Part shown: piece by piece, positions 1 to 64,000 of the stretch
How the letters are laid out: each line of letters begins with the position of its first letter
Position numbering within the stretch: the first letter of the stretch is position 1
NCBI GenBank assembly: GCA_017468085.1
Contig: JAFUJR010000015.1
Location: forward strand, 144,618 to 208,617
Direction: 5' to 3'
DNA: 64,000 nucleotides
Origin: Clostridia bacterium
GTDB taxonomy: Bacteria; Bacillota; Clostridia; Christensenellales; Borkfalkiaceae
The notes under the pieces: model-generated
Database searches by the model: none
The model's input: only the letters and a program-made list of their open reading frames with translations
Told to the model about the DNA's origin: nothing
Translations under genes and position numbers: made by a program

Positions 1-35
1 CCCCAAAGATTATCAGGACTTTGAGTTTTAACCTT

Positions 36-100
36 GCCTTCTCCTTGAGGGGAAGGTGGCTTGCGTAGCAAGACGGATGAGGTGTCTTATAAAGTTTTAG
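36..100. repeat. Dispersed intergenic repeat fragment
   Basis: The stretch has the form CTCCTTGAGGGGAAGGTGG, then a small stem around GCGTAGC, then GACGGATGAGG. From general experience this resembles an intergenic palindromic repeat frequent in Clostridia genomes. Only one copy is seen in this window, so the assignment rests on resemblance rather than on internal copies. Confidence 0.4.
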
Positions 101-112
101 CCGCGATTCCGT

Positions 113-165
113 ACGCTTCTTGTCATACCGACCAAGGTTGCGTCGCAACCGCGCGGAGTGGATCT
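113..165 (-). repeat. GTCATACCGA-family palindromic repeat, single copy
   Basis: The sequence starts with TGTCATACCGACCAAGG and continues through a small stem (GGTTGCGTCGCAACC) to GCGGAGTGGATC. Its reverse complement matches the right-hand ends of the repeat clusters at 20848-21026 and 25680-25918 (CGCTCCACGCGGTTGC then GGTCGGTATGAC). It lies just upstream of rnhB and holds no visible promoter for that gene. Confidence 0.6.
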
Positions 166-194
166 AAAAAGCAATAAAAAACGAGAAAACGACC

Positions 195-815
195 ATGAAA
201 AAACCTTGGAACGCAGAAGAAAAATTGCAATACGAGCGCGCCCTTCTTGCACGCGGTTATCAATATATCGCGGGCGTAGACGAGGTGGGCAGAGGCCCTC
301 TCGCAGGCCCCGTCGTTTGTGCGGCGGTGATTATGCCCTTAGACGAGGAAACCCTCGTCGTCGGCGTGGACGACAGCAAAAAGCTGTCCGAAAAGAAGCG
401 CGAAGCCCTCGCCGAACAAATCAAAGCGCGCGCCCTCGCCTATACGATTATCGAAATTGACGAAAAGGTGATTGACGAAATCAATATTTTAGAGGCGACC
501 AAACTCGGCATGAAACGCGCGATTGAGGGGCTGGAAATCTCGCCCGACGTCGTGCTCACCGACGGCAATATGACCATCAATATCGCCCACCCCCAGCAAA
601 GCGTGATCCACGGCGACGCCCTTTCGTACTCGATAGGCGCGGCAAGCATTATCGCCAAAGTCCACCGTGATAAAATGATGGTGGATTTTGCGCAAACCTA
701 CCCCGATTACGGCTTTGAAAAGAACAAGGGCTACGGCACGGCAGCGCACATCAAAGGCATCAAGGAGAAAGGCTTATGCCCCATTCACCGCAGAAGCTTC
801 ACAAAAAACTTTTAG
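195..815 (+). CDS. rnhB: Ribonuclease HII
   Basis: This 206-residue protein has the full length and motif order of type 2 RNase H, which cleaves the RNA strand of RNA/DNA hybrids and removes single ribonucleotides from DNA. The N-terminal motif AGVDEVGRGPLAGPV carries the first catalytic Asp-Glu pair. A second catalytic Asp follows in VLTDGN, and the conserved SIIAKVHRDK helix comes after it. The C-terminus, with a GYGTAAHIKGI segment, is typical of the family. The upstream ribosome site is weak (GAGAAAACGACC). Its last 40 bases overlap the next gene, yraN, in another frame, so the two are probably translationally coupled. The rnhB-yraN pairing is common in Bacillota. Confidence 0.95.
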   Translation: MKKPWNAEEKLQYERALLARGYQYIAGVDEVGRGPLAGPVVCAAVIMPLDEETLVVGVDDSKKLSEKKREALAEQIKARALAYTIIEIDEKVIDEINILEATKLGMKRAIEGLEISPDVVLTDGNMTINIAHPQQSVIHGDALSYSIGAASIIAKVHRDKMMVDFAQTYPDYGFEKNKGYGTAAHIKGIKEKGLCPIHRRSFTKNF

Positions 816-1135
816 GCGGCGCGGGCGAAAAACTCGTCGAAGCCTATCTTAAAAAGCAGGGCTTTAAAATATTGAAACGGAACTACCGCACGCCTTTTGG
901 CGAAGCGGATTTGATTGCCGAGGACAAGGACGAAATCGCCTTTATCGAGGTGAAAACGCGCACGGGCGATAGCTACGGAACGCCCCGCGAGGCAGTAACC
1001 GTCGATAAGCAACGCCGTTATAGAAAAATAGCGGAGTGTTATTGGAAGCAGACGGGGGAAGAACCCAACGCCCGCTTTGACGTAGCGGAAGTTTACGCCG
1101 ACGGAAAAATTGAATACTTTAAAAACGCCTTTTAG
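776..1135 (+). CDS. yraN: UPF0102 / YraN-family nuclease-fold protein
   Basis: This 119-residue protein belongs to the YraN (UPF0102) family, which has a restriction-endonuclease-like fold. The visible signature is GEADLIAEDKDEIAFIEVKTR, containing the E-x-D plus E-V-K pattern of PD-(D/E)XK nucleases. The family often sits next to rnhB, and a role in DNA processing is suspected but not settled. The ATG at 776 is preceded at good spacing by AAGGAG inside rnhB, so this start is well supported despite the 40-base overlap. A strong terminator follows the stop codon at once, closing the two-gene unit. Confidence 0.9.
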   Translation: MPHSPQKLHKKLLGGAGEKLVEAYLKKQGFKILKRNYRTPFGEADLIAEDKDEIAFIEVKTRTGDSYGTPREAVTVDKQRRYRKIAECYWKQTGEEPNARFDVAEVYADGKIEYFKNAF

Positions 1136-1160
1136 CAATTCCGCTAAAAGGCGTTTTTTT
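1121..1160 (+). terminator. Rho-independent terminator of rnhB-yraN
   Basis: The arms AAAACGCCTTTTAGC and GCTAAAAGGCGTTTT enclose a short loop and run into seven T. The left arm begins inside the last codons of yraN. The inverted repeat may also act on the minus strand for the convergent BspA-like gene. Confidence 0.9.
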
Positions 1161-1181
1161 GTTTAAATGTATATATTTCCG

Positions 1182-2522
1182 TTATAGCGTTACCGCGCCG
1201 TCACTGCAAACTACTTCCGTGGCAGGTACTTCAGTATTCCAAGAAGCATCTTTTTCCATGGATTTCCACTTTTCTATTGTTCCATCAAAGAAAATAGTCG
1301 TTAAAGAGCTACAATTATAGAACGCTCTTCTTTCTATACTTGCTACGTTTTCACCAATCGTTACGCTTTTTAAGCTTGTACAATCTTTAAAAACTTCTAT
1401 CCCTAAATTTGTTAAACTTCCTCCAATAACTACACTCGTCAATCCAATACAATTTCTAAACGACCAGTATCCCAAGTTTATTACACTGTCGGGGATTACA
1501 AGCTCTGTTAAACTGCTACAATTTGTAAATGCGCCCATCTCAATATTTTTAACACTGTTTGGAATATCAATACTCATCAAGTTAACGCAACCATAGAACG
1601 CGTTTTCTCCAATTTGCGTTACGCCGCTGGGAATAGTGATATGCGTTAACGATTCGCAATAGCTAAACGCTTGATGACCGATAATTTTACATTTCGGGTT
1701 TATTGTAGTTGTTACAATATCGTCGGGAAATAAGTCAACTTCAACTAAATATAAGTAAGGATTAGTTTCATTTCCTAGATATTCACACTCGTTCTCAACC
1801 GTATAATTCAAATTATCGCAGAAATTAAAAGCCCAACTGCCAATATAGGTTACACTGTCAGGGATACGTATTTGCTCAAGATATTCGCAATACTGAAACG
1901 CCTTTTCGCCAATGCTGACAACTCCGTCGGGGAGTGTTATTATTCTCAAATTCTCGCACTCTTTAAAGGCGGATTCGCCAATGTGTGTTACGCTGTTGCC
2001 AATAACAACGTTAGTTAAAGCGTTACAGTTCCAAAATGCCGCTTTCCCAATACTGCTTACACCATTACCCATTACCACATCGGTTAAATGCGTGCATTTT
2101 GCAAACGCAAATTCACCAATCTCCGTTACGTTATCGGAAATTACAACTTTCGTTAATTTACTCTCGCCAAACGCTCCATAAGCAATAGCTTTAACCGGTA
2201 AATCGTTGCACGTATCAGGAACAACAAATTCTGATCCTTCATATGAATCCATGTTCACCAGCGAGTAGTAAGTTCCGTCTTCGCTTAATACATATTTTAC
2301 CCCGTCTACATATTCTTCCGTTTGCTGATTAGTATCCGAGTTATCAGACGAATTACCGTCTACAGTGTCCGATGCGTCATCTTCCGTGTCATTAGGTACG
2401 TTGTTGCTTATGTTGTTCGAAGCGTTGTTGCCTTTATTATCGTTATCGCACGCAATAAAGCCGAGACTGCTTGTTGTAGCGCACACCAAACACAGCAAGC
2501 TAACCAACAATTTCTTTTTCAT
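1182..2522 (-). CDS. BspA-like leucine-rich-repeat lipoprotein
   Basis: This 446-residue protein has a lipoprotein signal: basic MKKK, a hydrophobic stretch, and a lipobox ending GFIAC with the acylated Cys near residue 25. A low-complexity Asn/Asp/Ser linker follows, to about residue 70, then a short entry domain. About a dozen BspA-type (LRR_5) repeats of 23 residues follow, with the pattern SVTxIGxxAFxxCxxLTxIxIPD. Such proteins are anchored on the cell surface and bind host or microbial ligands; the ligand here is unknown. The start ATG has a good AAAGGAG site. It is expressed from a promoter plus 200-nt structured leader shared with the unlinked BspA-like gene at 21335. The gene is more AT-rich than its neighbours. 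Confidence 0.9.
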   Translation of the reverse strand: MKKKLLVSLLCLVCATTSSLGFIACDNDNKGNNASNNISNNVPNDTEDDASDTVDGNSSDNSDTNQQTEEYVDGVKYVLSEDGTYYSLVNMDSYEGSEFVVPDTCNDLPVKAIAYGAFGESKLTKVVISDNVTEIGEFAFAKCTHLTDVVMGNGVSSIGKAAFWNCNALTNVVIGNSVTHIGESAFKECENLRIITLPDGVVSIGEKAFQYCEYLEQIRIPDSVTYIGSWAFNFCDNLNYTVENECEYLGNETNPYLYLVEVDLFPDDIVTTTINPKCKIIGHQAFSYCESLTHITIPSGVTQIGENAFYGCVNLMSIDIPNSVKNIEMGAFTNCSSLTELVIPDSVINLGYWSFRNCIGLTSVVIGGSLTNLGIEVFKDCTSLKSVTIGENVASIERRAFYNCSSLTTIFFDGTIEKWKSMEKDASWNTEVPATEVVCSDGAVTL

Positions 2523-2558
2523 ATATTTATCTCCTTTAAAAAATTTTTTTTGTAAAAT

Positions 2559-2589
2559 AAAAAAGTGCCGCCCGCAAAACGAACGACAC
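2559..2589 (-). terminator. Attenuator terminator in the BspA leader
   Basis: Read on the minus strand, GTGTCGTTCG and CGGGCGGCAC form ten pairs around TTTTG and are followed by TTTTTTATTTT. The hairpin stands between the promoter and the ribosome site of the lipoprotein gene, so transcription must read through it. Its 5' arm and loop (TCGTTTTGC, 2582-2574) can instead pair with GCAAAGCGA (2615-2607), a mutually exclusive antiterminator. Confidence 0.8.
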
Positions 2590-2729
2590 CTGTAAAAATG
2601 TCCTTCTCGCTTTGCTGCGACACAACATAAAAATAGTCTTTCACAAAGAGATTTTTATAACGCGAAAAAGATACACTCCTACCAAAGAAGTATACTCTAC
2701 GTGAAAAAAACTATTCTGTTATGTCGCAT
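2590..2729 (-). ncRNA. Candidate structured regulatory leader RNA, copy 1
   Basis: The leader of the minus-strand BspA-like gene folds into a long stem P1: GCGACATAACAG... (2727-2701) pairs with ...TGTTGTGTCGC (2644-2617). P1 encloses a hairpin P2 (GTATACTTCT / AGGAGTGTAT, 2694-2671) and a joining segment CTTTTTCGCGTTA. The second copy at 21146-21276 keeps the loop and joining sequences, while its stems differ by compensating changes. No known riboswitch class was recognised. Confidence 0.7.
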
Positions 2730-2733
2730 TTTT

Positions 2734-2762
2734 ATTCTACCACCTTTTCCCGCTTTTGTCAA
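2734..2762 (-). promoter_or_regulatory. Sigma-A-type promoter of BspA-like gene 1
   Basis: On the minus strand, TTGACA (2762-2757) and TAGAAT (2739-2734) are separated by exactly 17 nt. This places the transcription start near 2727, at the foot of the leader stem. Confidence 0.8.
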
Positions 2763-2948
2763 TATTTTTTATAATAAAATTAAAACGAAAAACGCACCGA
2801 AAAAACACGCAAAAAACGCGTTTTTTCGCATTTTTTCATTTTTGTTGTAAAAGTGCCGCAAACCCTTGAAAAACCTAACGAAATCGACAATAAAAATGCG
2901 CGTTTTACAAAAGAACTTTTTATTTTTTGCCTTTTTGTATGTTATAAT
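2763..2948. other. AT-rich intergenic stretch before spoIIGA
   Basis: No gene is seen. The stretch holds a possible Spo0A-type box (TTGTCGAT on the minus strand, about 2883-2890) and a TATAAT at 2943-2948 that could serve spoIIGA. No good -35 box lies 17 bases upstream of it, as is also true of the Spo0A-activated spoIIG promoter of Bacillus subtilis. These assignments are inferences. Confidence 0.35.
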
Positions 2949-2989
2949 GCCCTCAACCCCTTGAAAATAAAGGGAAAGAGGGCTTTTTT
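2949..2989 (+). promoter_or_regulatory. Terminator-like hairpin touching the spoIIGA start
   Basis: GCCCTC (2949-2954) pairs with GAGGGC (2978-2983) and CCCTT with AAGGG inside it, followed by six T that run directly into the ATG at 2990. The ribosome-binding purines lie in the 3' arm. The hairpin could therefore attenuate transcription or hide the ribosome site. Confidence 0.5.
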
Positions 2990-3811
2990 ATGGTGGTATA
3001 TATCGAGTACGCATTTTTGGAAAATTCGCTCTTCGATTTTGCCTTATTAAGTCTTTCGTTTTTAATTTGCAAAACTAAAATTACATGGTGGAAAACGTTG
3101 ATTTCCGCTTGCGTGGGCGGTGTGTTCGCCGTTATTTTTCCGCTTATTCTTCTGCCGCAGATTTTGCTTATTTTCCTCAAAATCGCCGTGGGATTTTTGC
3201 TTTGTTTTATCTCTTTTCCGCGTATTAAAAACAAAAAAGAGTGGGGCAGGTACGCGTTGAACTCTGGCGTGTTCTTTTTTCTCACCTTCTTGTACGGGGG
3301 TGCGCTCACCGCGCTGTTTTCCGCAATTTTTCCACAAAAAACGCCTATTTTTCTCGTCGCGCTCGGTTTTGCGCTGTTGTCTGCGCTCACTCTGCTGATC
3401 GTAAGAAAGATTTATCAAAAACGCACCGTTTTTCAAAGTATTTACGCGTGTGAAATCCTTTATCATGGGCAGATTTTCGCCCTTTCGGGGTATTTGGACA
3501 GCGGGAATTTGGCAAGCAAAAACGGCGTGCCCGTCTGCTTTCTTTCGCCCGATATTTTTTACGATATATTCGGGGAAGAAATTCTCTTTCAAGCAGAGGA
3601 TAAAAATAACGAAGGCGAGGGGCGGATACGCGATGAAATGGTGATTTTTACAATGTCGGGCGAGAGGCGGGTACAGCTTTTCCGCGCGCGGATAAAAGTG
3701 CAAATTCCGTCCGTGGAAAGCCGACAAATCGAGGTATATTTCACCCCGTCCAAGCATATGTTAAACCGAGAGTATCAAGTACTCTTAAACGCAGGAATTA
3801 TAAAGGGATAA
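2990..3811 (+). CDS. spoIIGA: Sigma-E processing peptidase SpoIIGA
   Basis: This 273-residue membrane protease (A36 family) is inserted in the sporulation septum and removes the pro-sequence of sigma-E in the mother cell. The N-terminal half (about residues 1-140) holds five hydrophobic segments, and the start [16 protein letters not shown] matches the usual SpoIIGA start. The C-terminal cytoplasmic half has the aspartic protease motif GYLDSGN, with catalytic Asp170. It is somewhat shorter than the Bacillus subtilis protein. Its substrate sigE follows six bases later, the standard pairing. A copy of the oriented 19-nt motif GGGGCAGGTACGCGTTGAA sits in frame at 3243-3261 and encodes part of WGRYALN, between membrane segments. 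Confidence 0.92.
3243..3261 (+). repeat. Oriented 19-nt motif, copy in spoIIGA
   Basis: An exact GGGGCAGGTACGCGTTGAA lies inside spoIIGA. Confidence 0.7.
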
Positions 3812-3816
3812 GCCGT

Positions 3817-4530
3817 ATGAAAGTCAAGGAAATTTTAAAGATTTTTTTACAAAAGCTGTGTTTGGACAAAGAGGTGGTGGATTACGTTTGCGGTGGCGGC
3901 GAAGCCCTGCCCTTGCCCCTTTCCCCCGAGGAAGAGAGCGAAATGCTTAAAAAACTGGGTGAGGAGCAGGAAAAGGAACAGGCGCGCGCCCTTTTGATTC
4001 AGCATAACCTGCGTTTGGTGGTGTATATCGCCCGCAAATTCGACAATACGGGCGTGGACAACGACGACCTCGTTTCCATCGGCACGATAGGGCTTATCAA
4101 AGCGATAAATTCTTTTAAGACGGACAAAAAAATCAAGCTCGCCACCTACGCCTCGCGCTGTATCGAAAACGAAATTTTGATGTATCTGCGCCGCACCGCA
4201 CGCCTTAAAAGCGAGGTTTCCTTTGACGAGCCGCTCAACACCGATTTTGAGGGAAACGAGCTGCTTTTATCCGACGTTTTGGGTATGTCTGCGGACACCG
4301 TGTACGGGGATATCGAGGCGAACGCGGAAAAAGAACAGCTGAAAGAAGCGTTGAAAAAGCTGTCGGAACGGGAACGGAAAATCATGTTTCTGCGGTTTGG
4401 ACTTGGCGGCGGCGAGGAAATGACCCAAAAGGACGTGGCGGATATGCTCGGCATTTCGCAAAGCTACATATCGAGATTGGAAAAGAAAATTATTCTTCGC
4501 CTCAAAAAAGAAATTGCCAAAATGGAATAA
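3817..4530 (+). CDS. sigE: RNA polymerase sporulation sigma factor SigE
   Basis: This 237-residue sigma-70 family protein is the mother-cell factor SigE. It begins with a hydrophobic and basic pro-segment (about residues 1-28) that the upstream SpoIIGA would cleave. Region 2 is clear ([35 protein letters not shown]), and region 4 carries the helix-turn-helix [23 protein letters not shown]. Length and order fit SigE of other clostridia. A terminator follows directly. In most Bacillota sigG comes next; here a zinc-ribbon membrane protein gene intervenes. Confidence 0.95.
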
Positions 4531-4531
4531 A

Positions 4532-4559
4532 AAACCGAGCCGAAAATTCGGCTCGGTTT
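4532..4559 (+). terminator. Terminator of spoIIGA-sigE
   Basis: AAACCGAGCCGAA and TTCGGCTCGGTTT form a near-perfect stem immediately after the sigE stop. Confidence 0.85.
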
Positions 4560-4644
4560 AATATTTTTTCAGTTCTTCTCGCAGTTTTTTGTATATTTGC
4601 TGGGCGCCTAATGTAAAATATGAAAACTTTGTGAGGTAATTATA

Positions 4645-5097
4645 ATGGAAAAGATTCAAAAACGATGCGATAAATGCGGTAAAATAATAGATGTAATTCC
4701 CAATGAATATTGCTGTCCTGCGTGTGGAGAGTTTTTTGAGGAAATAGATAATGAACAAATCTTACGCAACCACTTAGAGACAGAGCTGTGTGCAAAAATT
4801 GCACAAATGGAAGCGTGCAGTAAGCGGAATAGGCGAAATGAAAATAAAGATAATGCAATCAAATGGTTAAAGGTATTAGGCATTTCTTATTTGGTTGCGA
4901 TTGGGTTAAGCTTGTTTAGTGTAACGATGACAGGCACCACCGCACATATGGTTTACGTTATTATTTTAATAGCCGCATTGGATTGTGTGTTGCTCGCAGG
5001 GCCTATGATTCCCATTGTTAATTATTTTCGGTACAAGAAGAAATTGAAAGAGGATATAGAATGCTTAAAGAAAGAGTATGAAAACTTAAAATTCTAA
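4645..5097 (+). CDS. Zinc-ribbon membrane protein of unknown function
   Basis: The protein has 150 residues. The N-terminus shows two CxxC pairs (CDKCGK and CCPACG), expected to bind one zinc ion. A charged helical stretch follows to about residue 70, then two hydrophobic segments (about 76-98 and 104-125), then a basic, charged tail that may form a coiled coil. A GAGG ribosome site precedes the ATG. It sits between sigE and sigG but has its own terminator on each side, and nothing shows that it takes part in sporulation. Two further genes in the window (16570 and 27929) share the pattern of zinc ribbon followed by membrane segments. Confidence 0.75.
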   Translation: MEKIQKRCDKCGKIIDVIPNEYCCPACGEFFEEIDNEQILRNHLETELCAKIAQMEACSKRNRRNENKDNAIKWLKVLGISYLVAIGLSLFSVTMTGTTAHMVYVIILIAALDCVLLAGPMIPIVNYFRYKKKLKEDIECLKKEYENLKF

Positions 5098-5118
5098 ATC
5101 GTAAAACTATAAAATCAA

Positions 5119-5158
5119 GGGGGCAGGTGTGCGTTGAAATGCATACCTGCCCCTCTTT
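5119..5158 (+). terminator. Terminator built on the 19-nt motif
   Basis: GGGGGCAGGTGTGC and GCATACCTGCCCC pair around TTGAAAT and run into TCTTTTA. The left arm is a copy of the oriented motif (5120-5138). Confidence 0.8.
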
Positions 5159-5197
5159 TAATGCGGAATGCGGAATTACGGTAAAAAATTCGGGTAG

Positions 5198-5227
5198 GGA
5201 TAAAAATTTTTAAAATGGTGCATACTA
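5198..5227 (+). promoter_or_regulatory. Forespore-type (SigF/SigG) promoter of sigG
   Basis: CATACTA at 5221-5227 matches the -10 element used by SigF and SigG. A weaker -35-like GGATAA lies about 17 bases upstream. This fits forespore-specific expression and autoregulation of sigG. Confidence 0.55.
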
Positions 5228-5294
5228 TTTTTCACGAGCGGCTTTCCGTCTTGCTTTCCGTGCGGTTTCCGTACATATAAAGGAGGAAAAGCGT

Positions 5295-6062
5295 ATGCAA
5301 AAAGTGGAGATTTGCGGCGTGGACACCGCAGGGCTTCCCAAACTTTCCGCTAAGGAGAGCGAGGAGCTTTTGAAAAAGCTGAAAGCGGGCGACAAGCAAG
5401 CGCGCGATACGTTCATCATCGGGAATATGCGGCTGGTGCTGTCCCTTGTCAAGCGGTTCCGTATCAAGAATATGGGCGCGGACGACGTGTTTCAGGCGGG
5501 GTGCGTGGGGCTTATCAAGGCAATCGACGGGTTCGATTTGAAGGTGGGCGTGAAGTTTTCTACCTACGCCGTGCCGATGATCATCGGTGAGATAAAGCGG
5601 TATTTGCGCGATGGGAATTCTCTGCGCGTTTCGCGTTCTATCCGCGATATGGCGTACCGCGTTTTAAAAGCGCGCGAGGAAATCGAGGGACGGGACGAGG
5701 AAGCGACGATTGAGAAGATTGCGGCGGCGCTCAGCGTAGCGGAACGCGAGGTGGTGTATGCCTTAGACGCCATATCCGACCCCGTTTCCATTTACGAGCC
5801 CGTATACAACAAGTCGGGCGACACCTTGCTTTTGATGGATCAGCTTTGCGACGAGAAAAACACGGACGAGGCGTGGACGGAAAAGGTTGCGCTTGACGAG
5901 GCAATGGAGAAATTGGGGGAGCGGGAGAAGAAAATACTTTATCTTCGCTACTATCAAGGCAAAACGCAGACGGAAATTTCGGAAGAGGTCGGCATTTCGC
6001 AAGCGCAGGTTTCGCGGCTTGAAAAAAACGCCTTACAGAATATTCGGCTAAATATTTCGTGA
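5295..6062 (+). CDS. sigG: RNA polymerase sporulation sigma factor SigG
   Basis: This 255-residue sigma factor directs late forespore transcription. The N-terminus VEICGVDTAGLPKLSAKE is characteristic of SigG. Region 2 (GNMRLVLSLVKRFRIKNMGADDVFQAGCVGLIKAI), region 3 (LRVSRSIRDMAYRVL) and the region 4 helix-turn-helix (TQTEISEEVGISQAQVSRLE) are all present. There is no pro-sequence, as expected, because SigG is controlled by an anti-sigma factor. The start has a strong AAAGGAGG site. The CATACTA element upstream supports a SigF/SigG promoter. A 14-bp perfect terminator stem follows. Confidence 0.95.
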   Translation: MQKVEICGVDTAGLPKLSAKESEELLKKLKAGDKQARDTFIIGNMRLVLSLVKRFRIKNMGADDVFQAGCVGLIKAIDGFDLKVGVKFSTYAVPMIIGEIKRYLRDGNSLRVSRSIRDMAYRVLKAREEIEGRDEEATIEKIAAALSVAEREVVYALDAISDPVSIYEPVYNKSGDTLLLMDQLCDEKNTDEAWTEKVALDEAMEKLGEREKKILYLRYYQGKTQTEISEEVGISQAQVSRLEKNALQNIRLNIS

Positions 6063-6075
6063 TAAAAAACGGAGC

Positions 6076-6113
6076 GCGCGGCGGCAAACGGGCAGGTTTG
6101 CCGCCGCGCTTTT
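6076..6113 (+). terminator. Terminator of sigG
   Basis: GCGCGGCGGCAAAC and GTTTGCCGCCGCGC pair perfectly around GGGCAG and are followed by four T. Confidence 0.92.
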
Positions 6114-6137
6114 ATCTTGCCGTATCGCAAAATGGCA

Positions 6138-6156
6138 GGGGCAGGTGCGGGATGAA
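6138..6156 (+). repeat. Oriented 19-nt motif, intergenic copy
   Basis: GGGGCAGGTGCGGGATGAA, a diverged copy between sigG and the next gene; no matching 3' arm forms a hairpin here. Confidence 0.5.
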
Positions 6157-6283
6157 AGTAGGTATGCCGTTCCGCTTTTGTTTATTCCGTCATAAAAAGT
6201 AAACGAACTTTACAAAATGCTTGCATTTATAGAAAAATCGTGCTATAATAAAGAGTAGATATGATTTGGAGGAATAAATTAGT

Positions 6284-7141
6284 ATGCTTTGGGGCTCGTT
6301 TGGGGTTGTGCATATACTTTCGCTCGTGCTTGCGGCGGGGATAATCGTCGGGCTATTTTTTGCGTTGCGCAAAGCGTCGGATCAGGTGCAGACCATCGTT
6401 TTAGGCGTATTATCTTTTTCGGGCATTTCGGCGGTCATTTTCAATCTTCTGATGTGGAATTCGCCGTTAGAATATCTGCCCTTTCATCTTTGCTCGCTCA
6501 ACGCGCTGGTGTTACCGTTTGCGGTGTTCACGAAAAACAAAGTGTTAAACAATCTACTGCTTTTGTGGGCGCTCGGCGCAGTCTTTGCTTTGGTGGTCAA
6601 TACGGCGCAAGCGAACTACGAAATTTTTTCGTGGACGTTCTTCTTCTATTATTTCCCGCACACGTTGGAGATCGGTATACCCATTTTGACGTTTGCGCTT
6701 AAACGGACGGAAAAAGACCTTAAATGCATTTTGTGGACGGTGCTTATCACGCTTGGGGCATTGGTCGTAATTCATTTTATCAACCTCGGCGTTAATCGTT
6801 ACTGTATCGCGAACAACGTCTTGGATTGGGCGGGGAACGTCGTGCAGGTCAATTATATGTACACTCTGCGCCCCGAAAATCCGCTTTTGCAGCTTTTCTA
6901 CAACCTCATTCCTTACGAATTTTGGTATATGTTGCTGTGTGTTCCCATTGCGCTCGTATATTTGGCGATTGTCTATCTGCCCGACATTATTAGGGCGGTG
7001 AAGGCGCGCAAGGCAAAGGTCGGCGCGGTGGAAGTAACGGAAAACACACCGTCTGCGGAGGGTGCGGCGACAGAGATTGCCGCAACGGAGAATTTAGAAA
7101 ACGCGGACGACGTAAACTCCGAGGATAATCAAGCGGCGTAA
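6284..7141 (+). CDS. YwaF / TIGR02206-family integral membrane protein
   Basis: This 285-residue protein has about seven hydrophobic segments and the family pattern LPFHLCSLNALVLP, then SWTFFFYYFPHTLEIGIP, then NPLLQLFYNLIPYEFWYM near the end. These residues are typical of the YwaF (TIGR02206, TMEM164-like) family. Its function is unsettled; related eukaryotic proteins are lipid acyltransferases. The last 50 residues are an acidic, Ala/Glu-rich soluble tail that is probably disordered. A promoter of the form TTGCAT...CTATAATAA lies just upstream (about 6220-6250). It appears to be a single-gene unit closed by the hairpin at 7164. Confidence 0.75.
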   Translation: MLWGSFGVVHILSLVLAAGIIVGLFFALRKASDQVQTIVLGVLSFSGISAVIFNLLMWNSPLEYLPFHLCSLNALVLPFAVFTKNKVLNNLLLLWALGAVFALVVNTAQANYEIFSWTFFFYYFPHTLEIGIPILTFALKRTEKDLKCILWTVLITLGALVVIHFINLGVNRYCIANNVLDWAGNVVQVNYMYTLRPENPLLQLFYNLIPYEFWYMLLCVPIALVYLAIVYLPDIIRAVKARKAKVGAVEVTENTPSAEGAATEIAATENLENADDVNSEDNQAA

Positions 7142-7163
7142 ATTGTATAAAAAGAAAACGAAA

Positions 7164-7202
7164 GGGGCAGGTATGCGTTGAAAACGAGGCTTGCCCCTTT
7201 TA
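7164..7202 (+). terminator. Terminator built on the 19-nt motif
   Basis: The exact motif GGGGCAGGTATGCGTTGAA (7164-7182) forms the left arm; GGCTTGCCCC followed by TTTTAAAA forms the right arm. Confidence 0.7.
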
Positions 7203-7317
7203 AAATGCGAAACGGTAAACGTAAAGTAGGAAATTGTGGCGGAAAATTTATATTTTTCGCACAAAAAAAGGGGCGTGGGCGTATACTATAATAAGTATGT
7301 TTTTTTAGGGGGCGTGT

Positions 7318-7647
7318 ATGGAATTTACCTTTTCGGATTTGCGGCGTAAAGAGGTCGTTAATACACAGGACGGACGGAAATTGGGCAAAGCGTGCGACGT
7401 GGTGCTTTGTTATCCCGAAAATAGGTGGTTGGGGATCGTCGTCCCCGGCGAAAACGGTCTTTTCCGTAAGCGGAACGAGCTGTTTATCGACTTGAAACAA
7501 ATCGTCAAGATTGGCGAGGACGTCATTTTGGTGAACGTCGGTGTGCGGCGGGAGGAAAAGCGGGGAAAAGGAAATGCCTGCGGAACAAATTACGGCGGTT
7601 GCGCCGTGCCGAGCGGACGGGAAAGAAATTACGAGGAGTGGGAATAA
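7318..7647 (+). CDS. PRC-barrel protein, YlmC/YmxH sporulation type
   Basis: This 109-residue protein carries a single PRC-barrel of the YlmC/YmxH family (LRRKEVVNTQDGRKLGKACDVVL..., ending with IVKIGEDVILV). In Bacillus this family is expressed during sporulation, but its molecular job is unknown. The C-terminal 30 residues, rich in Gly, Lys and Arg, are an extra tail beyond the barrel. The upstream stretch GCGTATACTATAATAAG resembles a forespore-type -10 (CATACTA-like) overlapping a TATAAT box. A spore-phase promoter is therefore plausible, matching the nearby sporulation block. Confidence 0.8.
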   Translation: MEFTFSDLRRKEVVNTQDGRKLGKACDVVLCYPENRWLGIVVPGENGLFRKRNELFIDLKQIVKIGEDVILVNVGVRREEKRGKGNACGTNYGGCAVPSGRERNYEEWE

Positions 7648-7719
7648 GGGGCTTTGCCAAACGGCGAAGCCTTTTTAGTTAGAAGCAGAAACGCTGATTT
7701 GCAGGCAAAAAGCCGAGGC

Positions 7720-7748
7720 TTGACAAAAATTCCGTTTTATGATATAAT
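7720..7748 (+). promoter_or_regulatory. Sigma-A promoter of the two-component operon
   Basis: TTGACA (7720-7725) and TATAAT (7743-7748) are separated by 17 nt. A second TTGACA/TATAAT pair at 7823-7848 has a 14-nt spacer and is less convincing. Confidence 0.75.
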
Positions 7749-7788
7749 CATAAAGCAAAAATGGGTAAGTTGGCAAAAAGTTCCAAAA

Positions 7789-7805
7789 TTTCACCTATAT
7801 TTCAC
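7789..7805 (+). promoter_or_regulatory. Direct repeat likely bound by the response regulator
   Basis: TTTCAC occurs at 7789 and again at 7800, exactly 11 bp apart. This is the spacing used by OmpR/PhoB-type regulators, which bind direct repeats one helical turn apart. It lies between the promoter and the response regulator gene. Confidence 0.4.
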
Positions 7806-7917
7806 GGTTTGTTGTCTTAACATTGACAAAATACGGGTATATTATAATGGACGGTATTCCGCAAAGCGGAAAAGCCGTCTTGATAAATTCTGCAACCAAA
7901 GAAAAAGGGAGAATGAG

Positions 7918-8583
7918 ATGAAAATTTTAATTGTAGACGATGAAGAAATGATCCGCGACGTGCTTCGCGAGTACGTAGAATTTGAGGGCAACGAAGCGTT
8001 TGAGGCGGCGGACGGTATGGAAGCGGTGAAACTCTGCCGCGAAAAGGATTACGACCTAATTTTGATGGACGTAATGATGCCCCACCTCGACGGTTTTTCC
8101 GCCGTTAAGGAAATCAAAAAGACGAAGGATATTCCCGTTATCATGCTTTCGGCGCGCGGCGAGGAATACGATAAGCTGTTCGCGTTTGAAATCGGGGTGG
8201 ACGATTACGTAACCAAGCCTTTCTCGCCCAAGGAAGTGATGGCGCGTATCAACGCCGTTACCAAACGCCGCACGGCAAAGCCCGTCGGCAACGAGATTTT
8301 GAAATTCGAGGGCTTGGAAATCGATATGGCGGGCAGAAACGTATACGTAGACGGCGAAAAAGCCGAGCTCACCCCCAAGGAATACGAGCTTTTATTCTAC
8401 CTTGTCCGCAACAAAGGGATTGCTTTGACGCGCGAAAAACTCCTTTACGACGTGTGGGGGTTTGATTTTTACGGCGACGACCGCACGGTGGATACGCACG
8501 TAAAAATGCTGCGCGGCAATTTAAAGGAATATCGGAAATTTATCGTTACTTTGCGCGGTTTGGGGTATAAATTCGAGGAATAA
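7918..8583 (+). CDS. OmpR/PhoB-family response regulator
   Basis: This 221-residue regulator has an N-terminal receiver domain (about 1-118) with the acidic pocket VDDEE, phosphoacceptor Asp51 in LMDVMMP and Lys in VTKPF. A C-terminal winged helix (about 128-220) ends with the typical TVDTHVKMLRGNLKEYRKFIVTLRGLGYKF. The ATG at 7918 was chosen because it starts the canonical MKILIVDDE and has an AAAGGGAG site; the frame stays open further upstream, but that part does not match the family. The partner kinase follows after 98 bases. The stimulus is not visible. Confidence 0.93.
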   Translation: MKILIVDDEEMIRDVLREYVEFEGNEAFEAADGMEAVKLCREKDYDLILMDVMMPHLDGFSAVKEIKKTKDIPVIMLSARGEEYDKLFAFEIGVDDYVTKPFSPKEVMARINAVTKRRTAKPVGNEILKFEGLEIDMAGRNVYVDGEKAELTPKEYELLFYLVRNKGIALTREKLLYDVWGFDFYGDDRTVDTHVKMLRGNLKEYRKFIVTLRGLGYKFEE

Positions 8584-8681
8584 CCGCACTTCATACGGCG
8601 CGGCATTGGCAGAGCGCAATAGCGTGGGCAAGTGCAAGCGGAGCGTTCCGTACAGGATAAGCAAGGAAGAGGTCGGCGAGC

Positions 8682-10181
8682 ATGTCGAAAAGGGAAAACG
8701 GACAACAAAATACGCCGAATAACGGCGCTCGCCGCGGCGGCGCAAGGCGTTGGGTGCGTGGGAAAAGACGTCCTACAAGCACCTTTTTCTTGCTGTGGGC
8801 GTGTTTTTCGGCGCTTTTTTTACTCCTTTTGTTGATGATGGGTATCACGCAGAGATTGACGACGGAGCGCGCCTTAAAGGACGAGGCGGCGAGCGAGGTA
8901 AGCACGAAAGGCCCGAGCATTGAAGGGCAAATTTTGGCTGGGCCTCCGCCTATCTTCAACGGAAATTACAGCTTTTATCTGCGCGTGCTTGCGTTGCAAA
9001 ACGGCGTAGAAGTACTTGTTTTGACGGAGGACGGGAAACTTCTGTATCCCTCTAAAGAGGAGTACGGTGAGGCAAATCCCGACTTAGACGGATATTTTAA
9101 TTTTGAAGACGAAGTCGAGCGTATGAAAAAGGAGCTTGGCAAAGGCAAATCGGCGGTGTACGAGCACAACAACTCTTACGTGTACGGCGCGAAAATCACG
9201 GTGGACAACGGCGCGCCCGTGTATTTATACGTGGGACAATCCTTCCACTTGATGGAGGCGGCGTCCGCGGCGATGACGACGCGTACCGTGCTCCTTTGCG
9301 TTTTCGGTTTTATTTTATCCTTTGCGGTAACGAGCGCGATTGCGGGTTGGCTTACGCGTCCCTTGATGGAAATGACGAAAAAGGCAAACCGTTTGGCGGC
9401 TGGGGATTTCAGCGTAGACTTCCACGGCGAGGATTATTCGTTGGAGGTATCCAACTTGGCAAACACGCTGAACTACGCGCGCGACGAGCTTTCTAAGGCT
9501 GACCGTATGCAAAAGGAACTGATCGCCAACGTTTCGCACGATTTTAAAACCCCGCTTACGATGATTAAGGCTTACGCGTCGATGATTGCGGAAATTTCCG
9601 GCAACAATCCCGAAAAACGGGATAAACACGCAAAAATCATCATTGACGAGGCGGATAGATTGACTTCGCTTGTCAACGACGTTTTGGATTTATCCAAACT
9701 GCAATCGGGCATTGGCGAAATGAAAGCGGAGAAGTTGAACGTTTCGGCGATTTTGACCGAGGTTTTGGGGCGCTTTGCGTATTATAAGGACGCGAAGGGT
9801 TATAAATTCGCGGTGCAAATCGACGACGGGCTGTGCGCGATGGGGGATAAAACGAAAATCGAGCAAGCCTTATACAACCTCATCGGCAACGCCGTCAATT
9901 ATACGGGTGAGGATAAAACGGTATATATCCGTTTACAATTGGACGGAGAGCGGTTCTGTTTCTCCGTTCGCGATACGGGTAAAGGTATAAAACCCGAGGA
10001 GATCAAAGGGATCTGGGAACGGTATTACCGTTCGTCCGAGGCGCACAAACGGCCTGTGCAGGGTACGGGCTTGGGCTTGTCTATCGTCAAGGGAATTTTA
10101 GAACGGCACGGCTTAGAATACGGTGTAGAAAGTAAAGTGGGCGAGGGAAGTCTGTTCTATATTTGGTTTCCTTTAGTATAA
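8682..10181 (+). CDS. Membrane sensor histidine kinase
   Basis: This 499-residue kinase has a basic N-terminal tail, membrane segment 1 (about 35-57), an extracellular sensor of about 145 residues, and membrane segment 2 (about 205-227). A HAMP linker follows, then the H-box ELIANVSHDFKTPL with phosphorylated His286. A HATPase domain with GNAVNYT (N box), DTGKGI and GTGLGLSIVKGILE completes it. It pairs with the response regulator immediately upstream. The sensor domain has no motif I recognise, so the signal is unknown. Confidence 0.93.
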   Translation: MSKRENGQQNTPNNGARRGGARRWVRGKRRPTSTFFLLWACFSALFLLLLLMMGITQRLTTERALKDEAASEVSTKGPSIEGQILAGPPPIFNGNYSFYLRVLALQNGVEVLVLTEDGKLLYPSKEEYGEANPDLDGYFNFEDEVERMKKELGKGKSAVYEHNNSYVYGAKITVDNGAPVYLYVGQSFHLMEAASAAMTTRTVLLCVFGFILSFAVTSAIAGWLTRPLMEMTKKANRLAAGDFSVDFHGEDYSLEVSNLANTLNYARDELSKADRMQKELIANVSHDFKTPLTMIKAYASMIAEISGNNPEKRDKHAKIIIDEADRLTSLVNDVLDLSKLQSGIGEMKAEKLNVSAILTEVLGRFAYYKDAKGYKFAVQIDDGLCAMGDKTKIEQALYNLIGNAVNYTGEDKTVYIRLQLDGERFCFSVRDTGKGIKPEEIKGIWERYYRSSEAHKRPVQGTGLGLSIVKGILERHGLEYGVESKVGEGSLFYIWFPLV

Positions 10182-10198
10182 AATATATCGCAACGGAG

Positions 10199-10227
10199 TT
10201 GACAAACCGCTTCCGTTAGCGTATAAT
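10199..10227 (+). promoter_or_regulatory. Promoter of the FMN-riboswitch transcript
   Basis: TTGACA (10199-10204) and TATAAT (10222-10227) are 17 nt apart, placing the start of RNA just before the riboswitch. Confidence 0.85.
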
Positions 10228-10244
10228 ATAAACAAATAAATATT

Positions 10245-10366
10245 CTTTGGGGCGAGGTGTGATTCCTCACCGGCAGTATAGTCTGCGAAGAACGCCGCAC
10301 GTTCGGCGTTCCCGAATCGGTGAAATTCCGATACCGACGGTGAAGCAAATGCGAATAAAGCCAAAG
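10245..10366 (+). promoter_or_regulatory. FMN riboswitch (RFN element)
   Basis: The element closes with CTTTGG / CCAAAG and contains the conserved blocks GGGGCGAGGTGTGATTCCTC, CCGGCAGTATAGTCTGCGAA and GGTGAAATTCCGATACCGAC. A variable hairpin (AACGCCGCACGTTCGGCGTT) lies in the middle. RFN elements bind flavin mononucleotide and switch off riboflavin synthesis or uptake genes. The expression platform is the terminator at 10488-10513. Confidence 0.93.
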
Positions 10367-10487
10367 CATAGGTTTGAGGCAGGTTTAGATTATTCCCGTT
10401 TGTTTAAGTCCGGATGGCAAAAGAAAGGCATTTTTATGCCGCAGAGCGCGATTTGCGCTTGCAAGCTTTTTTGCGCGATGATACGCG

Positions 10488-10513
10488 AACGCCCCAAGGG
10501 AAGGGGCGTTTTT
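10488..10513 (+). terminator. Riboswitch expression-platform terminator
   Basis: AACGCCCC and GGGGCGTT pair around AAGGGAA, followed by TTT, and end two bases before the ribU start codon. FMN binding would favour this hairpin and stop transcription. Confidence 0.75.
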
Positions 10514-10515
10514 CT

Positions 10516-11238
10516 ATGGAAGAAAAAAGAAAAATCCGTTGTCCGCACTGTAACGTTTTGCTTTGGGCGAGGACGGAAAAGGGACGGATAGGGCAATGTC
10601 CCGCCTGCGGCGGGCTTTTCCGTTGTGAGATAAAAACGAGAGAGGCAAACGGCGAAAAGAATAAAAAGAGGGGGGCAGGTACGCGTTTAACCCTCAGAAA
10701 GCGGTTTTCTGCAAAGAGGATTGCGCTGATGGGCGTTTTTGTTGCGCTTGCGTACGGCGTTAGCTTTTTGGAGATCCCCATTTTCCCTGCCGCACCTTTC
10801 TTGAAGCTGGATTTTGGCAACGTGTTTATCTTGCTCATATCCCTTTTGCTCGGTCCGTTGGAGGGGATAATCGTCTGCGTTTTAAAGGAAAGCCTGCGGC
10901 TTATCGGTTCCTCGTCGGGCGGCGTTGGCGAGCTTGCGAATATGGCGGTAACGGCGGCGTATATTTTACTACCTGCGCTCGTTTACCGTTTCCGCAAGGG
11001 CTTGAAACACGTCGTCCCGTGCCTGATTGCGGCTTGCTTTATCGGCACGGGCGCGGCTCTGCTTGCCAATCGGTTTATCAATTTCCCGTTGTATATGGGG
11101 AGCGGCGCAAAGCAAGCGTTTGCCTCTCTTTGGGGGTACGTGCTGGGGTTTAACCTCATCAAGACGGCGTCGATAGGGCTTTTGACCGCTCTGTTGTATA
11201 AAAGACTGTCCAATTTCCTGAAAAAACTAAAATTTTAA
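10516..11238 (+). CDS. ribU: Riboflavin ECF transporter S component with N-terminal zinc ribbon
   Basis: The 240-residue protein starts with a zinc ribbon (CPHCNVLL...GQCPACGGLF, about residues 7-36) and a basic linker. A membrane domain of about six segments follows, with the ECF S-component signature ALMGVFVALAYGVSFLEIP and a FLKLDFGNVFILL segment typical of RibU. It would bind riboflavin and work with a shared ECF energising module encoded elsewhere. The FMN riboswitch upstream fixes the substrate assignment. I start it at 10516, just after the terminator hairpin; the open frame runs back to 10414 but that part lies inside the regulatory leader. The zinc ribbon is an unusual addition to this family. 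A copy of the 19-nt motif (10672) encodes the linker. Confidence 0.87.
   Translation: MEEKRKIRCPHCNVLLWARTEKGRIGQCPACGGLFRCEIKTREANGEKNKKRGAGTRLTLRKRFSAKRIALMGVFVALAYGVSFLEIPIFPAAPFLKLDFGNVFILLISLLLGPLEGIIVCVLKESLRLIGSSSGGVGELANMAVTAAYILLPALVYRFRKGLKHVVPCLIAACFIGTGAALLANRFINFPLYMGSGAKQAFASLWGYVLGFNLIKTASIGLLTALLYKRLSNFLKKLKF
10672..10690 (+). repeat. Oriented 19-nt motif, copy in ribU
   Basis: GGGGCAGGTACGCGTTTAA encodes the linker between zinc ribbon and membrane domain, in a different frame from the copy in spoIIGA. Confidence 0.65.
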
Positions 11239-11304
11239 AAAATTTTAGGCGCGTACGCAAAGGAAATATTTGCAAAATTCAGCGATAGGTATTATAATAA
11301 AATC

Positions 11305-11706
11305 ATGGCGATAAAAATAACGAAAACGAGAGCGGAAACGGAAGCGTTCGCCGCCGAATATGCAAAGACGCTAAAAGCGGGCGACGTCGTCCTCTTAGAC
11401 GGGGATATGGGCGCGGGAAAAACCGTCTTTTCCAAGGGAGTAGCGCGCGGCTTGGGTATTCAAGAGGAAGTAACCAGCCCCACTTACGCGTATATGAACG
11501 ATTACGACGGGCGGCTTTTTCATTATGATTGTTACCGCATCGAAAGCGTAGAGCAGGCGGAAAATCTCGGGCTTGCCGATTATTTCGATATGGGCGGTAT
11601 TTGCCTTATCGAGTGGGCGCAGAACATCGCTCCCTTACTGCCGCGCGGCTGTAAACGGGTACGTATCAGAAAGCTGAGCGAAAACGAGCGCGAAATTGAG
11701 TATTAA
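11305..11706 (+). CDS. tsaE: tRNA t6A synthesis ATPase TsaE
   Basis: This 133-residue protein is the small P-loop ATPase that works with TsaB and TsaD to make threonylcarbamoyl adenosine at position 37 of ANN-reading tRNAs. The Walker A motif GDMGAGKT (residues 33-40) is clear, followed by the family segments VTSPTYAYMNDY and LFHYDCYRIE and the late GICLIEWAQNI. Length is normal. A TATAAT-type -10 lies just upstream at about 11293. The next gene, tsaB, starts 19 bases after the stop. Confidence 0.93.
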   Translation: MAIKITKTRAETEAFAAEYAKTLKAGDVVLLDGDMGAGKTVFSKGVARGLGIQEEVTSPTYAYMNDYDGRLFHYDCYRIESVEQAENLGLADYFDMGGICLIEWAQNIAPLLPRGCKRVRIRKLSENEREIEY

Positions 11707-11725
11707 GAAAATGCAGAGGGAAATT

Positions 11726-12349
11726 ATGCAAAATTTTTTGGCGGTGGATACGAGCGGGAATTACTTGACCGTCGTTGCCGTAAAAAACGGAAAAGCGTTT
11801 TCGAGTTTTATCGAAAATTGCGCGATGAAGCAATCCGTATCCTTGATGGCGGCGGTGGACGAGGCTTTAAAAAAGGCGGATATGTCATTGGCTGAGTGCG
11901 ACTTTTTCGCGTCCGTCGTGGGGGCTGGCTCGTTTACGGGGATTCGTATCGGCATTTCGGCGGCGAAGGGATTTTGCTCGGCTTACAATAAACCCTCGTT
12001 GCCTATCACCTCTTTCGATTTGGCGGCATATAATGCGATAGACGGAAAAATTTTGTGTATCGTAGACGCTTTACACGATTGCTATTATGCGTGCGGCTAC
12101 GATAACGGCGAGGCGGTTTCTCCGCCCGCGTATTTAACGGAGGAGGAAGTGCTTGCTTTGGCGGCGGAAGGGTATAAGCTCGTCAGCTGTCAACCCGCGC
12201 CGATTGCAAATAAGGCGGCGCTTCTTATCGTCGACCCCGTCGCGGGGTTGGAAAAAGCGGCAACCGCTTTGGCGGAGAAAAATGCGTTTGCACCTCTCAC
12301 TGCGGTGTACGTGCGCAAGAGCTCGGCAGAAATAAATTTAGGGAAATGA
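11726..12349 (+). CDS. tsaB: tRNA t6A synthesis protein TsaB
   Basis: This 207-residue ASKHA-fold protein is the TsaD partner in t6A synthesis. The N-terminus FLAVDTSGNYLTVV and the motif VVGAGSFTGIRIGISAAKGF are diagnostic. I chose ATG 11726, which has AGAGGG five bases upstream; an in-frame TTG at 11696 overlaps tsaE and is less likely. The order tsaE-tsaB-rimI is the standard cluster. TsaD, usually next, is not here: its place is taken by a hydrolase gene. Confidence 0.92.
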   Translation: MQNFLAVDTSGNYLTVVAVKNGKAFSSFIENCAMKQSVSLMAAVDEALKKADMSLAECDFFASVVGAGSFTGIRIGISAAKGFCSAYNKPSLPITSFDLAAYNAIDGKILCIVDALHDCYYACGYDNGEAVSPPAYLTEEEVLALAAEGYKLVSCQPAPIANKAALLIVDPVAGLEKAATALAEKNAFAPLTAVYVRKSSAEINLGK

Positions 12350-12351
12350 CG

Positions 12352-12370
12352 GGGGCAGGTACGCGTTTAT
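12352..12370 (+). repeat. Oriented 19-nt motif at the rimI start
   Basis: GGGGCAGGTACGCGTTTAT overlaps the rimI ribosome-binding region, and its last two bases enter the ATG. Confidence 0.65.
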
Positions 12371-12818
12371 GGACGTAAATATACGGGAATGGACGGAAAA
12401 CGACGCGGCGAGCGCGGCGCTTATCGAGCGCGCGTGCTTTAAAGAGCCGTGGACGTTGGAAACCGTAAAACAATGCTTCCGTTATCCGCATTTTTTAGGG
12501 TACGTTTTAGAGGCGGACGGAGAGATCGTCGGCTACGTGTGCGGGAGCTCGATGTTTGAGGATTCCGAATTGATGCGTATCGCCGTACTCCCCAAGCACC
12601 GCGGAAAGGGATTTGGCAAATTGCTTTTAGAGCGTTTTCTCGAGGGGGTAGCAAGGCGCGGTGCAGAACGAACGTTTTTGGAGGTCCGCGCTTCCAACGA
12701 AGCGGCGCTTGGGCTGTATCTTAAAAACGGATTTCAAAAAAACCGACTGCGCAAACGGTATTATCCCGACGGCGAGGACGCGCTGGAAATGTGCAAAGCG
12801 TTGCTTTGCGCGAATTGA
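12369..12818 (+). CDS. rimI: Ribosomal-protein-alanine N-acetyltransferase RimI
   Basis: This 149-residue GNAT enzyme has the RimI pattern: an N-terminal ACFKEPWTLETV segment, the acetyl-CoA loop AVLPKHRGKGFGKLLLERFL, then FLEVRASNEAALGLYLKNGF. It would acetylate the N-terminus of ribosomal protein S18 or similar proteins. It directly follows tsaB, the usual order. Its ribosome site is provided by the G-rich oriented motif, an unusual use of that repeat. Confidence 0.9.
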   Translation: MDVNIREWTENDAASAALIERACFKEPWTLETVKQCFRYPHFLGYVLEADGEIVGYVCGSSMFEDSELMRIAVLPKHRGKGFGKLLLERFLEGVARRGAERTFLEVRASNEAALGLYLKNGFQKNRLRKRYYPDGEDALEMCKALLCAN

Positions 12819-12963
12819 CTTTGAAGCATATATAAATCGTTGGTTTATAAGTGCTGAATGCGGAATGCTGAGTGTTGAAGTTTGGTAATAAATAACAAGG
12901 GGGGACGGGGCGACGGTTAGGCTTTCCGACGTTTCGTTTTTACAAAAGGGAAAAGGGAAGGAT

Positions 12964-13626
12964 TTGTTATTTTTGCACGGGTATATGTCCTCGAAAGAGG
13001 CGTTTACGCGGCAGATAGAGTATTTTTCGAGGTTTTATCGCGTAACGGCGATAGACTTTTTGGGTTTTGGAAAAAGCAAACCGTTGGAGGCGCCCTTTTC
13101 GGTGGGCGATTATGCGGCGTGGCTGAGCGAAGTAACCTTTTTGCTCCGTTTAAAAAAGCCGTCCGTGGTTGCGCATTCGTTTGGATGCAGAGTGGCTATC
13201 AAGGCGGCGGCGCAGGATAACGGCTTATTCGATAAGCTGGTTTTGACGGGTGCGGCGGGCGTGATTTTACGGCGTGGGTTTATCTACCGCGTAAAAGTGG
13301 GCGCGTATCGGTTGGTCAAAAAATTTGCGCCTGCGTTTGCGGAGCGGAAATTTGGGAGCGCGGAGTACCGCACTCTGCCGCCCCTAATGAAAGAAAGCTA
13401 TAAAAAAATCGTCAACGAGGATTTGCGCGCTTGCGCGAGAAAGGTAAAAAATCCCGTGCTGATCGTGCAAGGCAAAGAAGATACCGTAACGCCCATGAAA
13501 GAGGCGCAGGCGTATTTGGCAAGTTTTCCTTGCGCAACGCTACGCGTGATGGACGGCGGACATTTTGCCTTTACGGAAAGGGCGTTGGCGTTTAATTTAA
13601 TCACAGAGGAATTTTTATATGATTGA
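12964..13626 (+). CDS. Alpha/beta hydrolase with uncertain start
   Basis: The 220-residue reading gives a classic alpha/beta hydrolase: LFLHGYMSSKEAF (oxyanion loop), VVAHSFGCRVAIK with nucleophile Ser in HSFG, VLIVQGKEDTVTP with the acid, and GGHFAFTE with the catalytic His. It most resembles small-molecule esterases of the MenH/BioH type; the substrate is unknown. The first usable start is TTG 12964, which would begin inside the strand just before the HG loop. The upstream frame, back to a stop at 12889, encodes plausible family sequence (RLSDVSFLQKGKGKDLLFLHG) but has no ATG, GTG or TTG. A non-standard start or a small sequence error is likely. It overlaps murF by eight bases. Confidence 0.75.
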   Translation: MLFLHGYMSSKEAFTRQIEYFSRFYRVTAIDFLGFGKSKPLEAPFSVGDYAAWLSEVTFLLRLKKPSVVAHSFGCRVAIKAAAQDNGLFDKLVLTGAAGVILRRGFIYRVKVGAYRLVKKFAPAFAERKFGSAEYRTLPPLMKESYKKIVNEDLRACARKVKNPVLIVQGKEDTVTPMKEAQAYLASFPCATLRVMDGGHFAFTERALAFNLITEEFLYD

Positions 13627-15217
13627 ACACGTTTTGAGGGGAATAGCCGCAGTCGTTACCGCGTTTTTGTTCTGTGCGTCTACGCAAAAGGCGGCGGGCG
13701 CTTTGCAACAGAGCGGTTATAAAAACGGCGCGTTTTTGCGTTGGCTGGGCAAAAAAGGAAATTTGTATTTCAACCGCTTGGCGGTGTTTGCGCTCTGCCT
13801 TGCGTTGACCTCGGGGATTTTCTCCCTCAGCTTTTCCTTCCTTGGCGAAAAGATAGCGTTGACGTGCGCCGCTTTGCCTTTCTTGGGGCTTTCCTTGCTC
13901 TTTTATTGGGCAGATTATCGCTTTGCCCTGAAAGTGCCTTTTAAGCGTACGGGGCGTTTTAACCGTCTATTCGTCGGGTACGTGATTTTGACGGCAGCGG
14001 CAGGATTTGGGCTTTTGAGCTTGTTGGGCTGGTTGAAAGAAATAAACGGTTCGCAAATCTACGCGCTCGTGGCGTATATTCCGTATGCGGTCATGCCCGT
14101 GGCGTTGCCCTTGCTTTTGTGCTTGACCAATTTGATTTTGGGCGTTTTTGAGGGCGCGAGAAACAAAAAATTCGTAAAACGTGCGGGGCAGGTATTAGAC
14201 GAAAGTCAAACCGTTCGTATCGGTATCGTGGGGAGCTACGGCAAAACGTCCGTAAAAAATATCCTTGCAACCTTGCTTCAAGAGAAGTTTTCGGCGGTGG
14301 CTACCCCCGAATCCTACAATACGCCGATGGGGATAGCGAAAACCGTCCTTTCGGGCGAATTTGCGGGCAAGCAAATTTTTATTGCGGAGATGGGCGCGCG
14401 CAAAACGGGGGATATCGCCGAGCTTTGCGATTTGGTAAAACCCGATTACGCGATTTTCACGGGCGTGTGCGCGCAGCATATGCAAACGTTCGGCTCGGTG
14501 CAAAACGCGTGGACGGAAAAGAGTGAAATTTTAAAATGCGGCGCAAAGAGGGTCGTTTGCGGCGAGGGCTTGCGCGAGCGTATCGAAAGCGAATTTTCGG
14601 GCGCGGATTGCGTGGCGTATGCCGAGCGTGTAAGCAACCTTTCCCTGCAAGCGACGTGCACGGAATTTACCCTTTGCGTGGACGGGAAGGAAATTTCCGT
14701 TTCGACAAAGCTGCTTGGCGGCGCGGCGGTGGAAAATATCGCGTTGGCGGCGCGGCTTTGCAGAGAGCTTGGCATGACGGCGGAAGAAATCGGGGCGGGG
14801 ATTGCGAAATTGCAGCCCGTTCCGCACAGATTACAACTTATCGAAAGCGGCGGCGCGTATATTTTGGACGACGGCTACAACTGCAACGTAGTCGGCGCAA
14901 AAGAGGCGCTTTCGGCGCTTAGCCGTTTTGCGGGCAGAAAGTGCGTGGTAACGCCGGGTATCGTCGAATGTGGCGTGTTGGAAGAAAAAATCAACGGCGA
15001 GCTGGGCGAAGAAATTGCCAAAATCGCGCCCGATAAAGTGATTTTGGTGGGCGAAACGTTGGTCGGCGCGGTGAAAGACGGATATAAAAACGCGGGCGGC
15101 GACGAAAAGAAACTGTCCGTCGTCAAAGATTTAAAGGGCGCGCAAACGGCGCTTGGCGAGTGGGTAGGCGCGGGCGACGCCGTTCTGTTTTTAAACGATT
15201 TGCCCGACGTGTATTAA
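13619..15217 (+). CDS. murF: MurF-type Mur ligase with N-terminal membrane domain
   Basis: This 532-residue protein has about 180 N-terminal residues with several hydrophobic segments, followed by a complete Mur ligase. The ligase has the P-loop GIVGSYGKTSVKN, then PESYNTPMGIAKTVL, IFIAEMGARKTGDIAELCDLVKP, the NTPMG region and the C-terminal VPHRLQLIESGGAYILDDGYNCN. It would add D-Ala-D-Ala to the UDP-MurNAc-tripeptide. The presence of ddl just downstream, which makes D-Ala-D-Ala, supports MurF over other Mur ligases. Classical MurF lacks the membrane part, which may tether this step to the membrane. The start ATG overlaps the upstream hydrolase stop. Confidence 0.83.
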   Translation: MIEHVLRGIAAVVTAFLFCASTQKAAGALQQSGYKNGAFLRWLGKKGNLYFNRLAVFALCLALTSGIFSLSFSFLGEKIALTCAALPFLGLSLLFYWADYRFALKVPFKRTGRFNRLFVGYVILTAAAGFGLLSLLGWLKEINGSQIYALVAYIPYAVMPVALPLLLCLTNLILGVFEGARNKKFVKRAGQVLDESQTVRIGIVGSYGKTSVKNILATLLQEKFSAVATPESYNTPMGIAKTVLSGEFAGKQIFIAEMGARKTGDIAELCDLVKPDYAIFTGVCAQHMQTFGSVQNAWTEKSEILKCGAKRVVCGEGLRERIESEFSGADCVAYAERVSNLSLQATCTEFTLCVDGKEISVSTKLLGGAAVENIALAARLCRELGMTAEEIGAGIAKLQPVPHRLQLIESGGAYILDDGYNCNVVGAKEALSALSRFAGRKCVVTPGIVECGVLEEKINGELGEEIAKIAPDKVILVGETLVGAVKDGYKNAGGDEKKLSVVKDLKGAQTALGEWVGAGDAVLFLNDLPDVY

Positions 15218-15282
15218 AAGTAAAGTTTTTAAAATACTGAGTGCTAAATGCGGAATGCAAAATTAAGGATAAAATAAAAAGA

Positions 15283-15321
15283 AACACCAAAGCGGAAAAA
15301 TATTCGCGGAGGTGTTTTTTT
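15283..15321 (+). promoter_or_regulatory. Terminator-like hairpin at the ddl start
   Basis: AAACACC and GGTGTTT pair at the ends of a 25-base interval and are followed by Ts that lead into the ddl ATG. The right arm contains the ribosome site, so it may attenuate ddl or only reduce read-through from murF. Confidence 0.4.
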
Positions 15322-16470
15322 ATGCGCAAGGTCGTGGTGTTGTTTGGGGGTAAGTCGTGCGAGCGGGAAATTTCCGTGTTGACGGGGGTGTTTGCGGTGA
15401 ATATTTTGCAGGCGGCAGGACACGGCGTTCTGCCCGTTTATATTCATACGGACGGAAAAACGTATACGGCGGCAGGCATGACGGACGTGGGATTTTTTCG
15501 CAATTTTAGCCGCGCAAAATCCAAAGAAATTTTCTTTTACGGGCATACCGTGTATGCGTTGAACGAGAAAAAAGGCAAAATAAAACCCATATTTGTTGCG
15601 GAGGCGGCGCTCAATTGCTGCCACGGCGGACTTGGCGAAGGGGGCGGCGTTTCTGCGCTTATGGCGTGGCAGGGGATTCCGCTCGCCTCGCCCGATTTGA
15701 CGGCGTCGGGTGTGTTTATCGATAAATGCTTGACCAAGGTGGCGATGCGCGGGCTGAATATCCCCGTCGTTGATTACGTCCGCGTTAACGAGCGCGATTA
15801 TCAAAAGCGGGGGGCTTTTTTATTAAAAACGATTGGGAGCAGACTAAAATTCCCCGTCGTCGTAAAGCCCGCGCATTTGGGTTCGTCTATCGGTATTTCC
15901 GTCGCAAAAAACGAGGGGGAAGCCAAGACGGCAATCGAACACGCTTTCGCCATTGATGACCGCGTCATTATCGAGCGGTATTTGGAGGATAAGCAGGACG
16001 TCAACTGCGCGGCGTATTCCGTCGGCGGTGAGATTTTTGTTTCCGAGCCCGAAAAAGCGTTTGGCGACGGCTTATATTCCTTTGAGGAAAAATACGTCAA
16101 ACGGGGTGCGGACGGCGTGCGCGGAAAAGGGGAAATTTCCGCAAATCAAGGGGGCAGGTATGCGGCGAACGGCGATTTTAGCAAGGAAATACGGGATAAG
16201 ATCCGTGCGTATACCCGAACGATTTACAAGCGAATGAACTTAAAAGGTATCGTCCGTATGGATTTTTTGCTTTCGCAAGGCAAAATTTATCTTTGTGAGG
16301 TGAATACCGTGCCCGGCTCGCTTGCCTATTATCTGTTTTGCGAAAGGATTTCGGACGCCAAGCGGTTGTTTACGGCAATCATAGAAGATGCGATTTTCGC
16401 CGCGCAAGCCGACAAAAAAGGGCTTATCACGACGGGGATTTTGGACGGCGTGCAAATCAAGCGAAAATAA
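15322..16470 (+). CDS. ddl: D-alanine--D-alanine ligase
   Basis: This 382-residue ATP-grasp enzyme joins two D-alanines for peptidoglycan. It starts VVVLFGGKSCEREISVLTG, holds NCCHGGLGEGGGVSALM, the ATP-grasp segments FPVVVKPAHLGSSIGIS and VIIERYLE, and MDFLLSQGKIYLCEVNTVPGSLAYYL with the metal-binding residues. I placed the start at ATG 15322, which has a CGGAGGTG site. A hairpin (AACACC / GGTGTT plus T-run) sits directly before this ATG and includes the ribosome site. A copy of the 19-nt motif encodes NQGGRYAAN in a probable loop. Confidence 0.92.
   Translation: MRKVVVLFGGKSCEREISVLTGVFAVNILQAAGHGVLPVYIHTDGKTYTAAGMTDVGFFRNFSRAKSKEIFFYGHTVYALNEKKGKIKPIFVAEAALNCCHGGLGEGGGVSALMAWQGIPLASPDLTASGVFIDKCLTKVAMRGLNIPVVDYVRVNERDYQKRGAFLLKTIGSRLKFPVVVKPAHLGSSIGISVAKNEGEAKTAIEHAFAIDDRVIIERYLEDKQDVNCAAYSVGGEIFVSEPEKAFGDGLYSFEEKYVKRGADGVRGKGEISANQGGRYAANGDFSKEIRDKIRAYTRTIYKRMNLKGIVRMDFLLSQGKIYLCEVNTVPGSLAYYLFCERISDAKRLFTAIIEDAIFAAQADKKGLITTGILDGVQIKRK
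16151..16169 (+). repeat. Oriented 19-nt motif, copy in ddl
   Basis: GGGGCAGGTATGCGGCGAA lies in frame within ddl. Confidence 0.6.
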
Positions 16471-16501
16471 AAAATTTTTTTGTAAAATATGGTTAAAATA
16501 C

Positions 16502-16530
16502 TTGACAAAAGTGGGGGGGGGGGGTATGAT
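16502..16530 (+). promoter_or_regulatory. Promoter with a 12-G spacer, candidate phase-variable switch
   Basis: TTGACA (16502-16507) and TATGAT (16525-16530) are separated by exactly 17 nt, of which twelve consecutive bases are G (16513-16524). Loss or gain of a G by slipped-strand replication would move the spacer away from its optimum. This is the mechanism of several known phase-variable promoters. The promoter serves the zinc-ribbon membrane protein at 16570. Confidence 0.75.
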
Positions 16531-16569
16531 ATACTTAACTTGAAATAATATATTTTACGGAGGATAAAT

Positions 16570-17475
16570 ATGGACGAAACAACGGTAAAAAAATGTCCGC
16601 AATGCGGTTCTATCGTCGTGGAAAACAATTTGTTTTGCGCGGCTTGCGGATATAAGCTTCGCGAAAAAACGGAAAACGATTTGACGGAAGCGGAAAAGGC
16701 TAAGCGTGATGAAAATGAGTACATTGAGGCGAAAAAGACTTTGTCGTCTTCTATGAACGCAATCAGCATCATTCAAACGATTGCTTATTATGCGATTTAC
16801 GCTGGTTTTATCGTGCTTTTGTTGTTTGGGTTTGGTATCATAGGGAAGAAAATGAACTTCAACTTGCTTTCGATTTTATATCACCCGACTTTCTTGGCGT
16901 TGTTCTTTGCAAGCTATATCTTCGTTTTAAGCACAATCGATTGTATCGGCTTGCATATAGGTATTAAAACGGTGAAGGAATATCGGATAAACGTAAAACG
17001 CTTTGCCAAGGTTTCGCTTGTGCGTTTGGTTAAAATGAAAGCCAAGAAAAATATGTTCCAATTGGTGGAGTTTACAGGTTCTGCAATAAATATAAAAACC
17101 ACAACAAAGAATGCGACACTTTCTGACGAAGCAAGAGCTTGTAGAATCGTTTTGGCGGCGGCGACCCCCGAAATTGAAAAGAGATTTCGCGTTGAATTGT
17201 TGATTAGACAGCTTTTGCTCATAGTTGCTTCCGTGGTAGCGGTGTTTTTGTACGCGCCCTTGGGCGTTTGGTTCCAAGGATTAGGAATGTTTGCTTACTT
17301 CGTGCAAATCTTGATTGTTCTTGGAATAATCAGTCTTTCCGGTATAGCGTCTATGATTATTTCCTTAAAGAGAATTAAAATGCAAGAAGAATGGTTTAAT
17401 TCCGAAGCAAGCGACGAGGTTGTACAAGAAAGCCGCATGGAAAGTGTGGAAGGCGAGCAGGGCTTTGACGTGTAA
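16570..17475 (+). CDS. Zinc-ribbon integral membrane protein, likely phase-variable
   Basis: This 301-residue protein has an N-terminal zinc ribbon (CPQCGSIVVENNLFCAACGYKL), a charged linker, two hydrophobic segments (about 65-92 and 100-125), a soluble middle of about 90 residues, two more hydrophobic segments (about 218-240 and 245-268) and an acidic tail. I recognise no enzyme motif, so the function is unknown. GGAGG precedes the ATG. Its promoter carries the 12-G tract, and a consensus promoter on the opposite strand, about 40 bases past its stop, points back into it. The gene appears to be under two unusual controls. Confidence 0.7.
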   Translation: MDETTVKKCPQCGSIVVENNLFCAACGYKLREKTENDLTEAEKAKRDENEYIEAKKTLSSSMNAISIIQTIAYYAIYAGFIVLLLFGFGIIGKKMNFNLLSILYHPTFLALFFASYIFVLSTIDCIGLHIGIKTVKEYRINVKRFAKVSLVRLVKMKAKKNMFQLVEFTGSAINIKTTTKNATLSDEARACRIVLAAATPEIEKRFRVELLIRQLLLIVASVVAVFLYAPLGVWFQGLGMFAYFVQILIVLGIISLSGIASMIISLKRIKMQEEWFNSEASDEVVQESRMESVEGEQGFDV

Positions 17476-17523
17476 TTCATATAATTTTTCGATAATATTA
17501 TCCATATATTCACCTTAACCAAT

Positions 17524-17552
17524 ATTATAGTAAGTTATTGGCGTACTGTCAA
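17524..17552 (-). promoter_or_regulatory. Consensus antisense promoter
   Basis: On the minus strand TTGACA (17552-17547), a 17-nt spacer and TATAAT (17529-17524) form a perfect sigma-A promoter. Transcription would start near 17517 and run antisense into the zinc-ribbon gene. Only a poorly supported small frame lies there (start TTG at 17522). Confidence 0.65.
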
Positions 17553-17564
17553 GTATTAACTTAC
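17530..17564. promoter_or_regulatory. Inverted-repeat operator GTAAGTTA-N19-TAACTTAC
   Basis: The eight-base arms match perfectly (17530-17537 and 17557-17564). They cover the spacer of the antisense promoter and the -35 zone of the HTH gene. The neighbouring HTH protein is the obvious candidate to bind it. Confidence 0.55.
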
Positions 17565-17586
17565 CTATTTTCGGTATAATTTTAAT

Positions 17587-17793
17587 ATGGAATTTAAAGA
17601 AAGATTTAATGAATTGATAAAAATCAGCGGAAAATCGCAGGTGCAGATTGCGGAAGAAATTAACGTTTCCAAGCAGTGTGTCAGCGATTATAAGTCGGGG
17701 AAAAGCTGTCCGTCTTTGGAAACGCTTTGTTTGATTTGCAAGTGTTTAGAGGTCAGCGCAGATTATCTTTTGGGGCTGACGGACGAATATTGA
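17587..17793 (+). CDS. Small XRE-family HTH regulator, probably leaderless
   Basis: This 68-residue protein is almost entirely one Cro/CI-type helix-turn-helix (KSQVQIAEEINVSKQCVSDYKSGKSCPSLETL). The last 14 residues, EVSADYLLGLTDEY, are identical to those of the HTH protein at 32337-32546, so the two are paralogues. A TATAAT at 17575-17580 lies only six bases before the ATG. The transcript would start at the A of ATG and be leaderless, and indeed no ribosome site is seen. The inverted-repeat operator lies just upstream, suggesting autoregulation and control of the antisense promoter. Confidence 0.85.
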   Translation: MEFKERFNELIKISGKSQVQIAEEINVSKQCVSDYKSGKSCPSLETLCLICKCLEVSADYLLGLTDEY

Positions 17794-17843
17794 CGCGGCG
17801 GCTCAATGCGTTATATTAGAATTTTAATTTTATACGATAAACA

Positions 17844-17873
17844 AAACGCTCTCGTAAGGTCGGGGCGTTTTTC
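17844..17873 (+). terminator. Terminator after the HTH gene
   Basis: AAACGCTCTCG and CGGGGCGTTT pair around TAAGGT, followed by TTCTTTTTCT. Confidence 0.65.
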
Positions 17874-17916
17874 TTTTTCTTATAAAGAAAACTTTGCGCG
17901 AGGCGTATGGAAATTA

Positions 17917-17945
17917 TTGCTTTTTATTCGGGATTTTGGTATAAT
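17917..17945 (+). promoter_or_regulatory. Promoter of obg
   Basis: TTGCTT (17917-17922) and TATAAT (17940-17945) are separated by 17 nt. Confidence 0.65.
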
Positions 17946-17977
17946 GTCGAAGAAATGTAGAAAAAACGAGGTTTTTT

Positions 17978-19258
17978 ATGGCTACGGGTGAATTTACCGA
18001 TAAAGTGAAAATTTTAATTAAGGCAGGCGACGGCGGCGACGGCATGAATTCCTTTAAAGCCTATAAGGGTAAGCCTGCGTGCGGCCCCGACGGCGGCGAC
18101 GGCGGTAAGGGTGGCGACGTATATTTCGTTGGCGATAAAGACATGAACGACTTGTTTCCTTTCCGTTTTACCTCTCGTTTCCTTGCGGAAAACGGCGGTA
18201 TGGGCGGTACGCAAAAATGCTTTGGCAAGGGCGGTAAGGACGTGTTTATCAAAGTGCCTTTGGGGACGCTCGTCCGCGACGAAGAGAGCGGCAGGCTCAT
18301 TTGCGATATATTCGAGGACGGACAAAAGGTACTGGTTGCGCGCGGTGGAAACGGCGGTAAGGGGAACGTGCGCTTTACGACGGCGCGCCGTCATGCCCCC
18401 AACTTTGCGCAAAAGGGCGAAAAGGTCAAGCAGCATTACGTGATTTTGGAGCTCAAAGTGATTGCGGACGTCGGCTTCGTCGGCTTCCCCAACGTGGGCA
18501 AGAGTACTCTGCTTTCCAAAATTTCGGCGGCTCGTCCCAAAATTGCAAATTACCATTTCACCACCCTTTCCCCCAACCTTGGCGTGGTGCGCTATTACGA
18601 TAAATCTTTTGTGGCGGCGGATATCCCCGGACTTATCGAGGGCGCGGCGCAGGGCGCGGGGTTAGGACACGATTTCTTGCGCCATATCGAACGTACACGT
18701 ATGCTCTGCCACGTCGTGGATATTTCGGGCTGCGAGGGGCGCGACCCTATCGAGGACTTTAAGAAAATCAACGCCGAACTCAAAGAGTTCAGCGCGGAAT
18801 TGGCTGCCCGTCCGCAGGTGATCGTCTGCAATAAATGCGACGTATACGGCGCGGAGGACAACCTCAAAGCGTTCAAGAAAAAGTACGGCAGAAAGTATAA
18901 GATTTTCCCCATCACCGCGCTTTCGGGCGAGGGCACGAGAGAGCTTATCGAGGGGATTTTGGCGGTGCTTTCCGAGCTGCCGCCCGTCGAGCCTATCCCC
19001 GTAGACGAAGAATTTGAATACAAGGCGAACGACGATTTGGGCTTTGAAATTTTCAAGGACGAGGACGGCGTTTACGTAGTCGTCGGCGGCTTGGTGGATA
19101 TGCTCTGCCGTAACGTCGTTTTGAATAACCCCGATTCCATGCTTTATTTCCAAAAGGTATTGCGCCTGCGCGGCGTCATCAAAGAGCTTGTAAAAATGGG
19201 CTGTCAAGAGGGGGATACGGTGTCTATTGGCGAAGTCGAATTCGACTTCGTACCGTGA
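17978..19258 (+). CDS. obg: GTPase Obg
   Basis: This 426-residue essential GTPase acts in ribosome assembly and the stringent response. The N-terminal Obg fold (about 1-158) is rich in Gly (AGDGGDGMNSFKAYKG, GGRGGNGGKGN-like stretches). The G domain has GFPNVGKS, DIPGLIEGAAQGAGLGHDFLRHIERT and NKCD. A C-terminal Obg-specific domain (about 345-426) is present. The GAGG site suits the ATG at 17978. YhbY follows, a common pairing for ribosome-biogenesis factors. Confidence 0.96.
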   Translation: MATGEFTDKVKILIKAGDGGDGMNSFKAYKGKPACGPDGGDGGKGGDVYFVGDKDMNDLFPFRFTSRFLAENGGMGGTQKCFGKGGKDVFIKVPLGTLVRDEESGRLICDIFEDGQKVLVARGGNGGKGNVRFTTARRHAPNFAQKGEKVKQHYVILELKVIADVGFVGFPNVGKSTLLSKISAARPKIANYHFTTLSPNLGVVRYYDKSFVAADIPGLIEGAAQGAGLGHDFLRHIERTRMLCHVVDISGCEGRDPIEDFKKINAELKEFSAELAARPQVIVCNKCDVYGAEDNLKAFKKKYGRKYKIFPITALSGEGTRELIEGILAVLSELPPVEPIPVDEEFEYKANDDLGFEIFKDEDGVYVVVGGLVDMLCRNVVLNNPDSMLYFQKVLRLRGVIKELVKMGCQEGDTVSIGEVEFDFVP

Positions 19259-19340
19259 GGATTCGCCGAATTTCTTTTCAAAGAAAACAAATATCGGCGA
19301 GGGCGAGCGGTATGATAAAATCAAAAAAGGAAGATGAAAA

Positions 19341-19655
19341 ATGAACATTGTTACGAACGAAAATATTACGAGTAAGCAACGGAGCAAGCTCCGTTCGTTG
19401 GCGTCTACGCTTGCGCCCATTACGCAAATCGGCAAGGGCGGCATTACGGACAATCTGTTAAAGACCCTTTCCGACGCGTTGGAAGCAAAGGAGCTTATCA
19501 AGGTTACCGTTTTGGAAAACGCAGAGGACACCCCTCGCGCCATCGCGGAAAACGTAGCCGAGCTGTTGGGCGCGATTTGCGTTACCGTTATCGGCAGAAA
19601 AGCGATTTTTTACCGTTATTCGAGCCGCGACAAGTTTGCGCACCTTGAATTCTAA
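19341..19655 (+). CDS. yhbY: CRM-domain RNA-binding protein YhbY
   Basis: This 104-residue protein is a single CRM (YhbY) domain: LTSKQRSKLRSLASTLAP-type start, then IGKGGITDNLLKTLSDALEAKELIKVTVL and the C-terminal IGRKAIFYRYS. YhbY binds the large ribosomal subunit precursor. The ATG follows an AAGGAAG site and sits 82 bases after obg, so the two probably share a transcript. Confidence 0.92.
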   Translation: MNIVTNENITSKQRSKLRSLASTLAPITQIGKGGITDNLLKTLSDALEAKELIKVTVLENAEDTPRAIAENVAELLGAICVTVIGRKAIFYRYSSRDKFAHLEF

Positions 19656-19815
19656 ACAAACCGAGTTTGCATCCGGTCTTACTGCTTTCCGCCCGTTTTT
19701 ACGTGGTGCTTTACTGTGTGGGCAGGCGGTTTCAAAAAAACTTTTTTCCGTTTGCGTTTAAAAAGGAAAAAATTGCTGTATATATAAGGCGAAAACAAAA
19801 AGAGAGGTTGGCGTT

Positions 19816-20343
19816 ATGGAAAACGAAGAATTGAAAGAAGAAACGGTTGCGCAGGAAGCCGCACCCGAAAAAAATGAAAAACCCAAAAAGAAGAAAAAAT
19901 CGGATATAGAGCTTGAAAAAGCGCTTGCGGACGCGGAAGAAAGCAAGCGTAAATGGTATGCGGTAACTGCGGAATACGAAAATTACCGCCGCCGCACCCA
20001 AAACCAAGCGGCGCAACGCTACCAAGAGGGCAGAAACGACGTCGTAGCTTCCCTTTTCCCCGTCGGCGACAATTTGGAACGCGCGATTTCTTCTTGCTCG
20101 GACGAAAACACCAAGCAGGGCTTGGATATGATTTTGAAAGCGTACAAAAAGGTGCTTGAAAGCGAGGGCGTTGAAGAAATCGACCCCGTTGGTCAAGCCT
20201 TCGACGCGGCGACGATGGAGGCGATTATGGCTATGCCCGCGGCGGACGGCGAGGAAAGCGGTATCGTCAAGCAGGTGTACGTCAAGGGCTATAAAAAAGG
20301 CGAAAAGGTGTTGCGCTACGCGCAGGTCATCGTTACGCAATAA
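19816..20343 (+). CDS. grpE: Nucleotide exchange factor GrpE
   Basis: This 175-residue co-chaperone releases ADP from DnaK. An acidic and lysine-rich N-terminus leads into the coiled coil (KWYAVTAEYENYRRRTQNQ) and the C-terminal beta domain with VGQAFDAATMEAIMAMPA. In most Bacillota grpE lies between hrcA and dnaK. Here hrcA is absent and dnaK is almost 9 kb downstream, beyond BspA-like, SDR and acetyltransferase genes. No CIRCE operator is visible upstream. Confidence 0.93.
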   Translation: MENEELKEETVAQEAAPEKNEKPKKKKKSDIELEKALADAEESKRKWYAVTAEYENYRRRTQNQAAQRYQEGRNDVVASLFPVGDNLERAISSCSDENTKQGLDMILKAYKKVLESEGVEEIDPVGQAFDAATMEAIMAMPAADGEESGIVKQVYVKGYKKGEKVLRYAQVIVTQ

Positions 20344-20350
20344 GCAAAAT

Positions 20351-20384
20351 AAATCCGCTCTCATTATTGGGAACGGATTTTCTT
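20351..20384 (+). terminator. Terminator of grpE
   Basis: AAATCCG and CGGATTT pair, with TTCTC / GGGAA continuing inside, and are followed by TCTTTT. Confidence 0.7.
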
Positions 20385-20399
20385 TTACAAGGGGAAACT

Positions 20400-20837
20400 A
20401 TGCAATTATACGTAAAAAAATTTGAGGAATTGAGCTTGGACGAGCTGTACGACATTTTGGCGGCGCGCGCGGACGTGTTTATTATGGAACAGAACTGCGT
20501 TTGCTTCGACCCCGACGGCGCGGATAAAGAGGCGTATCACGTCTATTATAAAGAGGACGGAAAAATCGTGGCGTACCTGCGCGTTATCGACAAGGGAAAA
20601 CGCTTGGACGAGGTGTCTATCGGGCGCGTGATTTCCTTAAAACGCCGCTGTGGTTTGGGCACTGCCTTAATGAAAGAGGGCTTACGCGTGGCAAAGGAAA
20701 AATTCGGTGCGGAAAAGGTAAAAATCGGCGCGCAGCTCTATGCAAAACCCTTTTACGAGGGCGTGGGCTTTAAGCAGGTTTCCGAGCAGTATTTAGAGGA
20801 CGACATTCCGCATATTTATATGCTTGCGGAGGTGTAA
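20400..20837 (+). CDS. ElaA-type GNAT acetyltransferase
   Basis: This 145-residue protein matches the ElaA group of GNAT enzymes: LDELYDILAARADVFIMEQNCVCFDPDGAD at the start, IGRVISLKRRCGLGTALMKEGL as the acetyl-CoA loop, and FYEGVGFKQVSEQYLEDDIPHIYM at the end. The substrate is unknown. ATG 20400 is chosen because of the AAGGGGAA site; an in-frame ATG at 20367 lies inside the preceding terminator. Confidence 0.87.
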   Translation: MQLYVKKFEELSLDELYDILAARADVFIMEQNCVCFDPDGADKEAYHVYYKEDGKIVAYLRVIDKGKRLDEVSIGRVISLKRRCGLGTALMKEGLRVAKEKFGAEKVKIGAQLYAKPFYEGVGFKQVSEQYLEDDIPHIYMLAEV

Positions 20838-20847
20838 AAAACCGAAC

Positions 20848-21026
20848 GTCATACCGAGCGAGCCGTAGGCGAATCGAGTAAACTATGTCATACCGAGCGG
20901 AGCCGTAGGCGAATCGAGTAAACTATGTCATACCGAGCGGAGCAACTTGTTGCGTAGTCGAGTGTATCTCTCTTTATTTATGGGAAACGCTCCACGCAGT
21001 CGCTGCGCTCGCTTGGTCGGTATGAC
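20848..21026 (+). repeat. GTCATACCGA palindromic repeat cluster, left of giant BspA gene
   Basis: Two tandem copies of a unit of about 45 bases (GTCATACCGAGCG, GTAGGCGAATCGAGTAAACTAT) are followed by a longer third copy. The block ends with the inverted terminus GGTCGGTATGAC. It has terminal inverted repeats and no coding potential, like a non-autonomous mobile element. Confidence 0.75.
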
Positions 21027-21070
21027 AAAGGACATTTGAAATGTTTGAAAAGAATTTTAAATGACGGAAG

Positions 21071-21099
21071 GCTCAGTTTTGTAACCGAGCTTTTTTCTT
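21071..21099 (+). terminator. Terminator upstream of BspA leader 2
   Basis: GCTC and GAGC close a small stem followed by TTTTTTC. It separates the repeat cluster from the promoter at 21111. Confidence 0.45.
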
Positions 21100-21110
21100 T
21101 GAAAAAAGTG

Positions 21111-21139
21111 TTGACTAAAGTGCATAAAAGTGGTAAAAT
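21111..21139 (+). promoter_or_regulatory. Promoter of giant BspA-like gene
   Basis: TTGACT (21111-21116) and TAAAAT (21134-21139) are separated by 17 nt, the same geometry as the promoter of BspA-like gene 1. Confidence 0.75.
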
Positions 21140-21145
21140 AGAAGT

Positions 21146-21276
21146 GCGAACTCAATTAAATACGTGCAGGAGTATACTTATGGGGCATAAGTGTACCTTT
21201 TCGCTTACATACAAATCTTCTGTACGAACGATTTTAATTGAGTGTCGCAACTTTGGCGAACAAGTCACTTTTGTCG
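21146..21276 (+). ncRNA. Candidate structured regulatory leader RNA, copy 2
   Basis: P1 pairs GCGAACTCAATTAAATACGT (21146-21165) with the stretch ending TTAATTGAGTGTCGC (21228-21248). P2 pairs GTATACTTATG (21172-21182) with CATAAGTGTAC (21186-21196) around GGG. The joining segment CTTTTCGCTTACAT matches copy 1. Stem sequences differ from copy 1 but pairing is kept. Confidence 0.72.
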
Positions 21277-21311
21277 GTGTCGGCTTGTTTGCAAGTCGGC
21301 ACTTTTATTTT
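21277..21311 (+). terminator. Attenuator terminator in BspA leader 2
   Basis: GTGTCGGCTTG and CAAGTCGGCAC make eleven pairs around TTTG and run into TTTTATTTT, just before the ribosome site. CTTGTTTGC (21284-21292) can instead pair with GCGAACAAG (21256-21264) as antiterminator. Confidence 0.8.
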
Positions 21312-21334
21312 ACAAAAAAAACGGAGGCATGCCA

Positions 21335-24300
21335 ATGAAAAGAAGAAAAATTTGGATATCAATTTTATTGGGGCTTTGCGCTTGCTTTATGAGTGCAACG
21401 TATTTTTCTGCGTGCGAAAATCTCACCCACACGCACACCTATACTTCACAAACGACAAATGCGACGTGCGGTGAAAAGGGTTTGATTACCTATACTTGCG
21501 ATTGCGGGGATACCTATACGGAAGAAATTCCTGCGACGGACGCGCACGTTTGGGATGAGGGCAAAAAAACTGTTTCGCCAAGTTGCACAGAGGAGGGAGA
21601 AACGATTTACACGTGCACGGTTTGTAAAACTGCGACGAAGACCGCTCCAATCGAAAAGCTGCCTCATGAATATGCCGCCGAGTGGAGCTATAACGAAACA
21701 CACCACTACCACGAGTGCAAATGCGGTGATAAGGCAGACGAAGCGGCGCACGTTCCGTCCGCACCCGCTACGGAAGAGACTGCGCAAACGTGTACGGTAT
21801 GCGGTTACGTAATTCAAGATAGATTGGGTATCATGTTTAATACGCTTACCGTAGCTGATAGAAAGGTTTACGGTAAGGTTGATAATGCCGTAACGGAATT
21901 TATTTTTAGCGACGAGATAACTGTGAACGGCAAGGCAAGTTACGTAGTGTCGGCGGATGAAGACGGTACGCAGACGTTAGAAAATACCATTTCGCTTGAA
22001 GTGGGGGATAACGTTGTATACGTAATTGAAAGCATTGATAATGAAATCACGAAAGTCTATACGGTAACGATTCGTCGCAGACCTATATACACTGTCGTGT
22101 TTGAAACAGACGGCGGTACGGCGGTGGAAAGCCAAACGGTAGAAGAAGACAGCCTTGCCACCGAGCCCGAAACGACGAAAACAGGCTATACCTTCTTGGC
22201 GTGGGATTACGATTTTTCTACCCCCATTACCCAAGATACGAAGATAACGGCAAGTTGGAAAGCCAATGAAGATACGAGCTATAAGGTAAATTATTATCTG
22301 CAAAACCTTGAAAACGATGAGTATACCTTAACGGAAACAGACGAACTCACGGGCACGACGGACACCACCGTTACAGCAGAAATTAAGACTTTCGAGCACT
22401 TTACATATAATGAAGGCGTTGGTACGGTCAGCGGCAACGTTGACAGCGACGGCGGTCAAGTACTGAGCGTCTATTATACGAGAAACACGTATACCTTGTC
22501 TGTCAATGATTCTTCCATAGCCTCTATTACAAGTGAGGGCACGTATAAATACGGCACGGAATTAACGTCGACGGTAACGAATTACCTTGGCTATGATTTC
22601 TTGGGCTGGTATAGCGGCGAAACGTTGATTTCAACGGATACGGTTTATACGTTTACCTTAGTGCAAAACGTGACGGCAAAAGTTGCGGTAAACGTAGGGA
22701 TGCAATATTTTACTTTCACGTCTACGACAACCACCTGTACAATAACAGGCATAACGGATAAAACGTTAACGGAAATTGTAATTCCCAATTGCGTGACGAG
22801 CATCGATAATTCTGCGTTTTCTAATTGTACCAAATTAAGAAGTGTGATTATTGGTAACAGCGTAACGAGTATCGGTAATTCTGCGTTCTATTGGTGCAGT
22901 AGCTTGAAAGAAATTGTAATTCCCGACAGCGTAACGAGTATCGGTAATTCTGCGTTCTATTGGTGCAGTAGCTTGAAAGAAATTGTAATTCCCGACAGCG
23001 TAACGAGTATTGGTAATTCTATGTTCTATGGTTGCAATAGATTGACGGAAATTGTAATTCCGGACAGCGTAACGAGTATTGGTAATTCTGCGTTTGAGAG
23101 TTGCAGTAAATTAACAAATGTAACCATTAGTAGCAGCGTAGCAAGCATTGGCAAGTCCGCGTTTGAGGATTGCGAGGGCTTGACGGAAATTGCAATTCCA
23201 AACAGTTTGACAAGTATTGGAAACGATGCATTTTATAATTGTAGCAACTTAACAGGAGTATACATCACAGATATAGAGGATTGGTGTAATATTGCGTTTG
23301 ATAATTTTTATTCAAATCCTCTGTGTTACGCAAATAATTTGTATTTGGATAAGGAGCTTGTAACGAAAATCGTGTTCCCCGATACTCTCTTAAGCATCGG
23401 TGATTATGCGTTTAGTGGTTGCAATAGTTTGTTGGAAGTCGTAATTCCCGAAAGTGTGAAGAGCATTGGTTCGTCTGCTTTCTATAATTGCAATAGCTTG
23501 GCAGACATCACGTTGCCGTTTGTCGGCGCAACGAAAGATGGAAAGAGCGATACGCACTTTGGTTATATCTTCGGGGCAAGCAGTTCTAGTAAAAACGATG
23601 ATTATGTACCTGCTTCTTTAAAATCGGTAACAGTTACGTCCGTAACGAGCATCGGTTCATATGCTTTCGCAGGTTGTAGTAGCTTGACGGGTATCGTTAT
23701 TCCCGACGACGTAACGAGTATTGGAAATTATGCGTTCTATGATTGCAGTAGTCTGACGGAAATTAAAATCCCCGACAGCGTAACGAGTATTGCAAGTTGG
23801 ACGTTCTATGGATGCAATAGCTTGAAGACTATTACTTTGCCTTTTGTAGGCGCAAGTATGTCGGCAAGTAATGGGTACGACCAAGTACTTGGATATATTT
23901 TCGGGTACGAAGTATCGGCAGATGCGATTGAAGGCACAACACTACAATACATAGATACTTCTAAGATTACGTATTATAGATATTATATTCCCATGTCGTT
24001 AAGGTCGATAACGATAACGGGTGGGGAGCAAATTAGTTGGGCATTTTATAATTGTACGTATTTAACGGAAATCGTGCTTCCCGACAGCGTAACGCAAATT
24101 GACTTTTACTCGTTCCTTAATTGTGATAGTTTGATAAATATCACTTTACCCTTTGTTGGTCACAAAAAAGATGGAAAAAATAATACGCATTTGGGTTACA
24201 TTTTTGGGGCGAGCAGCTATAATGAAAACTGGGATGATGTGCCCGCTTCTTTAAGATCCGTGACAATTACTTCTGCAACGAACATTGGCGATTATGCGTT

Positions 24301-25582
24301 CTCTGATTGTAGTAGTCTGACGGAAATCGTGCTTCCCGACGGCGTAACGAGTATTGGAAATTATGCGTTCTCTAGGTGCAGTGGCTTAACGGAAATTGTA
24401 ATTCCCGACAGCGTAACGAGTATCGGTGATGATGCTTTCAAGGTTTGCAGTAGTTTGACAGAAATCGTAATACCCGACAGCGTAAAGAGTATCGGTTCCT
24501 CTGCTTTCCAAGCTTGTAGTAGTCTGACGGAAATCGTAATACCCGGCAGCGTAAAGAGTATTGGTGATTCTGCGTTCTACGGTTGTAGTATTTTAACGGA
24601 TATTACAGTAAACGAAAATAATACGGCATATAAATCTGTGGGTGGGATATTATATAGTAAAGACGGGGAAAAGTTGATATGGTATCCGTGTGCAAAAACG
24701 GCAACAAAGTTTGCGATACCTGATAGCGTAACGAGCATTGGTTCTTCTGCGTTCTCTGGTTGTAGTAGCTTGACGGAAATCGTGCTTCCCGACAGCGTAA
24801 CGAGTATCGGTTGGTCTGCGTTCTCTGGTTGTAGTAGCTTGACGGAAATCGTGCTTCCCGACAGCGTAACGAGTATCGGCGAGCGAGCGTTCTATAACTG
24901 TAGTAGCTTGACGGAAATCGTGCTTCCCGACAGCGTAACGAGTATTGGCAATTATACGTTCTATAACTGCAGTAGTCTGACGGAAATCGTAATACCTGAG
25001 AGCGTAACGAGTATCGGTTGGTATGCGTTCTATAATTGCAGTAGTTTGACGGAAATCGTGCTTCCCGACAGCGTAACGAGCATTGGTTCTTCTGCGTTCT
25101 TTGATTGTAGTAGCTTGACGGAAATCGTAATACCCGACAGCGTAACGAGCATTGGTGATTCTGCGTTCTCTGGTTGTAGTAGCTTGACGGAAATCGTAAT
25201 ACCCGACAACATAACGAGTATTGACAATTATGCTTTCAAGAATTGCAGTGGTTTGACGGAAATCGTGCTTCCCGACAGCTTAACGAGTATTGGTAGTGAT
25301 GCTTTCTATAATTGCAGTAGTTTAACGGAAATCGTAATACCTGACAGCGTAACGAGTATCGGTGATGATGCTTTCTATAATTGCAGTAGTTTGACGATTT
25401 ATTGCGAAGCGGAAAATCAGCCCGAAGGTTGGGATAGCTATTGGAATCTTTCAAATAGACCCGTTTATTGGTACAGCGAAAATGAGCCTGCGCTCAACGT
25501 AGACGGCACGGCATACGAAGGGAATTATTGGAAGTATGATGAAAACGGCGAGATTGATATTTGGACGAAAGAAACGGTATAA
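21335..25582 (+). CDS. Giant BspA-like leucine-rich-repeat surface lipoprotein
   Basis: The 1415-residue protein starts with a lipoprotein signal ending in FSAC. Cys-containing modules follow to about residue 170 (HTHTYTSQTTNATCGEKG, TYTCDCGDTY, TCTVCGYV), then a beta-sandwich-like stretch, an InlB-type repeat (VVFETDGGTAVESQTV...GYTFLAWD) and a MucBP-like stretch. About 29 BspA-type LRR_5 repeats follow, interrupted by three non-repeat inserts, and a 50-residue C-terminal cap closes the protein. It is probably displayed on the cell surface for adhesion. ATG 21335 is used because GGAGG lies seven bases upstream; ATG 21329 is too close to it. From about 24.7 kb the repeats are almost identical at DNA level. 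Confidence 0.9.
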   Translation: MKRRKIWISILLGLCACFMSATYFSACENLTHTHTYTSQTTNATCGEKGLITYTCDCGDTYTEEIPATDAHVWDEGKKTVSPSCTEEGETIYTCTVCKTATKTAPIEKLPHEYAAEWSYNETHHYHECKCGDKADEAAHVPSAPATEETAQTCTVCGYVIQDRLGIMFNTLTVADRKVYGKVDNAVTEFIFSDEITVNGKASYVVSADEDGTQTLENTISLEVGDNVVYVIESIDNEITKVYTVTIRRRPIYTVVFETDGGTAVESQTVEEDSLATEPETTKTGYTFLAWDYDFSTPITQDTKITASWKANEDTSYKVNYYLQNLENDEYTLTETDELTGTTDTTVTAEIKTFEHFTYNEGVGTVSGNVDSDGGQVLSVYYTRNTYTLSVNDSSIASITSEGTYKYGTELTSTVTNYLGYDFLGWYSGETLISTDTVYTFTLVQNVTAKVAVNVGMQYFTFTSTTTTCTITGITDKTLTEIVIPNCVTSIDNSAFSNCTKLRSVIIGNSVTSIGNSAFYWCSSLKEIVIPDSVTSIGNSAFYWCSSLKEIVIPDSVTSIGNSMFYGCNRLTEIVIPDSVTSIGNSAFESCSKLTNVTISSSVASIGKSAFEDCEGLTEIAIPNSLTSIGNDAFYNCSNLTGVYITDIEDWCNIAFDNFYSNPLCYANNLYLDKELVTKIVFPDTLLSIGDYAFSGCNSLLEVVIPESVKSIGSSAFYNCNSLADITLPFVGATKDGKSDTHFGYIFGASSSSKNDDYVPASLKSVTVTSVTSIGSYAFAGCSSLTGIVIPDDVTSIGNYAFYDCSSLTEIKIPDSVTSIASWTFYGCNSLKTITLPFVGASMSASNGYDQVLGYIFGYEVSADAIEGTTLQYIDTSKITYYRYYIPMSLRSITITGGEQISWAFYNCTYLTEIVLPDSVTQIDFYSFLNCDSLINITLPFVGHKKDGKNNTHLGYIFGASSYNENWDDVPASLRSVTITSATNIGDYAFSDCSSLTEIVLPDGVTSIGNYAFSRCSGLTEIVIPDSVTSIGDDAFKVCSSLTEIVIPDSVKSIGSSAFQACSSLTEIVIPGSVKSIGDSAFYGCSILTDITVNENNTAYKSVGGILYSKDGEKLIWYPCAKTATKFAIPDSVTSIGSSAFSGCSSLTEIVLPDSVTSIGWSAFSGCSSLTEIVLPDSVTSIGERAFYNCSSLTEIVLPDSVTSIGNYTFYNCSSLTEIVIPESVTSIGWYAFYNCSSLTEIVLPDSVTSIGSSAFFDCSSLTEIVIPDSVTSIGDSAFSGCSSLTEIVIPDNITSIDNYAFKNCSGLTEIVLPDSLTSIGSDAFYNCSSLTEIVIPDSVTSIGDDAFYNCSSLTIYCEAENQPEGWDSYWNLSNRPVYWYSENEPALNVDGTAYEGNYWKYDENGEIDIWTKETV
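24715..25400 (+). repeat. Tandem 69-bp repeats within the BspA gene
   Basis: Ten consecutive 69-bp units encode the LRR pattern SVTSIGxxAFxxCSSLTEIVxPD with very few base differences outside the variable codons. The identity suggests recent duplication or gene conversion. Confidence 0.85.
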
Positions 25583-25608
25583 AAATTTCCGTTAACAGTA
25601 AAACGATA

Positions 25609-25645
25609 GGGGCAGGTGTGCGTTGAACGCACGCCTGCCCGTTTT
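25609..25645 (+). terminator. Terminator built on the 19-nt motif
   Basis: GGGCAGGTGTGCG and CGCACGCCTGCCC pair around TTGAA, followed by GTTTTAAA. The left arm is an exact copy of the motif (25609-25627). Confidence 0.85.
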
Positions 25646-25679
25646 AAATGTGAAATGAGAAGTGCGAAATAGGGAAAAT

Positions 25680-25918
25680 GTCATACCGAGCGGAGCAACT
25701 TGTTGCGTAGTCGAGTGTATCTCTCTTTATTTATGGGATACGCTCCACGCGGTTGCGCTTGGGACGCTCGCGGGCTCGCTATTCCGTCGCAGATATATCT
25801 GCTCCTTACGGTATGACGGTGGGGGATACGCTCCACGCGGTTGCTCCGCAACCTTGGTCGGTATGACAATGGGGAGATACGCTCCACGCAGTCGCTGCGC
25901 TCCTTTGGTCGGTATGAC
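25680..25918 (+). repeat. GTCATACCGA palindromic repeat cluster, right of giant BspA gene
   Basis: The block begins with the same 60 bases as the third unit of the left cluster (GTCATACCGAGCGGAGCAAC onward). It contains three right-end modules of the form ACGCTCCACGC...GGTATGAC. With the block at 20848 it brackets the giant BspA gene. Confidence 0.75.
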
Positions 25919-26001
25919 AAGTAAATGCTGACTGTGGAATGCGGAATGCGGAATTGTGTAAAAATTCTCTGTAAATTTATAAAAATTATTAGGATTAAGT
26001 C
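25919..26001. other. Short tandem GCGGAAT-like stretch
   Basis: GACTGTGGAATGCGGAATGCGGAATT resembles decayed short repeats also seen near 5161, 12848, 15240 and 44700. No gene is seen here. Confidence 0.4.
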
Positions 26002-26030
26002 TTGACAACAGGAAAATTCTGTATTATAAT
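26002..26030 (+). promoter_or_regulatory. Promoter of the SDR gene
   Basis: TTGACA (26002-26007) and TATAAT (26025-26030) with a 17-nt spacer. Confidence 0.8.
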
Positions 26031-26074
26031 AAAGAAAAAAGCGGCGGGGCTCGCTTTATTAAAGGAGAAAAATT

Positions 26075-26836
26075 ATGATTAGCTTGAAAGATAAAGTGGT
26101 TATTATTACGGGCGGCGGCAGAGGCATTGGCTTTGGGCTTTCGACGGCGTTTGCAAAGGCGGGCGCGAAGCTCGTTATTACGGGCAGAACGGAAAGCACC
26201 CTGCTTTCCGCAAAGGAAAAATTAGAAGCGGCGCACGGCTGTGAGGTTTTGTGCGTAACGGCAGACGGCGCGGACGAGGCGGCTATCCAAAACGTTATCG
26301 ATAAGACGGTGGAAAAATTCGGGCGCATTGACGCGGTAGTGAACAACGCGCAGGCTTCCGCTTCGGGCAAGATGCTTATTGACCACACCAAAGAGGATTT
26401 AGACCTTGCCATTTATTCGGGCATTTACGCGACCTTCTTTTATATGCAAAAGGCGTTTCCGTACCTTAAAGAGAGCAAGGGTGCGGTGGTGAATTTTGCG
26501 AGCGGCGCAGGGCTTTTCGGGCGCATAGCGCAATCGTCCTACGCGGCGGCGAAAGAGGGTATCCGCGGTTTGTCGCGCGTGGCGGCGACGGAGTGGGCGC
26601 CCTACGGCGTGCGCGTGAACGTGATTTGCCCCTTGGCGATGACGGAAGGCTTGCAGAAATTTAAGGAAGAATATCCCGAACGCTACGAACAGACCATCAA
26701 GGGCGTGCCCATGGGCAGATTCGCCGACCCCGAGCAGGACGTTGGCGGTATGTGCGTATTCCTCTGCTCCGATTTGGCGAGCTACGTAACGGGGGAGACG
26801 ATAACGCTTCAAGGCGGCAGCGGTTTGCGCCCGTAA
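26075..26836 (+). CDS. Short-chain dehydrogenase/reductase
   Basis: This 253-residue classical SDR has the cofactor motif TGGGRGIG, an NNA motif (here NNAQ rather than NNAG), the catalytic Ser in NFASG and the YxxxK pair in SSYAAAKEG. The region after it (PLAMTEGLQKF) would form the substrate lid. Overall it resembles SDRs acting on acyl-CoA or sugar substrates, but the substrate cannot be named. It is a single-gene unit with its own strong promoter and AAAGGAG site. Confidence 0.85.
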   Translation: MISLKDKVVIITGGGRGIGFGLSTAFAKAGAKLVITGRTESTLLSAKEKLEAAHGCEVLCVTADGADEAAIQNVIDKTVEKFGRIDAVVNNAQASASGKMLIDHTKEDLDLAIYSGIYATFFYMQKAFPYLKESKGAVVNFASGAGLFGRIAQSSYAAAKEGIRGLSRVAATEWAPYGVRVNVICPLAMTEGLQKFKEEYPERYEQTIKGVPMGRFADPEQDVGGMCVFLCSDLASYVTGETITLQGGSGLRP

Positions 26837-27156
26837 AACGGAGAATATGCGGCGCAATACAGCGTTAAGTCGCTACGTATAAGGGCGCATCTTCACGCCT
26901 CGGCGGTATTCGCCTTGCTCGTTTACGCACAAGTAAAGTCTCATCGGCGAAGCTTCCGCGCTCGGCGCAAATCTACAACCCTTCTCCGTAGCGCCGACGA
27001 GCAAACGTAGGGTCTATGTACGCTCCCGTCGGGGTACTCACAGCGCCTTGTCTTGCTTGCATCTTGCTTCGTTTTACCTATTTGGATGGGGCGAGGGGGT
27101 ACTACAGCGCCTTGTCTTGCCTGAATCTTGCTCCGTTTTACCTGTTTTGACGGGGC
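26834..27156 (+). repeat. Stop-codon-adjacent palindromic element with tandem right ends
   Basis: The element begins in the SDR stop codon with GTAAAACGGAGAATATGC. It ends with GCATCTTGCTTCGTTTTAC (inverted) and a second right-end copy (27098-27156). Between them lie 240 non-coding bases with several small stems. It belongs to a family that also follows rhaB, rsmE and the BMC alcohol dehydrogenase. Confidence 0.55.
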
Positions 27157-27187
27157 GGAGTAAATTTATAAAGTAAAGGAAATTATT

Positions 27188-27805
27188 ATGACGGAATTTG
27201 AAAAAATGAGCGCAGGGAAGTTGTACGATACTTCCGAAAAAGAATTGGCGAAGCTCCGTTGCAAGGCGCATAAGTTAAGCAAAGATTACAACGATACCTA
27301 CGAGGACGAGGAAGAAAAACGCGCGGCGATTTTAAAGGAGCTCTGTCCCAATTTAGGTAAGGGTACGTACCTGCAAGGGCCCGTGCAATTCGATTACGGC
27401 ATCAACTTTTTTACGGGCGAAAATTGCTATGTGAATTTCAATTTGACGGTGCTTGACTGCGCGCCCGTTACCTTAGGTAACGACGTATTCATCGGCCCGA
27501 ACTGCCAACTTGTGCCGCCCGTACACCCCTTGCTTATCGAGGAGCGGAAAATATATCAAAAAGAGGACGGTACGCCGTACGATATCGAATACGCCAAGCC
27601 CGTCGTCATTAAAAGCGGCGTGTGGCTGGCTTCGGGCGTTACCGTTTGCGGCGGCGTAACGATTGGGGAAAACTCCGTCATCGGCGCGGGGAGCGTAGTA
27701 ACGAAGGATATTCCCGCAAACGTATTTGCGGCGGGCAATCCCTGTCGCGTGATACGCGCCATCACCCCCGAGGACAGCGTTTACAAGAAAAAGGAATTGT
27801 TATAA
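27188..27805 (+). CDS. maa: Maltose/galactoside O-acetyltransferase family protein
   Basis: This 205-residue hexapeptide-repeat acetyltransferase begins with the Maa domain (MSAGKLYDTSEKELAKLRCKAHKL). The left-handed helix domain follows, with NFNLTVLDCAPVTLGNDVFIGPNCQL, catalytic His in PPVHP, and the terminal coils VTIGENSVIGAGSVVTKDIPANVFAAGNPCRVIR. It would acetylate sugars with acetyl-CoA, probably to detoxify non-metabolised sugars. AAGGAAATT precedes the ATG and a terminator follows directly. Confidence 0.9.
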   Translation: MTEFEKMSAGKLYDTSEKELAKLRCKAHKLSKDYNDTYEDEEEKRAAILKELCPNLGKGTYLQGPVQFDYGINFFTGENCYVNFNLTVLDCAPVTLGNDVFIGPNCQLVPPVHPLLIEERKIYQKEDGTPYDIEYAKPVVIKSGVWLASGVTVCGGVTIGENSVIGAGSVVTKDIPANVFAAGNPCRVIRAITPEDSVYKKKELL

Positions 27806-27808
27806 GAA

Positions 27809-27836
27809 AAAAGCTCGGTTTTGCCGAGCTTTTTTC
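27809..27836 (+). terminator. Terminator of maa
   Basis: AAAAGCTCGG and CCGAGCTTTT pair around TTTTG, with a six-T run. Confidence 0.88.
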
Positions 27837-27867
27837 ATTGAAAAGGCGGGAAATTTTGTCAAAAATA

Positions 27868-27896
27868 TTGACAATCGGCTTTGCGTGGTATATAAT
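27868..27896 (+). promoter_or_regulatory. Promoter of the biotinyl fusion gene
   Basis: TTGACA (27868-27873) and TATAAT (27891-27896) with a 17-nt spacer. Confidence 0.85.
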
Positions 27897-27928
27897 AAGG
27901 GCAATCGATTTTACTAAGGAGGAGTTTT

Positions 27929-28864
27929 ATGGTTTGTAAAACTTGTGGAACGGAGTGCGGCGACGAAAGCGTTTGCCCTATGTGCGGTTGTAACCCCAAC
28001 GAGGAATTTGGGGTGGATATGGGCGGCGAAAGCGCAAATAACGCGCCGAGGCAGACGACAAACGACGAGCCTGTAGGCGCTATACCGCAAAACAACAATC
28101 AACACGACGAGCCGGTGGATCCAATCAAAGAGAAGAAATCCTTGCCGGGTATGGGTTGGTTTAAGTTCACCATTTACTTTTCGCTTTGGGCGAATATGGC
28201 GTTGAATATCCTCAATGCGATTTTGATGTGGACGGGAGCTTCGTATGGGGTGGACGCAGAGCGCGTATACGAAGTATTTCCTTCCTTAAAAGGCACGGAC
28301 GTATTTATCGGCGTTTTGTATTTGGCGTTGGCGGTGTATGCAATTTTCGTTCGTATCCGTTTGGCAAACTTTAAAAAGGGAAGTCCTATGCTTTTACATA
28401 TACTCGTCGCGGCGAATTTGGGTATCACCCTCTTGTATGCGATAATCGCGTCGGGGATCACGGGTATATCCTTTGGGGAATTGATATCGGGCAATATTGC
28501 GCAAATGATAGGCGTTGCGGTGTTGTTGGTGGTAAATATCGTATATTACAACAAGCACGCGGATTTATTTACAAATGAAGTAGGCGCAACAGCGTCTGTT
28601 CCCGTAGTAACGGCAAATGCGCCCACAGGGTTCGAGGTGATGACACCTGCAAATGGTGAAAAAGTAATTGCGCCTTTCCCTGGCTTGATTAAAAAATTGT
28701 TGGTTGCAGAAGGCACAGTGGTAAAAAGGGGACAGCCTATTCTTGTTCTTGAAGCAATGAAAATGGATAACGATATCACCGCGGTTTGCGACGGCGTTAT
28801 ACATTTCCAAGTTATGAAAGGCACAAATGTTGAATCCGACGCGGTACTTGCTGTTATCGCATAA
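27929..28864 (+). CDS. Zinc ribbon - membrane - biotinyl domain fusion protein
   Basis: The 311-residue protein has an N-terminal zinc ribbon (CKTCGTECGDESVCPMCG), a polar linker, three or four hydrophobic segments (about 75-100, 125-145, 155-175, 185-205) and a C-terminal biotinyl domain (about 235-311). Biotin-accepting Lys278 lies in EAMKM, 33 residues from the end as in canonical carriers. Biotinyl domains of this type carry CO2 for carboxylases or for Na+-pumping decarboxylases. The membrane part and the decarboxylase beta-subunit remnant directly downstream point to the second group. Fusion to a zinc ribbon is not an arrangement I know. The subunit carrying out decarboxylation is not in the window. 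Confidence 0.75.
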   Translation: MVCKTCGTECGDESVCPMCGCNPNEEFGVDMGGESANNAPRQTTNDEPVGAIPQNNNQHDEPVDPIKEKKSLPGMGWFKFTIYFSLWANMALNILNAILMWTGASYGVDAERVYEVFPSLKGTDVFIGVLYLALAVYAIFVRIRLANFKKGSPMLLHILVAANLGITLLYAIIASGITGISFGELISGNIAQMIGVAVLLVVNIVYYNKHADLFTNEVGATASVPVVTANAPTGFEVMTPANGEKVIAPFPGLIKKLLVAEGTVVKRGQPILVLEAMKMDNDITAVCDGVIHFQVMKGTNVESDAVLAVIA

Positions 28865-28883
28865 TTTAAATAGGAGTTTAAAT

Positions 28884-29018
28884 ATGCTCAATAATTTACT
28901 CGTAGACATTGGGGGTATTTTCAGGTCTTTGGGTGGTTCGCTTGGCGTAATGAACGGTACGTGGTAAAATTATGCTATCTTTGCGGTAGCCTTCCTCTTG
29001 ATGCATCTCGTAATATAA
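28884..29018 (+). pseudogene. Remnant of Na+-pumping decarboxylase beta subunit (oadB/gcdB-like)
   Basis: An ATG with a TAGGAG site opens MLNNLLVDIGGIFRSLGG and continues to a stop at 28965. The same frame goes on with NYAIFAVAFLLMHLVI, then stops again at 29016. The pattern of a short leader, then W-x-N, then a membrane helix ending in L-x-I followed by K resembles the first helix of OadB/GcdB. Everything after it is missing and a terminator follows. It reads as a truncated fossil of the gene that would normally follow the biotin carrier. Alternatively, the first 27 codons are a small peptide gene. Confidence 0.5.
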
Positions 29019-29028
29019 AAAACAATCG

Positions 29029-29061
29029 ACAGCCTTGCAGATTTTGCAGGGCTGTTTTTTT
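29029..29061 (+). terminator. Terminator after the biotinyl gene and remnant
   Basis: ACAGCCTTGCA and TGCAGGGCTGT pair with one bulge, followed by seven T. Confidence 0.8.
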
Positions 29062-29141
29062 GTGCGCCAAAACAATTCCGTAAAAAAATTTTTTGTTTTT
29101 TGTGTTTAACTGCCTTTTTTCTCGGTTACATATAACTGTAA

Positions 29142-30980
<1,839 letters not shown>

Positions 30981-31112
30981 TTAAGTAAAAACGTCCTTAC
31001 ACCCGTACGGGAGTGGGGCAAATGCAAAAACGATTGGTAATGGGTTTGGGAAACCAAACCCTATTCCCTTATTAGAAAGGTCGTTTTGAAAAACCGACGT
31101 AAGGTAATCACT

Positions 31113-32252
31113 ATGGCAGATAAAAAAAATTATTACGATATTCTCGGCGTAGGCAAAGACGCGACGCCCGACGAAATTAAAGCCGCGTATCGCAAGCTCG
31201 CGATGAAATACCACCCTGACCGCAACCAAGGCGACGAGGCGGCGGCGGAAAAATTTAAAGAGGTCAACGAGGCGCACGAAACCCTCTCCGACCAGCAAAA
31301 GCGCGCGGCGTACGATTACGAGCTGGAACACCCCGGCATGGGCGGCGCAGGCGGTTTCGGCGGCTTTGGCGGAGGCGGATTTGAGGATATTTCCGATATT
31401 TTCAGCAGTATTTTCAGCGGTTTTGGCGGCGGCACGAGAACGGCGCGTTCGGAAGTCGGCGAGGATATTCAGCGCGAAATGAGCCTCTCGTTTATGGACG
31501 CGGCAAAGGGCTGTAAAAAGACGTTTAGCTACGTCCGTAATCAACGTTGCGAAAGCTGCCGCGGTACGGGCGCGAAGAACGGCTCGGCGTATACGTCCTG
31601 TTCCCGTTGCGGCGGTAAGGGGGTAATTCAGCAGGTTCAGCAGACGATGTTTGGACGGACGATCCGTCAAAGCCCTTGTCCCGATTGCGACGGCACGGGC
31701 AGAAAAATCACGGATAAATGCCCCGACTGTAAAGGCAAGGGCGCACAGCGTAAGGAAACGACGGTTACCATCGATATTCCCGCAGGCGTGGACAACGGCA
31801 GTTATATGAAGAAAAAGGGCATGGGTCAAGCGGCGCCGCACGGTGGTCAGGCGGGCGATTTGATCATCGTTTTCCGCGTAGAACCGCATAAGATTTTCGT
31901 GCGCGATCAGTTCAATCTCAAGCTGGATTTGTATATTCCGTACAGAACGGCGGTGCTTGGCGGTGTGGTGAAAGTGCCTACGATTGACGAAACCATCGAC
32001 CTTACCATTCCGGAGGGAACGCAGAGCGGCGCGGTGTTCACAATGCGCGGCAGGGGTATCAGATCCTTGCGTGGCGGCGTGGGGAATTTGATTATCCGCG
32101 TGATCGTCGAAGTGCCTACCAAACTTTCCAAAGACCAAAAACGGGAGTTGGAGAGATGGGACAACACCGTGGAATTAAAGCAGTGCGAGCATATGAAAAA
32201 ATATTCGGATAACGTAGAGGCGTTGTATGGCAAAAAGCCTTATACAAAATAA
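31113..32252 (+). CDS. dnaJ: Chaperone protein DnaJ
   Basis: This 379-residue type I J-protein has the J domain (YYDILGVGKDATPDEIKAAYRKLAMKYHPDRN with HPD), a Gly/Phe-rich linker, and four zinc repeats (CESCRGTG, CSRCGGKG, CPDCDGTG, CPDCKGKG). The C-terminal substrate-binding domains follow. ATG 31113 matches the family start; an in-frame ATG at 31086 would add nine unusual residues. It follows dnaK by 132 bases, a gap with no clear terminator. Confidence 0.96.
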   Translation: MADKKNYYDILGVGKDATPDEIKAAYRKLAMKYHPDRNQGDEAAAEKFKEVNEAHETLSDQQKRAAYDYELEHPGMGGAGGFGGFGGGGFEDISDIFSSIFSGFGGGTRTARSEVGEDIQREMSLSFMDAAKGCKKTFSYVRNQRCESCRGTGAKNGSAYTSCSRCGGKGVIQQVQQTMFGRTIRQSPCPDCDGTGRKITDKCPDCKGKGAQRKETTVTIDIPAGVDNGSYMKKKGMGQAAPHGGQAGDLIIVFRVEPHKIFVRDQFNLKLDLYIPYRTAVLGGVVKVPTIDETIDLTIPEGTQSGAVFTMRGRGIRSLRGGVGNLIIRVIVEVPTKLSKDQKRELERWDNTVELKQCEHMKKYSDNVEALYGKKPYTK

Positions 32253-32286
32253 ATAAAATGGAGCGTAAAAACGCTCCATTTTATTT
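32253..32286 (+). terminator. Terminator of dnaK-dnaJ
   Basis: ATAAAATGGAGCGT and ACGCTCCATTTTAT pair around AAAA directly after the dnaJ stop. Confidence 0.88.
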
Positions 32287-32305
32287 GTTTTTGAGGGGTT
32301 AGATA

Positions 32306-32324
32306 GGGGCAGGTATGCGTTGAA
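32306..32324 (+). repeat. Oriented 19-nt motif, intergenic copy
   Basis: An exact GGGGCAGGTATGCGTTGAA lies between dnaJ and the convergent HTH gene, with no hairpin partner. Confidence 0.7.
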
Positions 32325-32336
32325 AATGCAAAAAAC

Positions 32337-32546
32337 TTAATATTCGTCGGTTAAGCCAAGTAAATAATCCGCCGAAACCTCGAAAATTTCACACAATTTC
32401 TTCAATGACGAAATTGTAGGCTCTTGCTGGTTTTTCTCCCAATAAACAATAGTGGATTGCCCTTGTCCAATTTTTTCGGCTAATTGTTTTTGGGTTAAGT
32501 GCCGCTCTAATCTCAATTCTTTAATTTTTTCGCCAAAATCTTGCAT
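32337..32546 (-). CDS. Small XRE-family HTH repressor
   Basis: This 69-residue Cro/CI-type protein has the HTH LTQKQLAEKIGQGQSTIVYWEKNQQEPTISSLKKL. It ends with EVSADYLLGLTDEY, shared exactly with the HTH protein at 17587. On the minus strand, TAAACT lies six bases before its ATG and no ribosome site is seen, so a leaderless transcript is likely. It is divergent from the small gene at 32647. Three 18-bp palindromes in the gap are its probable binding sites. Confidence 0.87.
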   Translation of the reverse strand: MQDFGEKIKELRLERHLTQKQLAEKIGQGQSTIVYWEKNQQEPTISSLKKLCEIFEVSADYLLGLTDEY

Positions 32547-32563
32547 ATTTTTAGTTTAACACA

Positions 32564-32630
32564 AAATCATAAAAGCGATTGACAAAATCATAATTATGAT
32601 TTATAATACTAAAAATCACTAAAATGATTT
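32564..32630. promoter_or_regulatory. Three 18-bp operators of the HTH repressor
   Basis: The sites are 32564-32581 (AAATCATAAAAGCGATTG), 32585-32602 (AAATCATAATTATGATTT, a perfect palindrome) and 32613-32630 (AAATCACTAAAATGATTT). The central one fills the spacer between -35 and -10 of the divergent promoter; the other two lie on either side of it. Confidence 0.75.
32579..32607 (+). promoter_or_regulatory. Promoter of the 32647 gene
   Basis: TTGACA (32579-32584) and TATAAT (32602-32607) with a 17-nt spacer that is almost exactly the central operator. Confidence 0.85.
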
Positions 32631-32646
32631 TATGGAGGCTATTTAA

Positions 32647-32946
32647 ATGAAGAAAGAAGATTTTGGGTGTATGTATAGGATCAAAGAGTATTTTAGCGAG
32701 ATGGACAGCCAAATTAAAAGGTTTGACTGTGGAGAGGGGAAAAGTCCTGCGTTGGAAGAATTAAAGAAAAAGCGAAAGGCGATGTATAAAATCGTGCGGG
32801 AGTTAAACCGTACCGATTTGCAAATTTTATATTATCTGCACAATTTACAACAGATAAGACCCCATCAAATGCTTTCCGCGTTGAAAAAGACGCACGACGC
32901 GCAAACAGAGTTGTTTGCGTTGCTATACGAGGATAGCGAAAAATAA
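32647..32946 (+). CDS. Small charged helical protein, repressor-controlled
   Basis: This 99-residue protein has no signal peptide, membrane segment or motif that I recognise. It looks mostly helical, with many Lys and Glu residues, and contains RELNRTDLQILYYLHNLQQIRPHQML, which could be a small winged-helix-like or coiled-coil part. GGAGG precedes the ATG. It is the sole gene controlled by the three-operator region and ends at a strong terminator. The pair could be a regulator with its effector, a phage-derived remnant or a toxin-antitoxin-like unit; none is shown by the sequence. Confidence 0.6.
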   Translation: MKKEDFGCMYRIKEYFSEMDSQIKRFDCGEGKSPALEELKKKRKAMYKIVRELNRTDLQILYYLHNLQQIRPHQMLSALKKTHDAQTELFALLYEDSEK

Positions 32947-32948
32947 CA

Positions 32949-32981
32949 AAACGGAGCGTTGAGGAAACGCTCCGTTTCTTT
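32949..32981 (+). terminator. Terminator between convergent genes
   Basis: AAACGGAGCGTT and AACGCTCCGTTT pair around GAGGA, followed by CTTTC. Confidence 0.8.
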
Positions 32982-32996
32982 CATCAAGTTTTAAAA

Positions 32997-33827
32997 TCAG
33001 TTTTGACGGTACTCTTTAGGGGAAAGGTTTTTAAATGCCTTAAACGTTTTGATGAAATAGCTAAGGTCGTTAAAGCCGCAATCAAATGCGATTTGCGTTA
33101 CGGAAAGGTCGCTGCCGAGCAATTTTCTCGCCGCGCGCTCTATCCGATACGCCATCAAATAACTAATGGGGGTCGTGCCCGTCATATCTTTGAAAAACTT
33201 ACAAAAATACTTTTCGGAAAAGCCTGCCACCGCAGACATATCCTCTAAGGTAACGTTTTTGTCAAAATTTTCGCGGATATATTTTAACACCGTTTTCAGC
33301 TTGACTACTTTTTTCTCGTCGTGCATGGACGTGGGGGGCAGGTGCGAGATGAATTCCGATTTTTCCTGCATTTCCCCCAAAAGCGAGTGAAATAATCCGA
33401 TGACCTTAAAGGGGGAGCCGTCCTTTCCGATTTCGTCGAAAATGGCGTGAATGAGCGCAGCGGTATTTTTCGAGGTCGGGCGTTCGTGTAAAAAGCAGTT
33501 CCGCGTCAGCAAATCATCGATGAACGCGTCGCATTTTGCGTTCCCCGGCTTTAAGAAAGCGAGGTTGAATACGATGCACTCGTAACGGCAATCCTTTGGG
33601 GTTGCGCCGTGGACGGTTTCGCTGTTTACAATCGCTACGTCGCCGCTTTGCAAATTCAGCGTTCGGTTGTCTAAAGTCAAAGTCAACTCGCCGTCCAAAA
33701 CGCGGATAAGCTCGAGGTTTGTGTGCCAATGAAACGCCATTTCGTATTTAGGGTGTAAGGCGTCTACGCGGTACAGTTCAAAGGGAAAATCTTCTTCGCC
33801 GTGTTGTTTTAATTCGTTGAAAATCAT
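32997..33827 (-). CDS. AraC-family regulator, probably of fucI
   Basis: This 276-residue regulator has an N-terminal cupin-type sugar-sensing domain (FHWHTNLELIRVLDGELTLTLDNR, with a metal/ligand HxH) and a C-terminal double HTH (LEDMSAVAGFSEKYFCKFFKDMTGTTPISYLMAYRIERAARKLL, then SVTQIAFDCGFNDLSYFIKTFKAFKNLSPKEYRQ). ATG 33827 has a TAGGA site; the open frame continues upstream without matching the family. It is divergent from fucI with a 229-base gap, so it most likely activates fucI in response to L-fucose or a derivative. The oriented motif occurs antisense within it at 33335. Confidence 0.88.
   Translation of the reverse strand: MIFNELKQHGEEDFPFELYRVDALHPKYEMAFHWHTNLELIRVLDGELTLTLDNRTLNLQSGDVAIVNSETVHGATPKDCRYECIVFNLAFLKPGNAKCDAFIDDLLTRNCFLHERPTSKNTAALIHAIFDEIGKDGSPFKVIGLFHSLLGEMQEKSEFISHLPPTSMHDEKKVVKLKTVLKYIRENFDKNVTLEDMSAVAGFSEKYFCKFFKDMTGTTPISYLMAYRIERAARKLLGSDLSVTQIAFDCGFNDLSYFIKTFKAFKNLSPKEYRQN
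33335..33353 (+). repeat. Oriented 19-nt motif, antisense inside the AraC gene
   Basis: GGGGCAGGTGCGAGATGAA is on the plus strand although the gene is on the minus strand. Confidence 0.55.
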
Positions 33828-33877
33828 ATTTTTCCTATAAATGTGAAAATAATTATACTTTTTTCCCATTATATCAC

Positions 33878-33905
33878 TTGTAATGAAAAAAATCAAGTAT
33901 ATAAT
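33878..33905 (+). promoter_or_regulatory. Possible promoter of fucI
   Basis: TTGTAA (33878-33883) and TATAAT (33900-33905) are separated by 16 nt in the AraC-fucI gap. Confidence 0.5.
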
Positions 33906-34056
33906 TATATATAGAAAAGATTTTTACGATAGAGGCGAGCGTGCGGAAAGCGCATTTTAAGCGCGGTACGTATTGCGATGCAATCGAATAGGAAATTTTG
34001 GCTGACGCGGCGGCGTCGGTATGAAATAAATAAACCTTTTTGGAGGGAAAAATATT

Positions 34057-35895
34057 ATGGCAGAATGTAGATACATCGGCGGCTATCCCGTAATCGGTAT
34101 CCGCCCCATCGTTGACGGCAGAAGAGGGCCCATGCAACTTAGAGAAAGCCTGGAAGGACAGGTTATGGCAATGGCGAACGCCGCAAAGAAATTGTTTGAA
34201 GAAAACCTTTTCTATTCCAACGGCGACCCCGTCAAAGTCGTTATGGCGGACACGTCTATTGGCCGTGTACCCGAAGCGGCGGCTTGCGCGGAGAAATTTA
34301 AGAAAGAAGGGGTAGACATCACCCTTTCCGTTACCCCTTGCTGGTGCTACGGCAGTGAAACGATGGATATGGACCCCAACACGATCAAAGCGGTTTGGGG
34401 CTTTAACGGCACGGAACGTCCCGGCGCGGTTTATCTTGCGGCGGTTTTGGCGGGACACGCGCAAAAAGGTTTGCCTGCGTTCGGTATTTACGGGCATGAA
34501 GTGCAGGATAGAGATATGGTTACCACCATTCCCGACGACGTAAAGGAAAAGCTCCTTCGTTTCGGGCGCGCGGCGGTTGCGGTTGCGACGATGCGCGGCA
34601 AGTCTTACTTGCAAATCGGTTCGCAATGTATGGGTATTGCAGGCTCTATCATCGACCAAGACTTTATGGAAGCGTACCTCGGTATGCGCGTAGAATCGGT
34701 GGACGAAGTAGAAATTCTGCGCCGTATGGAAGAGGGGATTTACAACGAGGAAGAATATCAAAAAGCGCTTGCTTGGACGAAAGAACATTGCAAAATGGGC
34801 CGCGACGATAACCCCGAAAGCGTGGAATTCCTCGGCGAAACCCGTCGTATTAAGTTTACGGACGAAGAAAAGGAAAAGCAGTGGGAATTTACCGTTAAAA
34901 TGTACTGCATCATCAAGGATTTGATGGCGGGCAACAAGAATCTTCCCGACGGCTTCGAGGAAGAAAAGGTCGGACACAACGCCATCGCGGGCGGTTTCCA
35001 AGGTCAGCGTCAATGGACGGACCATTGGCCCAACTGCGACTATCCCGAAGCGCTTTTAAGCTCCTCGTTCGACTATCAAGGCGCAAGAGAGCCCTATACC
35101 TTGGCGACGGAAAACGACGTTTTGAACGGTTTGGGTATGTTGTTTATGCGCTTGCTTACGCACAGAGCGCAAATCTTTGCGGACGTCCGTACCTATTGGT
35201 CGGGCGAAGCAACCGAGCGCGTTACGGGCTATAAGCTCGAAGGCAAAGCAAAGGAATCCAACGGCATTATCCACCTTTTGAATTCGGGCGCGGCTTGTCT
35301 TGACGCTTGCGGTGAATGCAAGGACGAAAACGGCAACGCGGTGATGAAGAAGTGGTGGGAAGTTACCGACGAAGATATCAAGAAGATGACGGACGCTACC
35401 GTTTGGTGCGAAGCGGGCTTTGACAACTTCCGCGGCGGCGGGTTCTCCAGCCACTACACGACGAAAGCGGAAATGCCTTGTACGATGATCAGATTGAACC
35501 TTGTAAAAGGTCTTGGTCCCGTATTGCAAATCGCGGAAGGCTGGACGGTCAACCTGCCCGAAGAGGTTTCCGATACGCTTATGGAAAGAACCAATCCCAC
35601 TTGGCCCTGCACTTGGTTTGCTCCTCGTTGCGACGGCAAGGAAGGCAGTCCTTTCAAGACCGCTTACGAGGTTATGCAAAATTGGGGCGCAAACCACGGC
35701 GCTATCTCTTACGGCCATATCGGCGCAGACTTGATTACGATGTGTTCGATGCTCCGTATCCCCGTTTGTATGCATAACGTACCCGAGGACGACATTTACC
35801 GTCCCGCGGCTTGGAATGCGTTCGGTATGGACAAGGAAGGTCAGGATTACAGAGCTTGCGCAACGTACGGACCTTTGTATAAGAGCTATAAATAA
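34057..35895 (+). CDS. fucI: L-fucose isomerase
   Basis: This 612-residue protein is a full-length L-fucose isomerase, a Mn2+-dependent cytoplasmic enzyme converting L-fucose to L-fuculose. Typical segments are [17 protein letters not shown] at the start, [66 protein letters not shown] and the C-terminal [24 protein letters not shown]. No fuculokinase lies beside it. The next step may use the rhamnulokinase-like enzyme at 55075 or a kinase outside the window, and the class II aldolase at 59783 would complete the path. It stands alone between an AraC gene and a terminator. Confidence 0.95.
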
Positions 35896-35918
35896 TTTAT
35901 AAGTCGGATAGGTAAATG

Positions 35919-35953
35919 CGCCGCGCGGAAACTCGTTTTCGCGCGGCGTTTTC
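35919..35953 (+). terminator. Terminator of fucI
   Basis: CGCCGCGCGGAAA and TTTTCGCGCGGCG pair around CTCG, followed by TTTT. Confidence 0.85.
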
Positions 35954-36012
35954 CGTTTAAGATAAAGTACTTGCATTTTGCGCAGGGTTATTTTTTCACG
36001 TTGCAGAAATAC

Positions 36013-36041
36013 TTGCAAAATCTGTTTGCGCGTGGTATAAT
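36013..36041 (+). promoter_or_regulatory. Promoter of prmA
   Basis: TTGCAA (36013-36018) and TATAAT (36036-36041) with a 17-nt spacer. Confidence 0.75.
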
Positions 36042-36073
36042 AGCGGTGTGAGAGAAAGAAGGGGTAAGCGGCT

Positions 36074-37033
36074 ATGAAATACATTGAATTGACCATACAT
36101 ACCACCACGGAGGCGAGCGAGATTATTTCCGACGTTATGTGGGGCTACACGGAGTACGGCGTAAGCATTTGTGATCGTGCGGATATCATTGCGTTGCAGA
36201 CGGCGAAAGAAAGTACCTTTTGGGATTATATGGACGACGATTTAGAGGCGGATCTGGCGGCGGATAAGCCCTCTGACGTGCTGGTAAAGTGCTACGTTGC
36301 GGAGGACGTTGCGGGCGAGGTTTTGCCCTCTATTATGAAGGATATTTACGACGCCAAGGAACGGAGCGGCGGCTTTGTGCCTTTCGGTACGTTAGAGGAC
36401 ACCAAGCGGTTTGTCAACGGCGACGATTGGATCGACGTGTGGAAGAAGCATTTCCGTCCCATTCATTTGGGGACTATCGTCGTCGTGCCCGAGTGGATCG
36501 ATTACGCGCCTGCCCCCCACGAGCGGGTGGTTTTGCTCGATTCGAATATGGCGTTTGGCACGGGCGAGCACGAAACGACGTCGATGTGCGTGGAACTGAT
36601 GCAGGAATACATCACGCCCGAATCCGTATGTATTGACGTCGGGTGCGGAAGCGGTATTTTGGGCATTTCCGCTATTAAGCTCGGCGCGGCGAAGGCGTAT
36701 CTTACGGACATCGACCCTATCGCGGTGGAGAGTTCACTCCATAACAGCGAGCTGAACGGCGTTGCCGATAAAACGGTAGTGGCGCACTCCAACCTGCTGG
36801 AAAATACCGAGGTGCAAGGGGATATTATGATGGCGAACATCACGGGCGAGGTGTTAAAAATGCTTGCGCCCTCTATCCCGAAAAATCTCAAAAAGGACGG
36901 CGTTTTGATTTTGAGCGGTATTATCGAAAGCCGTTTGGAAATGGTAAAAGCGGCGTACGAGGCTGTGGGTATGCAGGTCGTGTTGGAACGGCGTAAAGGC
37001 GAGTGGTTTGCATTAGTATTAAAGCACGAATAA
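36074..37033 (+). CDS. prmA: Ribosomal protein L11 methyltransferase PrmA
   Basis: This 319-residue SAM-dependent enzyme trimethylates ribosomal protein L11. An N-terminal substrate domain with the typical WIDVWKKHFRPIHLG leads to MAFGTGEHETTSMC and the Rossmann motif CIDVGCGSGILGISAIKLGA, then DIDPIAVES and IMMANITGEVL. Length is normal. rsmE follows after about 100 bases, a very common order in Bacillota, usually downstream of dnaJ. Confidence 0.94.
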   Translation: MKYIELTIHTTTEASEIISDVMWGYTEYGVSICDRADIIALQTAKESTFWDYMDDDLEADLAADKPSDVLVKCYVAEDVAGEVLPSIMKDIYDAKERSGGFVPFGTLEDTKRFVNGDDWIDVWKKHFRPIHLGTIVVVPEWIDYAPAPHERVVLLDSNMAFGTGEHETTSMCVELMQEYITPESVCIDVGCGSGILGISAIKLGAAKAYLTDIDPIAVESSLHNSELNGVADKTVVAHSNLLENTEVQGDIMMANITGEVLKMLAPSIPKNLKKDGVLILSGIIESRLEMVKAAYEAVGMQVVLERRKGEWFALVLKHE

Positions 37034-37130
37034 AGCAAACGCGTATATACTTCGCATTTCCTCGTCGCGCTGTGGCAATGGAATATTATTTGCGGCGGTT
37101 TTTCCGTCAATTCACTTTATAAGAGGCTAC
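37028..37130 (+). repeat. Stop-codon-adjacent repeat after prmA
   Basis: After the prmA stop the sequence AATAAAGCAAACGCGTATATAC, then GTCGCGCTGTGGCAATGG, matches the element after the BMC alcohol dehydrogenase (63281 onward). The right end contains ACTTTATAAG. Confidence 0.45.
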
Positions 37131-37131
37131 C

Positions 37132-37851
37132 ATGTCTGCGTTGAAAAGATTTTTTGTGGAAAAAATTGAACAAGTAACCGAGCTGTGCGGGGAGGAATTC
37201 GAACACGCGAAAAACGTGCTCCGTATCGGCGTGGGCGCGGAGGTCGTTTTGCTTGATAACAGCGGTAAGGAATATACTGCCGTGGTGGCGCAGGTGGAAA
37301 AAAAGCGTATGCTTTTGAACGTCGTGCGCGAGGAAGCGGGCGCGCGCGAGGCGGACGCGGACGTCTGTCTTTTGTTCGGTTATTTAAAAAATGCGGATAA
37401 AAACGAGTTTATCGTGCAAAAAGCGGTGGAGCTCGGCGTGAAAAAAATCGGGGTGTTTAGCTCGGAATTTTCTTCCGCGTATATGAACGCGAATAAGCTG
37501 GAGCGTTTAAATAAAGTATCCAAAGAGGCGGCGAAGCAATGCTTGCGCTCGGTTGCGCCCGAGGTCGTGTATTTCGACGGCTTGGAAAACGCGCTTGCGT
37601 GGGCGAAGGATTATCAAAACAAGCTGTTCGCCTGCGAATTTGCGACGGAAAGTAAATGCGACGTAGGCGCGCTTTGCGGTTCGACGGCAATCGTCATCGG
37701 CAGCGAGGGCGGATTTTCACGCGCGGAGGAGGAGTTGGCAAGCTCGCTCGGATATGCGTCCGTAACCCTCGGCAAACGCATTTTGCGCGCGGAAACGGCG
37801 GCGGTGGCGTTGGCTTCGGTGGTGATGTTTGCCTTAGGAGAATTAAAATAA
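37132..37851 (+). CDS. rsmE: 16S rRNA m3U1498 methyltransferase RsmE
   Basis: This 239-residue SPOUT-class enzyme methylates U1498 of 16S rRNA. The N-terminal PUA-like part begins LKRFFVEKI...HAKNVLRIGVGAEVVLLDNSGKEY. The trefoil-knot motifs EAAKQCLRSVAPEV, AIVIGSEGGFSRAEEELA and VTLGKRILRAETAAVALASVV form the SAM-binding knot. It follows prmA, as is usual. Confidence 0.94.
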   Translation: MSALKRFFVEKIEQVTELCGEEFEHAKNVLRIGVGAEVVLLDNSGKEYTAVVAQVEKKRMLLNVVREEAGAREADADVCLLFGYLKNADKNEFIVQKAVELGVKKIGVFSSEFSSAYMNANKLERLNKVSKEAAKQCLRSVAPEVVYFDGLENALAWAKDYQNKLFACEFATESKCDVGALCGSTAIVIGSEGGFSRAEEELASSLGYASVTLGKRILRAETAAVALASVVMFALGELK

Positions 37852-37973
37852 AGAATACGTTGCGTGATACGGCGTTACGCCACGTTTTTCTTGCTCGCGT
37901 ACGGTAAGTACGCTCCCGTCGAAAAGCCTTGCGCGCCTTGTCTGACGCACGTCTTGCTTTATTTTCGGGGGCT
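37849..37973 (+). repeat. Palindromic element after rsmE
   Basis: The ends AAAATAAAGAATACGTTGCGTG (starting at the rsmE stop) and ACGCACGTCTTGCTTTATTTT are inverted copies. The middle shares ACGCTCCCGTCG and GCGCCTTGTCT with the element at 26834-27156. No gene is present. Confidence 0.6.
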
Positions 37974-37995
37974 TGAGGAAGGAAGGAGAATTAAA

Positions 37996-39258
37996 ATGAA
38001 AGCGGTGGTTTTTACGCTTGGTTGTAAGGTCAACGACGTGGAGAGCGGCTCGATCATTCGCGGCTTAGAGGAGCTGGGATACGAGGTTTCGCGTGAAATT
38101 GAATATGCGGATTTGTACGTCGTCAATACCTGCGCGGTTACGGCGGAGGCGGAGCGCAAAAGCCGTCAGACGGTGCGCAAGCTGGTCAAATGCAATCCCC
38201 AAGCAAAACTTATCGTTTGCGGGTGCGCGACGGAGAAAGACCCTGCCTCGTTTTTAGAAAACGGGCATACCGTGTACGCGTTGACGGGCGCACAACGTAA
38301 AAATAAGGTGCTGGAAATCGTGCAAGGCGGCATGAGGGAAGAGCCGCTTGGCGCGATGATCGAAACGGAGAAAAACTACGAAGAAATGCGCTTGCCTAAG
38401 TGTTTAAAAACGCGCAATTTCGTCAAAATTCAGGACGGCTGCAATCGGTTTTGCTCCTATTGCATCATTCCTTACCTGCGTGGGCGCAGCCGTTCGCGCA
38501 GCTTAGAGAGCGCGGCAAGCGAGATTTTGCAAAGCACCGCGCAGGAAACGGTGGTTACCGGAATAGATATCTCCGAATATAAGGACGAAAGCGGACGCGA
38601 CCTTGCCGACTTGATGCTTGCCGTTAAGGACGCAAACACCCGTATTCGGTTGGGGTCTATCGAGGTCAGTTTGATTACGGAGCGGTTTTTATCCGCCCTT
38701 AAAAAGGTGAAAAGGTTTGCGCCGCAATTCCATTTGTCGCTGCAAAGCGGCTCGGACGCCGTTTTAAAAAGTATGAACCGCAAATATACGCGCGCGGAAT
38801 ATTTGGAAAAATGCCAAATGATTTACGAGGCGTTTCCAAACGCTGCCATCACAACGGATATTATCGTCGGTTTTCCGACGGAAACGGAAGCGGATTTCGA
38901 GCAATCTCTCCGTATCATAGAAGAGGCGGGGTTTTCGCAGATACACGCCTTTCCCTATTCGCCGCGCGAGGGTACGAACGCGTATAAAAAATACAAGGAA
39001 TTGCCCGCGGCGGTGAAAAAAGAGCGGGTGGAGCGCATTTTAAAAAAAGGCGCGGAACAAAAACGGATATACTTGCAAAAGTTTATCGGCGCGGAGCTTG
39101 AAATCGTGCCCGAACATTGTATCGACGGGTTTACGGAGGGGTATTCCGAAAATTATATTCGCTTGTACGTAGAGGGCGAAATCGGGAAAGAGCCCACCCA
39201 TGTACGCGTTGAAAGTATATTCAAAGACGGATTAAAGGCTGTTTTAGCCAACAAATAA
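37996..39258 (+). CDS. mtaB: tRNA t6A37 methylthiotransferase MtaB
   Basis: This 420-residue radical-SAM methylthiotransferase converts t6A37 to ms2t6A37 in tRNA. The N-terminal UPF0004 domain has FTLGCKVND, VVNTCAVTAEAERKSRQTVRK and VCGCATE with its three cluster cysteines. The radical-SAM domain has FCSYCIIPYLRGRSRSR, and a C-terminal TRAM domain closes the protein. The usual family motif is CKVNQYES; here it reads CKVNDVES. AAGGAGG precedes ATG 37996. Its substrate modification is made by the TsaE/TsaB system encoded earlier in the window. Confidence 0.93.
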   Translation: MKAVVFTLGCKVNDVESGSIIRGLEELGYEVSREIEYADLYVVNTCAVTAEAERKSRQTVRKLVKCNPQAKLIVCGCATEKDPASFLENGHTVYALTGAQRKNKVLEIVQGGMREEPLGAMIETEKNYEEMRLPKCLKTRNFVKIQDGCNRFCSYCIIPYLRGRSRSRSLESAASEILQSTAQETVVTGIDISEYKDESGRDLADLMLAVKDANTRIRLGSIEVSLITERFLSALKKVKRFAPQFHLSLQSGSDAVLKSMNRKYTRAEYLEKCQMIYEAFPNAAITTDIIVGFPTETEADFEQSLRIIEEAGFSQIHAFPYSPREGTNAYKKYKELPAAVKKERVERILKKGAEQKRIYLQKFIGAELEIVPEHCIDGFTEGYSENYIRLYVEGEIGKEPTHVRVESIFKDGLKAVLANK

Positions 39259-39273
39259 AGGTAGGTTAACGGT

Positions 39274-39609
39274 ATGGAAAATTGTATCTTTTGTAAAATC
39301 GTAGCAGGGGAAATTCCCTCGCCCAGACTGTACGAGGATGAGAAAATGATCGTCATTCGCGACATTCAGCCCAAGGCAAAGCTGCACTATCTCTGCATTC
39401 CCAAAAACCATTTTGCCTTGCTTTCGGAAATGGACGGCGAAAAAGCGGAAATCGTCAAGCATTGTTTCCAAGTTATCCCCACCCTCGAAAAAGCGTTGGG
39501 GCTGGAGGGCGGCTATCGCGTGATCGTCAACCAAGGCGAAAACGGCGGACAGACGGTGCGCCACCTGCATATTCATCTGCTTGGCGGCGAAAAGCTCGGC
39601 GATTTTTAA
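39274..39609 (+). CDS. HIT-family nucleotide hydrolase (HinT-like)
   Basis: This 111-residue protein shows the start CIFCKIVAGEIPSP with a zinc-type CxxC, and the histidine triad HLHIHLLGG. HinT-type enzymes hydrolyse adenosine 5'-phosphoramidates and related aminoacyl-AMP compounds. It starts 15 bases after mtaB, and the pair ends at a strong terminator. Confidence 0.92.
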   Translation: MENCIFCKIVAGEIPSPRLYEDEKMIVIRDIQPKAKLHYLCIPKNHFALLSEMDGEKAEIVKHCFQVIPTLEKALGLEGGYRVIVNQGENGGQTVRHLHIHLLGGEKLGDF

Positions 39610-39657
39610 GCGAGCGGTTGTACGTACAACTTATAGGCGTAATTGCCGACTATCGAT

Positions 39658-39693
39658 AAAAAAGAACCGATGAGAAAATCATCGGTTCTTTTT
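39658..39693 (+). terminator. Terminator of the prmA-HIT operon
   Basis: AAAAAAGAACCGATGA and TCATCGGTTCTTTTTT pair around GAAAA. Confidence 0.92.
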
Positions 39694-39766
39694 TGCGAAA
39701 ATTCGTTATAATTGGATTTGCAAATGGATTTAAGACGTTGAATTATGCAAGTGATAAAAAGGGTAA

Positions 39767-39800
39767 AATAAAAAACAGCCGCCGTGAGATTCACGGCGGT
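39767..39800 (-). terminator. Terminator of trmO
   Basis: On the minus strand ACCGCCGTGA and TCACGGCGGC pair and are followed by TGTTTTTTAT; the right-hand arm overlaps the stop codon. Confidence 0.8.
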
Positions 39801-40510
39801 GATTTGTATGTGCGCGATAAAAGATTATCAGTACGAACTTCCGAAACGGTCAATACGCCGTTTTGAACGGTGAATTTGATTTCGTATTCCCCAAAACGCA
39901 TACCGTAAACGCGCGCGGGGTCGTCTTGGTAAGAGGGACGGGGGTCGTCCGCAAGGCATTCCGTTAAGCCTTGGCGTTTATTTTCCACAATCAAAGAAAG
40001 CAACCGCTCGGGAAAATCGACTTGCAGTTTGTCGTGCTCGTGCTCGCTCGCGTAGCCCCCCTTAGCGTCCGCAATGCAATCGGCAAAGGGGAGATAGGGC
40101 TTGATATCCAGCACGGGCGTGCCGTCGAGTAAATCCGCGCCCGAAACGATGAGCACGAGCCCCTCGTTTTTCCGTTCTTCCACGCGCAAAAGTTTCACAC
40201 ACGAAAGCCCGATGGGATTGGGACGGAAGGGGGAACGGCTTGCAAAAACGCCTACGCGCGTGTTGCCGCCAAGCCGAGGCGGACGGACGGTGGGCGAAAA
40301 TTCCTCGCGGTGCGCTTTGGAAAAATCGAAAATCAACCACAAATGGGAAAATTCCTCGATGCCGCGCAGGGCGTCGGGACAGCGGTATTCTTCGGCGAAG
40401 ACGATTTCAGCGGTGAGCGAGGGGGCTCTGCCGCTTTGGCGGGGAATGCCGAATTTTTCTTTGAAGTCGGTGCGGATATACGCAACGGGTTTTACGGTAA
40501 ATTCGTTCAT
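39791..40510 (-). CDS. trmO: tRNA t6A37 N6-methyltransferase TrmO
   Basis: This 239-residue TrmO/YaeB (TsaA-like) protein has the SAM-binding beta-barrel domain: VAYIRTDFKEKFGIPRQSG, EFSHLWLIFDF, GVFASRSPFRPNPIGLS and LDIKPYLPFADC. A C-terminal domain contains RVYGMRF. It adds a methyl group to t6A37 of a threonine tRNA. With mtaB 0.5 kb away and tsaE/tsaB elsewhere in the window, four genes act on the same tRNA base. Confidence 0.92.
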   Translation of the reverse strand: MNEFTVKPVAYIRTDFKEKFGIPRQSGRAPSLTAEIVFAEEYRCPDALRGIEEFSHLWLIFDFSKAHREEFSPTVRPPRLGGNTRVGVFASRSPFRPNPIGLSCVKLLRVEERKNEGLVLIVSGADLLDGTPVLDIKPYLPFADCIADAKGGYASEHEHDKLQVDFPERLLSLIVENKRQGLTECLADDPRPSYQDDPARVYGMRFGEYEIKFTVQNGVLTVSEVRTDNLLSRTYKSPP

Positions 40511-40560
40511 GGTAGTTTTATTATAAGGCTTTTAGTATATTTTGTCAAGACGGTAAAAAA

Positions 40561-40606
40561 TAAGCCGCTCTGCGGCGCGTAAATCGCGTAGCGGAGCGGC
40601 GTTCCG
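40561..40606 (-). terminator. Terminator of the permease gene
   Basis: On the minus strand, GGAACGCCGCTCCGC and GCAGAGCGGC form the outer stem of a large hairpin followed by TTATTTTTTAC. Confidence 0.7.
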
Positions 40607-40610
40607 TTTT

Positions 40611-41792
40611 TTACAAAAATAATAGAAAAAGGGTACATGCACCGAGCAAAATCAAGAGGAAAGCGAAGTTAAACGCCGAGAATAATAAGAGGTATTTTTT
40701 TGCGCCGCCTTTCTCGTGCGAGAGATATTCGCGGAAGGTGATAAGGCTTGCGAGCGAGGAGATGAGCGTGCCTACGCCCCCGATATTTACGCCGAGGAGG
40801 AGGGGCTTCCAGCTCTCGGTAAATTGCGAAAGCAAAATTGCCGAGGGTACGTTGCTTATCGCTTGGCAAGAAAGGGTGGAAACGAGAAGGGCGTTTTTGT
40901 TCATTAAGTAGCCGAACGCCTTTTCGATAACGGAAATTCGGGACATATTGCCCGAAAAAATAAAGAATGCGACGAAGGTGAGAAGCAGTCCGTAATCTAC
41001 CTGCGCAAGTGCTTTTCTGTCGAGGAATATGAGGGCGACGGGGATAACGATAAGCCCTATCCAAAAGGGTATCACGCGAAAGACGATAACGATGGAAAGG
41101 GCGAACAAAACGCCGTAAATTATCGTGCGCCAAGCGGGCAAAACGATTTTTTCTTCCGTGATTTCCAAACTTTCTTTTTTGACGAAGATAAAGCAACAAA
41201 GGGTGATAAGCGCAACCGAGAGGACAAACGGGGGAAGCATTGTCCACATAAATTCGCCTGTCGGGATATGGAATTTTGTGTATAAATATAAATTTTGCGG
41301 ATTGCCGAACGGGGTGAGCATACCGCCGAGGTTCGCCGCGATATTCTGCATAATAAAGGTGAACGCCATATATTTTTTCTTGCCCGTCGAGGACAAGACG
41401 AAATAGCCAAGGGGAAGGAAGGTGAGAAGCGCCATGTCGTTTGCAATCAGCATCGAGCCGATAAAGGTAATATATGCAAGCGCAAGTACAGAGGCGCGTG
41501 TGTTTTTAAAAATCTTAACGATTTTTTGCGCCAAAAAGAAAAAAAAGCGGATATTTTTCAGCGCGCAGACGACGGCAAGCACACAGAAAAGGCAGGTGAG
41601 CGTTTTCCAATCGAAATAATCGAGGTAGGTCGCGTCGGGCGGCACGATGATTGCCGTAATCGCCGCGGCTAAAACGGCGATAAGAAGCACGGCGTTCTTT
41701 TTAATAAAAGGCAGAACGTGCTCGCGTAAGATTTCGCGGAAATGCAATTTTGCGTGATGTGCGCGGTGGCGCGGCGTATGTTTTGCGTGCAT
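40611..41792 (-). CDS. ArsB/NhaD-superfamily (SLC13-like) anion permease
   Basis: This 393-residue transporter has about eleven hydrophobic segments after a His-rich, basic N-terminus (MHAKHTPRHRAHHAKLHF). It contains the superfamily signatures LIANDMALLTFLPLG and ANLGGMLTPFGNPQNLYLY, and a repeat-like second half with SNVPSAILLSQFTESWKPLLLGVNIGGVGTLISS. These two Asn-Pro-containing re-entrant motifs are typical of ion-transporter proteins handling citrate, arsenite, tungstate or Na+. The substrate cannot be decided, and no metabolic neighbour helps. It is a single-gene unit with its own terminator. Confidence 0.82.
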   Translation of the reverse strand: MHAKHTPRHRAHHAKLHFREILREHVLPFIKKNAVLLIAVLAAAITAIIVPPDATYLDYFDWKTLTCLFCVLAVVCALKNIRFFFFLAQKIVKIFKNTRASVLALAYITFIGSMLIANDMALLTFLPLGYFVLSSTGKKKYMAFTFIMQNIAANLGGMLTPFGNPQNLYLYTKFHIPTGEFMWTMLPPFVLSVALITLCCFIFVKKESLEITEEKIVLPAWRTIIYGVLFALSIVIVFRVIPFWIGLIVIPVALIFLDRKALAQVDYGLLLTFVAFFIFSGNMSRISVIEKAFGYLMNKNALLVSTLSCQAISNVPSAILLSQFTESWKPLLLGVNIGGVGTLISSLASLITFREYLSHEKGGAKKYLLLFSAFNFAFLLILLGACTLFLLFL

Positions 41793-41887
41793 GGCGTATA
41801 TATTCCTTCGTTTTTCTCAAACGGGAATTATTATAATACTTTTTTGGTAAAAAAGCTATTATTTTTTCAAGCCTTTACAAAATATTT

Positions 41888-41915
41888 TGACATTTTTTTA
41901 AGTATTTAATATACT
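41888..41915 (+). promoter_or_regulatory. Promoter of DUF1653-GH31
   Basis: TTGACA (41888-41893) and TATACT (41910-41915) are 16 nt apart; the palindrome AAGTATTTAATATACTT overlaps the -10. Confidence 0.7.
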
Positions 41916-41935
41916 TAAAGTACGGAGGTGGAAAT

Positions 41936-42148
41936 ATGCGAATTCGTTTGGGGAAATATCGGCACTTTAAGGGTAAGGAATACGAGGTCATTGGGGTGGC
42001 GAAGCACTCGGAAACCTTGGAAGAAATGGTGGTATACCGCGCTTTGTACGGCGAGGGCGGACTTTGGACGCGCCCTGCTTGCATGTGGAACGAAGAAGTG
42101 GAAAAGGACGGAAAAAGGTATAAAAGATTTACGTTTATCGAAGAATAA
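41936..42148 (+). CDS. DUF1653 protein
   Basis: This 70-residue protein is a complete DUF1653 domain (GKYRHFKGKEYEVIGVAKHSETLEEMVVYRALYGEGGLWTRPACMWNEEV). The domain is a small beta-barrel of unknown function found alone in many bacteria. GGAGG precedes the ATG, and the GH31 gene starts seven bases after its stop, so they are co-transcribed. Confidence 0.88.
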   Translation: MRIRLGKYRHFKGKEYEVIGVAKHSETLEEMVVYRALYGEGGLWTRPACMWNEEVEKDGKRYKRFTFIEE

Positions 42149-42154
42149 TAGCGT

Positions 42155-44653
42155 ATGTTGAATAGGCGTTTGATTGCAAAAACCGCGCCTGAGGCTTGCG
42201 CGGAAAATATCGTATTTTGGGAAAATTATCGCGTAACGGTTTTAGGACCAAGACTTTTCCGTTTGGAATGTAGCGAGAATAAAAAATTTCGGGATTGCGC
42301 CACGCAGGCGGTGTGGTTTCGGGATATGCCCAAACAGAAATTTAGCGTAGAAATGCCGGACGGGCGGGTTGTGATTTGCACCCCTGCCTGTAAGCTGATT
42401 TTGGCAAAAGATAGGGGGCACGTATGCGTTGAACTTGACGGGAAGCGGATTTTTGCGGATAATTTGGGGAATTTACTCGGCACTTACCGCACCTTGGATA
42501 ACTGCAACGGCGACGTACATTCTCGGCGCTGGATAAAAGGGGATAAGCCGTATAAAATCAAGCCGGAAACAGGGGTATGCTCTAAAACGGGGGTGGCGGT
42601 GTTTGCGGATAATTCTCTTTCGCTCGGCGCGGACGGAGAGGTGAAAAACGAGCGTGCAGACGGCACGGACGAATATATCTTTGTTTTCGGAAAGAACTAC
42701 CGTGGCGCAGTGCGCGCGCTGTATACGCTGACGGGAAAACCGCCTCTCGTGCCCCGTTTTGCGCTTGGAAATTGGTGGAGCAGATACCACGTATATACGG
42801 ATGAAGAATATCTGCGCGTATTGGAAAAATTTGAGGAGCGCGGCGTACCCCTTTCCGTTGCGACGGTGGATATGGATTGGCACTTATCTGACGAAAAGCA
42901 AATGAAAAAGCGGCTTTCGGCGCAAGGAAAATACAAACCGAAATATATCGGCGCTCCGCAAGTGCACGTGGGGTGGACGGGGTATAGTTGGAATAAAGCG
43001 CTTTTCCCCGACCCTAAAAAGTTTCTGCAAAAAATAAAGGATAAGGGTTTAAAAATAACCCTGAATTTACACCCGTCGGACGGGGTTCGTTTTTGGGAAG
43101 AAAGTTATCAAAAAATGGCAAATGCCTTGGGCAGGGACGCGTTGAACGGGGAAGTTATCCCGTTTTCGTTTACGGACAGCCGATTCATCAACGCCTATTT
43201 TGACCTTTTGCACCGTCCGCTTGAAAAGCAGGGCGTGGATTTTTGGTGGATAGATTGGCAACAGAAAAATATCCCCTGGCTGTGCGAGGGCGAGCATACG
43301 GAGGGTAAAGGCGGTAACGCCCGTTCCGTCCCCGATAAAATAGGCTCGGATAAGGACTACGACCCGCTTTGGGCGCTCAATCATTATCATTATTTAGATA
43401 ACGCCGCGGGTGCGCAAACGCCCCTCGTTTTATCAAGGTACGCGGGCGTGGGGTCGCATCGGTATCCGCTCGGCTTTTCGGGGGACACGGAAATTTCGTG
43501 GGACACGCTTGCCTTTTTGCCCTATTTTACTGCGACGGCGAGCAATATCGGCTATACTTGGTGGAGCCACGATATCGGCGGGCATAATTTCGGCGAAAAA
43601 AACGACGAGCTGTATTTGCGGCATATCCAATACGGGGTGTTTAGCCCTATCAACCGCCTGCATTCCACGTGCGATGAAACGATGACGAAAGAGCCTTGGT
43701 TTTACGGGGCGGCGGGGTATATCGCGCAGGAATTTTTGCGCTTTCGGCACGCGCTTGCGCCCTATTTATACACCGCCTCGTATAGGACGGCAAACGAGGG
43801 GAGAGCGCTTGTCGAGCCCCTTTACTACGAGTGGGACTGTCCGCAGGCGTACGAATATAAAACGGAATATCTTTTCGGCGGCGAATTGCTTGTCGCGCCC
43901 GTAATTTCCCGCGTGGAGGAGGACGGATATGCGCGCGTCGAGGCGTGGCTGCCGCAAGGGACGTGGACGGATATTTTTACGGGCGACGAATACGCCGTCG
44001 AGGAAGGTGGAAAAACGCTAACCCTTTATCGAGGGTTGGAAAGCATTCCCGTACTGATAAAAAAGGGCGGGATATTGCCCCTTAGCGCGGACAAGGGGAA
44101 CGGATGCTTTAATCCTCGCCGTTTGGAAATTTGGGCGTATATAGGAAAAGGAAAACTCACCCTTTACGAGGACGGAAACGAGGTCGGAAGGAAGGGTGTA
44201 TTTGAAACGGAATTTACCTCTGATTTTAGCAAAACGGATGGGGCAGGTACGCAATTATTGACCGTTTTCGGGCACGGAGATGGCGCGGTGATACCCGCAG
44301 ACCGAGAAATTTTGGTGCGGTTTAAGAATATACGGGACGGGGAAGTGAAATTGTTGGTCGACGGCAAAAAAACCTCGACGGAAAAGTGGCTGACCGACTG
44401 CGCGGCGGTGAGATTTCCGTTTAAAATCGGCAAAACCTATCGTGTGGAAGTAAAATTCCCTCTGCAAAGTAGGTTGGAAAAATTAAAAGCGCGCGCCGAA
44501 AGGGAATTGACGGCGGCGCAAGGAAACAACACGGAAAAGCAAGCGGCGTACACGGCGCTGAAAAAGGCGAAATCGGTTGCGGACTTTAAGCGGATTTTGG
44601 ACGGCGCAAGCCTACCGAATATCGTTAAGCTACGCATTTTAGAAACGGAATAA
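42155..44653 (+). CDS. Glycoside hydrolase family 31 alpha-glycosidase
   Basis: This 832-residue cytoplasmic enzyme has an N-terminal beta domain, a catalytic barrel and C-terminal beta domains, followed by an extra charged helical tail of about 80 residues. GH31 markers are NWWSRYHVYTDEEY, VATVDMDWH, the nucleophile Asp in DFWWIDWQQ, the acid/base Asp in GFSGDTEISW, and WWSHDIGGHNFG. It would release alpha-linked glucose, xylose or similar sugars; the exact linkage is not readable. It lacks a signal peptide, so it acts on imported oligosaccharides. Three near-copies of the 19-nt motif occur inside it (42415, 43128, 44240). Confidence 0.88.
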   Translation: MLNRRLIAKTAPEACAENIVFWENYRVTVLGPRLFRLECSENKKFRDCATQAVWFRDMPKQKFSVEMPDGRVVICTPACKLILAKDRGHVCVELDGKRIFADNLGNLLGTYRTLDNCNGDVHSRRWIKGDKPYKIKPETGVCSKTGVAVFADNSLSLGADGEVKNERADGTDEYIFVFGKNYRGAVRALYTLTGKPPLVPRFALGNWWSRYHVYTDEEYLRVLEKFEERGVPLSVATVDMDWHLSDEKQMKKRLSAQGKYKPKYIGAPQVHVGWTGYSWNKALFPDPKKFLQKIKDKGLKITLNLHPSDGVRFWEESYQKMANALGRDALNGEVIPFSFTDSRFINAYFDLLHRPLEKQGVDFWWIDWQQKNIPWLCEGEHTEGKGGNARSVPDKIGSDKDYDPLWALNHYHYLDNAAGAQTPLVLSRYAGVGSHRYPLGFSGDTEISWDTLAFLPYFTATASNIGYTWWSHDIGGHNFGEKNDELYLRHIQYGVFSPINRLHSTCDETMTKEPWFYGAAGYIAQEFLRFRHALAPYLYTASYRTANEGRALVEPLYYEWDCPQAYEYKTEYLFGGELLVAPVISRVEEDGYARVEAWLPQGTWTDIFTGDEYAVEEGGKTLTLYRGLESIPVLIKKGGILPLSADKGNGCFNPRRLEIWAYIGKGKLTLYEDGNEVGRKGVFETEFTSDFSKTDGAGTQLLTVFGHGDGAVIPADREILVRFKNIRDGEVKLLVDGKKTSTEKWLTDCAAVRFPFKIGKTYRVEVKFPLQSRLEKLKARAERELTAAQGNNTEKQAAYTALKKAKSVADFKRILDGASLPNIVKLRILETE
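42415..42433 (+). repeat. Oriented 19-nt motif variant in GH31
   Basis: GGGGCACGTATGCGTTGAA, one base from the consensus. Confidence 0.5.
44240..44258 (+). repeat. Oriented 19-nt motif, degenerate copy in GH31
   Basis: GGGGCAGGTACGCAATTAT keeps the first 13 bases of the motif. Confidence 0.45.
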
Positions 44654-44654
44654 A

Positions 44655-44693
44655 GCAAGGGGCGGGGCGAACTTAGTTCGCCCCGCCCCTTGC
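44655..44693. terminator. Perfect 18-bp hairpin between convergent genes
   Basis: GCAAGGGGCGGGGCGAAC and its exact inverse enclose TTA just after the GH31 stop. There is no T-run on either strand, so termination efficiency is uncertain. Confidence 0.6.
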
Positions 44694-44737
44694 TAATGCT
44701 AAACGCCGAGTGTTGAATGCTGAATGATTGAACAAAT

Positions 44738-45424
44738 TTACAGTTTATTTTTCGGACAGACTTTGATACAAACGCCGCAAACGCTTCCTCTGCCAACGTC
44801 TTGGAAATGCTCTTTCATATACCGAGAGCATTTTTCCGCGTCGAAGTTGCGTTCTCCGTCCGTCGTGGGCAATTCCCCGTAAATCGCGCCTGCAGGACAA
44901 GCCCTTTGGCAAAGGGTGCAGCTTCCGCACCCGTTTTCGATGATAGGCAACTCGCTTTGCACGGGGCAATTTGTAAGTACGGTGGCAAGGCGTACCTTAC
45001 TGCCGTAATCCGTGGATAAAAACAGACCGCTTTTGCCCACGAAGCCTAACCCAGACAAAACCGCCGCCGTCTTATGCGCCACTAAGCCGCGGTAAGGGTT
45101 ATTTTTGCCAAGACTTTGGCTTGCCGCGACGGGCAGAGCGGAAAATCCGTGTTTTTCAAGCGCGCGTGCTAAGCGAAAGCCTATATTATCGAGCAGGGCG
45201 TTTGCCGTGCGGTAATGCTGAAAATACATAAAAGAGGGCGCGCCGTCTATCGTGCTAAGCACCCCGTCCGCAAGCTTTACGCCGACGGAAAGGGCGTAGA
45301 CAAGCTCGGGCTGTGTTTCCACGGGCGGGGCAGGTAAGCGGCAAAAGCCGACGATATCCGCGCCGAGTTCTGTCGCAAGATTTTTAAGTTCCGTCTGCAA
45401 AGCAGAGATTTCGTTCGTTTGCAT
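44738..45424 (-). CDS. Epoxyqueuosine reductase-like iron-sulfur protein
   Basis: This 228-residue protein resembles QueG: LATELGADIVGFCRLP at the start, LVAHKTAAVLSGLGFVGKSGLFLSTDYGSKVRLATVLTN, then two ferredoxin-type cluster motifs (CGSCTLCQRACP and CGVCIKVCP). True QueG is longer, with C-terminal HEAT-like repeats, so this is a shorter paralogue whose reaction is unknown, possibly cobamide-linked. ATG 45424 was chosen because the family start follows it directly; the frame continues 20 codons upstream. It stands alone on the minus strand. Confidence 0.78.
   Translation of the reverse strand: MQTNEISALQTELKNLATELGADIVGFCRLPAPPVETQPELVYALSVGVKLADGVLSTIDGAPSFMYFQHYRTANALLDNIGFRLARALEKHGFSALPVAASQSLGKNNPYRGLVAHKTAAVLSGLGFVGKSGLFLSTDYGSKVRLATVLTNCPVQSELPIIENGCGSCTLCQRACPAGAIYGELPTTDGERNFDAEKCSRYMKEHFQDVGRGSVCGVCIKVCPKNKL
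45327..45345 (+). repeat. Oriented 19-nt motif, degenerate copy antisense to the QueG-like gene
   Basis: GGGGCAGGTAAGCGGCAAA lies on the plus strand inside a minus-strand gene. Confidence 0.4.
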
Positions 45425-45644
45425 AATATCACCAAATTCGTGTATATTTTCGCCTATTATACATAAAAATTGCGAAAAAGTCAAGACGCGCGCGGGAATT
45501 TGTGTATAGGCGTAAAAAAACGTTGCGCTTTTCGTTCAAAATATGTTATAATATATTTTGGCGGTATGCCGACGAATTGCAAAAAGCGAAAATCGGCTTT
45601 CCGTTTTTGAAAACTACGCCCGAAATTGGGCGGGGAGGTTGACT

Positions 45645-46316
45645 ATGTTTAAAGTGCTTATTGCGGAAGACGACGGGGATTTACGTCAGCTTTTTCAACA
45701 CGTGCTTATTCAAAACGGTTATTACGTCAAGGGGGTTTCCAACGGACAAGAGGGCTTGGACGAATTGGAAAAGGACAACTACGACCTTATCATTTCGGAC
45801 ATTATGATGCCCGTGATGGACGGCTATACTTTTATCCGTACCTTACGCGAGCAGGGCAAAAATATGCCCGTATTGACGATCACGGCAAAAGACGCCTTCA
45901 ACGATATGTACATGGGCTTCCATTCGGGTACGGACGATTATATGGTGAAGCCTATCAATATCAACGAAATGGTGCTTCGCGTCAGCGCGCTGCTCCGCCG
46001 TTATCAAATGATCAACGAGCGCAAGCAGGTGATGGGCGGCACGATTATGGAATACGATTCGTTCAGCGTTATCACGAACGGCGGCAGAACGGTTTTACCG
46101 CAAAAGGAATTTTTACTTTTATACAAAATGGCGTCTTACCCCGGCAGGATTTTTACCCGTCAACAGCTTATGGACGATATTTGGGGATACGAGAGCGAAT
46201 CGGATTCTCACACCGTCGAAGTGCATATCGGGAAGTTGCGCGAAAAATTCCGCGATAACCCCGATTTCAAAATCGTAACCATCCGCGGCGTTGGGTATAA
46301 GGTAGTCAAATTATGA
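45645..46316 (+). CDS. OmpR-family response regulator
   Basis: This 223-residue regulator has a receiver domain with AEDDGD, phosphoacceptor Asp52 in IISDIMMPVMDG and Lys in MVKPI, then a winged helix ending HTVEVHIGKLREKFRDNPDFKIVTIRGVGYKV. ATG 45645 follows GGGGAGG. TATAAT at about 45548 with TTGCGC upstream makes a promoter. Its stop overlaps the kinase start (ATGA), so the two are translationally coupled. Confidence 0.93.
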   Translation: MFKVLIAEDDGDLRQLFQHVLIQNGYYVKGVSNGQEGLDELEKDNYDLIISDIMMPVMDGYTFIRTLREQGKNMPVLTITAKDAFNDMYMGFHSGTDDYMVKPININEMVLRVSALLRRYQMINERKQVMGGTIMEYDSFSVITNGGRTVLPQKEFLLLYKMASYPGRIFTRQQLMDDIWGYESESDSHTVEVHIGKLREKFRDNPDFKIVTIRGVGYKVVKL

Positions 46317-47383
46317 AAAAGAGCGAGATTGGGAAAAAGGGGAGTTTGTTGAAGAAGCGGAAATGGTTCGGCGTAAACATGACCTTCTATTTCTCGCTGA
46401 TCATCGTTTTGGAAATTCTGCTTTCCATCGGGATCGCGTCCGTGCTTACCTACGCCTTTGACGAGTGGTTTAATCTGTTCGATTATCTGCAACCGCCCGT
46501 TTGTATTTTTATCATCGGTACGGTGGTGGCGGGCGGCGTTACCATCGGCTTTAACCGCTTTTTCCTCGTCCCCATCGAAAAGCTGAACGGGGGCATGGAC
46601 AAGGTAACCAAGGGGGATTTTAAATTCCGTTTGGAAAAGGACAAGGTCGTCGTGCGAGAATTTAGGAATATGTACGACAACTTTAATCTGATGGTGGCGG
46701 AGCTGAGCTCGATGGAAACGGTACAGTCCGATTTCATCGCCAACGTTTCGCACGAGTTTAAAACGCCCATCAACGCCATTGAGGGCTATTCTATGCTTTT
46801 GCAGGGCAGTGGAGAAATCAGCGACGAGCAACGGCTGTATATCGAAAAAATTTTGTTCAACACCAAGCGTTTATCCAACCTTGTCGGCAATATTTTATTG
46901 CTTGCCAAGCTGGATAATCAAAGCATACAAAAACAATCGACGGCTTTCCGCTTAGACGAGCAGGTGCGCCATGCGATCATGCTTCAAGAGCTGAAATGGA
47001 CGGAAAAAGACATCGATTTGGACGTTGAATTGGACGAGGTTACCTACTGCGGCACGGAAGATTTTTTACTGCACGTATGGGGCAACCTGCTTGGTAACGC
47101 CGTCAAATTTTCACCGCGCGGCGGTAAAATCACGGTACGCTTGCAAGGGGTGGGCGAGGAAATCGTATTCACCATTTCCGACGAGGGACCCGGTATTCCC
47201 GAGGACGCAAAAACTCGCATTTTCAATAAGTTTTATCAAGGCGACGGCGCGCATAAAGAGAAAGGAAACGGACTTGGTTTGGCGCTCGCAAAGCGTATCG
47301 TCGATATCAACAAAGGTGCAATCGGGGTGGAAAATCTGCCCGAACGCGGTTGTCAATTTACCGTAATCCTCAAGAATAGTTGA
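46313..47383 (+). CDS. Membrane sensor histidine kinase
   Basis: This 356-residue kinase has two membrane segments (about 20-45 and 60-82) with almost no extracellular part between them. A HAMP-like linker, the H-box SDFIANVSHEFKTPINAIEGYS with His147, GNLLGNAVKFSP (N box), DEGPGIPEDAK and GNGLGLALAKRIV follow. The small external loop suggests sensing inside the membrane, as in kinases monitoring cell-wall antibiotics; this is inference. No transporter lies beside it. Confidence 0.92.
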   Translation: MKKSEIGKKGSLLKKRKWFGVNMTFYFSLIIVLEILLSIGIASVLTYAFDEWFNLFDYLQPPVCIFIIGTVVAGGVTIGFNRFFLVPIEKLNGGMDKVTKGDFKFRLEKDKVVVREFRNMYDNFNLMVAELSSMETVQSDFIANVSHEFKTPINAIEGYSMLLQGSGEISDEQRLYIEKILFNTKRLSNLVGNILLLAKLDNQSIQKQSTAFRLDEQVRHAIMLQELKWTEKDIDLDVELDEVTYCGTEDFLLHVWGNLLGNAVKFSPRGGKITVRLQGVGEEIVFTISDEGPGIPEDAKTRIFNKFYQGDGAHKEKGNGLGLALAKRIVDINKGAIGVENLPERGCQFTVILKNS

Positions 47384-47467
47384 AATATATTTGAGGAAAA
47401 ATTGAAATACGTATTATATAATAACGTAGATATTATATAATCTCACATTAGGAGAAACGATTTTTCT

Positions 47468-49135
47468 ATGGAAATGGAAATTGGTGGAGAGGTGTTTAAG
47501 CGCCTGGTGTTTGGCGGCGCGGCAAACTTGCATTTGAATATCAAAGAGGTGAACGAGTTAAACGTTTTCCCCATTCCCGACGGGGACACGGGCGAAAATA
47601 TGTATTTGACCTTGAAAGGGGGCGTGGACGCGTTGCAAGGCGCGGAAGACGCTTCCGTAGGAGAGGCGGCGCAGACTTTGGCGCAGGGTATGCTTCTCAA
47701 CGCGAGGGGGAATTCCGGCGTTATCTTATCTCAGCTTTTTTATGGGTTGGGCAAAGGTTTGGCGGGCTTGGGAAAAGCGGATTTGCCGCAACTCATTTCC
47801 GCTTTGAAAAACGGTGTGAAATGCGCTTACGGCGCGGTGGCAGAGCCTGTGGAAGGTACGATGCTTACCGTTGCGCGCGAGGCGGTGGATTACGCGGCGG
47901 CGCAATATGACGAGGGTATGACGGCGGCGGAATTTTTCGACGTCTATTTATCCGAAATGAAAAAGTCGTTGGAAAAGACCCCCGATTTATTGGCGGCGCT
48001 CAAAGAGGCGGGCGTAATCGATTCGGGCGGCGCGGGGCTCGTATACCTGTTCGAGGGCTTTTGCAAGGTGCTCGCGGGCGAGGAAATCGGAGAAGAGCTT
48101 TCGGCGACGGACGGGACGAAAAAGGCTTTGGATTTTTCCAAATTCAACGAGGACAGCGAAATGAAATTCGGCTACTGTACCGAGCTTTTGTTGCAGTTGC
48201 AGAGGAGCAAGACGGATTTAGACGCCTTTTCCGTTTCGGCGCTCATTGAGTTTTTAAGTACGGTTGGGGATTCCATCGTCGCGTTCCGCACGGGACACGT
48301 CGTAAAAATCCACGTGCATACGATGACCCCTTGGAAAGTGTTGGCGCACGGCCAAGAATTCGGGGAATTTTTGACGGTTAAAATTGAAAATATGACTTTA
48401 CAGCACAACGAAACGGTGCAGCCGGAAAAGAAGTCGACGCTTGCGGAAATGCAGAAAAAAATCAAGCGCGCGCGCCGTAAGTTCGCGGCGATCACCGTCG
48501 CTTCGGGAGAGGGGCTCGTCAATACGTTTAAGGAGCTCGGCGCCGATTACGTCGTATCGGGCGGACAGACGAACAACCCTTCCGCGGAGGATTTCATCGC
48601 GGCGTTCGACGAGGTAAACGCGGATTATATTTTCGTTTTACCCAACAATAGCAATATCATTTTGGCGGCGGAGCAGGCGGCGAAAATGTATGCGGAGTCT
48701 AGCGTGCGCGTTATTGAAAGCAAGAGCATCGGCGAGGGCTACGCGGCGCTTTCCATGCTCGATTTTTCCAGCGACGACGCGGACGAAATCGAGGCGCAGT
48801 TGCAAGAGAATATGCAGGACGTCTTGACGGCGATGGTTACGCGCGCGGTACGCACGACGACAGTCAACGGCGTGGACGTGAAGAAGGACGATTATATCGG
48901 CTTTACGGCGCATTGTATGCGCGTTTCCGTACCTTCTAAAATCGACGCGGCGCGTATGCTCGTGGACGAGGTTGCGGACGGGAAAGAGTTCGTTATTGCG
49001 GCGTACGGCAAGGACGCGACGGACGAGGAGCGCGAGGCGTTCTCTGCCTATATGTCGGAAAAACATCCGCGCGTAGAATTTTACGAAATTGACGGCGGGC
49101 AAGAGGTGTACGATTTCTTGCTTATCGTGCAATAA
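47468..49135 (+). CDS. fakA: Fatty acid kinase FakA (YloV family)
   Basis: This 555-residue protein has an N-terminal DhaL-type kinase domain (NELNVFPIPDGDTGENMYLTLKGG, QGMLLNARGNSGVILSQL) that binds ATP. A middle domain and a C-terminal DegV-like domain follow (VVSGGQTNNPSAEDFIAAF, FVLPNNSNIILAAEQAA). FakA phosphorylates fatty acids held by FakB to feed phospholipid synthesis. The gene for a FakB follows after 33 bases, which confirms the pairing. Confidence 0.9.
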   Translation: MEMEIGGEVFKRLVFGGAANLHLNIKEVNELNVFPIPDGDTGENMYLTLKGGVDALQGAEDASVGEAAQTLAQGMLLNARGNSGVILSQLFYGLGKGLAGLGKADLPQLISALKNGVKCAYGAVAEPVEGTMLTVAREAVDYAAAQYDEGMTAAEFFDVYLSEMKKSLEKTPDLLAALKEAGVIDSGGAGLVYLFEGFCKVLAGEEIGEELSATDGTKKALDFSKFNEDSEMKFGYCTELLLQLQRSKTDLDAFSVSALIEFLSTVGDSIVAFRTGHVVKIHVHTMTPWKVLAHGQEFGEFLTVKIENMTLQHNETVQPEKKSTLAEMQKKIKRARRKFAAITVASGEGLVNTFKELGADYVVSGGQTNNPSAEDFIAAFDEVNADYIFVLPNNSNIILAAEQAAKMYAESSVRVIESKSIGEGYAALSMLDFSSDDADEIEAQLQENMQDVLTAMVTRAVRTTTVNGVDVKKDDYIGFTAHCMRVSVPSKIDAARMLVDEVADGKEFVIAAYGKDATDEEREAFSAYMSEKHPRVEFYEIDGGQEVYDFLLIVQ

Positions 49136-49168
49136 CGTTTAAAAAGGATAAAATAAGGAGAAATACAA

Positions 49169-50059
49169 ATGAGAGATTACGTAATTATCACCGATTCCAG
49201 CTGCGATTTGGACGCACAGTACAGAGAGCCGTTTGGGATCAGAGCGGTAAAAATGCATTATACCCTTGGCGAAAACAATTATGACTCCGATTTGGATTGG
49301 CAGAACGTTTCGCCGAAACAGTTCTACGACGCAATGCGCGAGGGACAAAAAGTGCGTAGTGCGCAAGTAAACGTGGAGGAGTATAAGGCGGCGTTCAAGG
49401 CGATTTTGGACGAAGGAAAGGACGTGCTTTCCATTTCCTGTTCGTCGAATATTTCCGCTTCAGTCAAGGCGAGCTACGTAGCGCGCGACGAGTTGAAAAA
49501 AGAATATCCCGACGCGAAAATTATCTGCGTTGACGCCCTCCGCGCTTGTCAGGCTTTGGGTATTCTCGTGATGACCGCAGGCGAATTGAAAGCGGAAGGA
49601 AAATCCATCGACGAAGTAGCGGAATGGGTAGAAAAAAATAAACTCACCTCGAACATGGTAGGCTCTGTTGATAAATTGACGTATTTAAAGAACGCGGGCA
49701 GAGTGAGCGCGGCAAGCGCGTTTTTCGGCGGTTTGTTGAATATAAAACCCATCATCGTCGCGGACGCGTTGGGCAGAAATTTTGCTTGCGAAAAGGTAAA
49801 GGGCAGAAAGGCGTCGTTGCTTCGTACGGCGGAAATCGTAAAGGAAAATTATTTGGACGTTCCGCACCAGAAAATGTTTATCAGCCACGCAGATTGTTTA
49901 GAGGACGCAGAAGAGCTTAAAAAGATGATTTGGGAACAGCTCGGCAAGGAAATTCCTATCTATATCGGGTACGTAGGTACGTCGGTTGGTTCGGCGGTTG
50001 GCCCCGGTATGATCGGCGTGCACTACTTCGGTAAAGAAGTTACGTTGAATAAAGAATAA
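49169..50059 (+). CDS. fakB: DegV-family fatty acid-binding protein FakB
   Basis: This 296-residue protein has the DegV fold: VIITDSSCDLDAQY at the start, VRSAQVNVEEYKAAF, ISCSSNISASVKAS with Ser residues that bind the fatty-acid carboxylate, LTYLKNAGRVSAASAFFGGLLNIKPII, and a C-terminal GSAVGPGMIGVHYFG. It presents fatty acids to FakA. AAGGAGAAA precedes the ATG. Confidence 0.93.
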   Translation: MRDYVIITDSSCDLDAQYREPFGIRAVKMHYTLGENNYDSDLDWQNVSPKQFYDAMREGQKVRSAQVNVEEYKAAFKAILDEGKDVLSISCSSNISASVKASYVARDELKKEYPDAKIICVDALRACQALGILVMTAGELKAEGKSIDEVAEWVEKNKLTSNMVGSVDKLTYLKNAGRVSAASAFFGGLLNIKPIIVADALGRNFACEKVKGRKASLLRTAEIVKENYLDVPHQKMFISHADCLEDAEELKKMIWEQLGKEIPIYIGYVGTSVGSAVGPGMIGVHYFGKEVTLNKE

Positions 50060-50072
50060 TTTTTGACGGAAG

Positions 50073-50111
50073 GGAAGGCTTGGCTTTTGCAAAGCCTTCC
50101 TAATTTTTTCG
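50073..50111 (+). terminator. Terminator of fakA-fakB
   Basis: GGAAGGCTT and AAGCCTTCC pair around ten bases, followed by TAATTTTTTC. Confidence 0.85.
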
Positions 50112-50233
50112 TTTTGGTGGGGGAAAAGGATTGACTTTTTCCTTTGAGTGGGGTATAATAGATTTCGTTGTGGAAAGCGTTATCCTCTTTGCGACGGAAA
50201 ACACTTATAGCATTATAATTTAATAACGGATAT

Positions 50234-50322
50234 GCAGGAATATCGAAGCGGTCATAACGAGGCGGTCTTGAAAACCGTTTGGGGGCAACCCCACGGGGGT
50301 TCGAATCCCTCTTCCTGCGCCA
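50234..50322 (+). tRNA. tRNA-Ser (anticodon UGA)
   Basis: The acceptor stem GCAGGAA / TTCCTGC, discriminator G and encoded CCA are present. The anticodon loop CTTGAAA gives UGA, with stem GGCGGT / ACCGTT. A long variable arm (TTGGGGGCAACCCCAC) and the T arm GGGGGTTCGAATCCCTC mark a class II serine tRNA. Confidence 0.95.
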
Positions 50323-50334
50323 ACAAAGAAAAAG

Positions 50335-50359
50335 CGACGGAATAAAATCCGTCGTTTTT
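50335..50359 (+). terminator. Terminator of tRNA-Ser
   Basis: CGACGG and CCGTCG pair around AATAAAAT, followed by TTTTTATT. Confidence 0.85.
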
Positions 50360-50506
50360 ATTATAAAGCAACACCAGCTACGCTGGTGGTAAATAACTTT
50401 AGCTTTAAGCTCACCATTTACTAGTAAAAATTGCATAAAGGATTGAAGTATATTAAAATTTGTGATATAATGTACTTAATAAATAAAAAATTGTAGGATA
50501 AATTAG

Positions 50507-50821
50507 ATGAAAACCTATACGATTTGTGGCAGCATGAGATTTAAGAAGCAAATGAAAGAGATTGCGTATTATCTTGAAACAGCTAAGGAATTTAATATAT
50601 TACAGTGCGTTTACTGCAAAGAAAATACTATTCCTACAGCTAAGGAGCTTGCCCGTCTTAAAGATTCTCATTATAAAAAAATCGATTTAAGCGATGGAAT
50701 CTACGTTGTAAATATTAACGGTTATATTGGAGAATCTGTGCAAGAAGAAATAGAGTATGCTAAAAAACGAGGGAAAGAAATAATCTATCATTGTAATCGC
50801 GAAGTCCCGCTTAATGAATAA
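50507..50821 (+). CDS. Nucleoside 2-deoxyribosyltransferase-like small protein
   Basis: This 104-residue protein begins TYTICGSMRFKKQMKEIAYYLE and has DLSDGIYVVNINGYIGESVQEEIEYAKKRGKEIIYH. This is the Rossmann-like pattern of nucleoside 2-deoxyribosyltransferase and DUF4406-type proteins. The Asp-Gly and Gly-Glu-Ser-Glu elements fit ligand binding, but whether it acts on nucleosides is unknown. Base use is clearly more AT-rich than its neighbours (many AAA, ATA, TTA codons), and it lies just after a tRNA gene, which suggests acquisition. Its promoter, with TATAAT at about 50465, is its own. Confidence 0.65.
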   Translation: MKTYTICGSMRFKKQMKEIAYYLETAKEFNILQCVYCKENTIPTAKELARLKDSHYKKIDLSDGIYVVNINGYIGESVQEEIEYAKKRGKEIIYHCNREVPLNE

Positions 50822-50827
50822 AAATGT

Positions 50828-50892
50828 CCCACCCATGTATGCGATGAAATAAAAACGTGCGGGCAGGTATGCGATGAACCGCTACTTGCCCC
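50828..50892 (+). repeat. Two 19-nt motif variants and a hairpin
   Basis: ACCCATGTATGCGATGAAA is followed by CGGGCAGGTATGCGATGAA (50860-50878). The second pairs with TACTTGCCCCG to make a terminator-like stem after the small gene. Confidence 0.6.
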
Positions 50893-50998
50893 GTAATTAT
50901 TTTTTGCGTTTTCGAGGTAAAAATTACTTGTAAAATCTTGACGGGCGGTGAAAGAATATGTTAAAATATACAAAACCTTATTTACAGAGGATACGATT

Positions 50999-51556
50999 AT
51001 GGACAAACAGCAAAGCATCGCAGAGTACAATCACAAAATCAAGCGCGTCATGATCACGCAGGAAGAAATTGCGCAAAGAATTGCAGAGGTCGGCAAGCAA
51101 ATAGACGAATGGTACGACGGCAGACCTTTCTTGCTCGTCAGCATCTTAAAGGGCTCGTTCGTGTTCTTGGCGGATTTATGCCGCGCCATCAGTTCGCCTT
51201 GCGAAATCGGTTTTATGTGCGCAAAAAGCTATTATAAGCAAACGGTTTCGTCGGGGATCGTCAGTATCACGATGGATTTGGAGCAGGACGTGAGCAACTA
51301 TCACGTCATCATTGTGGAGGATATCGTAGACACGGGCAGAACGCTGAACGACATCACCAAGCTTTTGAAGGAGCGCAATCCCCTTTCCTTGCGCGTGGTA
51401 ACGTTGTTGGACAAGCCTTCCCGCCGTTTGGTGGACTTTAAGCCCGACGTTTCTCTTTTCACCATTCCCGATTTCTTCGTGATCGGTTACGGCTTGGACG
51501 GAGAGGAGCTTTACCGCAACCTGCCTTACGTAGCGGAATATAATTTAGACGATTAA
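50999..51556 (+). CDS. hpt: Hypoxanthine phosphoribosyltransferase
   Basis: This 185-residue purine salvage enzyme makes IMP and GMP from hypoxanthine or guanine and PRPP. Motifs: LLVSILKGSFVFLADL, the PRPP loop VIIVEDIVDTGRTLNDI, the base-contacting VTLLDKPSRR, and FVIGYGLDGEELYRNLPYV. ATG 50999 has an AGAGGA site. A promoter TTGACG...TAAAAT lies at 50938-50967. Confidence 0.94.
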   Translation: MDKQQSIAEYNHKIKRVMITQEEIAQRIAEVGKQIDEWYDGRPFLLVSILKGSFVFLADLCRAISSPCEIGFMCAKSYYKQTVSSGIVSITMDLEQDVSNYHVIIVEDIVDTGRTLNDITKLLKERNPLSLRVVTLLDKPSRRLVDFKPDVSLFTIPDFFVIGYGLDGEELYRNLPYVAEYNLDD

Positions 51557-51635
51557 AAACGGAGCGGCTTGTATGCCTTAAAAAGGCGCGCAAGCCCTTT
51601 TTGATTTTTGCAACGAAAAACGACAAAAAAGACAA

Positions 51636-51667
51636 AAAACGCTTGTGTAAAACGCAAGCGTTTTTTC
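51636..51667 (+). terminator. Terminator of hpt
   Basis: AAAACGCTTG and CAAGCGTTTT pair around TGTAAAACG, followed by TTTT. Confidence 0.85.
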
Positions 51668-51724
51668 TCGTAGCGGCGCGGTTATAGTTGACATAAGCGG
51701 CAGAATATGCTATTATAAGGAGGT

Positions 51725-52519
51725 ATGAGGAAGATTATGAATAAATTCAAAGAAAAAATTTGGAACGATAAAAAACGGCGGGCGCTATTTCTTACGCTGA
51801 CGTCTATTTTGTTGGTGCTGGTCATTCTGTTTACGGCAGGCGCAATTTATTTGGGTACGTATTACCGCGCGGATGACGAGGCTATTGCTTCTTTCACCGT
51901 CGAAGCAGAGGTAAAAGAGGAGAAAACGAAGGACGGGAATTGGATATTCACCCCCACGGAAACGCAACCCACTGCAGGCTTTATTTTTTACCCCGGCGGC
52001 AAAGTCGAGCACGACGCTTACAAGCCGCTCATGCGCGAGCTGGCCTCAAAGGGCGTACTCTGCGTATTGATTGAAATGCCTTTCCGTTTGGCGATTTTCG
52101 ACGTAAACGCCGCGGACGGCATTGCGGAAAAGTATCCCGAGGTTACGTCGTGGTATATCGGCGGACATTCCCTTGGCGGTTCGATGGCGGCTTCTTACGT
52201 ATCCAAGAATTCCGACGAATTTAAGGGTTTGGTGTTATTGGCGTCTTACTCCACCGATAATTTGCAAAACAGCGGTTTGCGCGTTCTGTCTATCTATGGC
52301 GATAAGGACGAGGTGTTAAACGAAAAGGCTTACGAAAAAAACCTTTCCAACTTACCTGACGACTGTGAAATGTATATCCTCAAGGGCGGTAACCACGCTT
52401 ACTTTGGTATGTACGGCGAACAGAGCGGCGACGGAAAAGCGACGCTCACCAACGAAGAACAAATCCGCCAGACGGCGGCAAGTATCGCGCAATTTATTTT
52501 GCGCGGCAGTATCGTATAA
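51725..52519 (+). CDS. Membrane-anchored alpha/beta hydrolase
   Basis: The protein of about 264 residues has one N-terminal membrane anchor (about 20-45) and an extracellular alpha/beta hydrolase domain. The domain holds GFIFYPGGKVEHDAYKPLMRELASKGVLCVLIEMP, nucleophile elbow GGHSLGGSMAASYV, the Asp in YGDKDEVL, and GGNHAYFGMYG with the catalytic His. Substrate unknown. The start is ambiguous: AAGGAGG lies one base before ATG 51725 and thirteen before ATG 51737. Confidence 0.83.
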   Translation: MRKIMNKFKEKIWNDKKRRALFLTLTSILLVLVILFTAGAIYLGTYYRADDEAIASFTVEAEVKEEKTKDGNWIFTPTETQPTAGFIFYPGGKVEHDAYKPLMRELASKGVLCVLIEMPFRLAIFDVNAADGIAEKYPEVTSWYIGGHSLGGSMAASYVSKNSDEFKGLVLLASYSTDNLQNSGLRVLSIYGDKDEVLNEKAYEKNLSNLPDDCEMYILKGGNHAYFGMYGEQSGDGKATLTNEEQIRQTAASIAQFILRGSIV

Positions 52520-52524
52520 AAAGT

Positions 52525-53115
52525 ATGCAAAACAGAAAATCTTTTACCATCAAAAAAGAATATGGCGAAGCGCAAAATTTGGGTTTAGTCTTGCAAGGCG
52601 AAAAGCCTAAGCTCGGCACAAAATTTTCGATGTTTTACGACGAACAGGGTATCCATGTACGCGTTGAATGCGAAATCGGCAAGACGACGCACTCCGCCTT
52701 CGAAGGGGAATTCGTACCCGTTTGGCAGGCGGACGCAGTAGAGGTTTTTTTCTCGCCCGAGGGAAAAGAGGATTGGTATTACGAATTCGACTTCGCGCCC
52801 AACGGCTCTTACTTCCACGGACATATTTATAACCCCGACGGTTGGACGGCGTACAACCACGCGTTTGACCCCGATCACGGCGTGAAAGGGGACGTGAAAA
52901 TCAAGGACGGCGTGTGGACGACGGAGATGTTTATTCCTTTTGCGGAAATGGGTTTAAAAGGCAAAACTTTGGGAGAGATAAAGGCGCTTCCTTGGCGCTT
53001 TAATCTTTACCGTATCGAGGACGCGGGGCGGGAGTATTCTTCGTTTGCGCCTACAAAAGCGAAAAAAATCAATTTCCACGTAAGCGCTTGCTTTGCAGAC
53101 TTGATTTTTGAATGA
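52525..53115 (+). CDS. CBM9-like carbohydrate-binding domain protein
   Basis: This 196-residue protein is a single family-9-type carbohydrate-binding (DOMON-like) domain: FSMFYDEQGIHVRVECE, QADAVEVFFSPEGKEDWYYEFDFAPNG, WTTEMFIPFAEMG and PWRFNLYRIEDAGREYSSFAPT. It has no signal peptide, so it probably stays in the cytoplasm, and no enzyme domain is attached. It starts six bases after the hydrolase gene. A variant of the oriented motif (CCATGTACGCGTTGAA at 52653) lies in it. Confidence 0.78.
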   Translation: MQNRKSFTIKKEYGEAQNLGLVLQGEKPKLGTKFSMFYDEQGIHVRVECEIGKTTHSAFEGEFVPVWQADAVEVFFSPEGKEDWYYEFDFAPNGSYFHGHIYNPDGWTAYNHAFDPDHGVKGDVKIKDGVWTTEMFIPFAEMGLKGKTLGEIKALPWRFNLYRIEDAGREYSSFAPTKAKKINFHVSACFADLIFE

Positions 53116-53131
53116 TAATAGCGGAAACAGA

Positions 53132-53175
53132 AAACCGCGCGGCGTGCCACAAGGCAAACCGCGCGGTTATTTTTT
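53132..53175. terminator. Terminator between convergent genes
   Basis: AACCGCGCGG and CCGCGCGGTT form the stem, followed by ATTTTTTATG on the plus strand. Confidence 0.8.
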
Positions 53176-53183
53176 ATGCAAGT

Positions 53184-53930
53184 TTATCTGTTTTCAAAAA
53201 CGAGATGAATGCCTGCGTCTTGAATGATTTTGCAGGCGTTTTTCACGCGCAAGGGCTTGTATTCCTTTGCGGCGTGTCCGTCGAAACCGACGGAGAGCTT
53301 TACGCCCGTTTTTCGGATGATTTCTTGCTGCTCCTTATTCTTCAAAAATTCGGTTACGTAATCGTGCGTTTTAAAGTGATGTACGCTGTCGTAATTGACG
53401 TTCATTTCCCAAAAGATCCCCGCTTCTGCCATTCTCTTAAAGTAGCGGTAAGGGTCTTCGCCGCGCGCTTTAATAAAGGCAAACATATCCGTATGCGCCA
53501 CGCCGACGGGGCAACCGCACCGCTTTGCATAAGCGAACAAATCGCCGTTCGTTACGGACGTGGGGTGGTCTAAATTCTCAATCAAGGCAAAATCAAAGAA
53601 GGAAACGTCCGCCGTATTGGGCAGAGCGTAGCTATCCTTGCCGCGCAGAGTGCAAATTTCGATACCGCACAAAATTTTAATTTTCTTCGCGTATTTTTCG
53701 CGGAGTAAATTCATGTGGTTGTAGTAGCGGACGAGCGTCTTTTCATAATCCGCGTCCATCCGTGTGCCTTTCCCCCAACAGAATTCCGTTCTTGCGCAAC
53801 CTACGCCGTAGTTATGGTCGCAAATGCCCAACATTTGTACGCCGCCGTTTATCGCCGCTTCTACAACCGCCTCGGGCTTGTCGTTAGAGCAGAACGAATA
53901 AAAGGTGTGCGCGTGTAAATCTTGTATCAT
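53184..53930 (-). CDS. PHP-domain metal-dependent phosphoesterase
   Basis: This 248-residue protein has PHP motifs: DLHAHTFYSFCSND at the start, GICDHN, KILCGIEICTLRG, GVAHTDMF and SVGFDGHAAKEY. These provide the metal-binding His, Asp and Glu residues of histidinol-phosphatase-like enzymes. The substrate is unknown. ATG 53930 has a GAGGAATT site; an in-frame upstream extension lacks family features. Confidence 0.85.
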   Translation of the reverse strand: MIQDLHAHTFYSFCSNDKPEAVVEAAINGGVQMLGICDHNYGVGCARTEFCWGKGTRMDADYEKTLVRYYNHMNLLREKYAKKIKILCGIEICTLRGKDSYALPNTADVSFFDFALIENLDHPTSVTNGDLFAYAKRCGCPVGVAHTDMFAFIKARGEDPYRYFKRMAEAGIFWEMNVNYDSVHHFKTHDYVTEFLKNKEQQEIIRKTGVKLSVGFDGHAAKEYKPLRVKNACKIIQDAGIHLVFENR

Positions 53931-54084
53931 AAGCAATTCCTCAAAAGCTTTCTTTTTTCCAATTATAGTACAAATTTTTAAAGAAATCAAGCGAAACGCA
54001 AAAAATTATTGCACGGAATTTATTTTTATTCCGCCGCGCCGCGTTCAGTACGCCGCGTTCAGCGTTTGCAACGCGTTGCGTTGC

Positions 54085-54822
54085 TCAATACACGAGTTTT
54101 GCGTTGCCTACCGACAACTCCTCGCTCGGCGCGCAGTCCGTGGCAATCAAATCGTAATCGGACAGCGCGGACAAACGGTACGTACCGTGCGCCCCGAATT
54201 TGGTATGGTCGATAAGCAAGATTCGCTTTCGGCAATGCTCAAACGCCACGCGCTTGATCTCTTTTTGCTCCAAGGACCGCTCGAAAACCTCGTTCCCCAC
54301 GACGGCGGCGCAGGAAGAAATCATCAAATCGAAAGAAAAATCGGCAAGCTGGCGCGCCGTCCAGCTCCCCGTTGCGGAAATGGTGTTAAAATGCACGCTT
54401 CCGCCCAGCAAAATGAGGTTGATATTCGGCTTTTTGGAAAGCTGAATGGCGGTTTGTAGGTTGTTCGTTACCACCGTTTTATAATTCAAATCTATGCGCT
54501 CGGCAAGCGCCAACGCCGTCGAGGAACTGTCGATAAACACCGACTTAAAAGAGGGAATATGGGGCAGAGCCTTCGTCGCCGCCCGTTCCTTTTCGCTCGC
54601 GTTTTTTTCCATGCGGAAAAAGATGGAAATCTCCTCCGCGTTTTCGGGTAAAAGCGCGCCTCCGTGGCTGCGTTCGATAAGACCCATGCTCTGCATTTCC
54701 GCAAGGTCGCGCCGAATGGTCGCTTCACTCACGAAAAGTTCCTTCGCAAGCGCCGCCACCGCCGCCGATTTATTCTCTTTCAATTTGCGTAAAATTTCGT
54801 TTTGCCGTTCCGTAAGCGCCAT
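54085..54822 (-). CDS. DeoR-family regulator, probably of the BMC locus
   Basis: This 245-residue repressor has the DeoR HTH (RQNEILRKLKENKSAAVAALAKELFVSEATIRRDLAEMQSMGLIERSHGGALL) and the sugar-phosphate-binding domain (SVFIDSSSTALALAERI, VVTNNLQTAIQLS, LLGGSVHFNTISATG, LLIDHTKFG). Such proteins respond to phosphorylated sugars. It is divergent from the rhamnose/BMC operon and likely senses a rhamnulose- or lactaldehyde-pathway phosphate. ATG 54822 has GGAGA upstream. Confidence 0.9.
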   Translation of the reverse strand: MALTERQNEILRKLKENKSAAVAALAKELFVSEATIRRDLAEMQSMGLIERSHGGALLPENAEEISIFFRMEKNASEKERAATKALPHIPSFKSVFIDSSSTALALAERIDLNYKTVVTNNLQTAIQLSKKPNINLILLGGSVHFNTISATGSWTARQLADFSFDLMISSCAAVVGNEVFERSLEQKEIKRVAFEHCRKRILLIDHTKFGAHGTYRLSALSDYDLIATDCAPSEELSVGNAKLVY

Positions 54823-54878
54823 ATCTGTCTCCAAACCGCTATTTTTTTGTTCTTGTGCGGAAAAATTTCGTCATGTTT

Positions 54879-54960
54879 GCGCGTTTTTGCGCGTTTATGT
54901 TCATATTGTAGCATAAAAAAAATTTTTTGTCAAACTTTCAAACATATATAGACAAACAAA
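54879..54960. promoter_or_regulatory. Candidate DeoR operator region
   Basis: A direct repeat TTTGCGCG / TTTTTGCGCG / TTTATG (about 54879-54900) and an inverted repeat TTTTGTC...GACAAA (54926-54956) lie between the regulator and rhaB. The second overlaps the -35 of the rhaB promoter. Confidence 0.4.
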
Positions 54961-54977
54961 AAAAAGTGTGTTATAAT
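54950..54977 (+). promoter_or_regulatory. Promoter of the rhamnose/BMC operon
   Basis: TAGACA (54950-54955) and TATAAT (54972-54977) with a 16-nt spacer. Confidence 0.65.
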
Positions 54978-55074
54978 GTATTAAATTATAAAAGGGCGGA
55001 GTGCGCGGTTTTGAAAAAACGCGCAAAAACGCAAAGCGATTTTCCCCCAAAAAGACCCTCAAAGGAGCGAAAAT

Positions 55075-56457
55075 ATGAGATATTATTTAGCAATCGACAT
55101 CGGCGCGTCGTCGGGCAGACATATCGTGGCGCATCTTGAAAACGGCAAAATGATCACGGAAGAGATCTACCGTTTCCAAAACGGCCCCGAGGACTTGACG
55201 GGCTTCGACGGCAAGCCCCACCTGATGTGGACGCACGAAAGATTGTTCAACGAAATCCTCAACGGCTTAAAAAAAGCAAAGGAACTCGGCAAAGTGCCTT
55301 ATTCGGTAGGTATCGATACGTGGGGCGTCGATTATGCGCTTCTTGACGAAAATGACGAAGCTATCGGCGGTACGTATTGCTATCGCGATTCGAGGACGGA
55401 GAGTACTATCCCCGAAGTACACGCAAAAATCCCCTTTGAAAAGCTGTTTGAAAAGACGGGTATTGCATTCGCTTCCTTTAACACGGTGTATCAGCTCCTC
55501 GACGACGTGAAGTCGGGCAGAATGGCAAAGGCAAAGTCTTTCCTTATGCTCCCCGATTATTTCCACTTCCGTCTTACGGGCGTGAAGAAGCAGGAATATT
55601 GCAACGCCACCACGACGGGTATGGTCAACGCAAAAACGCATACTTGGGACGAAGAAATCCTCCAAACGTTCGGTTATAAAAAGGAACTTTTCGGCGAACT
55701 TGCACAGCCCGGCTCCCTCGTAGGCGAATTCACGGACGAAATTGCAAATATCGTCGGCTATAAGGCAAAGGTGTTTTTGCCCGCCACGCACGACACGGCA
55801 AGCGCGGTGCTCGCCGCTCCCTTAAAGGCGCAGACGCCTTACATTTCGAGCGGTACTTGGTCGCTCCTCGGCGTAGAACAAAACGACGCCCATACCTCCA
55901 AAAGCGCGCTCGACGCGGGCTATTCCAACGAGGGCAGCCTCAACAAGACCGTTCGTTTGCAAATCAATATCATGGGGCTTTGGATGATTCAGCAGGTCCG
56001 TCATGAGCTCGACGATAAATACAGCTTCGTCGAACTTGTAAATATGGCAAGAGAGAACCCCGTGGATTACGAAATCAACGTAAACGACCAGCGCTTCCTC
56101 GCTCCCGAAAATATGACGGCGGAAATCAACGCGGCGGTAGGTAAGCAATTGACGGTTGGCGAAATGGCTTACGTCATCTACAACAACCTCGCAAGATATT
56201 ACGATATCGCGCTCAAAGCGTTGGAAGAGGTAACGGGCGAAAAATACGATACTCTCAACATCATAGGCGGCGGCAGTAAAAACGGGTTCTTGAACGAACT
56301 GACCAAAAAGTACACGGGCAAGCAAATCATTACCGGCCCTGCGGAAGGTACGGCAATCGGCAATCTTATGATGCAGATGGTCGGCGGCGGCGATATTGCT
56401 TCCGTCCAAGCGGGTCGAGAAATCGTTAAAAATTCCTTTGATATCGAAGAGGTATAA
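55075..56457 (+). CDS. rhaB: Rhamnulokinase
   Basis: This 460-residue FGGY-family kinase phosphorylates L-rhamnulose at O1. Family features are AIDIGASSGRHI, VGIDTWGVDYALLDENDE, YCYRDSRT, FLMLPDYFHFRLTG, ATHDTASAVLAAP, YISSGTWSLLGVE and NIIGGGSKNGFLNELT, the last two forming the nucleotide site. RhaA is encoded two genes on. AAAGGAGCG precedes the ATG. It may also accept L-fuculose, since no fuculokinase was found. Confidence 0.93.
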   Translation: MRYYLAIDIGASSGRHIVAHLENGKMITEEIYRFQNGPEDLTGFDGKPHLMWTHERLFNEILNGLKKAKELGKVPYSVGIDTWGVDYALLDENDEAIGGTYCYRDSRTESTIPEVHAKIPFEKLFEKTGIAFASFNTVYQLLDDVKSGRMAKAKSFLMLPDYFHFRLTGVKKQEYCNATTTGMVNAKTHTWDEEILQTFGYKKELFGELAQPGSLVGEFTDEIANIVGYKAKVFLPATHDTASAVLAAPLKAQTPYISSGTWSLLGVEQNDAHTSKSALDAGYSNEGSLNKTVRLQINIMGLWMIQQVRHELDDKYSFVELVNMARENPVDYEINVNDQRFLAPENMTAEINAAVGKQLTVGEMAYVIYNNLARYYDIALKALEEVTGEKYDTLNIIGGGSKNGFLNELTKKYTGKQIITGPAEGTAIGNLMMQMVGGGDIASVQAGREIVKNSFDIEEV

Positions 56458-56502
56458 AACGGAGAATGCGCGGCGCATTCAGCTTTTACCGTTCTTCAAC
56501 AA
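56455..56502 (+). repeat. Short palindromic element after rhaB
   Basis: AAAACGGAGAATGCG is followed by CGCATTCAGC and TTTTACCGTT, a miniature form of the element that follows the SDR gene. Confidence 0.45.
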
Positions 56503-56538
56503 GCATACAAAAAATATAAACCACTGAGGGGTATTTTT

Positions 56539-57171
56539 ATGAAAATCCTTTTTTACGGCGATTCTATCACGGACGCATGCAGAAACAGAGAAACGGAGTT
56601 TGGACTTGGAAGCTACGGCGACGGTTACGTCAAATACGTAGTAGAGGGCTTGCTTTCCGACGGCTATGAGTCCGAGGATTTGATAAACCGCGGTATCGGC
56701 GGCAACCGTATCGTCGATTTGTATGCGCGCGTCAAGGTCGATTGTTGGAACCACAACCCCGACCTTATCAGTATCCTCATCGGCGTCAACGACGTCTGGC
56801 ACGAAATCGAGCAGGGGAACGGCGTCGAGCTTGACCGCTTTGAAAAGGTATACCGTATGCTGATAGAGGACACCAAGGCGAAATTGCCTAACGTGAAGAT
56901 CCTCTTATGCGAACCCTTTATCTTAAAGGGAAGCGGAACGGTAAACGACGGGGATAAATGGCAAAAATTCCTCGCCGTATACGATTACGCGGCGGTTGCA
57001 AAAAAACTTGCGGACGAATACGGGCTTTACTATCTGCCCTTGCAGGATAAGTTTACAGAAGCCGAAAACGCAGGAGCAACGGACTTGCTCAAAGACGGCG
57101 TTCATCCTATGGAAAGGGGCGCAAAGCTGATTGCAAACGAGTGGTTGAAAATTTTCAAACAAGTAAAATAA
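56539..57171 (+). CDS. SGNH/GDSL hydrolase in the rhamnose operon
   Basis: This 210-residue SGNH hydrolase has block I FYGDSITDACR with nucleophile Ser, block III ISILIGVNDVWHE (GxND) and the final DGVHPMERGAKLIA with catalytic Asp and His. It has no signal peptide. Its position between rhaB and rhaA suggests removal of acetyl or other esters from rhamnose or rhamnogalacturonan oligosaccharides taken into the cell, like rhamnogalacturonan acetylesterases. That role is inference. Confidence 0.85.
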   Translation: MKILFYGDSITDACRNRETEFGLGSYGDGYVKYVVEGLLSDGYESEDLINRGIGGNRIVDLYARVKVDCWNHNPDLISILIGVNDVWHEIEQGNGVELDRFEKVYRMLIEDTKAKLPNVKILLCEPFILKGSGTVNDGDKWQKFLAVYDYAAVAKKLADEYGLYYLPLQDKFTEAENAGATDLLKDGVHPMERGAKLIANEWLKIFKQVK

Positions 57172-57202
57172 AAAATGATATAAAAGGATAAGGAGAAATT
57201 TT

Positions 57203-58447
57203 ATGTCCAGATACGAAGAAGCAAAAAAAATCTACGCGCAATACGGCGTGGACACCGAAGCGGCAATGGAAAGACTTTCCAAGCTCTCCGTCAGCGTACA
57301 CTGTTGGCAAGGGGATGACGTAATCGGTTTCGACGGCAGCGATTCCCTTTCGGGCGGTATCCAAACGACGGGTAACTATCCCGGCAGAGCAAGAAACCCC
57401 GAAGAACTGTTTGCCGACCTTACGAGAGCGTTCTCTCTTATGCCCGGCAAAAAGCGCGTAAACGTACACGCTTGCTACGCTATCCTTGGCGAAGATAAGG
57501 GCAAGGTAGACCGCGACGCTTACGAATATAAGCACTTTGAGCCTTGGGTAAAATGGGCGAAAGAAAACGGGCTTACGGGCGTTGACTTCAACCCCACGTG
57601 GTTCTCTCATCCCATGATGAAGGACGGGCTTTCCCTTTCTTCCCCCGACGAAGAGGTTCGTCAGTTCTGGGTACGCCACGGCAAGGCTTGTATGAAGATC
57701 GCGGCGCAAATCGGTAAGGCAATGGGCAGCCCTTGCTGCGTCAATCTTTGGGTCCCCGACGGCACGAAGGATATCCCTGCGGACAGACTTGGTCCCCGTC
57801 TTCGCTTGAAGAAGTCCTTAGACGAGGTTTTGGAAGGCTATGACAAGGAATGGGTTATCCCCGCGGTAGAAAGCAAAGTATTCGGTATCGGCGTAGAAAG
57901 CTATACGGTAGGCAGCAACGAATTCTATCAAAACTACGCGGCAACGCGCGGTATCTGCTGCTTGCTCGACACGGGCCACTATCACCCCACGGAAGTCGTT
58001 TCCGACAAGATTCCTTCCATGCTTGCATTCTACGATAAGGTTCAACTCCATGTTTCCCGTCCCGTTAGATGGGACAGCGACCACGTAATCGTAGTGGACG
58101 ACGAACTTAAAGAACTTTCCAAGGAAATTATCCGTAACGACGCAGACGAAAAGGTTATCGTAGCGCTTGACTATTTCGACGCTTCCATCAACCGCCTTTG
58201 CGCGTGGGTAACGGGCGTTCGCTCCATGCAAAAAGCGTTGCTTAGCGCAATTCTTCAACCTTATGCGGAAATGAAGAAATTGCAAGACGAAGGCAACTTC
58301 ACCAAGGTGTTCTATATGCATGAAAGAGTGAAATATTTGCCTTTCACCGACGTGTGGGACGAATATCTCGCTCGCCAAGGCTTGAAGGAAGATTGGTGGG
58401 ATGAAGTGGAGAAATTTGAAACGGAAGTTATCGCAAAGCGCGTTTAA
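57203..58447 (+). CDS. rhaA: L-rhamnose isomerase
   Basis: This 414-residue metal-dependent isomerase converts L-rhamnose to L-rhamnulose. Typical parts are VSVHCWQGDDVIGFD near the start, GIQTTGNYPGRARNPEEL, RVNVHACYAI, TGVDFNPTWFSHPM, CCLLDTGHYHPTEVV and VRWDSDHVIVVDDELKELSKEI. AAGGAG precedes the ATG. The gene is in the rhaB-ackA operon. Confidence 0.95.
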   Translation: MSRYEEAKKIYAQYGVDTEAAMERLSKLSVSVHCWQGDDVIGFDGSDSLSGGIQTTGNYPGRARNPEELFADLTRAFSLMPGKKRVNVHACYAILGEDKGKVDRDAYEYKHFEPWVKWAKENGLTGVDFNPTWFSHPMMKDGLSLSSPDEEVRQFWVRHGKACMKIAAQIGKAMGSPCCVNLWVPDGTKDIPADRLGPRLRLKKSLDEVLEGYDKEWVIPAVESKVFGIGVESYTVGSNEFYQNYAATRGICCLLDTGHYHPTEVVSDKIPSMLAFYDKVQLHVSRPVRWDSDHVIVVDDELKELSKEIIRNDADEKVIVALDYFDASINRLCAWVTGVRSMQKALLSAILQPYAEMKKLQDEGNFTKVFYMHERVKYLPFTDVWDEYLARQGLKEDWWDEVEKFETEVIAKRV

Positions 58448-58456
58448 TCAATGAAT

Positions 58457-58518
58457 TGCAAAGCGCAGCTTTGCATTGTGGCTATAAATTATAAGCAATA
58501 ACGCCGACAAAGTCGGCG
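58457..58518 (+). promoter_or_regulatory. Two perfect hairpins in the rhaA-ackA gap
   Basis: TGCAAAGC-GCA-GCTTTGCA (58457-58475) and CGCCGAC-AAA-GTCGGCG (58502-58518) lie in the 116-base gap. Neither has a T-run. They may stabilise or process the mRNA, or lower downstream expression. Confidence 0.5.
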
Positions 58519-58563
58519 ATCCACTTCTAATACAATATATATAAATATAAGGAGTACAAAAAA

Positions 58564-59754
58564 ATGAAAATCCTCGTTGTAAACGCAGGTAGCTCCTCGC
58601 TCAAATATCAGCTTTTTGATATGACGACGAACGAAGTACTCGCCAAGGGGCTCTGCGAAAGAATTGGGATCGACGGCATCGTAACGCACAAGCGTCCGTC
58701 CAAACCCGATTACAAAGCAAACGTGGCTTTCCCCGACCACAAGGCGGCAATCGAATGCGTGCTCGCCTTGCTTACGGACAAGGAAAAGGGGGTCATCTCC
58801 GACGTTTCCGAAATTTCCGCAGTCGGTCATAGATTTGCGCACGGCGGCGAAAAGCTGACGAGGTCCGCGATCCTCGGCGACCAAGAATTGGAATATCTCG
58901 AAAGTATCGTCGGACTCAATCCCTTGCACGGCCCTCCCGCAATCAGCGGCTTAAAGGCATGCAAAGAGGTTATGCCCTCGGTAAACCACGTCGGCGTATT
59001 CGACACCTCGTACTATTCGGGTATGGAAGATTACGCGTATATCTATCCCATCCCTTACGAGCTTTACGAAAAGCACAAAATTCGCCGTTACGGCTTCCAC
59101 GGCACGTCGCACAGATACGTTGCGGCAAAGGCGGCGGAATACCTCGGCAATAAGAACGCGAAAATCATTACCTGCCACCTCGGCAACGGCTCGTCTATCA
59201 CGGCGACGGTAAACGGCAAAGCGGTGGATACGTCCATGGGCTTCACCCCTCAAGACGGCGTGCCTATGGGCACGAGAAGCGGCGCGCTTGACCCCACCGT
59301 CGTTACCTTCCTGCAAAAAGCGGAGGGCTTGACGGCAGAGGAAGCGGATAAAATCCTCAATAAGGAATCGGGTCTTGCCGGTATTTCCGGTTGCGGCAGC
59401 GATTGCAGAGATATCCGCGACGCGGCGGCAGCAGGCAACTATCGCGCGCAGCTTGCGATGAAGATCCTCTGCCACAACATTAAAAAGATCGTCGGCTCGT
59501 ATATCGCGGAAATGAACGGCGTGGACGCCATCGTGTTCACGGCAGGTATCGGCGAAAACGACAGAGATCTGCGCGAAGAGGTCTGCAAGGATATGTCCTT
59601 CCTCGGCATCGAGGTAGACGCAGAAATCAACCAGACCTGCGCAAGAGGGGAGTTTGCGGACGTTACCGCAAAGGGAGCAAAGGTAAAAACCTTGGTTATC
59701 CCCACCAACGAGGAGTATATGATTGCCCTCGACACACTCAATTTGACAAAATAA
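58564..59754 (+). CDS. ackA: Acetate (propionate) kinase
   Basis: This 396-residue kinase makes ATP from acyl phosphate. Signatures: ILVVNAGSSSLKYQLFDM at the start, HRFAHGGEKLT, FDTSYYSGMEDYAYIYPIPYELYEKHKIRRYGFHGTSHRYV, CHLGNGSSITA and VFTAGIGENDRDLREEVC. In this operon it would recover ATP from propionyl- or lactyl-phosphate derived from the BMC aldehyde dehydrogenase product, with a phosphotransacylase expected downstream of the window. Confidence 0.95.
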   Translation: MKILVVNAGSSSLKYQLFDMTTNEVLAKGLCERIGIDGIVTHKRPSKPDYKANVAFPDHKAAIECVLALLTDKEKGVISDVSEISAVGHRFAHGGEKLTRSAILGDQELEYLESIVGLNPLHGPPAISGLKACKEVMPSVNHVGVFDTSYYSGMEDYAYIYPIPYELYEKHKIRRYGFHGTSHRYVAAKAAEYLGNKNAKIITCHLGNGSSITATVNGKAVDTSMGFTPQDGVPMGTRSGALDPTVVTFLQKAEGLTAEEADKILNKESGLAGISGCGSDCRDIRDAAAAGNYRAQLAMKILCHNIKKIVGSYIAEMNGVDAIVFTAGIGENDRDLREEVCKDMSFLGIEVDAEINQTCARGEFADVTAKGAKVKTLVIPTNEEYMIALDTLNLTK

Positions 59755-59782
59755 AAAATAATATAAAGGAAAGGAAAAAACT

Positions 59783-60535
59783 ATGAAATCACCTTTTGAA
59801 ATCAAGAAAGAAATCTGTGAAGTTGGCCACAAACTCTGGGCGAAAGGCTTCGTTGCTGCAAACGACGGTAACATCTCCGTTAAAATCAGCGAAAACGAAT
59901 ATTACTGCACCCCCACCGGCGTATCCAAGGGCGACCTTACCCCCGATATGATCATCAAAGTGGACAAAGACGGTAAAAAGCTCGAAGGGAAACTTAACCC
60001 CTCGTCCGAAATCAAAATGCATATGAGAGTGTACAGAGAACGCCCCGACGTTACGGCTGTTGTGCACGCGCACCCTCCCGTTGCTACGGCGTTCACCGTT
60101 GCGGATATCGACCTCGACCAGTACATTCTTCCCGAAGCGGTACTTACCATCGGCGACGTACCTACCTGCGATTACGGTACGCCTTCCACGATGGAAATTC
60201 CCGATTCCCTCGATCCTTATATCCAGAACCACGACGCATTCTTGCTTCGTAACCACGGCGCTTTGACGGTTGGTTGCAACCTTCAAAAAGCATTCTTCGT
60301 TATGGAAGAAGTAGAATTCAACGCGGTTATCTGCAAGCACGCTATGGACCTTGGCGCCGTACACGAAATCGCAAACGACCAGCTCAAGAAGCTCATGGAT
60401 TTGAGAAAGAAGATGAACCTTCCCGGACGTCATCCCGGCATCGACTACGGCGACGAACCTGAACCCTGCAACTGCGCAAACGCAGAGCTTGTTGAAGCTA
60501 TCACGAAGAAGGTTTTGGCGGCTCTCGGCAAATAA
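59783..60535 (+). CDS. Class II aldolase with C-terminal BMC encapsulation peptide
   Basis: This 250-residue class II (zinc) aldolase of the FucA/RhaD family cleaves fuculose- or rhamnulose-1-phosphate to DHAP and L-lactaldehyde. The body has AANDGNISVKISENEYYCTPTGVSKG, the zinc ligands in VVHAHPPVATAF and the NHGALTVGCNLQKAF segment. After a linker (GDEPEPCNCA) the last 17 residues, AELVEAITKKVLAALGK, form an amphipathic helix typical of encapsulation peptides. The aldolase is thus expected inside the shell, as in rhamnose/fucose BMCs of Clostridium phytofermentans and of Planctomycetes. Confidence 0.9.
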   Translation: MKSPFEIKKEICEVGHKLWAKGFVAANDGNISVKISENEYYCTPTGVSKGDLTPDMIIKVDKDGKKLEGKLNPSSEIKMHMRVYRERPDVTAVVHAHPPVATAFTVADIDLDQYILPEAVLTIGDVPTCDYGTPSTMEIPDSLDPYIQNHDAFLLRNHGALTVGCNLQKAFFVMEEVEFNAVICKHAMDLGAVHEIANDQLKKLMDLRKKMNLPGRHPGIDYGDEPEPCNCANAELVEAITKKVLAALGK

Positions 60536-60564
60536 TTTTAATGCGTATATGCGTCGCATTAAAA
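60536..60564 (+). promoter_or_regulatory. Hairpin between aldolase and aldehyde dehydrogenase
   Basis: TTTTAATGCG and CGCATTAAAA pair around TATATGCGT, without a T-run on the plus strand. It may act on mRNA stability. Confidence 0.5.
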
Positions 60565-60606
60565 AACCAAGCACCAAACGCTTTTCGACTAAAAGGAGAA
60601 AAAATT

Positions 60607-62061
60607 ATGGCAATCAATTGGACAGAAGCTCAAATTGAAGAAGTGGTTGCCGCAGTGATAAAGAATTTGGGCGGAGCAACCGCCGCAAAAAGCGGTTGGG
60701 ATTCCACCCAGTACAATGGTCGCAGACTTATCGGCGTTTACGCGGATATGAACGACGCAATCGACGCCGCAACGGCAGGCTATAAAGCGATCCGCGCGAT
60801 GTCCTTGGAAGAAAGAGAAAAGGTCATCACCGCCGTTCGCGAACTCTGCCGCAAGGAAGCGCCTATCATGGCAAACCTTGGCGTAACGGAAACGAAGATG
60901 GGCCGTGTTTCGCACAAGACGGCGAAGCATATCCTCGTCGCGGACAAAACCCCCGGCACGGCAGACATCGTTTGCCAAGCAAAGACGGGCGATTTTGGTT
61001 TGACCTTGACGGAAATGGCTCCCTTCGGCGTAGTCGGCAGTATCACTCCCAGCACCAACCCTTCTGAAACGGTTATCTGCAACAGTATCGGTATGATTGC
61101 GGCAGGTAACGGCGTGGTATTCAACCCCCACCCCAACGCAATCGCAACCTCCAACTACGCAGTAGACCTCGTCAACCGCGCCAGCGCAATGGCGGGCGGG
61201 CCGAAGGTTCTCGTAGCGTCGGTGGTAAAACCTACTTTGGATACGGCGCAGATCATGTACAAGCACCCCAACGTTCGCTTGCTCGTTTGCACGGGCGGCC
61301 CCGGCGTCGTTCGCTCAGTGCTTTCCAGCGGTAAAAAGGCAATCGGCGCAGGCGCGGGCAATCCCCCTGTAATCGTAGACGACACCGCGGATATTAAAAA
61401 AGCGGGCAAGGACATCATCGACGGCTGTTCGTTCGATAACAATCTGCCTTGTATTGCGGAAAAAGAGGTATTCGCGTTTAGAAATATCGCGGACGAACTC
61501 ATTTCCGAAATGCAGAAAAACGGCGCGTATAAAATCACTTCCGAACAAGCTGCCAAGCTGGCAAAAATCGTTCTCGTTGACGTAAAGAACCCCAAAACGG
61601 GCATTGTCAAAAAGACGATCAGCCGTGATTGCGTAGGCCGCGACGCGGCGGTATTGCTCGCAAAAATCGGTATCAACGTAGGCCCTGAAATCCGTTGTAT
61701 CATCTGCGAAACGGACTTCAATCACCCCTTCGTACAGGAAGAATTGATGATGCCCATTCTGCCCATCGTCCGCGTGGACAACATCGACCAAGCCATCGAC
61801 TTGGCGGTAAAGGCAGAACACGGCAACCGCCACACGGCGCATATGCACTCGAAGAATATCGACCACCTCACTCGCTTTGCAAGAGCGGTGGAAACGACGA
61901 TCTTCGTCAAGAACGCACCCTCGTACGCAGGTATCGGTTTCGGCGGCGAAGGGCACACGACTTTCACGATTGCAGGTCCTACGGGCGAAGGCTTGACCAG
62001 CGCGCGTAGCTTCACCAGATATCGCCGTTGCGTGCTTTCCGAAGCGTTCAGAATTATCTAA
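60607..62061 (+). CDS. CoA-acylating aldehyde dehydrogenase with N-terminal encapsulation peptide
   Basis: This 484-residue PduP/EutE-type enzyme oxidises propionaldehyde or lactaldehyde to the acyl-CoA. The first 20 residues, NWTEAQIEEVVAAVIKNL, form an amphipathic helix followed by a short linker, an encapsulation peptide. The catalytic domain has FGVVGSITPSTNPSETVICN, VCTGGPGVVRSVLSSGKKAIGAGAGNPPVIVD and the nucleophile Cys in CSFDNNLPCIAEKEV. ATG 60607 has AAGGAGA; the frame continues upstream into the intergenic hairpin, which I reject as coding. Confidence 0.93.
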   Translation: MAINWTEAQIEEVVAAVIKNLGGATAAKSGWDSTQYNGRRLIGVYADMNDAIDAATAGYKAIRAMSLEEREKVITAVRELCRKEAPIMANLGVTETKMGRVSHKTAKHILVADKTPGTADIVCQAKTGDFGLTLTEMAPFGVVGSITPSTNPSETVICNSIGMIAAGNGVVFNPHPNAIATSNYAVDLVNRASAMAGGPKVLVASVVKPTLDTAQIMYKHPNVRLLVCTGGPGVVRSVLSSGKKAIGAGAGNPPVIVDDTADIKKAGKDIIDGCSFDNNLPCIAEKEVFAFRNIADELISEMQKNGAYKITSEQAAKLAKIVLVDVKNPKTGIVKKTISRDCVGRDAAVLLAKIGINVGPEIRCIICETDFNHPFVQEELMMPILPIVRVDNIDQAIDLAVKAEHGNRHTAHMHSKNIDHLTRFARAVETTIFVKNAPSYAGIGFGGEGHTTFTIAGPTGEGLTSARSFTRYRRCVLSEAFRII

Positions 62062-62077
62062 AAAGGAGAGAAAAACT

Positions 62078-63283
62078 ATGGATATTACTTCTTCCCAAGT
62101 AGAAAGCATCGTCCGTAAAATTCTCGGTGAAATGGGCAATTCTTGTTCGAGAGCTACAAGCTCTGGCAAAATCCCCAAAACCGCGAAGGTGGCAATGCTC
62201 ACTGCGCAAAAGAAAATCGAAGTAAAAGAATTCCCCATTCCTGCGCTCACCGACGACGACATCCTCGTAAAAGTAGAGGGTTGCGGCGTCTGCGGTACGG
62301 ACGTGCACGAATGGAAGGTCGATCCGTTCGGGATCATTCCCGTAACCCTCGGCCACGAAGGCACGGGCGAAATCGTTTACCTCGGTAAAAACATTAAGGC
62401 AGATACGTCGGGCAAGCCCATCAAAGTGGGCGACAAGCTCGTAACCAGCGTTATCAGCTGCGGCGAATGCCACGTCTGCCGTAACCACCCCGCAAACACC
62501 AACCTTTGCGACAAGCAAGGCGTATTCGGGCTGATTCCCCACAGCGACGCAAACCCCTTCACGGGTTGGTTCGCAGAATATCTTCTTATCCGCGGTAAGG
62601 GTTCGACCTACTTCGTCGTAAACGACCTGAACTTGAAAGAAAGAATGATTTTGGAACTTGCTTGCGTTTGCGTACACGCTTTGAAGAGAGCGCAAACCAC
62701 CGGTCTTATCAACTTCAACTCCAAAGTCCTTATTCAAGGTCTTGGCCCCGTTGGTTTGGTTATGATCAGCGTGCTTCGCGCGGCGGGTATCAACCACATC
62801 ATCGCAATCGACGGTACGCCGATGCGTTTGGAAGCGGCTAAAAAGCTCGGCGCGAAAACGGTTATCAACTTCAAGGAAATGACCACGCTCGAAGAAAGAG
62901 TCGCTTACGTCAAGAGCGTAGCGAACGGCGTCGGCGCAGACTTCGCGTTCCAATGCACGGGCGCGCCTATGGCGGCAAAGGATATCTTCGAATATATCCG
63001 TCGCGGCGGCGGCCTTTGCGAAATGGGCTTCTTCGTAAACAACGGCGAATACACGGTAAATCCTCACTTCGCAATGTGCAACAAGGAAATCAACCTCGTC
63101 GGTTCTTGGGACTATTCGGCAGACGATTATCCCACCACGATGGCGTTCCTTCGTCAGGCAAGAGAAATGAATATTCCCGTATGCGATTTGATCACGCACG
63201 AATATTCGCTTGATGAATTGAACGAAGCGATGGAAACGAACGTGGCGCAGAAGGGTATTAAGATTTGCTACGTCGCTAAGTAA
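62078..63283 (+). CDS. BMC-associated zinc alcohol dehydrogenase with N-terminal encapsulation peptide
   Basis: This 401-residue medium-chain dehydrogenase has an N-terminal helix DITSSQVESIVRKILGEM and a Ser-rich linker, an encapsulation peptide. The catalytic domain has GCGVCGTDVHEWK and LGHEGTGEIV (catalytic zinc), the structural zinc loop CGECHVCRNHPANTNLC, and GLGPVGLVMISVLRAAG for NAD. It resembles threonine dehydrogenase-type proteins. In the compartment it would recycle NADH by reducing lactaldehyde to 1,2-propanediol, or propionaldehyde to propanol. Confidence 0.9.
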   Translation: MDITSSQVESIVRKILGEMGNSCSRATSSGKIPKTAKVAMLTAQKKIEVKEFPIPALTDDDILVKVEGCGVCGTDVHEWKVDPFGIIPVTLGHEGTGEIVYLGKNIKADTSGKPIKVGDKLVTSVISCGECHVCRNHPANTNLCDKQGVFGLIPHSDANPFTGWFAEYLLIRGKGSTYFVVNDLNLKERMILELACVCVHALKRAQTTGLINFNSKVLIQGLGPVGLVMISVLRAAGINHIIAIDGTPMRLEAAKKLGAKTVINFKEMTTLEERVAYVKSVANGVGADFAFQCTGAPMAAKDIFEYIRRGGGLCEMGFFVNNGEYTVNPHFAMCNKEINLVGSWDYSADDYPTTMAFLRQAREMNIPVCDLITHEYSLDELNEAMETNVAQKGIKICYVAK

Positions 63284-63425
63284 AGCGTGTATATGCGTCG
63301 TATTTCGGCGGCGCGCTGTGGCAACCCTCGGTTACGTACGCATAAGTATGCGCCCTCGGGTTTTCCTCGCGCTTCTTGAACTACTCGCAGCTCCACACTT
63401 TATCCCTATCCACAATAGGCGACGT
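63281..63425 (+). repeat. Stop-codon-adjacent palindromic element in the BMC operon
   Basis: TAAAGCGTGTATATGCG begins at the dehydrogenase stop, and CGCAGCTCCACACTTTA ends the element in inverted form. The middle (CGGCGGCGCGCTGTGGCAACC) matches the element after prmA. It separates the enzyme genes from the shell genes. Confidence 0.5.
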
Positions 63426-63451
63426 AAAATCCCGACACAGGAGAAAACAAT

Positions 63452-63769
63452 ATGGCACTTGGTATGATAGAAGTTTTCGGCTTTGCAACCTCGATTGTCG
63501 TAGCGGACGCAATGGCGAAGGCGGCGGACGTGAAAGTCGTCGCAATCGACAAAAATAAGCCCGCGGCAGGCGACGCGGCAAAAGTGCCCCTCGTTATGGC
63601 AATCAAAGTAGAGGGGAGCGCGGCGGCTGTGGAAGCGGCGATCCAAGCAGGCAAAGCAGAGGCGGAAAAAAGAGAATTGTACATCACCCACAAGGTGATT
63701 GCAAGACAGAGCGAGGAAATTGAATGGTTCGCCCATTTAAGCGCCCTCGGCAAAGATAAATTAAGATAA
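63452..63769 (+). CDS. BMC shell protein (hexamer-type)
   Basis: This 105-residue single BMC domain starts ALGMIEVFGFATSIVVADAMAKAADVKVV and contains AIKVEGSAAAVEAAIQAG, the expected fold for a hexameric shell tile. A short basic tail follows. CAGGAG precedes the ATG. It has an unusual pore region (DKNKPAAGDAAKVPL), different from the shell protein that follows. Confidence 0.92.
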   Translation: MALGMIEVFGFATSIVVADAMAKAADVKVVAIDKNKPAAGDAAKVPLVMAIKVEGSAAAVEAAIQAGKAEAEKRELYITHKVIARQSEEIEWFAHLSALGKDKLR

Positions 63770-63808
63770 AAAAATAAAAAAAATATATAATTCAAGGAGA
63801 AAATTATT

Positions 63809-64000
63809 ATGATGGAAGCATTGGGTATGGTAGAAACCAGAGGTCTTGTAGCGGCAATCGAAGCGGCAGATGCAATGGTAAAGGCAGCAAACGTAGTTCT
63901 TATCGGCAGCGAAAAGATCGGTAGCGGCTTGGTAAGCGTTATGGTTCGCGGCGACGTTGGCGCAGTAAAGGCGGCTGTTGAAGCAGGTACTGCGGCGGCT
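63809..64000 (+). CDS. BMC shell protein, 5' part only
   Basis: The first 64 codons are present; the window ends within the gene. [33 protein letters not shown] then [26 protein letters not shown] is a standard PduA/EutM-like hexameric BMC domain. AAGGAG precedes the ATG; the second ATG, three bases later, is also possible. More shell and enzyme genes are expected beyond the window. Confidence 0.93.

Follow-up and report, generated by a model that had tools for sequence, protein, structure and literature searches.

Two gene leaders in the 64,000-nt stretch of Clostridia DNA analysed here (the window) belong to a larger family of structured RNAs. Judged from its sequence, the element is best read as a cis-acting, riboswitch-like attenuator of transcription, a prediction to which we give a probability of about two in three. 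The first-pass annotation of the window had described the two leaders as homologous and as laid out like a riboswitch; that description holds, and it understates the extent of the family.

Two leaders and their relatives

Copy 1 lies on the minus strand ahead of gene 1 (1182..2522, ATG at 2522), which encodes a BspA-type LRR_5 lipoprotein of 446 aa. Its promoter (2734..2762) has a -35 box TTGACA (2762-2757) and a -10 box TAGAAT (2739-2734) with a 17-nt spacer and a TG preceding the -10, and its RNA element (2561..2728) spans model positions 1-168. Reading 5′ to 3′ on the minus strand, the element comprises the P1 5′ arm (2718..2727), the P1b 5′ arm region (2700..2717), which differs from member to member, the P2 hairpin with its GGUA loop (2671..2695), the bulge J, CUUUUUCGC (2662..2670), the P1b 3′ arm region (2629..2646), the P1 3′ arm (2617..2626), the antiterminator 5′ arm (2599..2615) with strand X, GCGAGAAGG, the complement of J (2602..2610), and the intrinsic terminator stem (2563..2591), whose 5′ arm is overlapped by the antiterminator 3′ arm (2574..2588). 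Positions 2990-4530 of the window hold a spoIIGA-like gene and a sigma-70-family gene, divergent from copy 1. Copy 2, on the plus strand, has its promoter at 21111..21139 (-35 TTGACT from 21111, -10 TAAAAT from 21134), its RNA element at 21145..21306, P2 at 21172..21196, J at 21197..21204, X at 21255..21264 and the terminator stem at 21277..21302; it precedes gene 2 (21335..25582, ATG at 21335 after GGAGG), which encodes an LRR_5 lipoprotein of 1415 aa with List_Bact repeats. The RNAfold minimum is the antiterminator form for copy 1 and the terminator form for copy 2.

The homology of the two leaders is borne out by 78% mean column identity when they are aligned, and by a match of 68% over 240 nt (E 1.7e-10) in a BLAST comparison among the five copies of the genome, a match that starts just before the -35 box and ends just past the terminator. 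The -35/-10 promoters and the P2 and terminator stems lie where they had been placed in both copies, and the alternative pairing proposed for copy 1 (GCAAAGCGA/TCGTTTTGC) is present. Two details call for revision. The long stem P1 does pair, but not as a single stem: P1 and P1b are separated by an internal loop. The joining segments likewise stand, but AAATCT is not a fixed joint: the fold predicted for copy 2 has its TCT paired, and several relatives have no AAATCT.

Likeness between the leaders goes beyond chance, with three more copies in the window's own genome, recovered by BLAST from copy 1 and again from copy 2, and with covarying relatives elsewhere. This makes five clear copies in that genome, where the next four model matches stand at E 0.24 or worse. 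One of the three (C53) precedes a gene for a TIR-domain protein, and the other two (C30 and C13) precede genes for lipoprotein-like proteins with List_Bact repeats. The five resemble one another over a block that starts a little upstream of the -35 box and for the most part ends a little downstream of the terminator; for C30 and copy 2 the likeness runs on into the gene start.

Among relatives, BLAST at E <= 0.01 matched 25 of 61 genomes, the window's own included. Two covariance models were built, R1 from 29 sequences and R2 from 71, the latter being the sequences at E <= 1e-12 from 71 sources; at E <= 0.01 there were 95 matches from 79 sources, a list from which reverse-strand matches, one duplicate locus and divergent subtypes were left out. 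R1 matched 104 of 201 genomes of the family (E <= 0.01, a single genome having as many as 8 matches) and 77 of 396 of the order (E <= 0.001), tallies that include weak or false places, since reverse-strand readings of true copies score better than these cut-offs, reaching E 3.6e-5 with R1 (and 1.4e-4 with R2). The model searches also missed members, as few first-look candidates were scored per genome and under stricter filters. R2 matched 65 of 391 genomes of the class (E <= 1e-4), and in a phylum sample 1 of 299, which was the window's own. Three of 18 named relatives were positive with R2: a MAG from roe deer caecum and two that, from their names, we take to come from a mouse gut catalogue and, for a Ruminococcaceae MAG, from rumen. 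The Obg protein of the window's genome is closest, among named relatives, to that of a Clostridia MAG from roe deer caecum, at 98% identity. In these samples the RNA family is confined to the class Clostridia and is patchy inside it.

Stems, conserved core and competing helices

The hairpin domain is made up of P1, an internal loop, P1b, P2 with a GGUA or GGCA loop, and the one-sided bulge J. In the 71-sequence alignment, which was fitted to a model holding P1, P2 and the terminator and is biased toward those stems, both sides have changed in 11 of 15 pairs of P1, 9 of 10 of P2 and 9 of 10 of the terminator. Taken together, these stems have 29 double-change pairs out of 35, against 17.2 in shuffled controls, and 284 double-change cells against 71.4; 91.2% of cells pair against 80.5% when shuffled, falling to 32.9-56.1% when the partner is slid by 1-3 columns. 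A MAFFT alignment of the 29 sequences gave 90.5% paired against 85.2% shuffled, with 16 double-change pairs against 8.2. Because P1b is too variable to be aligned, its 5′ arms were each paired with the 3′ arm of the same element and with those of all others: the own partner averaged -13.6 kcal/mol against -4.6 for swapped ones, was better in 71 of 71 and was best or tied-best in 56. The P2 loop reads GG[UC]A in 61 of the 71 sequences (GGUA 52, GGCA 9; GGUG in 5 and none of these in 5), and J is conserved and unpaired, usually as CUUUUUCGC or CUUAUUCGC. Covariation thus exceeds both shuffled and slid backgrounds, and the element appears to contain a conserved folded domain of the kind that riboswitches have. 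An exchange of strands between P1 and the terminator arms, whose sequences look alike, was also considered and found no support (own -7.2 against -7.0 swapped, and -8.9 against -8.5).

The antiterminator logic proposed for the two leaders draws support across the family from own-partner energies and from double-change cells. The own antiterminator partner averaged -16.4 kcal/mol against a swapped mean of -12.7 and was better in 63 of 71 sequences, being best or tied-best in just 4; its columns hold 18 double-change cells against 9.7 shuffled, with no excess of double-change pairs (5 against 4.7). By calculated energies the antiterminator and terminator are near balance, lying within 4 kcal/mol of one another in 53 of 71 sequences, with the antiterminator the stabler in 32.

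A further pairing, additional to those of the first-pass annotation, involves strand X, just 3′ of P1, which is complementary to bulge J. With J alone, own partners averaged -9.55 against -8.79 swapped (z -4.8, where one of six offset control windows reached z -2.2) and beat the swapped mean in 42 of 71 sequences; the J:X columns hold 16 double-change cells against 7.3 (2 of 500 shuffles as high), while double-change pairs, at 5 against 3.7, were matched by 97 of 500 shuffles, and pair types behaved likewise. In divergent members the pairing extends into the P2 3′ strand, to as many as about 14 pairs. A wider test therefore set the P2 3′ strand plus J against the 22 nt following P1, with 35 of 199 elements lost to segmentation. 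Own partners then averaged -13.15 against -9.11 over 164 elements, -12.80 against -9.73 at order level (n=104) and -13.76 against -10.14 at class level (n=60), none of 20000 permutations being as low in any of the three. Kinship between sequences inflates such statistics, and the set was accordingly thinned by identity. Below 65% identity (n=28) the means were -12.13 and -8.49, with 27 of 28 better and 0 of 20000 permutations as low, and two control segments gave z -1.0 and -1.4; below 60% (n=10), 37 of 20000 permutations were as low. Among 20 units of tandem loci, the own X pairing was the better one in 11, tied in 6 and was the worse in 3 (-12.5 on average against -10.5). Among the five copies of the window's genome, the own X partner was best in none, and for copy 2 it was the weakest of the five (-11.2; others up to -20.3). 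Pairing of X is supported across the family by these comparisons, while the window's own genome does not separate pairing in cis from pairing in trans. A nested, pseudoknot-free J:X fold was rejected at a cost of 8.7-24.4 kcal/mol; for J and X to pair, the RNA would have to form a true pseudoknot, bend at the internal loop or act in trans. Covariation and pairing energies point to mutually exclusive helices of the riboswitch type, against which the J-only, column and own-genome results run contrary.

The promoter-RNA-terminator cassette and its genes

A scan for sigma-70-type promoters, allowing at most 3 mismatches in 12, placed one ahead of 70/71, 57/68 and 53/60 elements in the three sets, against 25 of 450 control windows. 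In 161 of the 199 elements (66, 50 and 45 per set), model position 1 follows the end of the -10 box at a distance of exactly 5 nt. Given this fixed distance and the usual spacing to the start site, transcription should start at the beginning of P1 or close to it. Riboswitches do not usually stand at a set distance from their promoter. As far as sequence can tell, promoter, RNA and terminator are one cassette, sometimes in tandem, with the promoter and terminator of its own that a stand-alone sRNA gene would have. In three arrays (L099, L100 and L103) a promoter-like sequence was found by eye for each of seven units. In these arrays and in L185-L187 a divergent subtype, TACCACATTA...GTGGTAACTATCG, stands upstream of the ordinary one, with promoter and terminator separate for each unit, again by eye. 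Elsewhere a Large SRP RNA (L112:1829-2093) lies about 170 nt away from a divergent-subtype element.

The cassette stands close ahead of genes. At order level, an ORF lies within 300 nt of 122 among 139 elements, at a median gap of 28 nt, and for 101 a start codon stands on the same strand no more than 50 nt past the element end, distances that suggest a 5′ leader in sense position. For the other 17, there is no ORF inside 300 nt, and at least 6 of these sit before another unit or at a contig end. That the target genes encode BspA-like lipoproteins, as the two leaders had suggested, is right for many and too narrow as a rule. A loose lipobox pattern marked 66 of the 139 downstream proteins as lipoprotein-like, and a Pfam scan of 109 of the 122 ORFs (13 duplicates or near-duplicates omitted) found LRR_5 in 29 of 61 and 15 of 48 proteins. 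LRR_5 matches occur on nine contigs of the window's genome, so the element marks a subset of such genes there. Other target domains are List_Bact repeats, collagen-like repeats, zinc ribbons, TIR, SPFH, YpsA/SLOG and T5orf172; homologues thus stand before many other genes, and no common pathway that would name a ligand emerged among them.

Some of the rarer targets recur. TIR-domain proteins follow elements at L013:1890-3851 (G000:C53) and at L201:1-1722, and the C53 protein has a weak match to Thoeris ThcB4, far under the cut-off. The element of L236 precedes a YpsA/SLOG protein, the sole YpsA match among the scanned L184, L217, L229 and L236; the proteins of L184, L217, L229 and L113 are similar by eye, and the first three of these have no Pfam match. 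Elements at L204, L207-L211, L103 and L111 precede proteins starting with double zinc ribbons, identified by Pfam in L103 and L204 (the latter also with LRR_5) and by eye in the others.

Interpretation, alternatives and significance

The element bears on known classes as follows. No Rfam 15 gathering match fell on it in the window, in 20 order-level loci or in a further 17 class-level and 3 order-level loci, in keeping with the earlier failure to recognise a known riboswitch class. The only gathering match in the whole window is a tRNA gene (50234-50319), and a class-level element in L248 has the Rfam Gut-1 RNA (L248:1196-1272) some 230 nt upstream of it. Sub-threshold names (SQ2397, with 27 bits where 100 are required; L20 leader; Spd-sr07; snoR136) were rejected because they vary from copy to copy and fall far short of the cut-offs. 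With terminator/antiterminator riboswitches the element shares a 5′ leader position, a covarying folded domain, conserved unpaired bases and an antiterminator that excludes an intrinsic terminator placed immediately ahead of the ribosome site; it differs from them in the fixed promoter distance, by which the RNA should start in P1, in tandem units with their own promoters and in having no Rfam match. The c-di-GMP riboswitches, present in several copies per Clostridia genome ahead of varied targets including surface proteins, are similar in copy number and in mixed targets; they differ from the element, which has no Rfam gathering match at the loci scanned.

Literature searches over titles and abstract openings, and over main-text portions of motif-discovery papers (PMC8040213, PMC8632094, PMC11109978, PMC6429828), found no such RNA. 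With no match in Rfam and none in these searches, the best reading is that the element is an uncatalogued member of the riboswitch/attenuator kind, absent from Rfam 15. The SLH motif comes nearest to it, compared here by its description in the portions covered of PMC6429828: an orphan candidate riboswitch found in Clostridia and in other bacteria before surface-protein genes, with 80 examples reported from Synergistaceae, Clostridia, Negativicutes and metagenomes, about 60% of them before S-layer homology proteins. The element could be among the 3161 structured-RNA candidates from the human microbiome in PMC8040213, a comparison that extends to its main text, from which the words 'lipoprotein' and 'leucine-rich' are absent.

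How such an attenuator might work can be sketched. Polymerase would start on the first paired base of P1 or close to it, and the 5′ end of the transcript would thus be locked into the long hairpin of P1, internal loop, P1b, P2 and J. If X then paired with the terminator 5′ arm, the antiterminator would form and polymerase would read on; if X paired with J and the P2 3′ strand, the terminator would be left free to form. The choice between these partners would fall to a signal recognised at the P2/J core, most likely a small molecule, and if holding P2/J shut frees X, the signal would probably turn the gene on. It is possible, though we do not favour it, that the attenuator works in this way with an RNA-binding protein or another RNA at P2/J setting the pairing of X. 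P2 and its loop are conserved in sequence besides structure, and the targets are functionally mixed, like a protein-controlled regulon; moreover, in the window's genome the pairing of X with the P2 3′ strand and J of a different copy is at least as good as with its own. The own pairing preferred in tandem loci leans the other way, to action in cis.

A doubtful alternative is that the cassette is a stand-alone sRNA gene, its terminated product of about 165 nt acting in trans and read-through being incidental. The fixed promoter distance, the 5′ end in a stem and the intrinsic terminator are the anatomy of such a gene, as are the promoters of all seven array units, and the 17 order-level matches with no nearby ORF are in line with it. 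Several of those 17 are accounted for by another unit or a contig end, however, most elements stop just short of a same-strand start codon, and an antiterminator pairing preserved despite change would be useless to a plain sRNA. Their position before start codons also speaks against a dispersed repeat or mobile cassette with no regulatory role, which we consider very improbable even though homology among the own copies covers the block from promoter to terminator and mostly ends there, and a genome may hold up to 8 matches at E <= 0.01. Compensatory changes in three stems, the preference of P1b for its own partner and covariation that spans genera are not what such a repeat would carry, and two exact patterns searched in viral contigs, as a check on carriage by phages, gave no match, which counts against it as well. 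Least credible of all is ribosome-mediated attenuation through a leader peptide: a closed ATG ORF of at least 6 codons is found in 24 of 71 leaders, but 20 lack an ATG altogether, 7 of 71 combine an ORF with a Shine-Dalgarno-like site, and no conserved upstream ORF was seen among them.

The first-pass proposal of a riboswitch-like attenuator is partly supported, in its structure and in competing pairings as read from sequence. None of the three outcomes named beforehand as fatal to it came about: relatives precede many other genes, the stems covary beyond the controls, and Rfam gave no gathering match on an element in the loci scanned. A broader and quite tentative picture is that of a promoter-locked switch cassette, widespread in Clostridia, that would sense a signal through P2/J and co-ordinate a surface-lipoprotein regulon, the P2 3′ strand being handed to the expression platform, with tandem chaining and possibly trans action of terminated leaders. 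The occasional TIR and YpsA/SLOG targets suggest that the signal may be a nucleotide messenger, and trans action, if true, would let own and foreign X pair equally well, as in the window's genome. If the attenuator reading is right, the family would be a class of gene-control RNA outside Rfam 15, of which a genome may have several copies, and a control element common to a set of surface LRR lipoproteins and their companions. The fixed promoter-RNA spacing offers a testable mechanistic clue, and the alignment and covariance model provide the means to hunt the signal.
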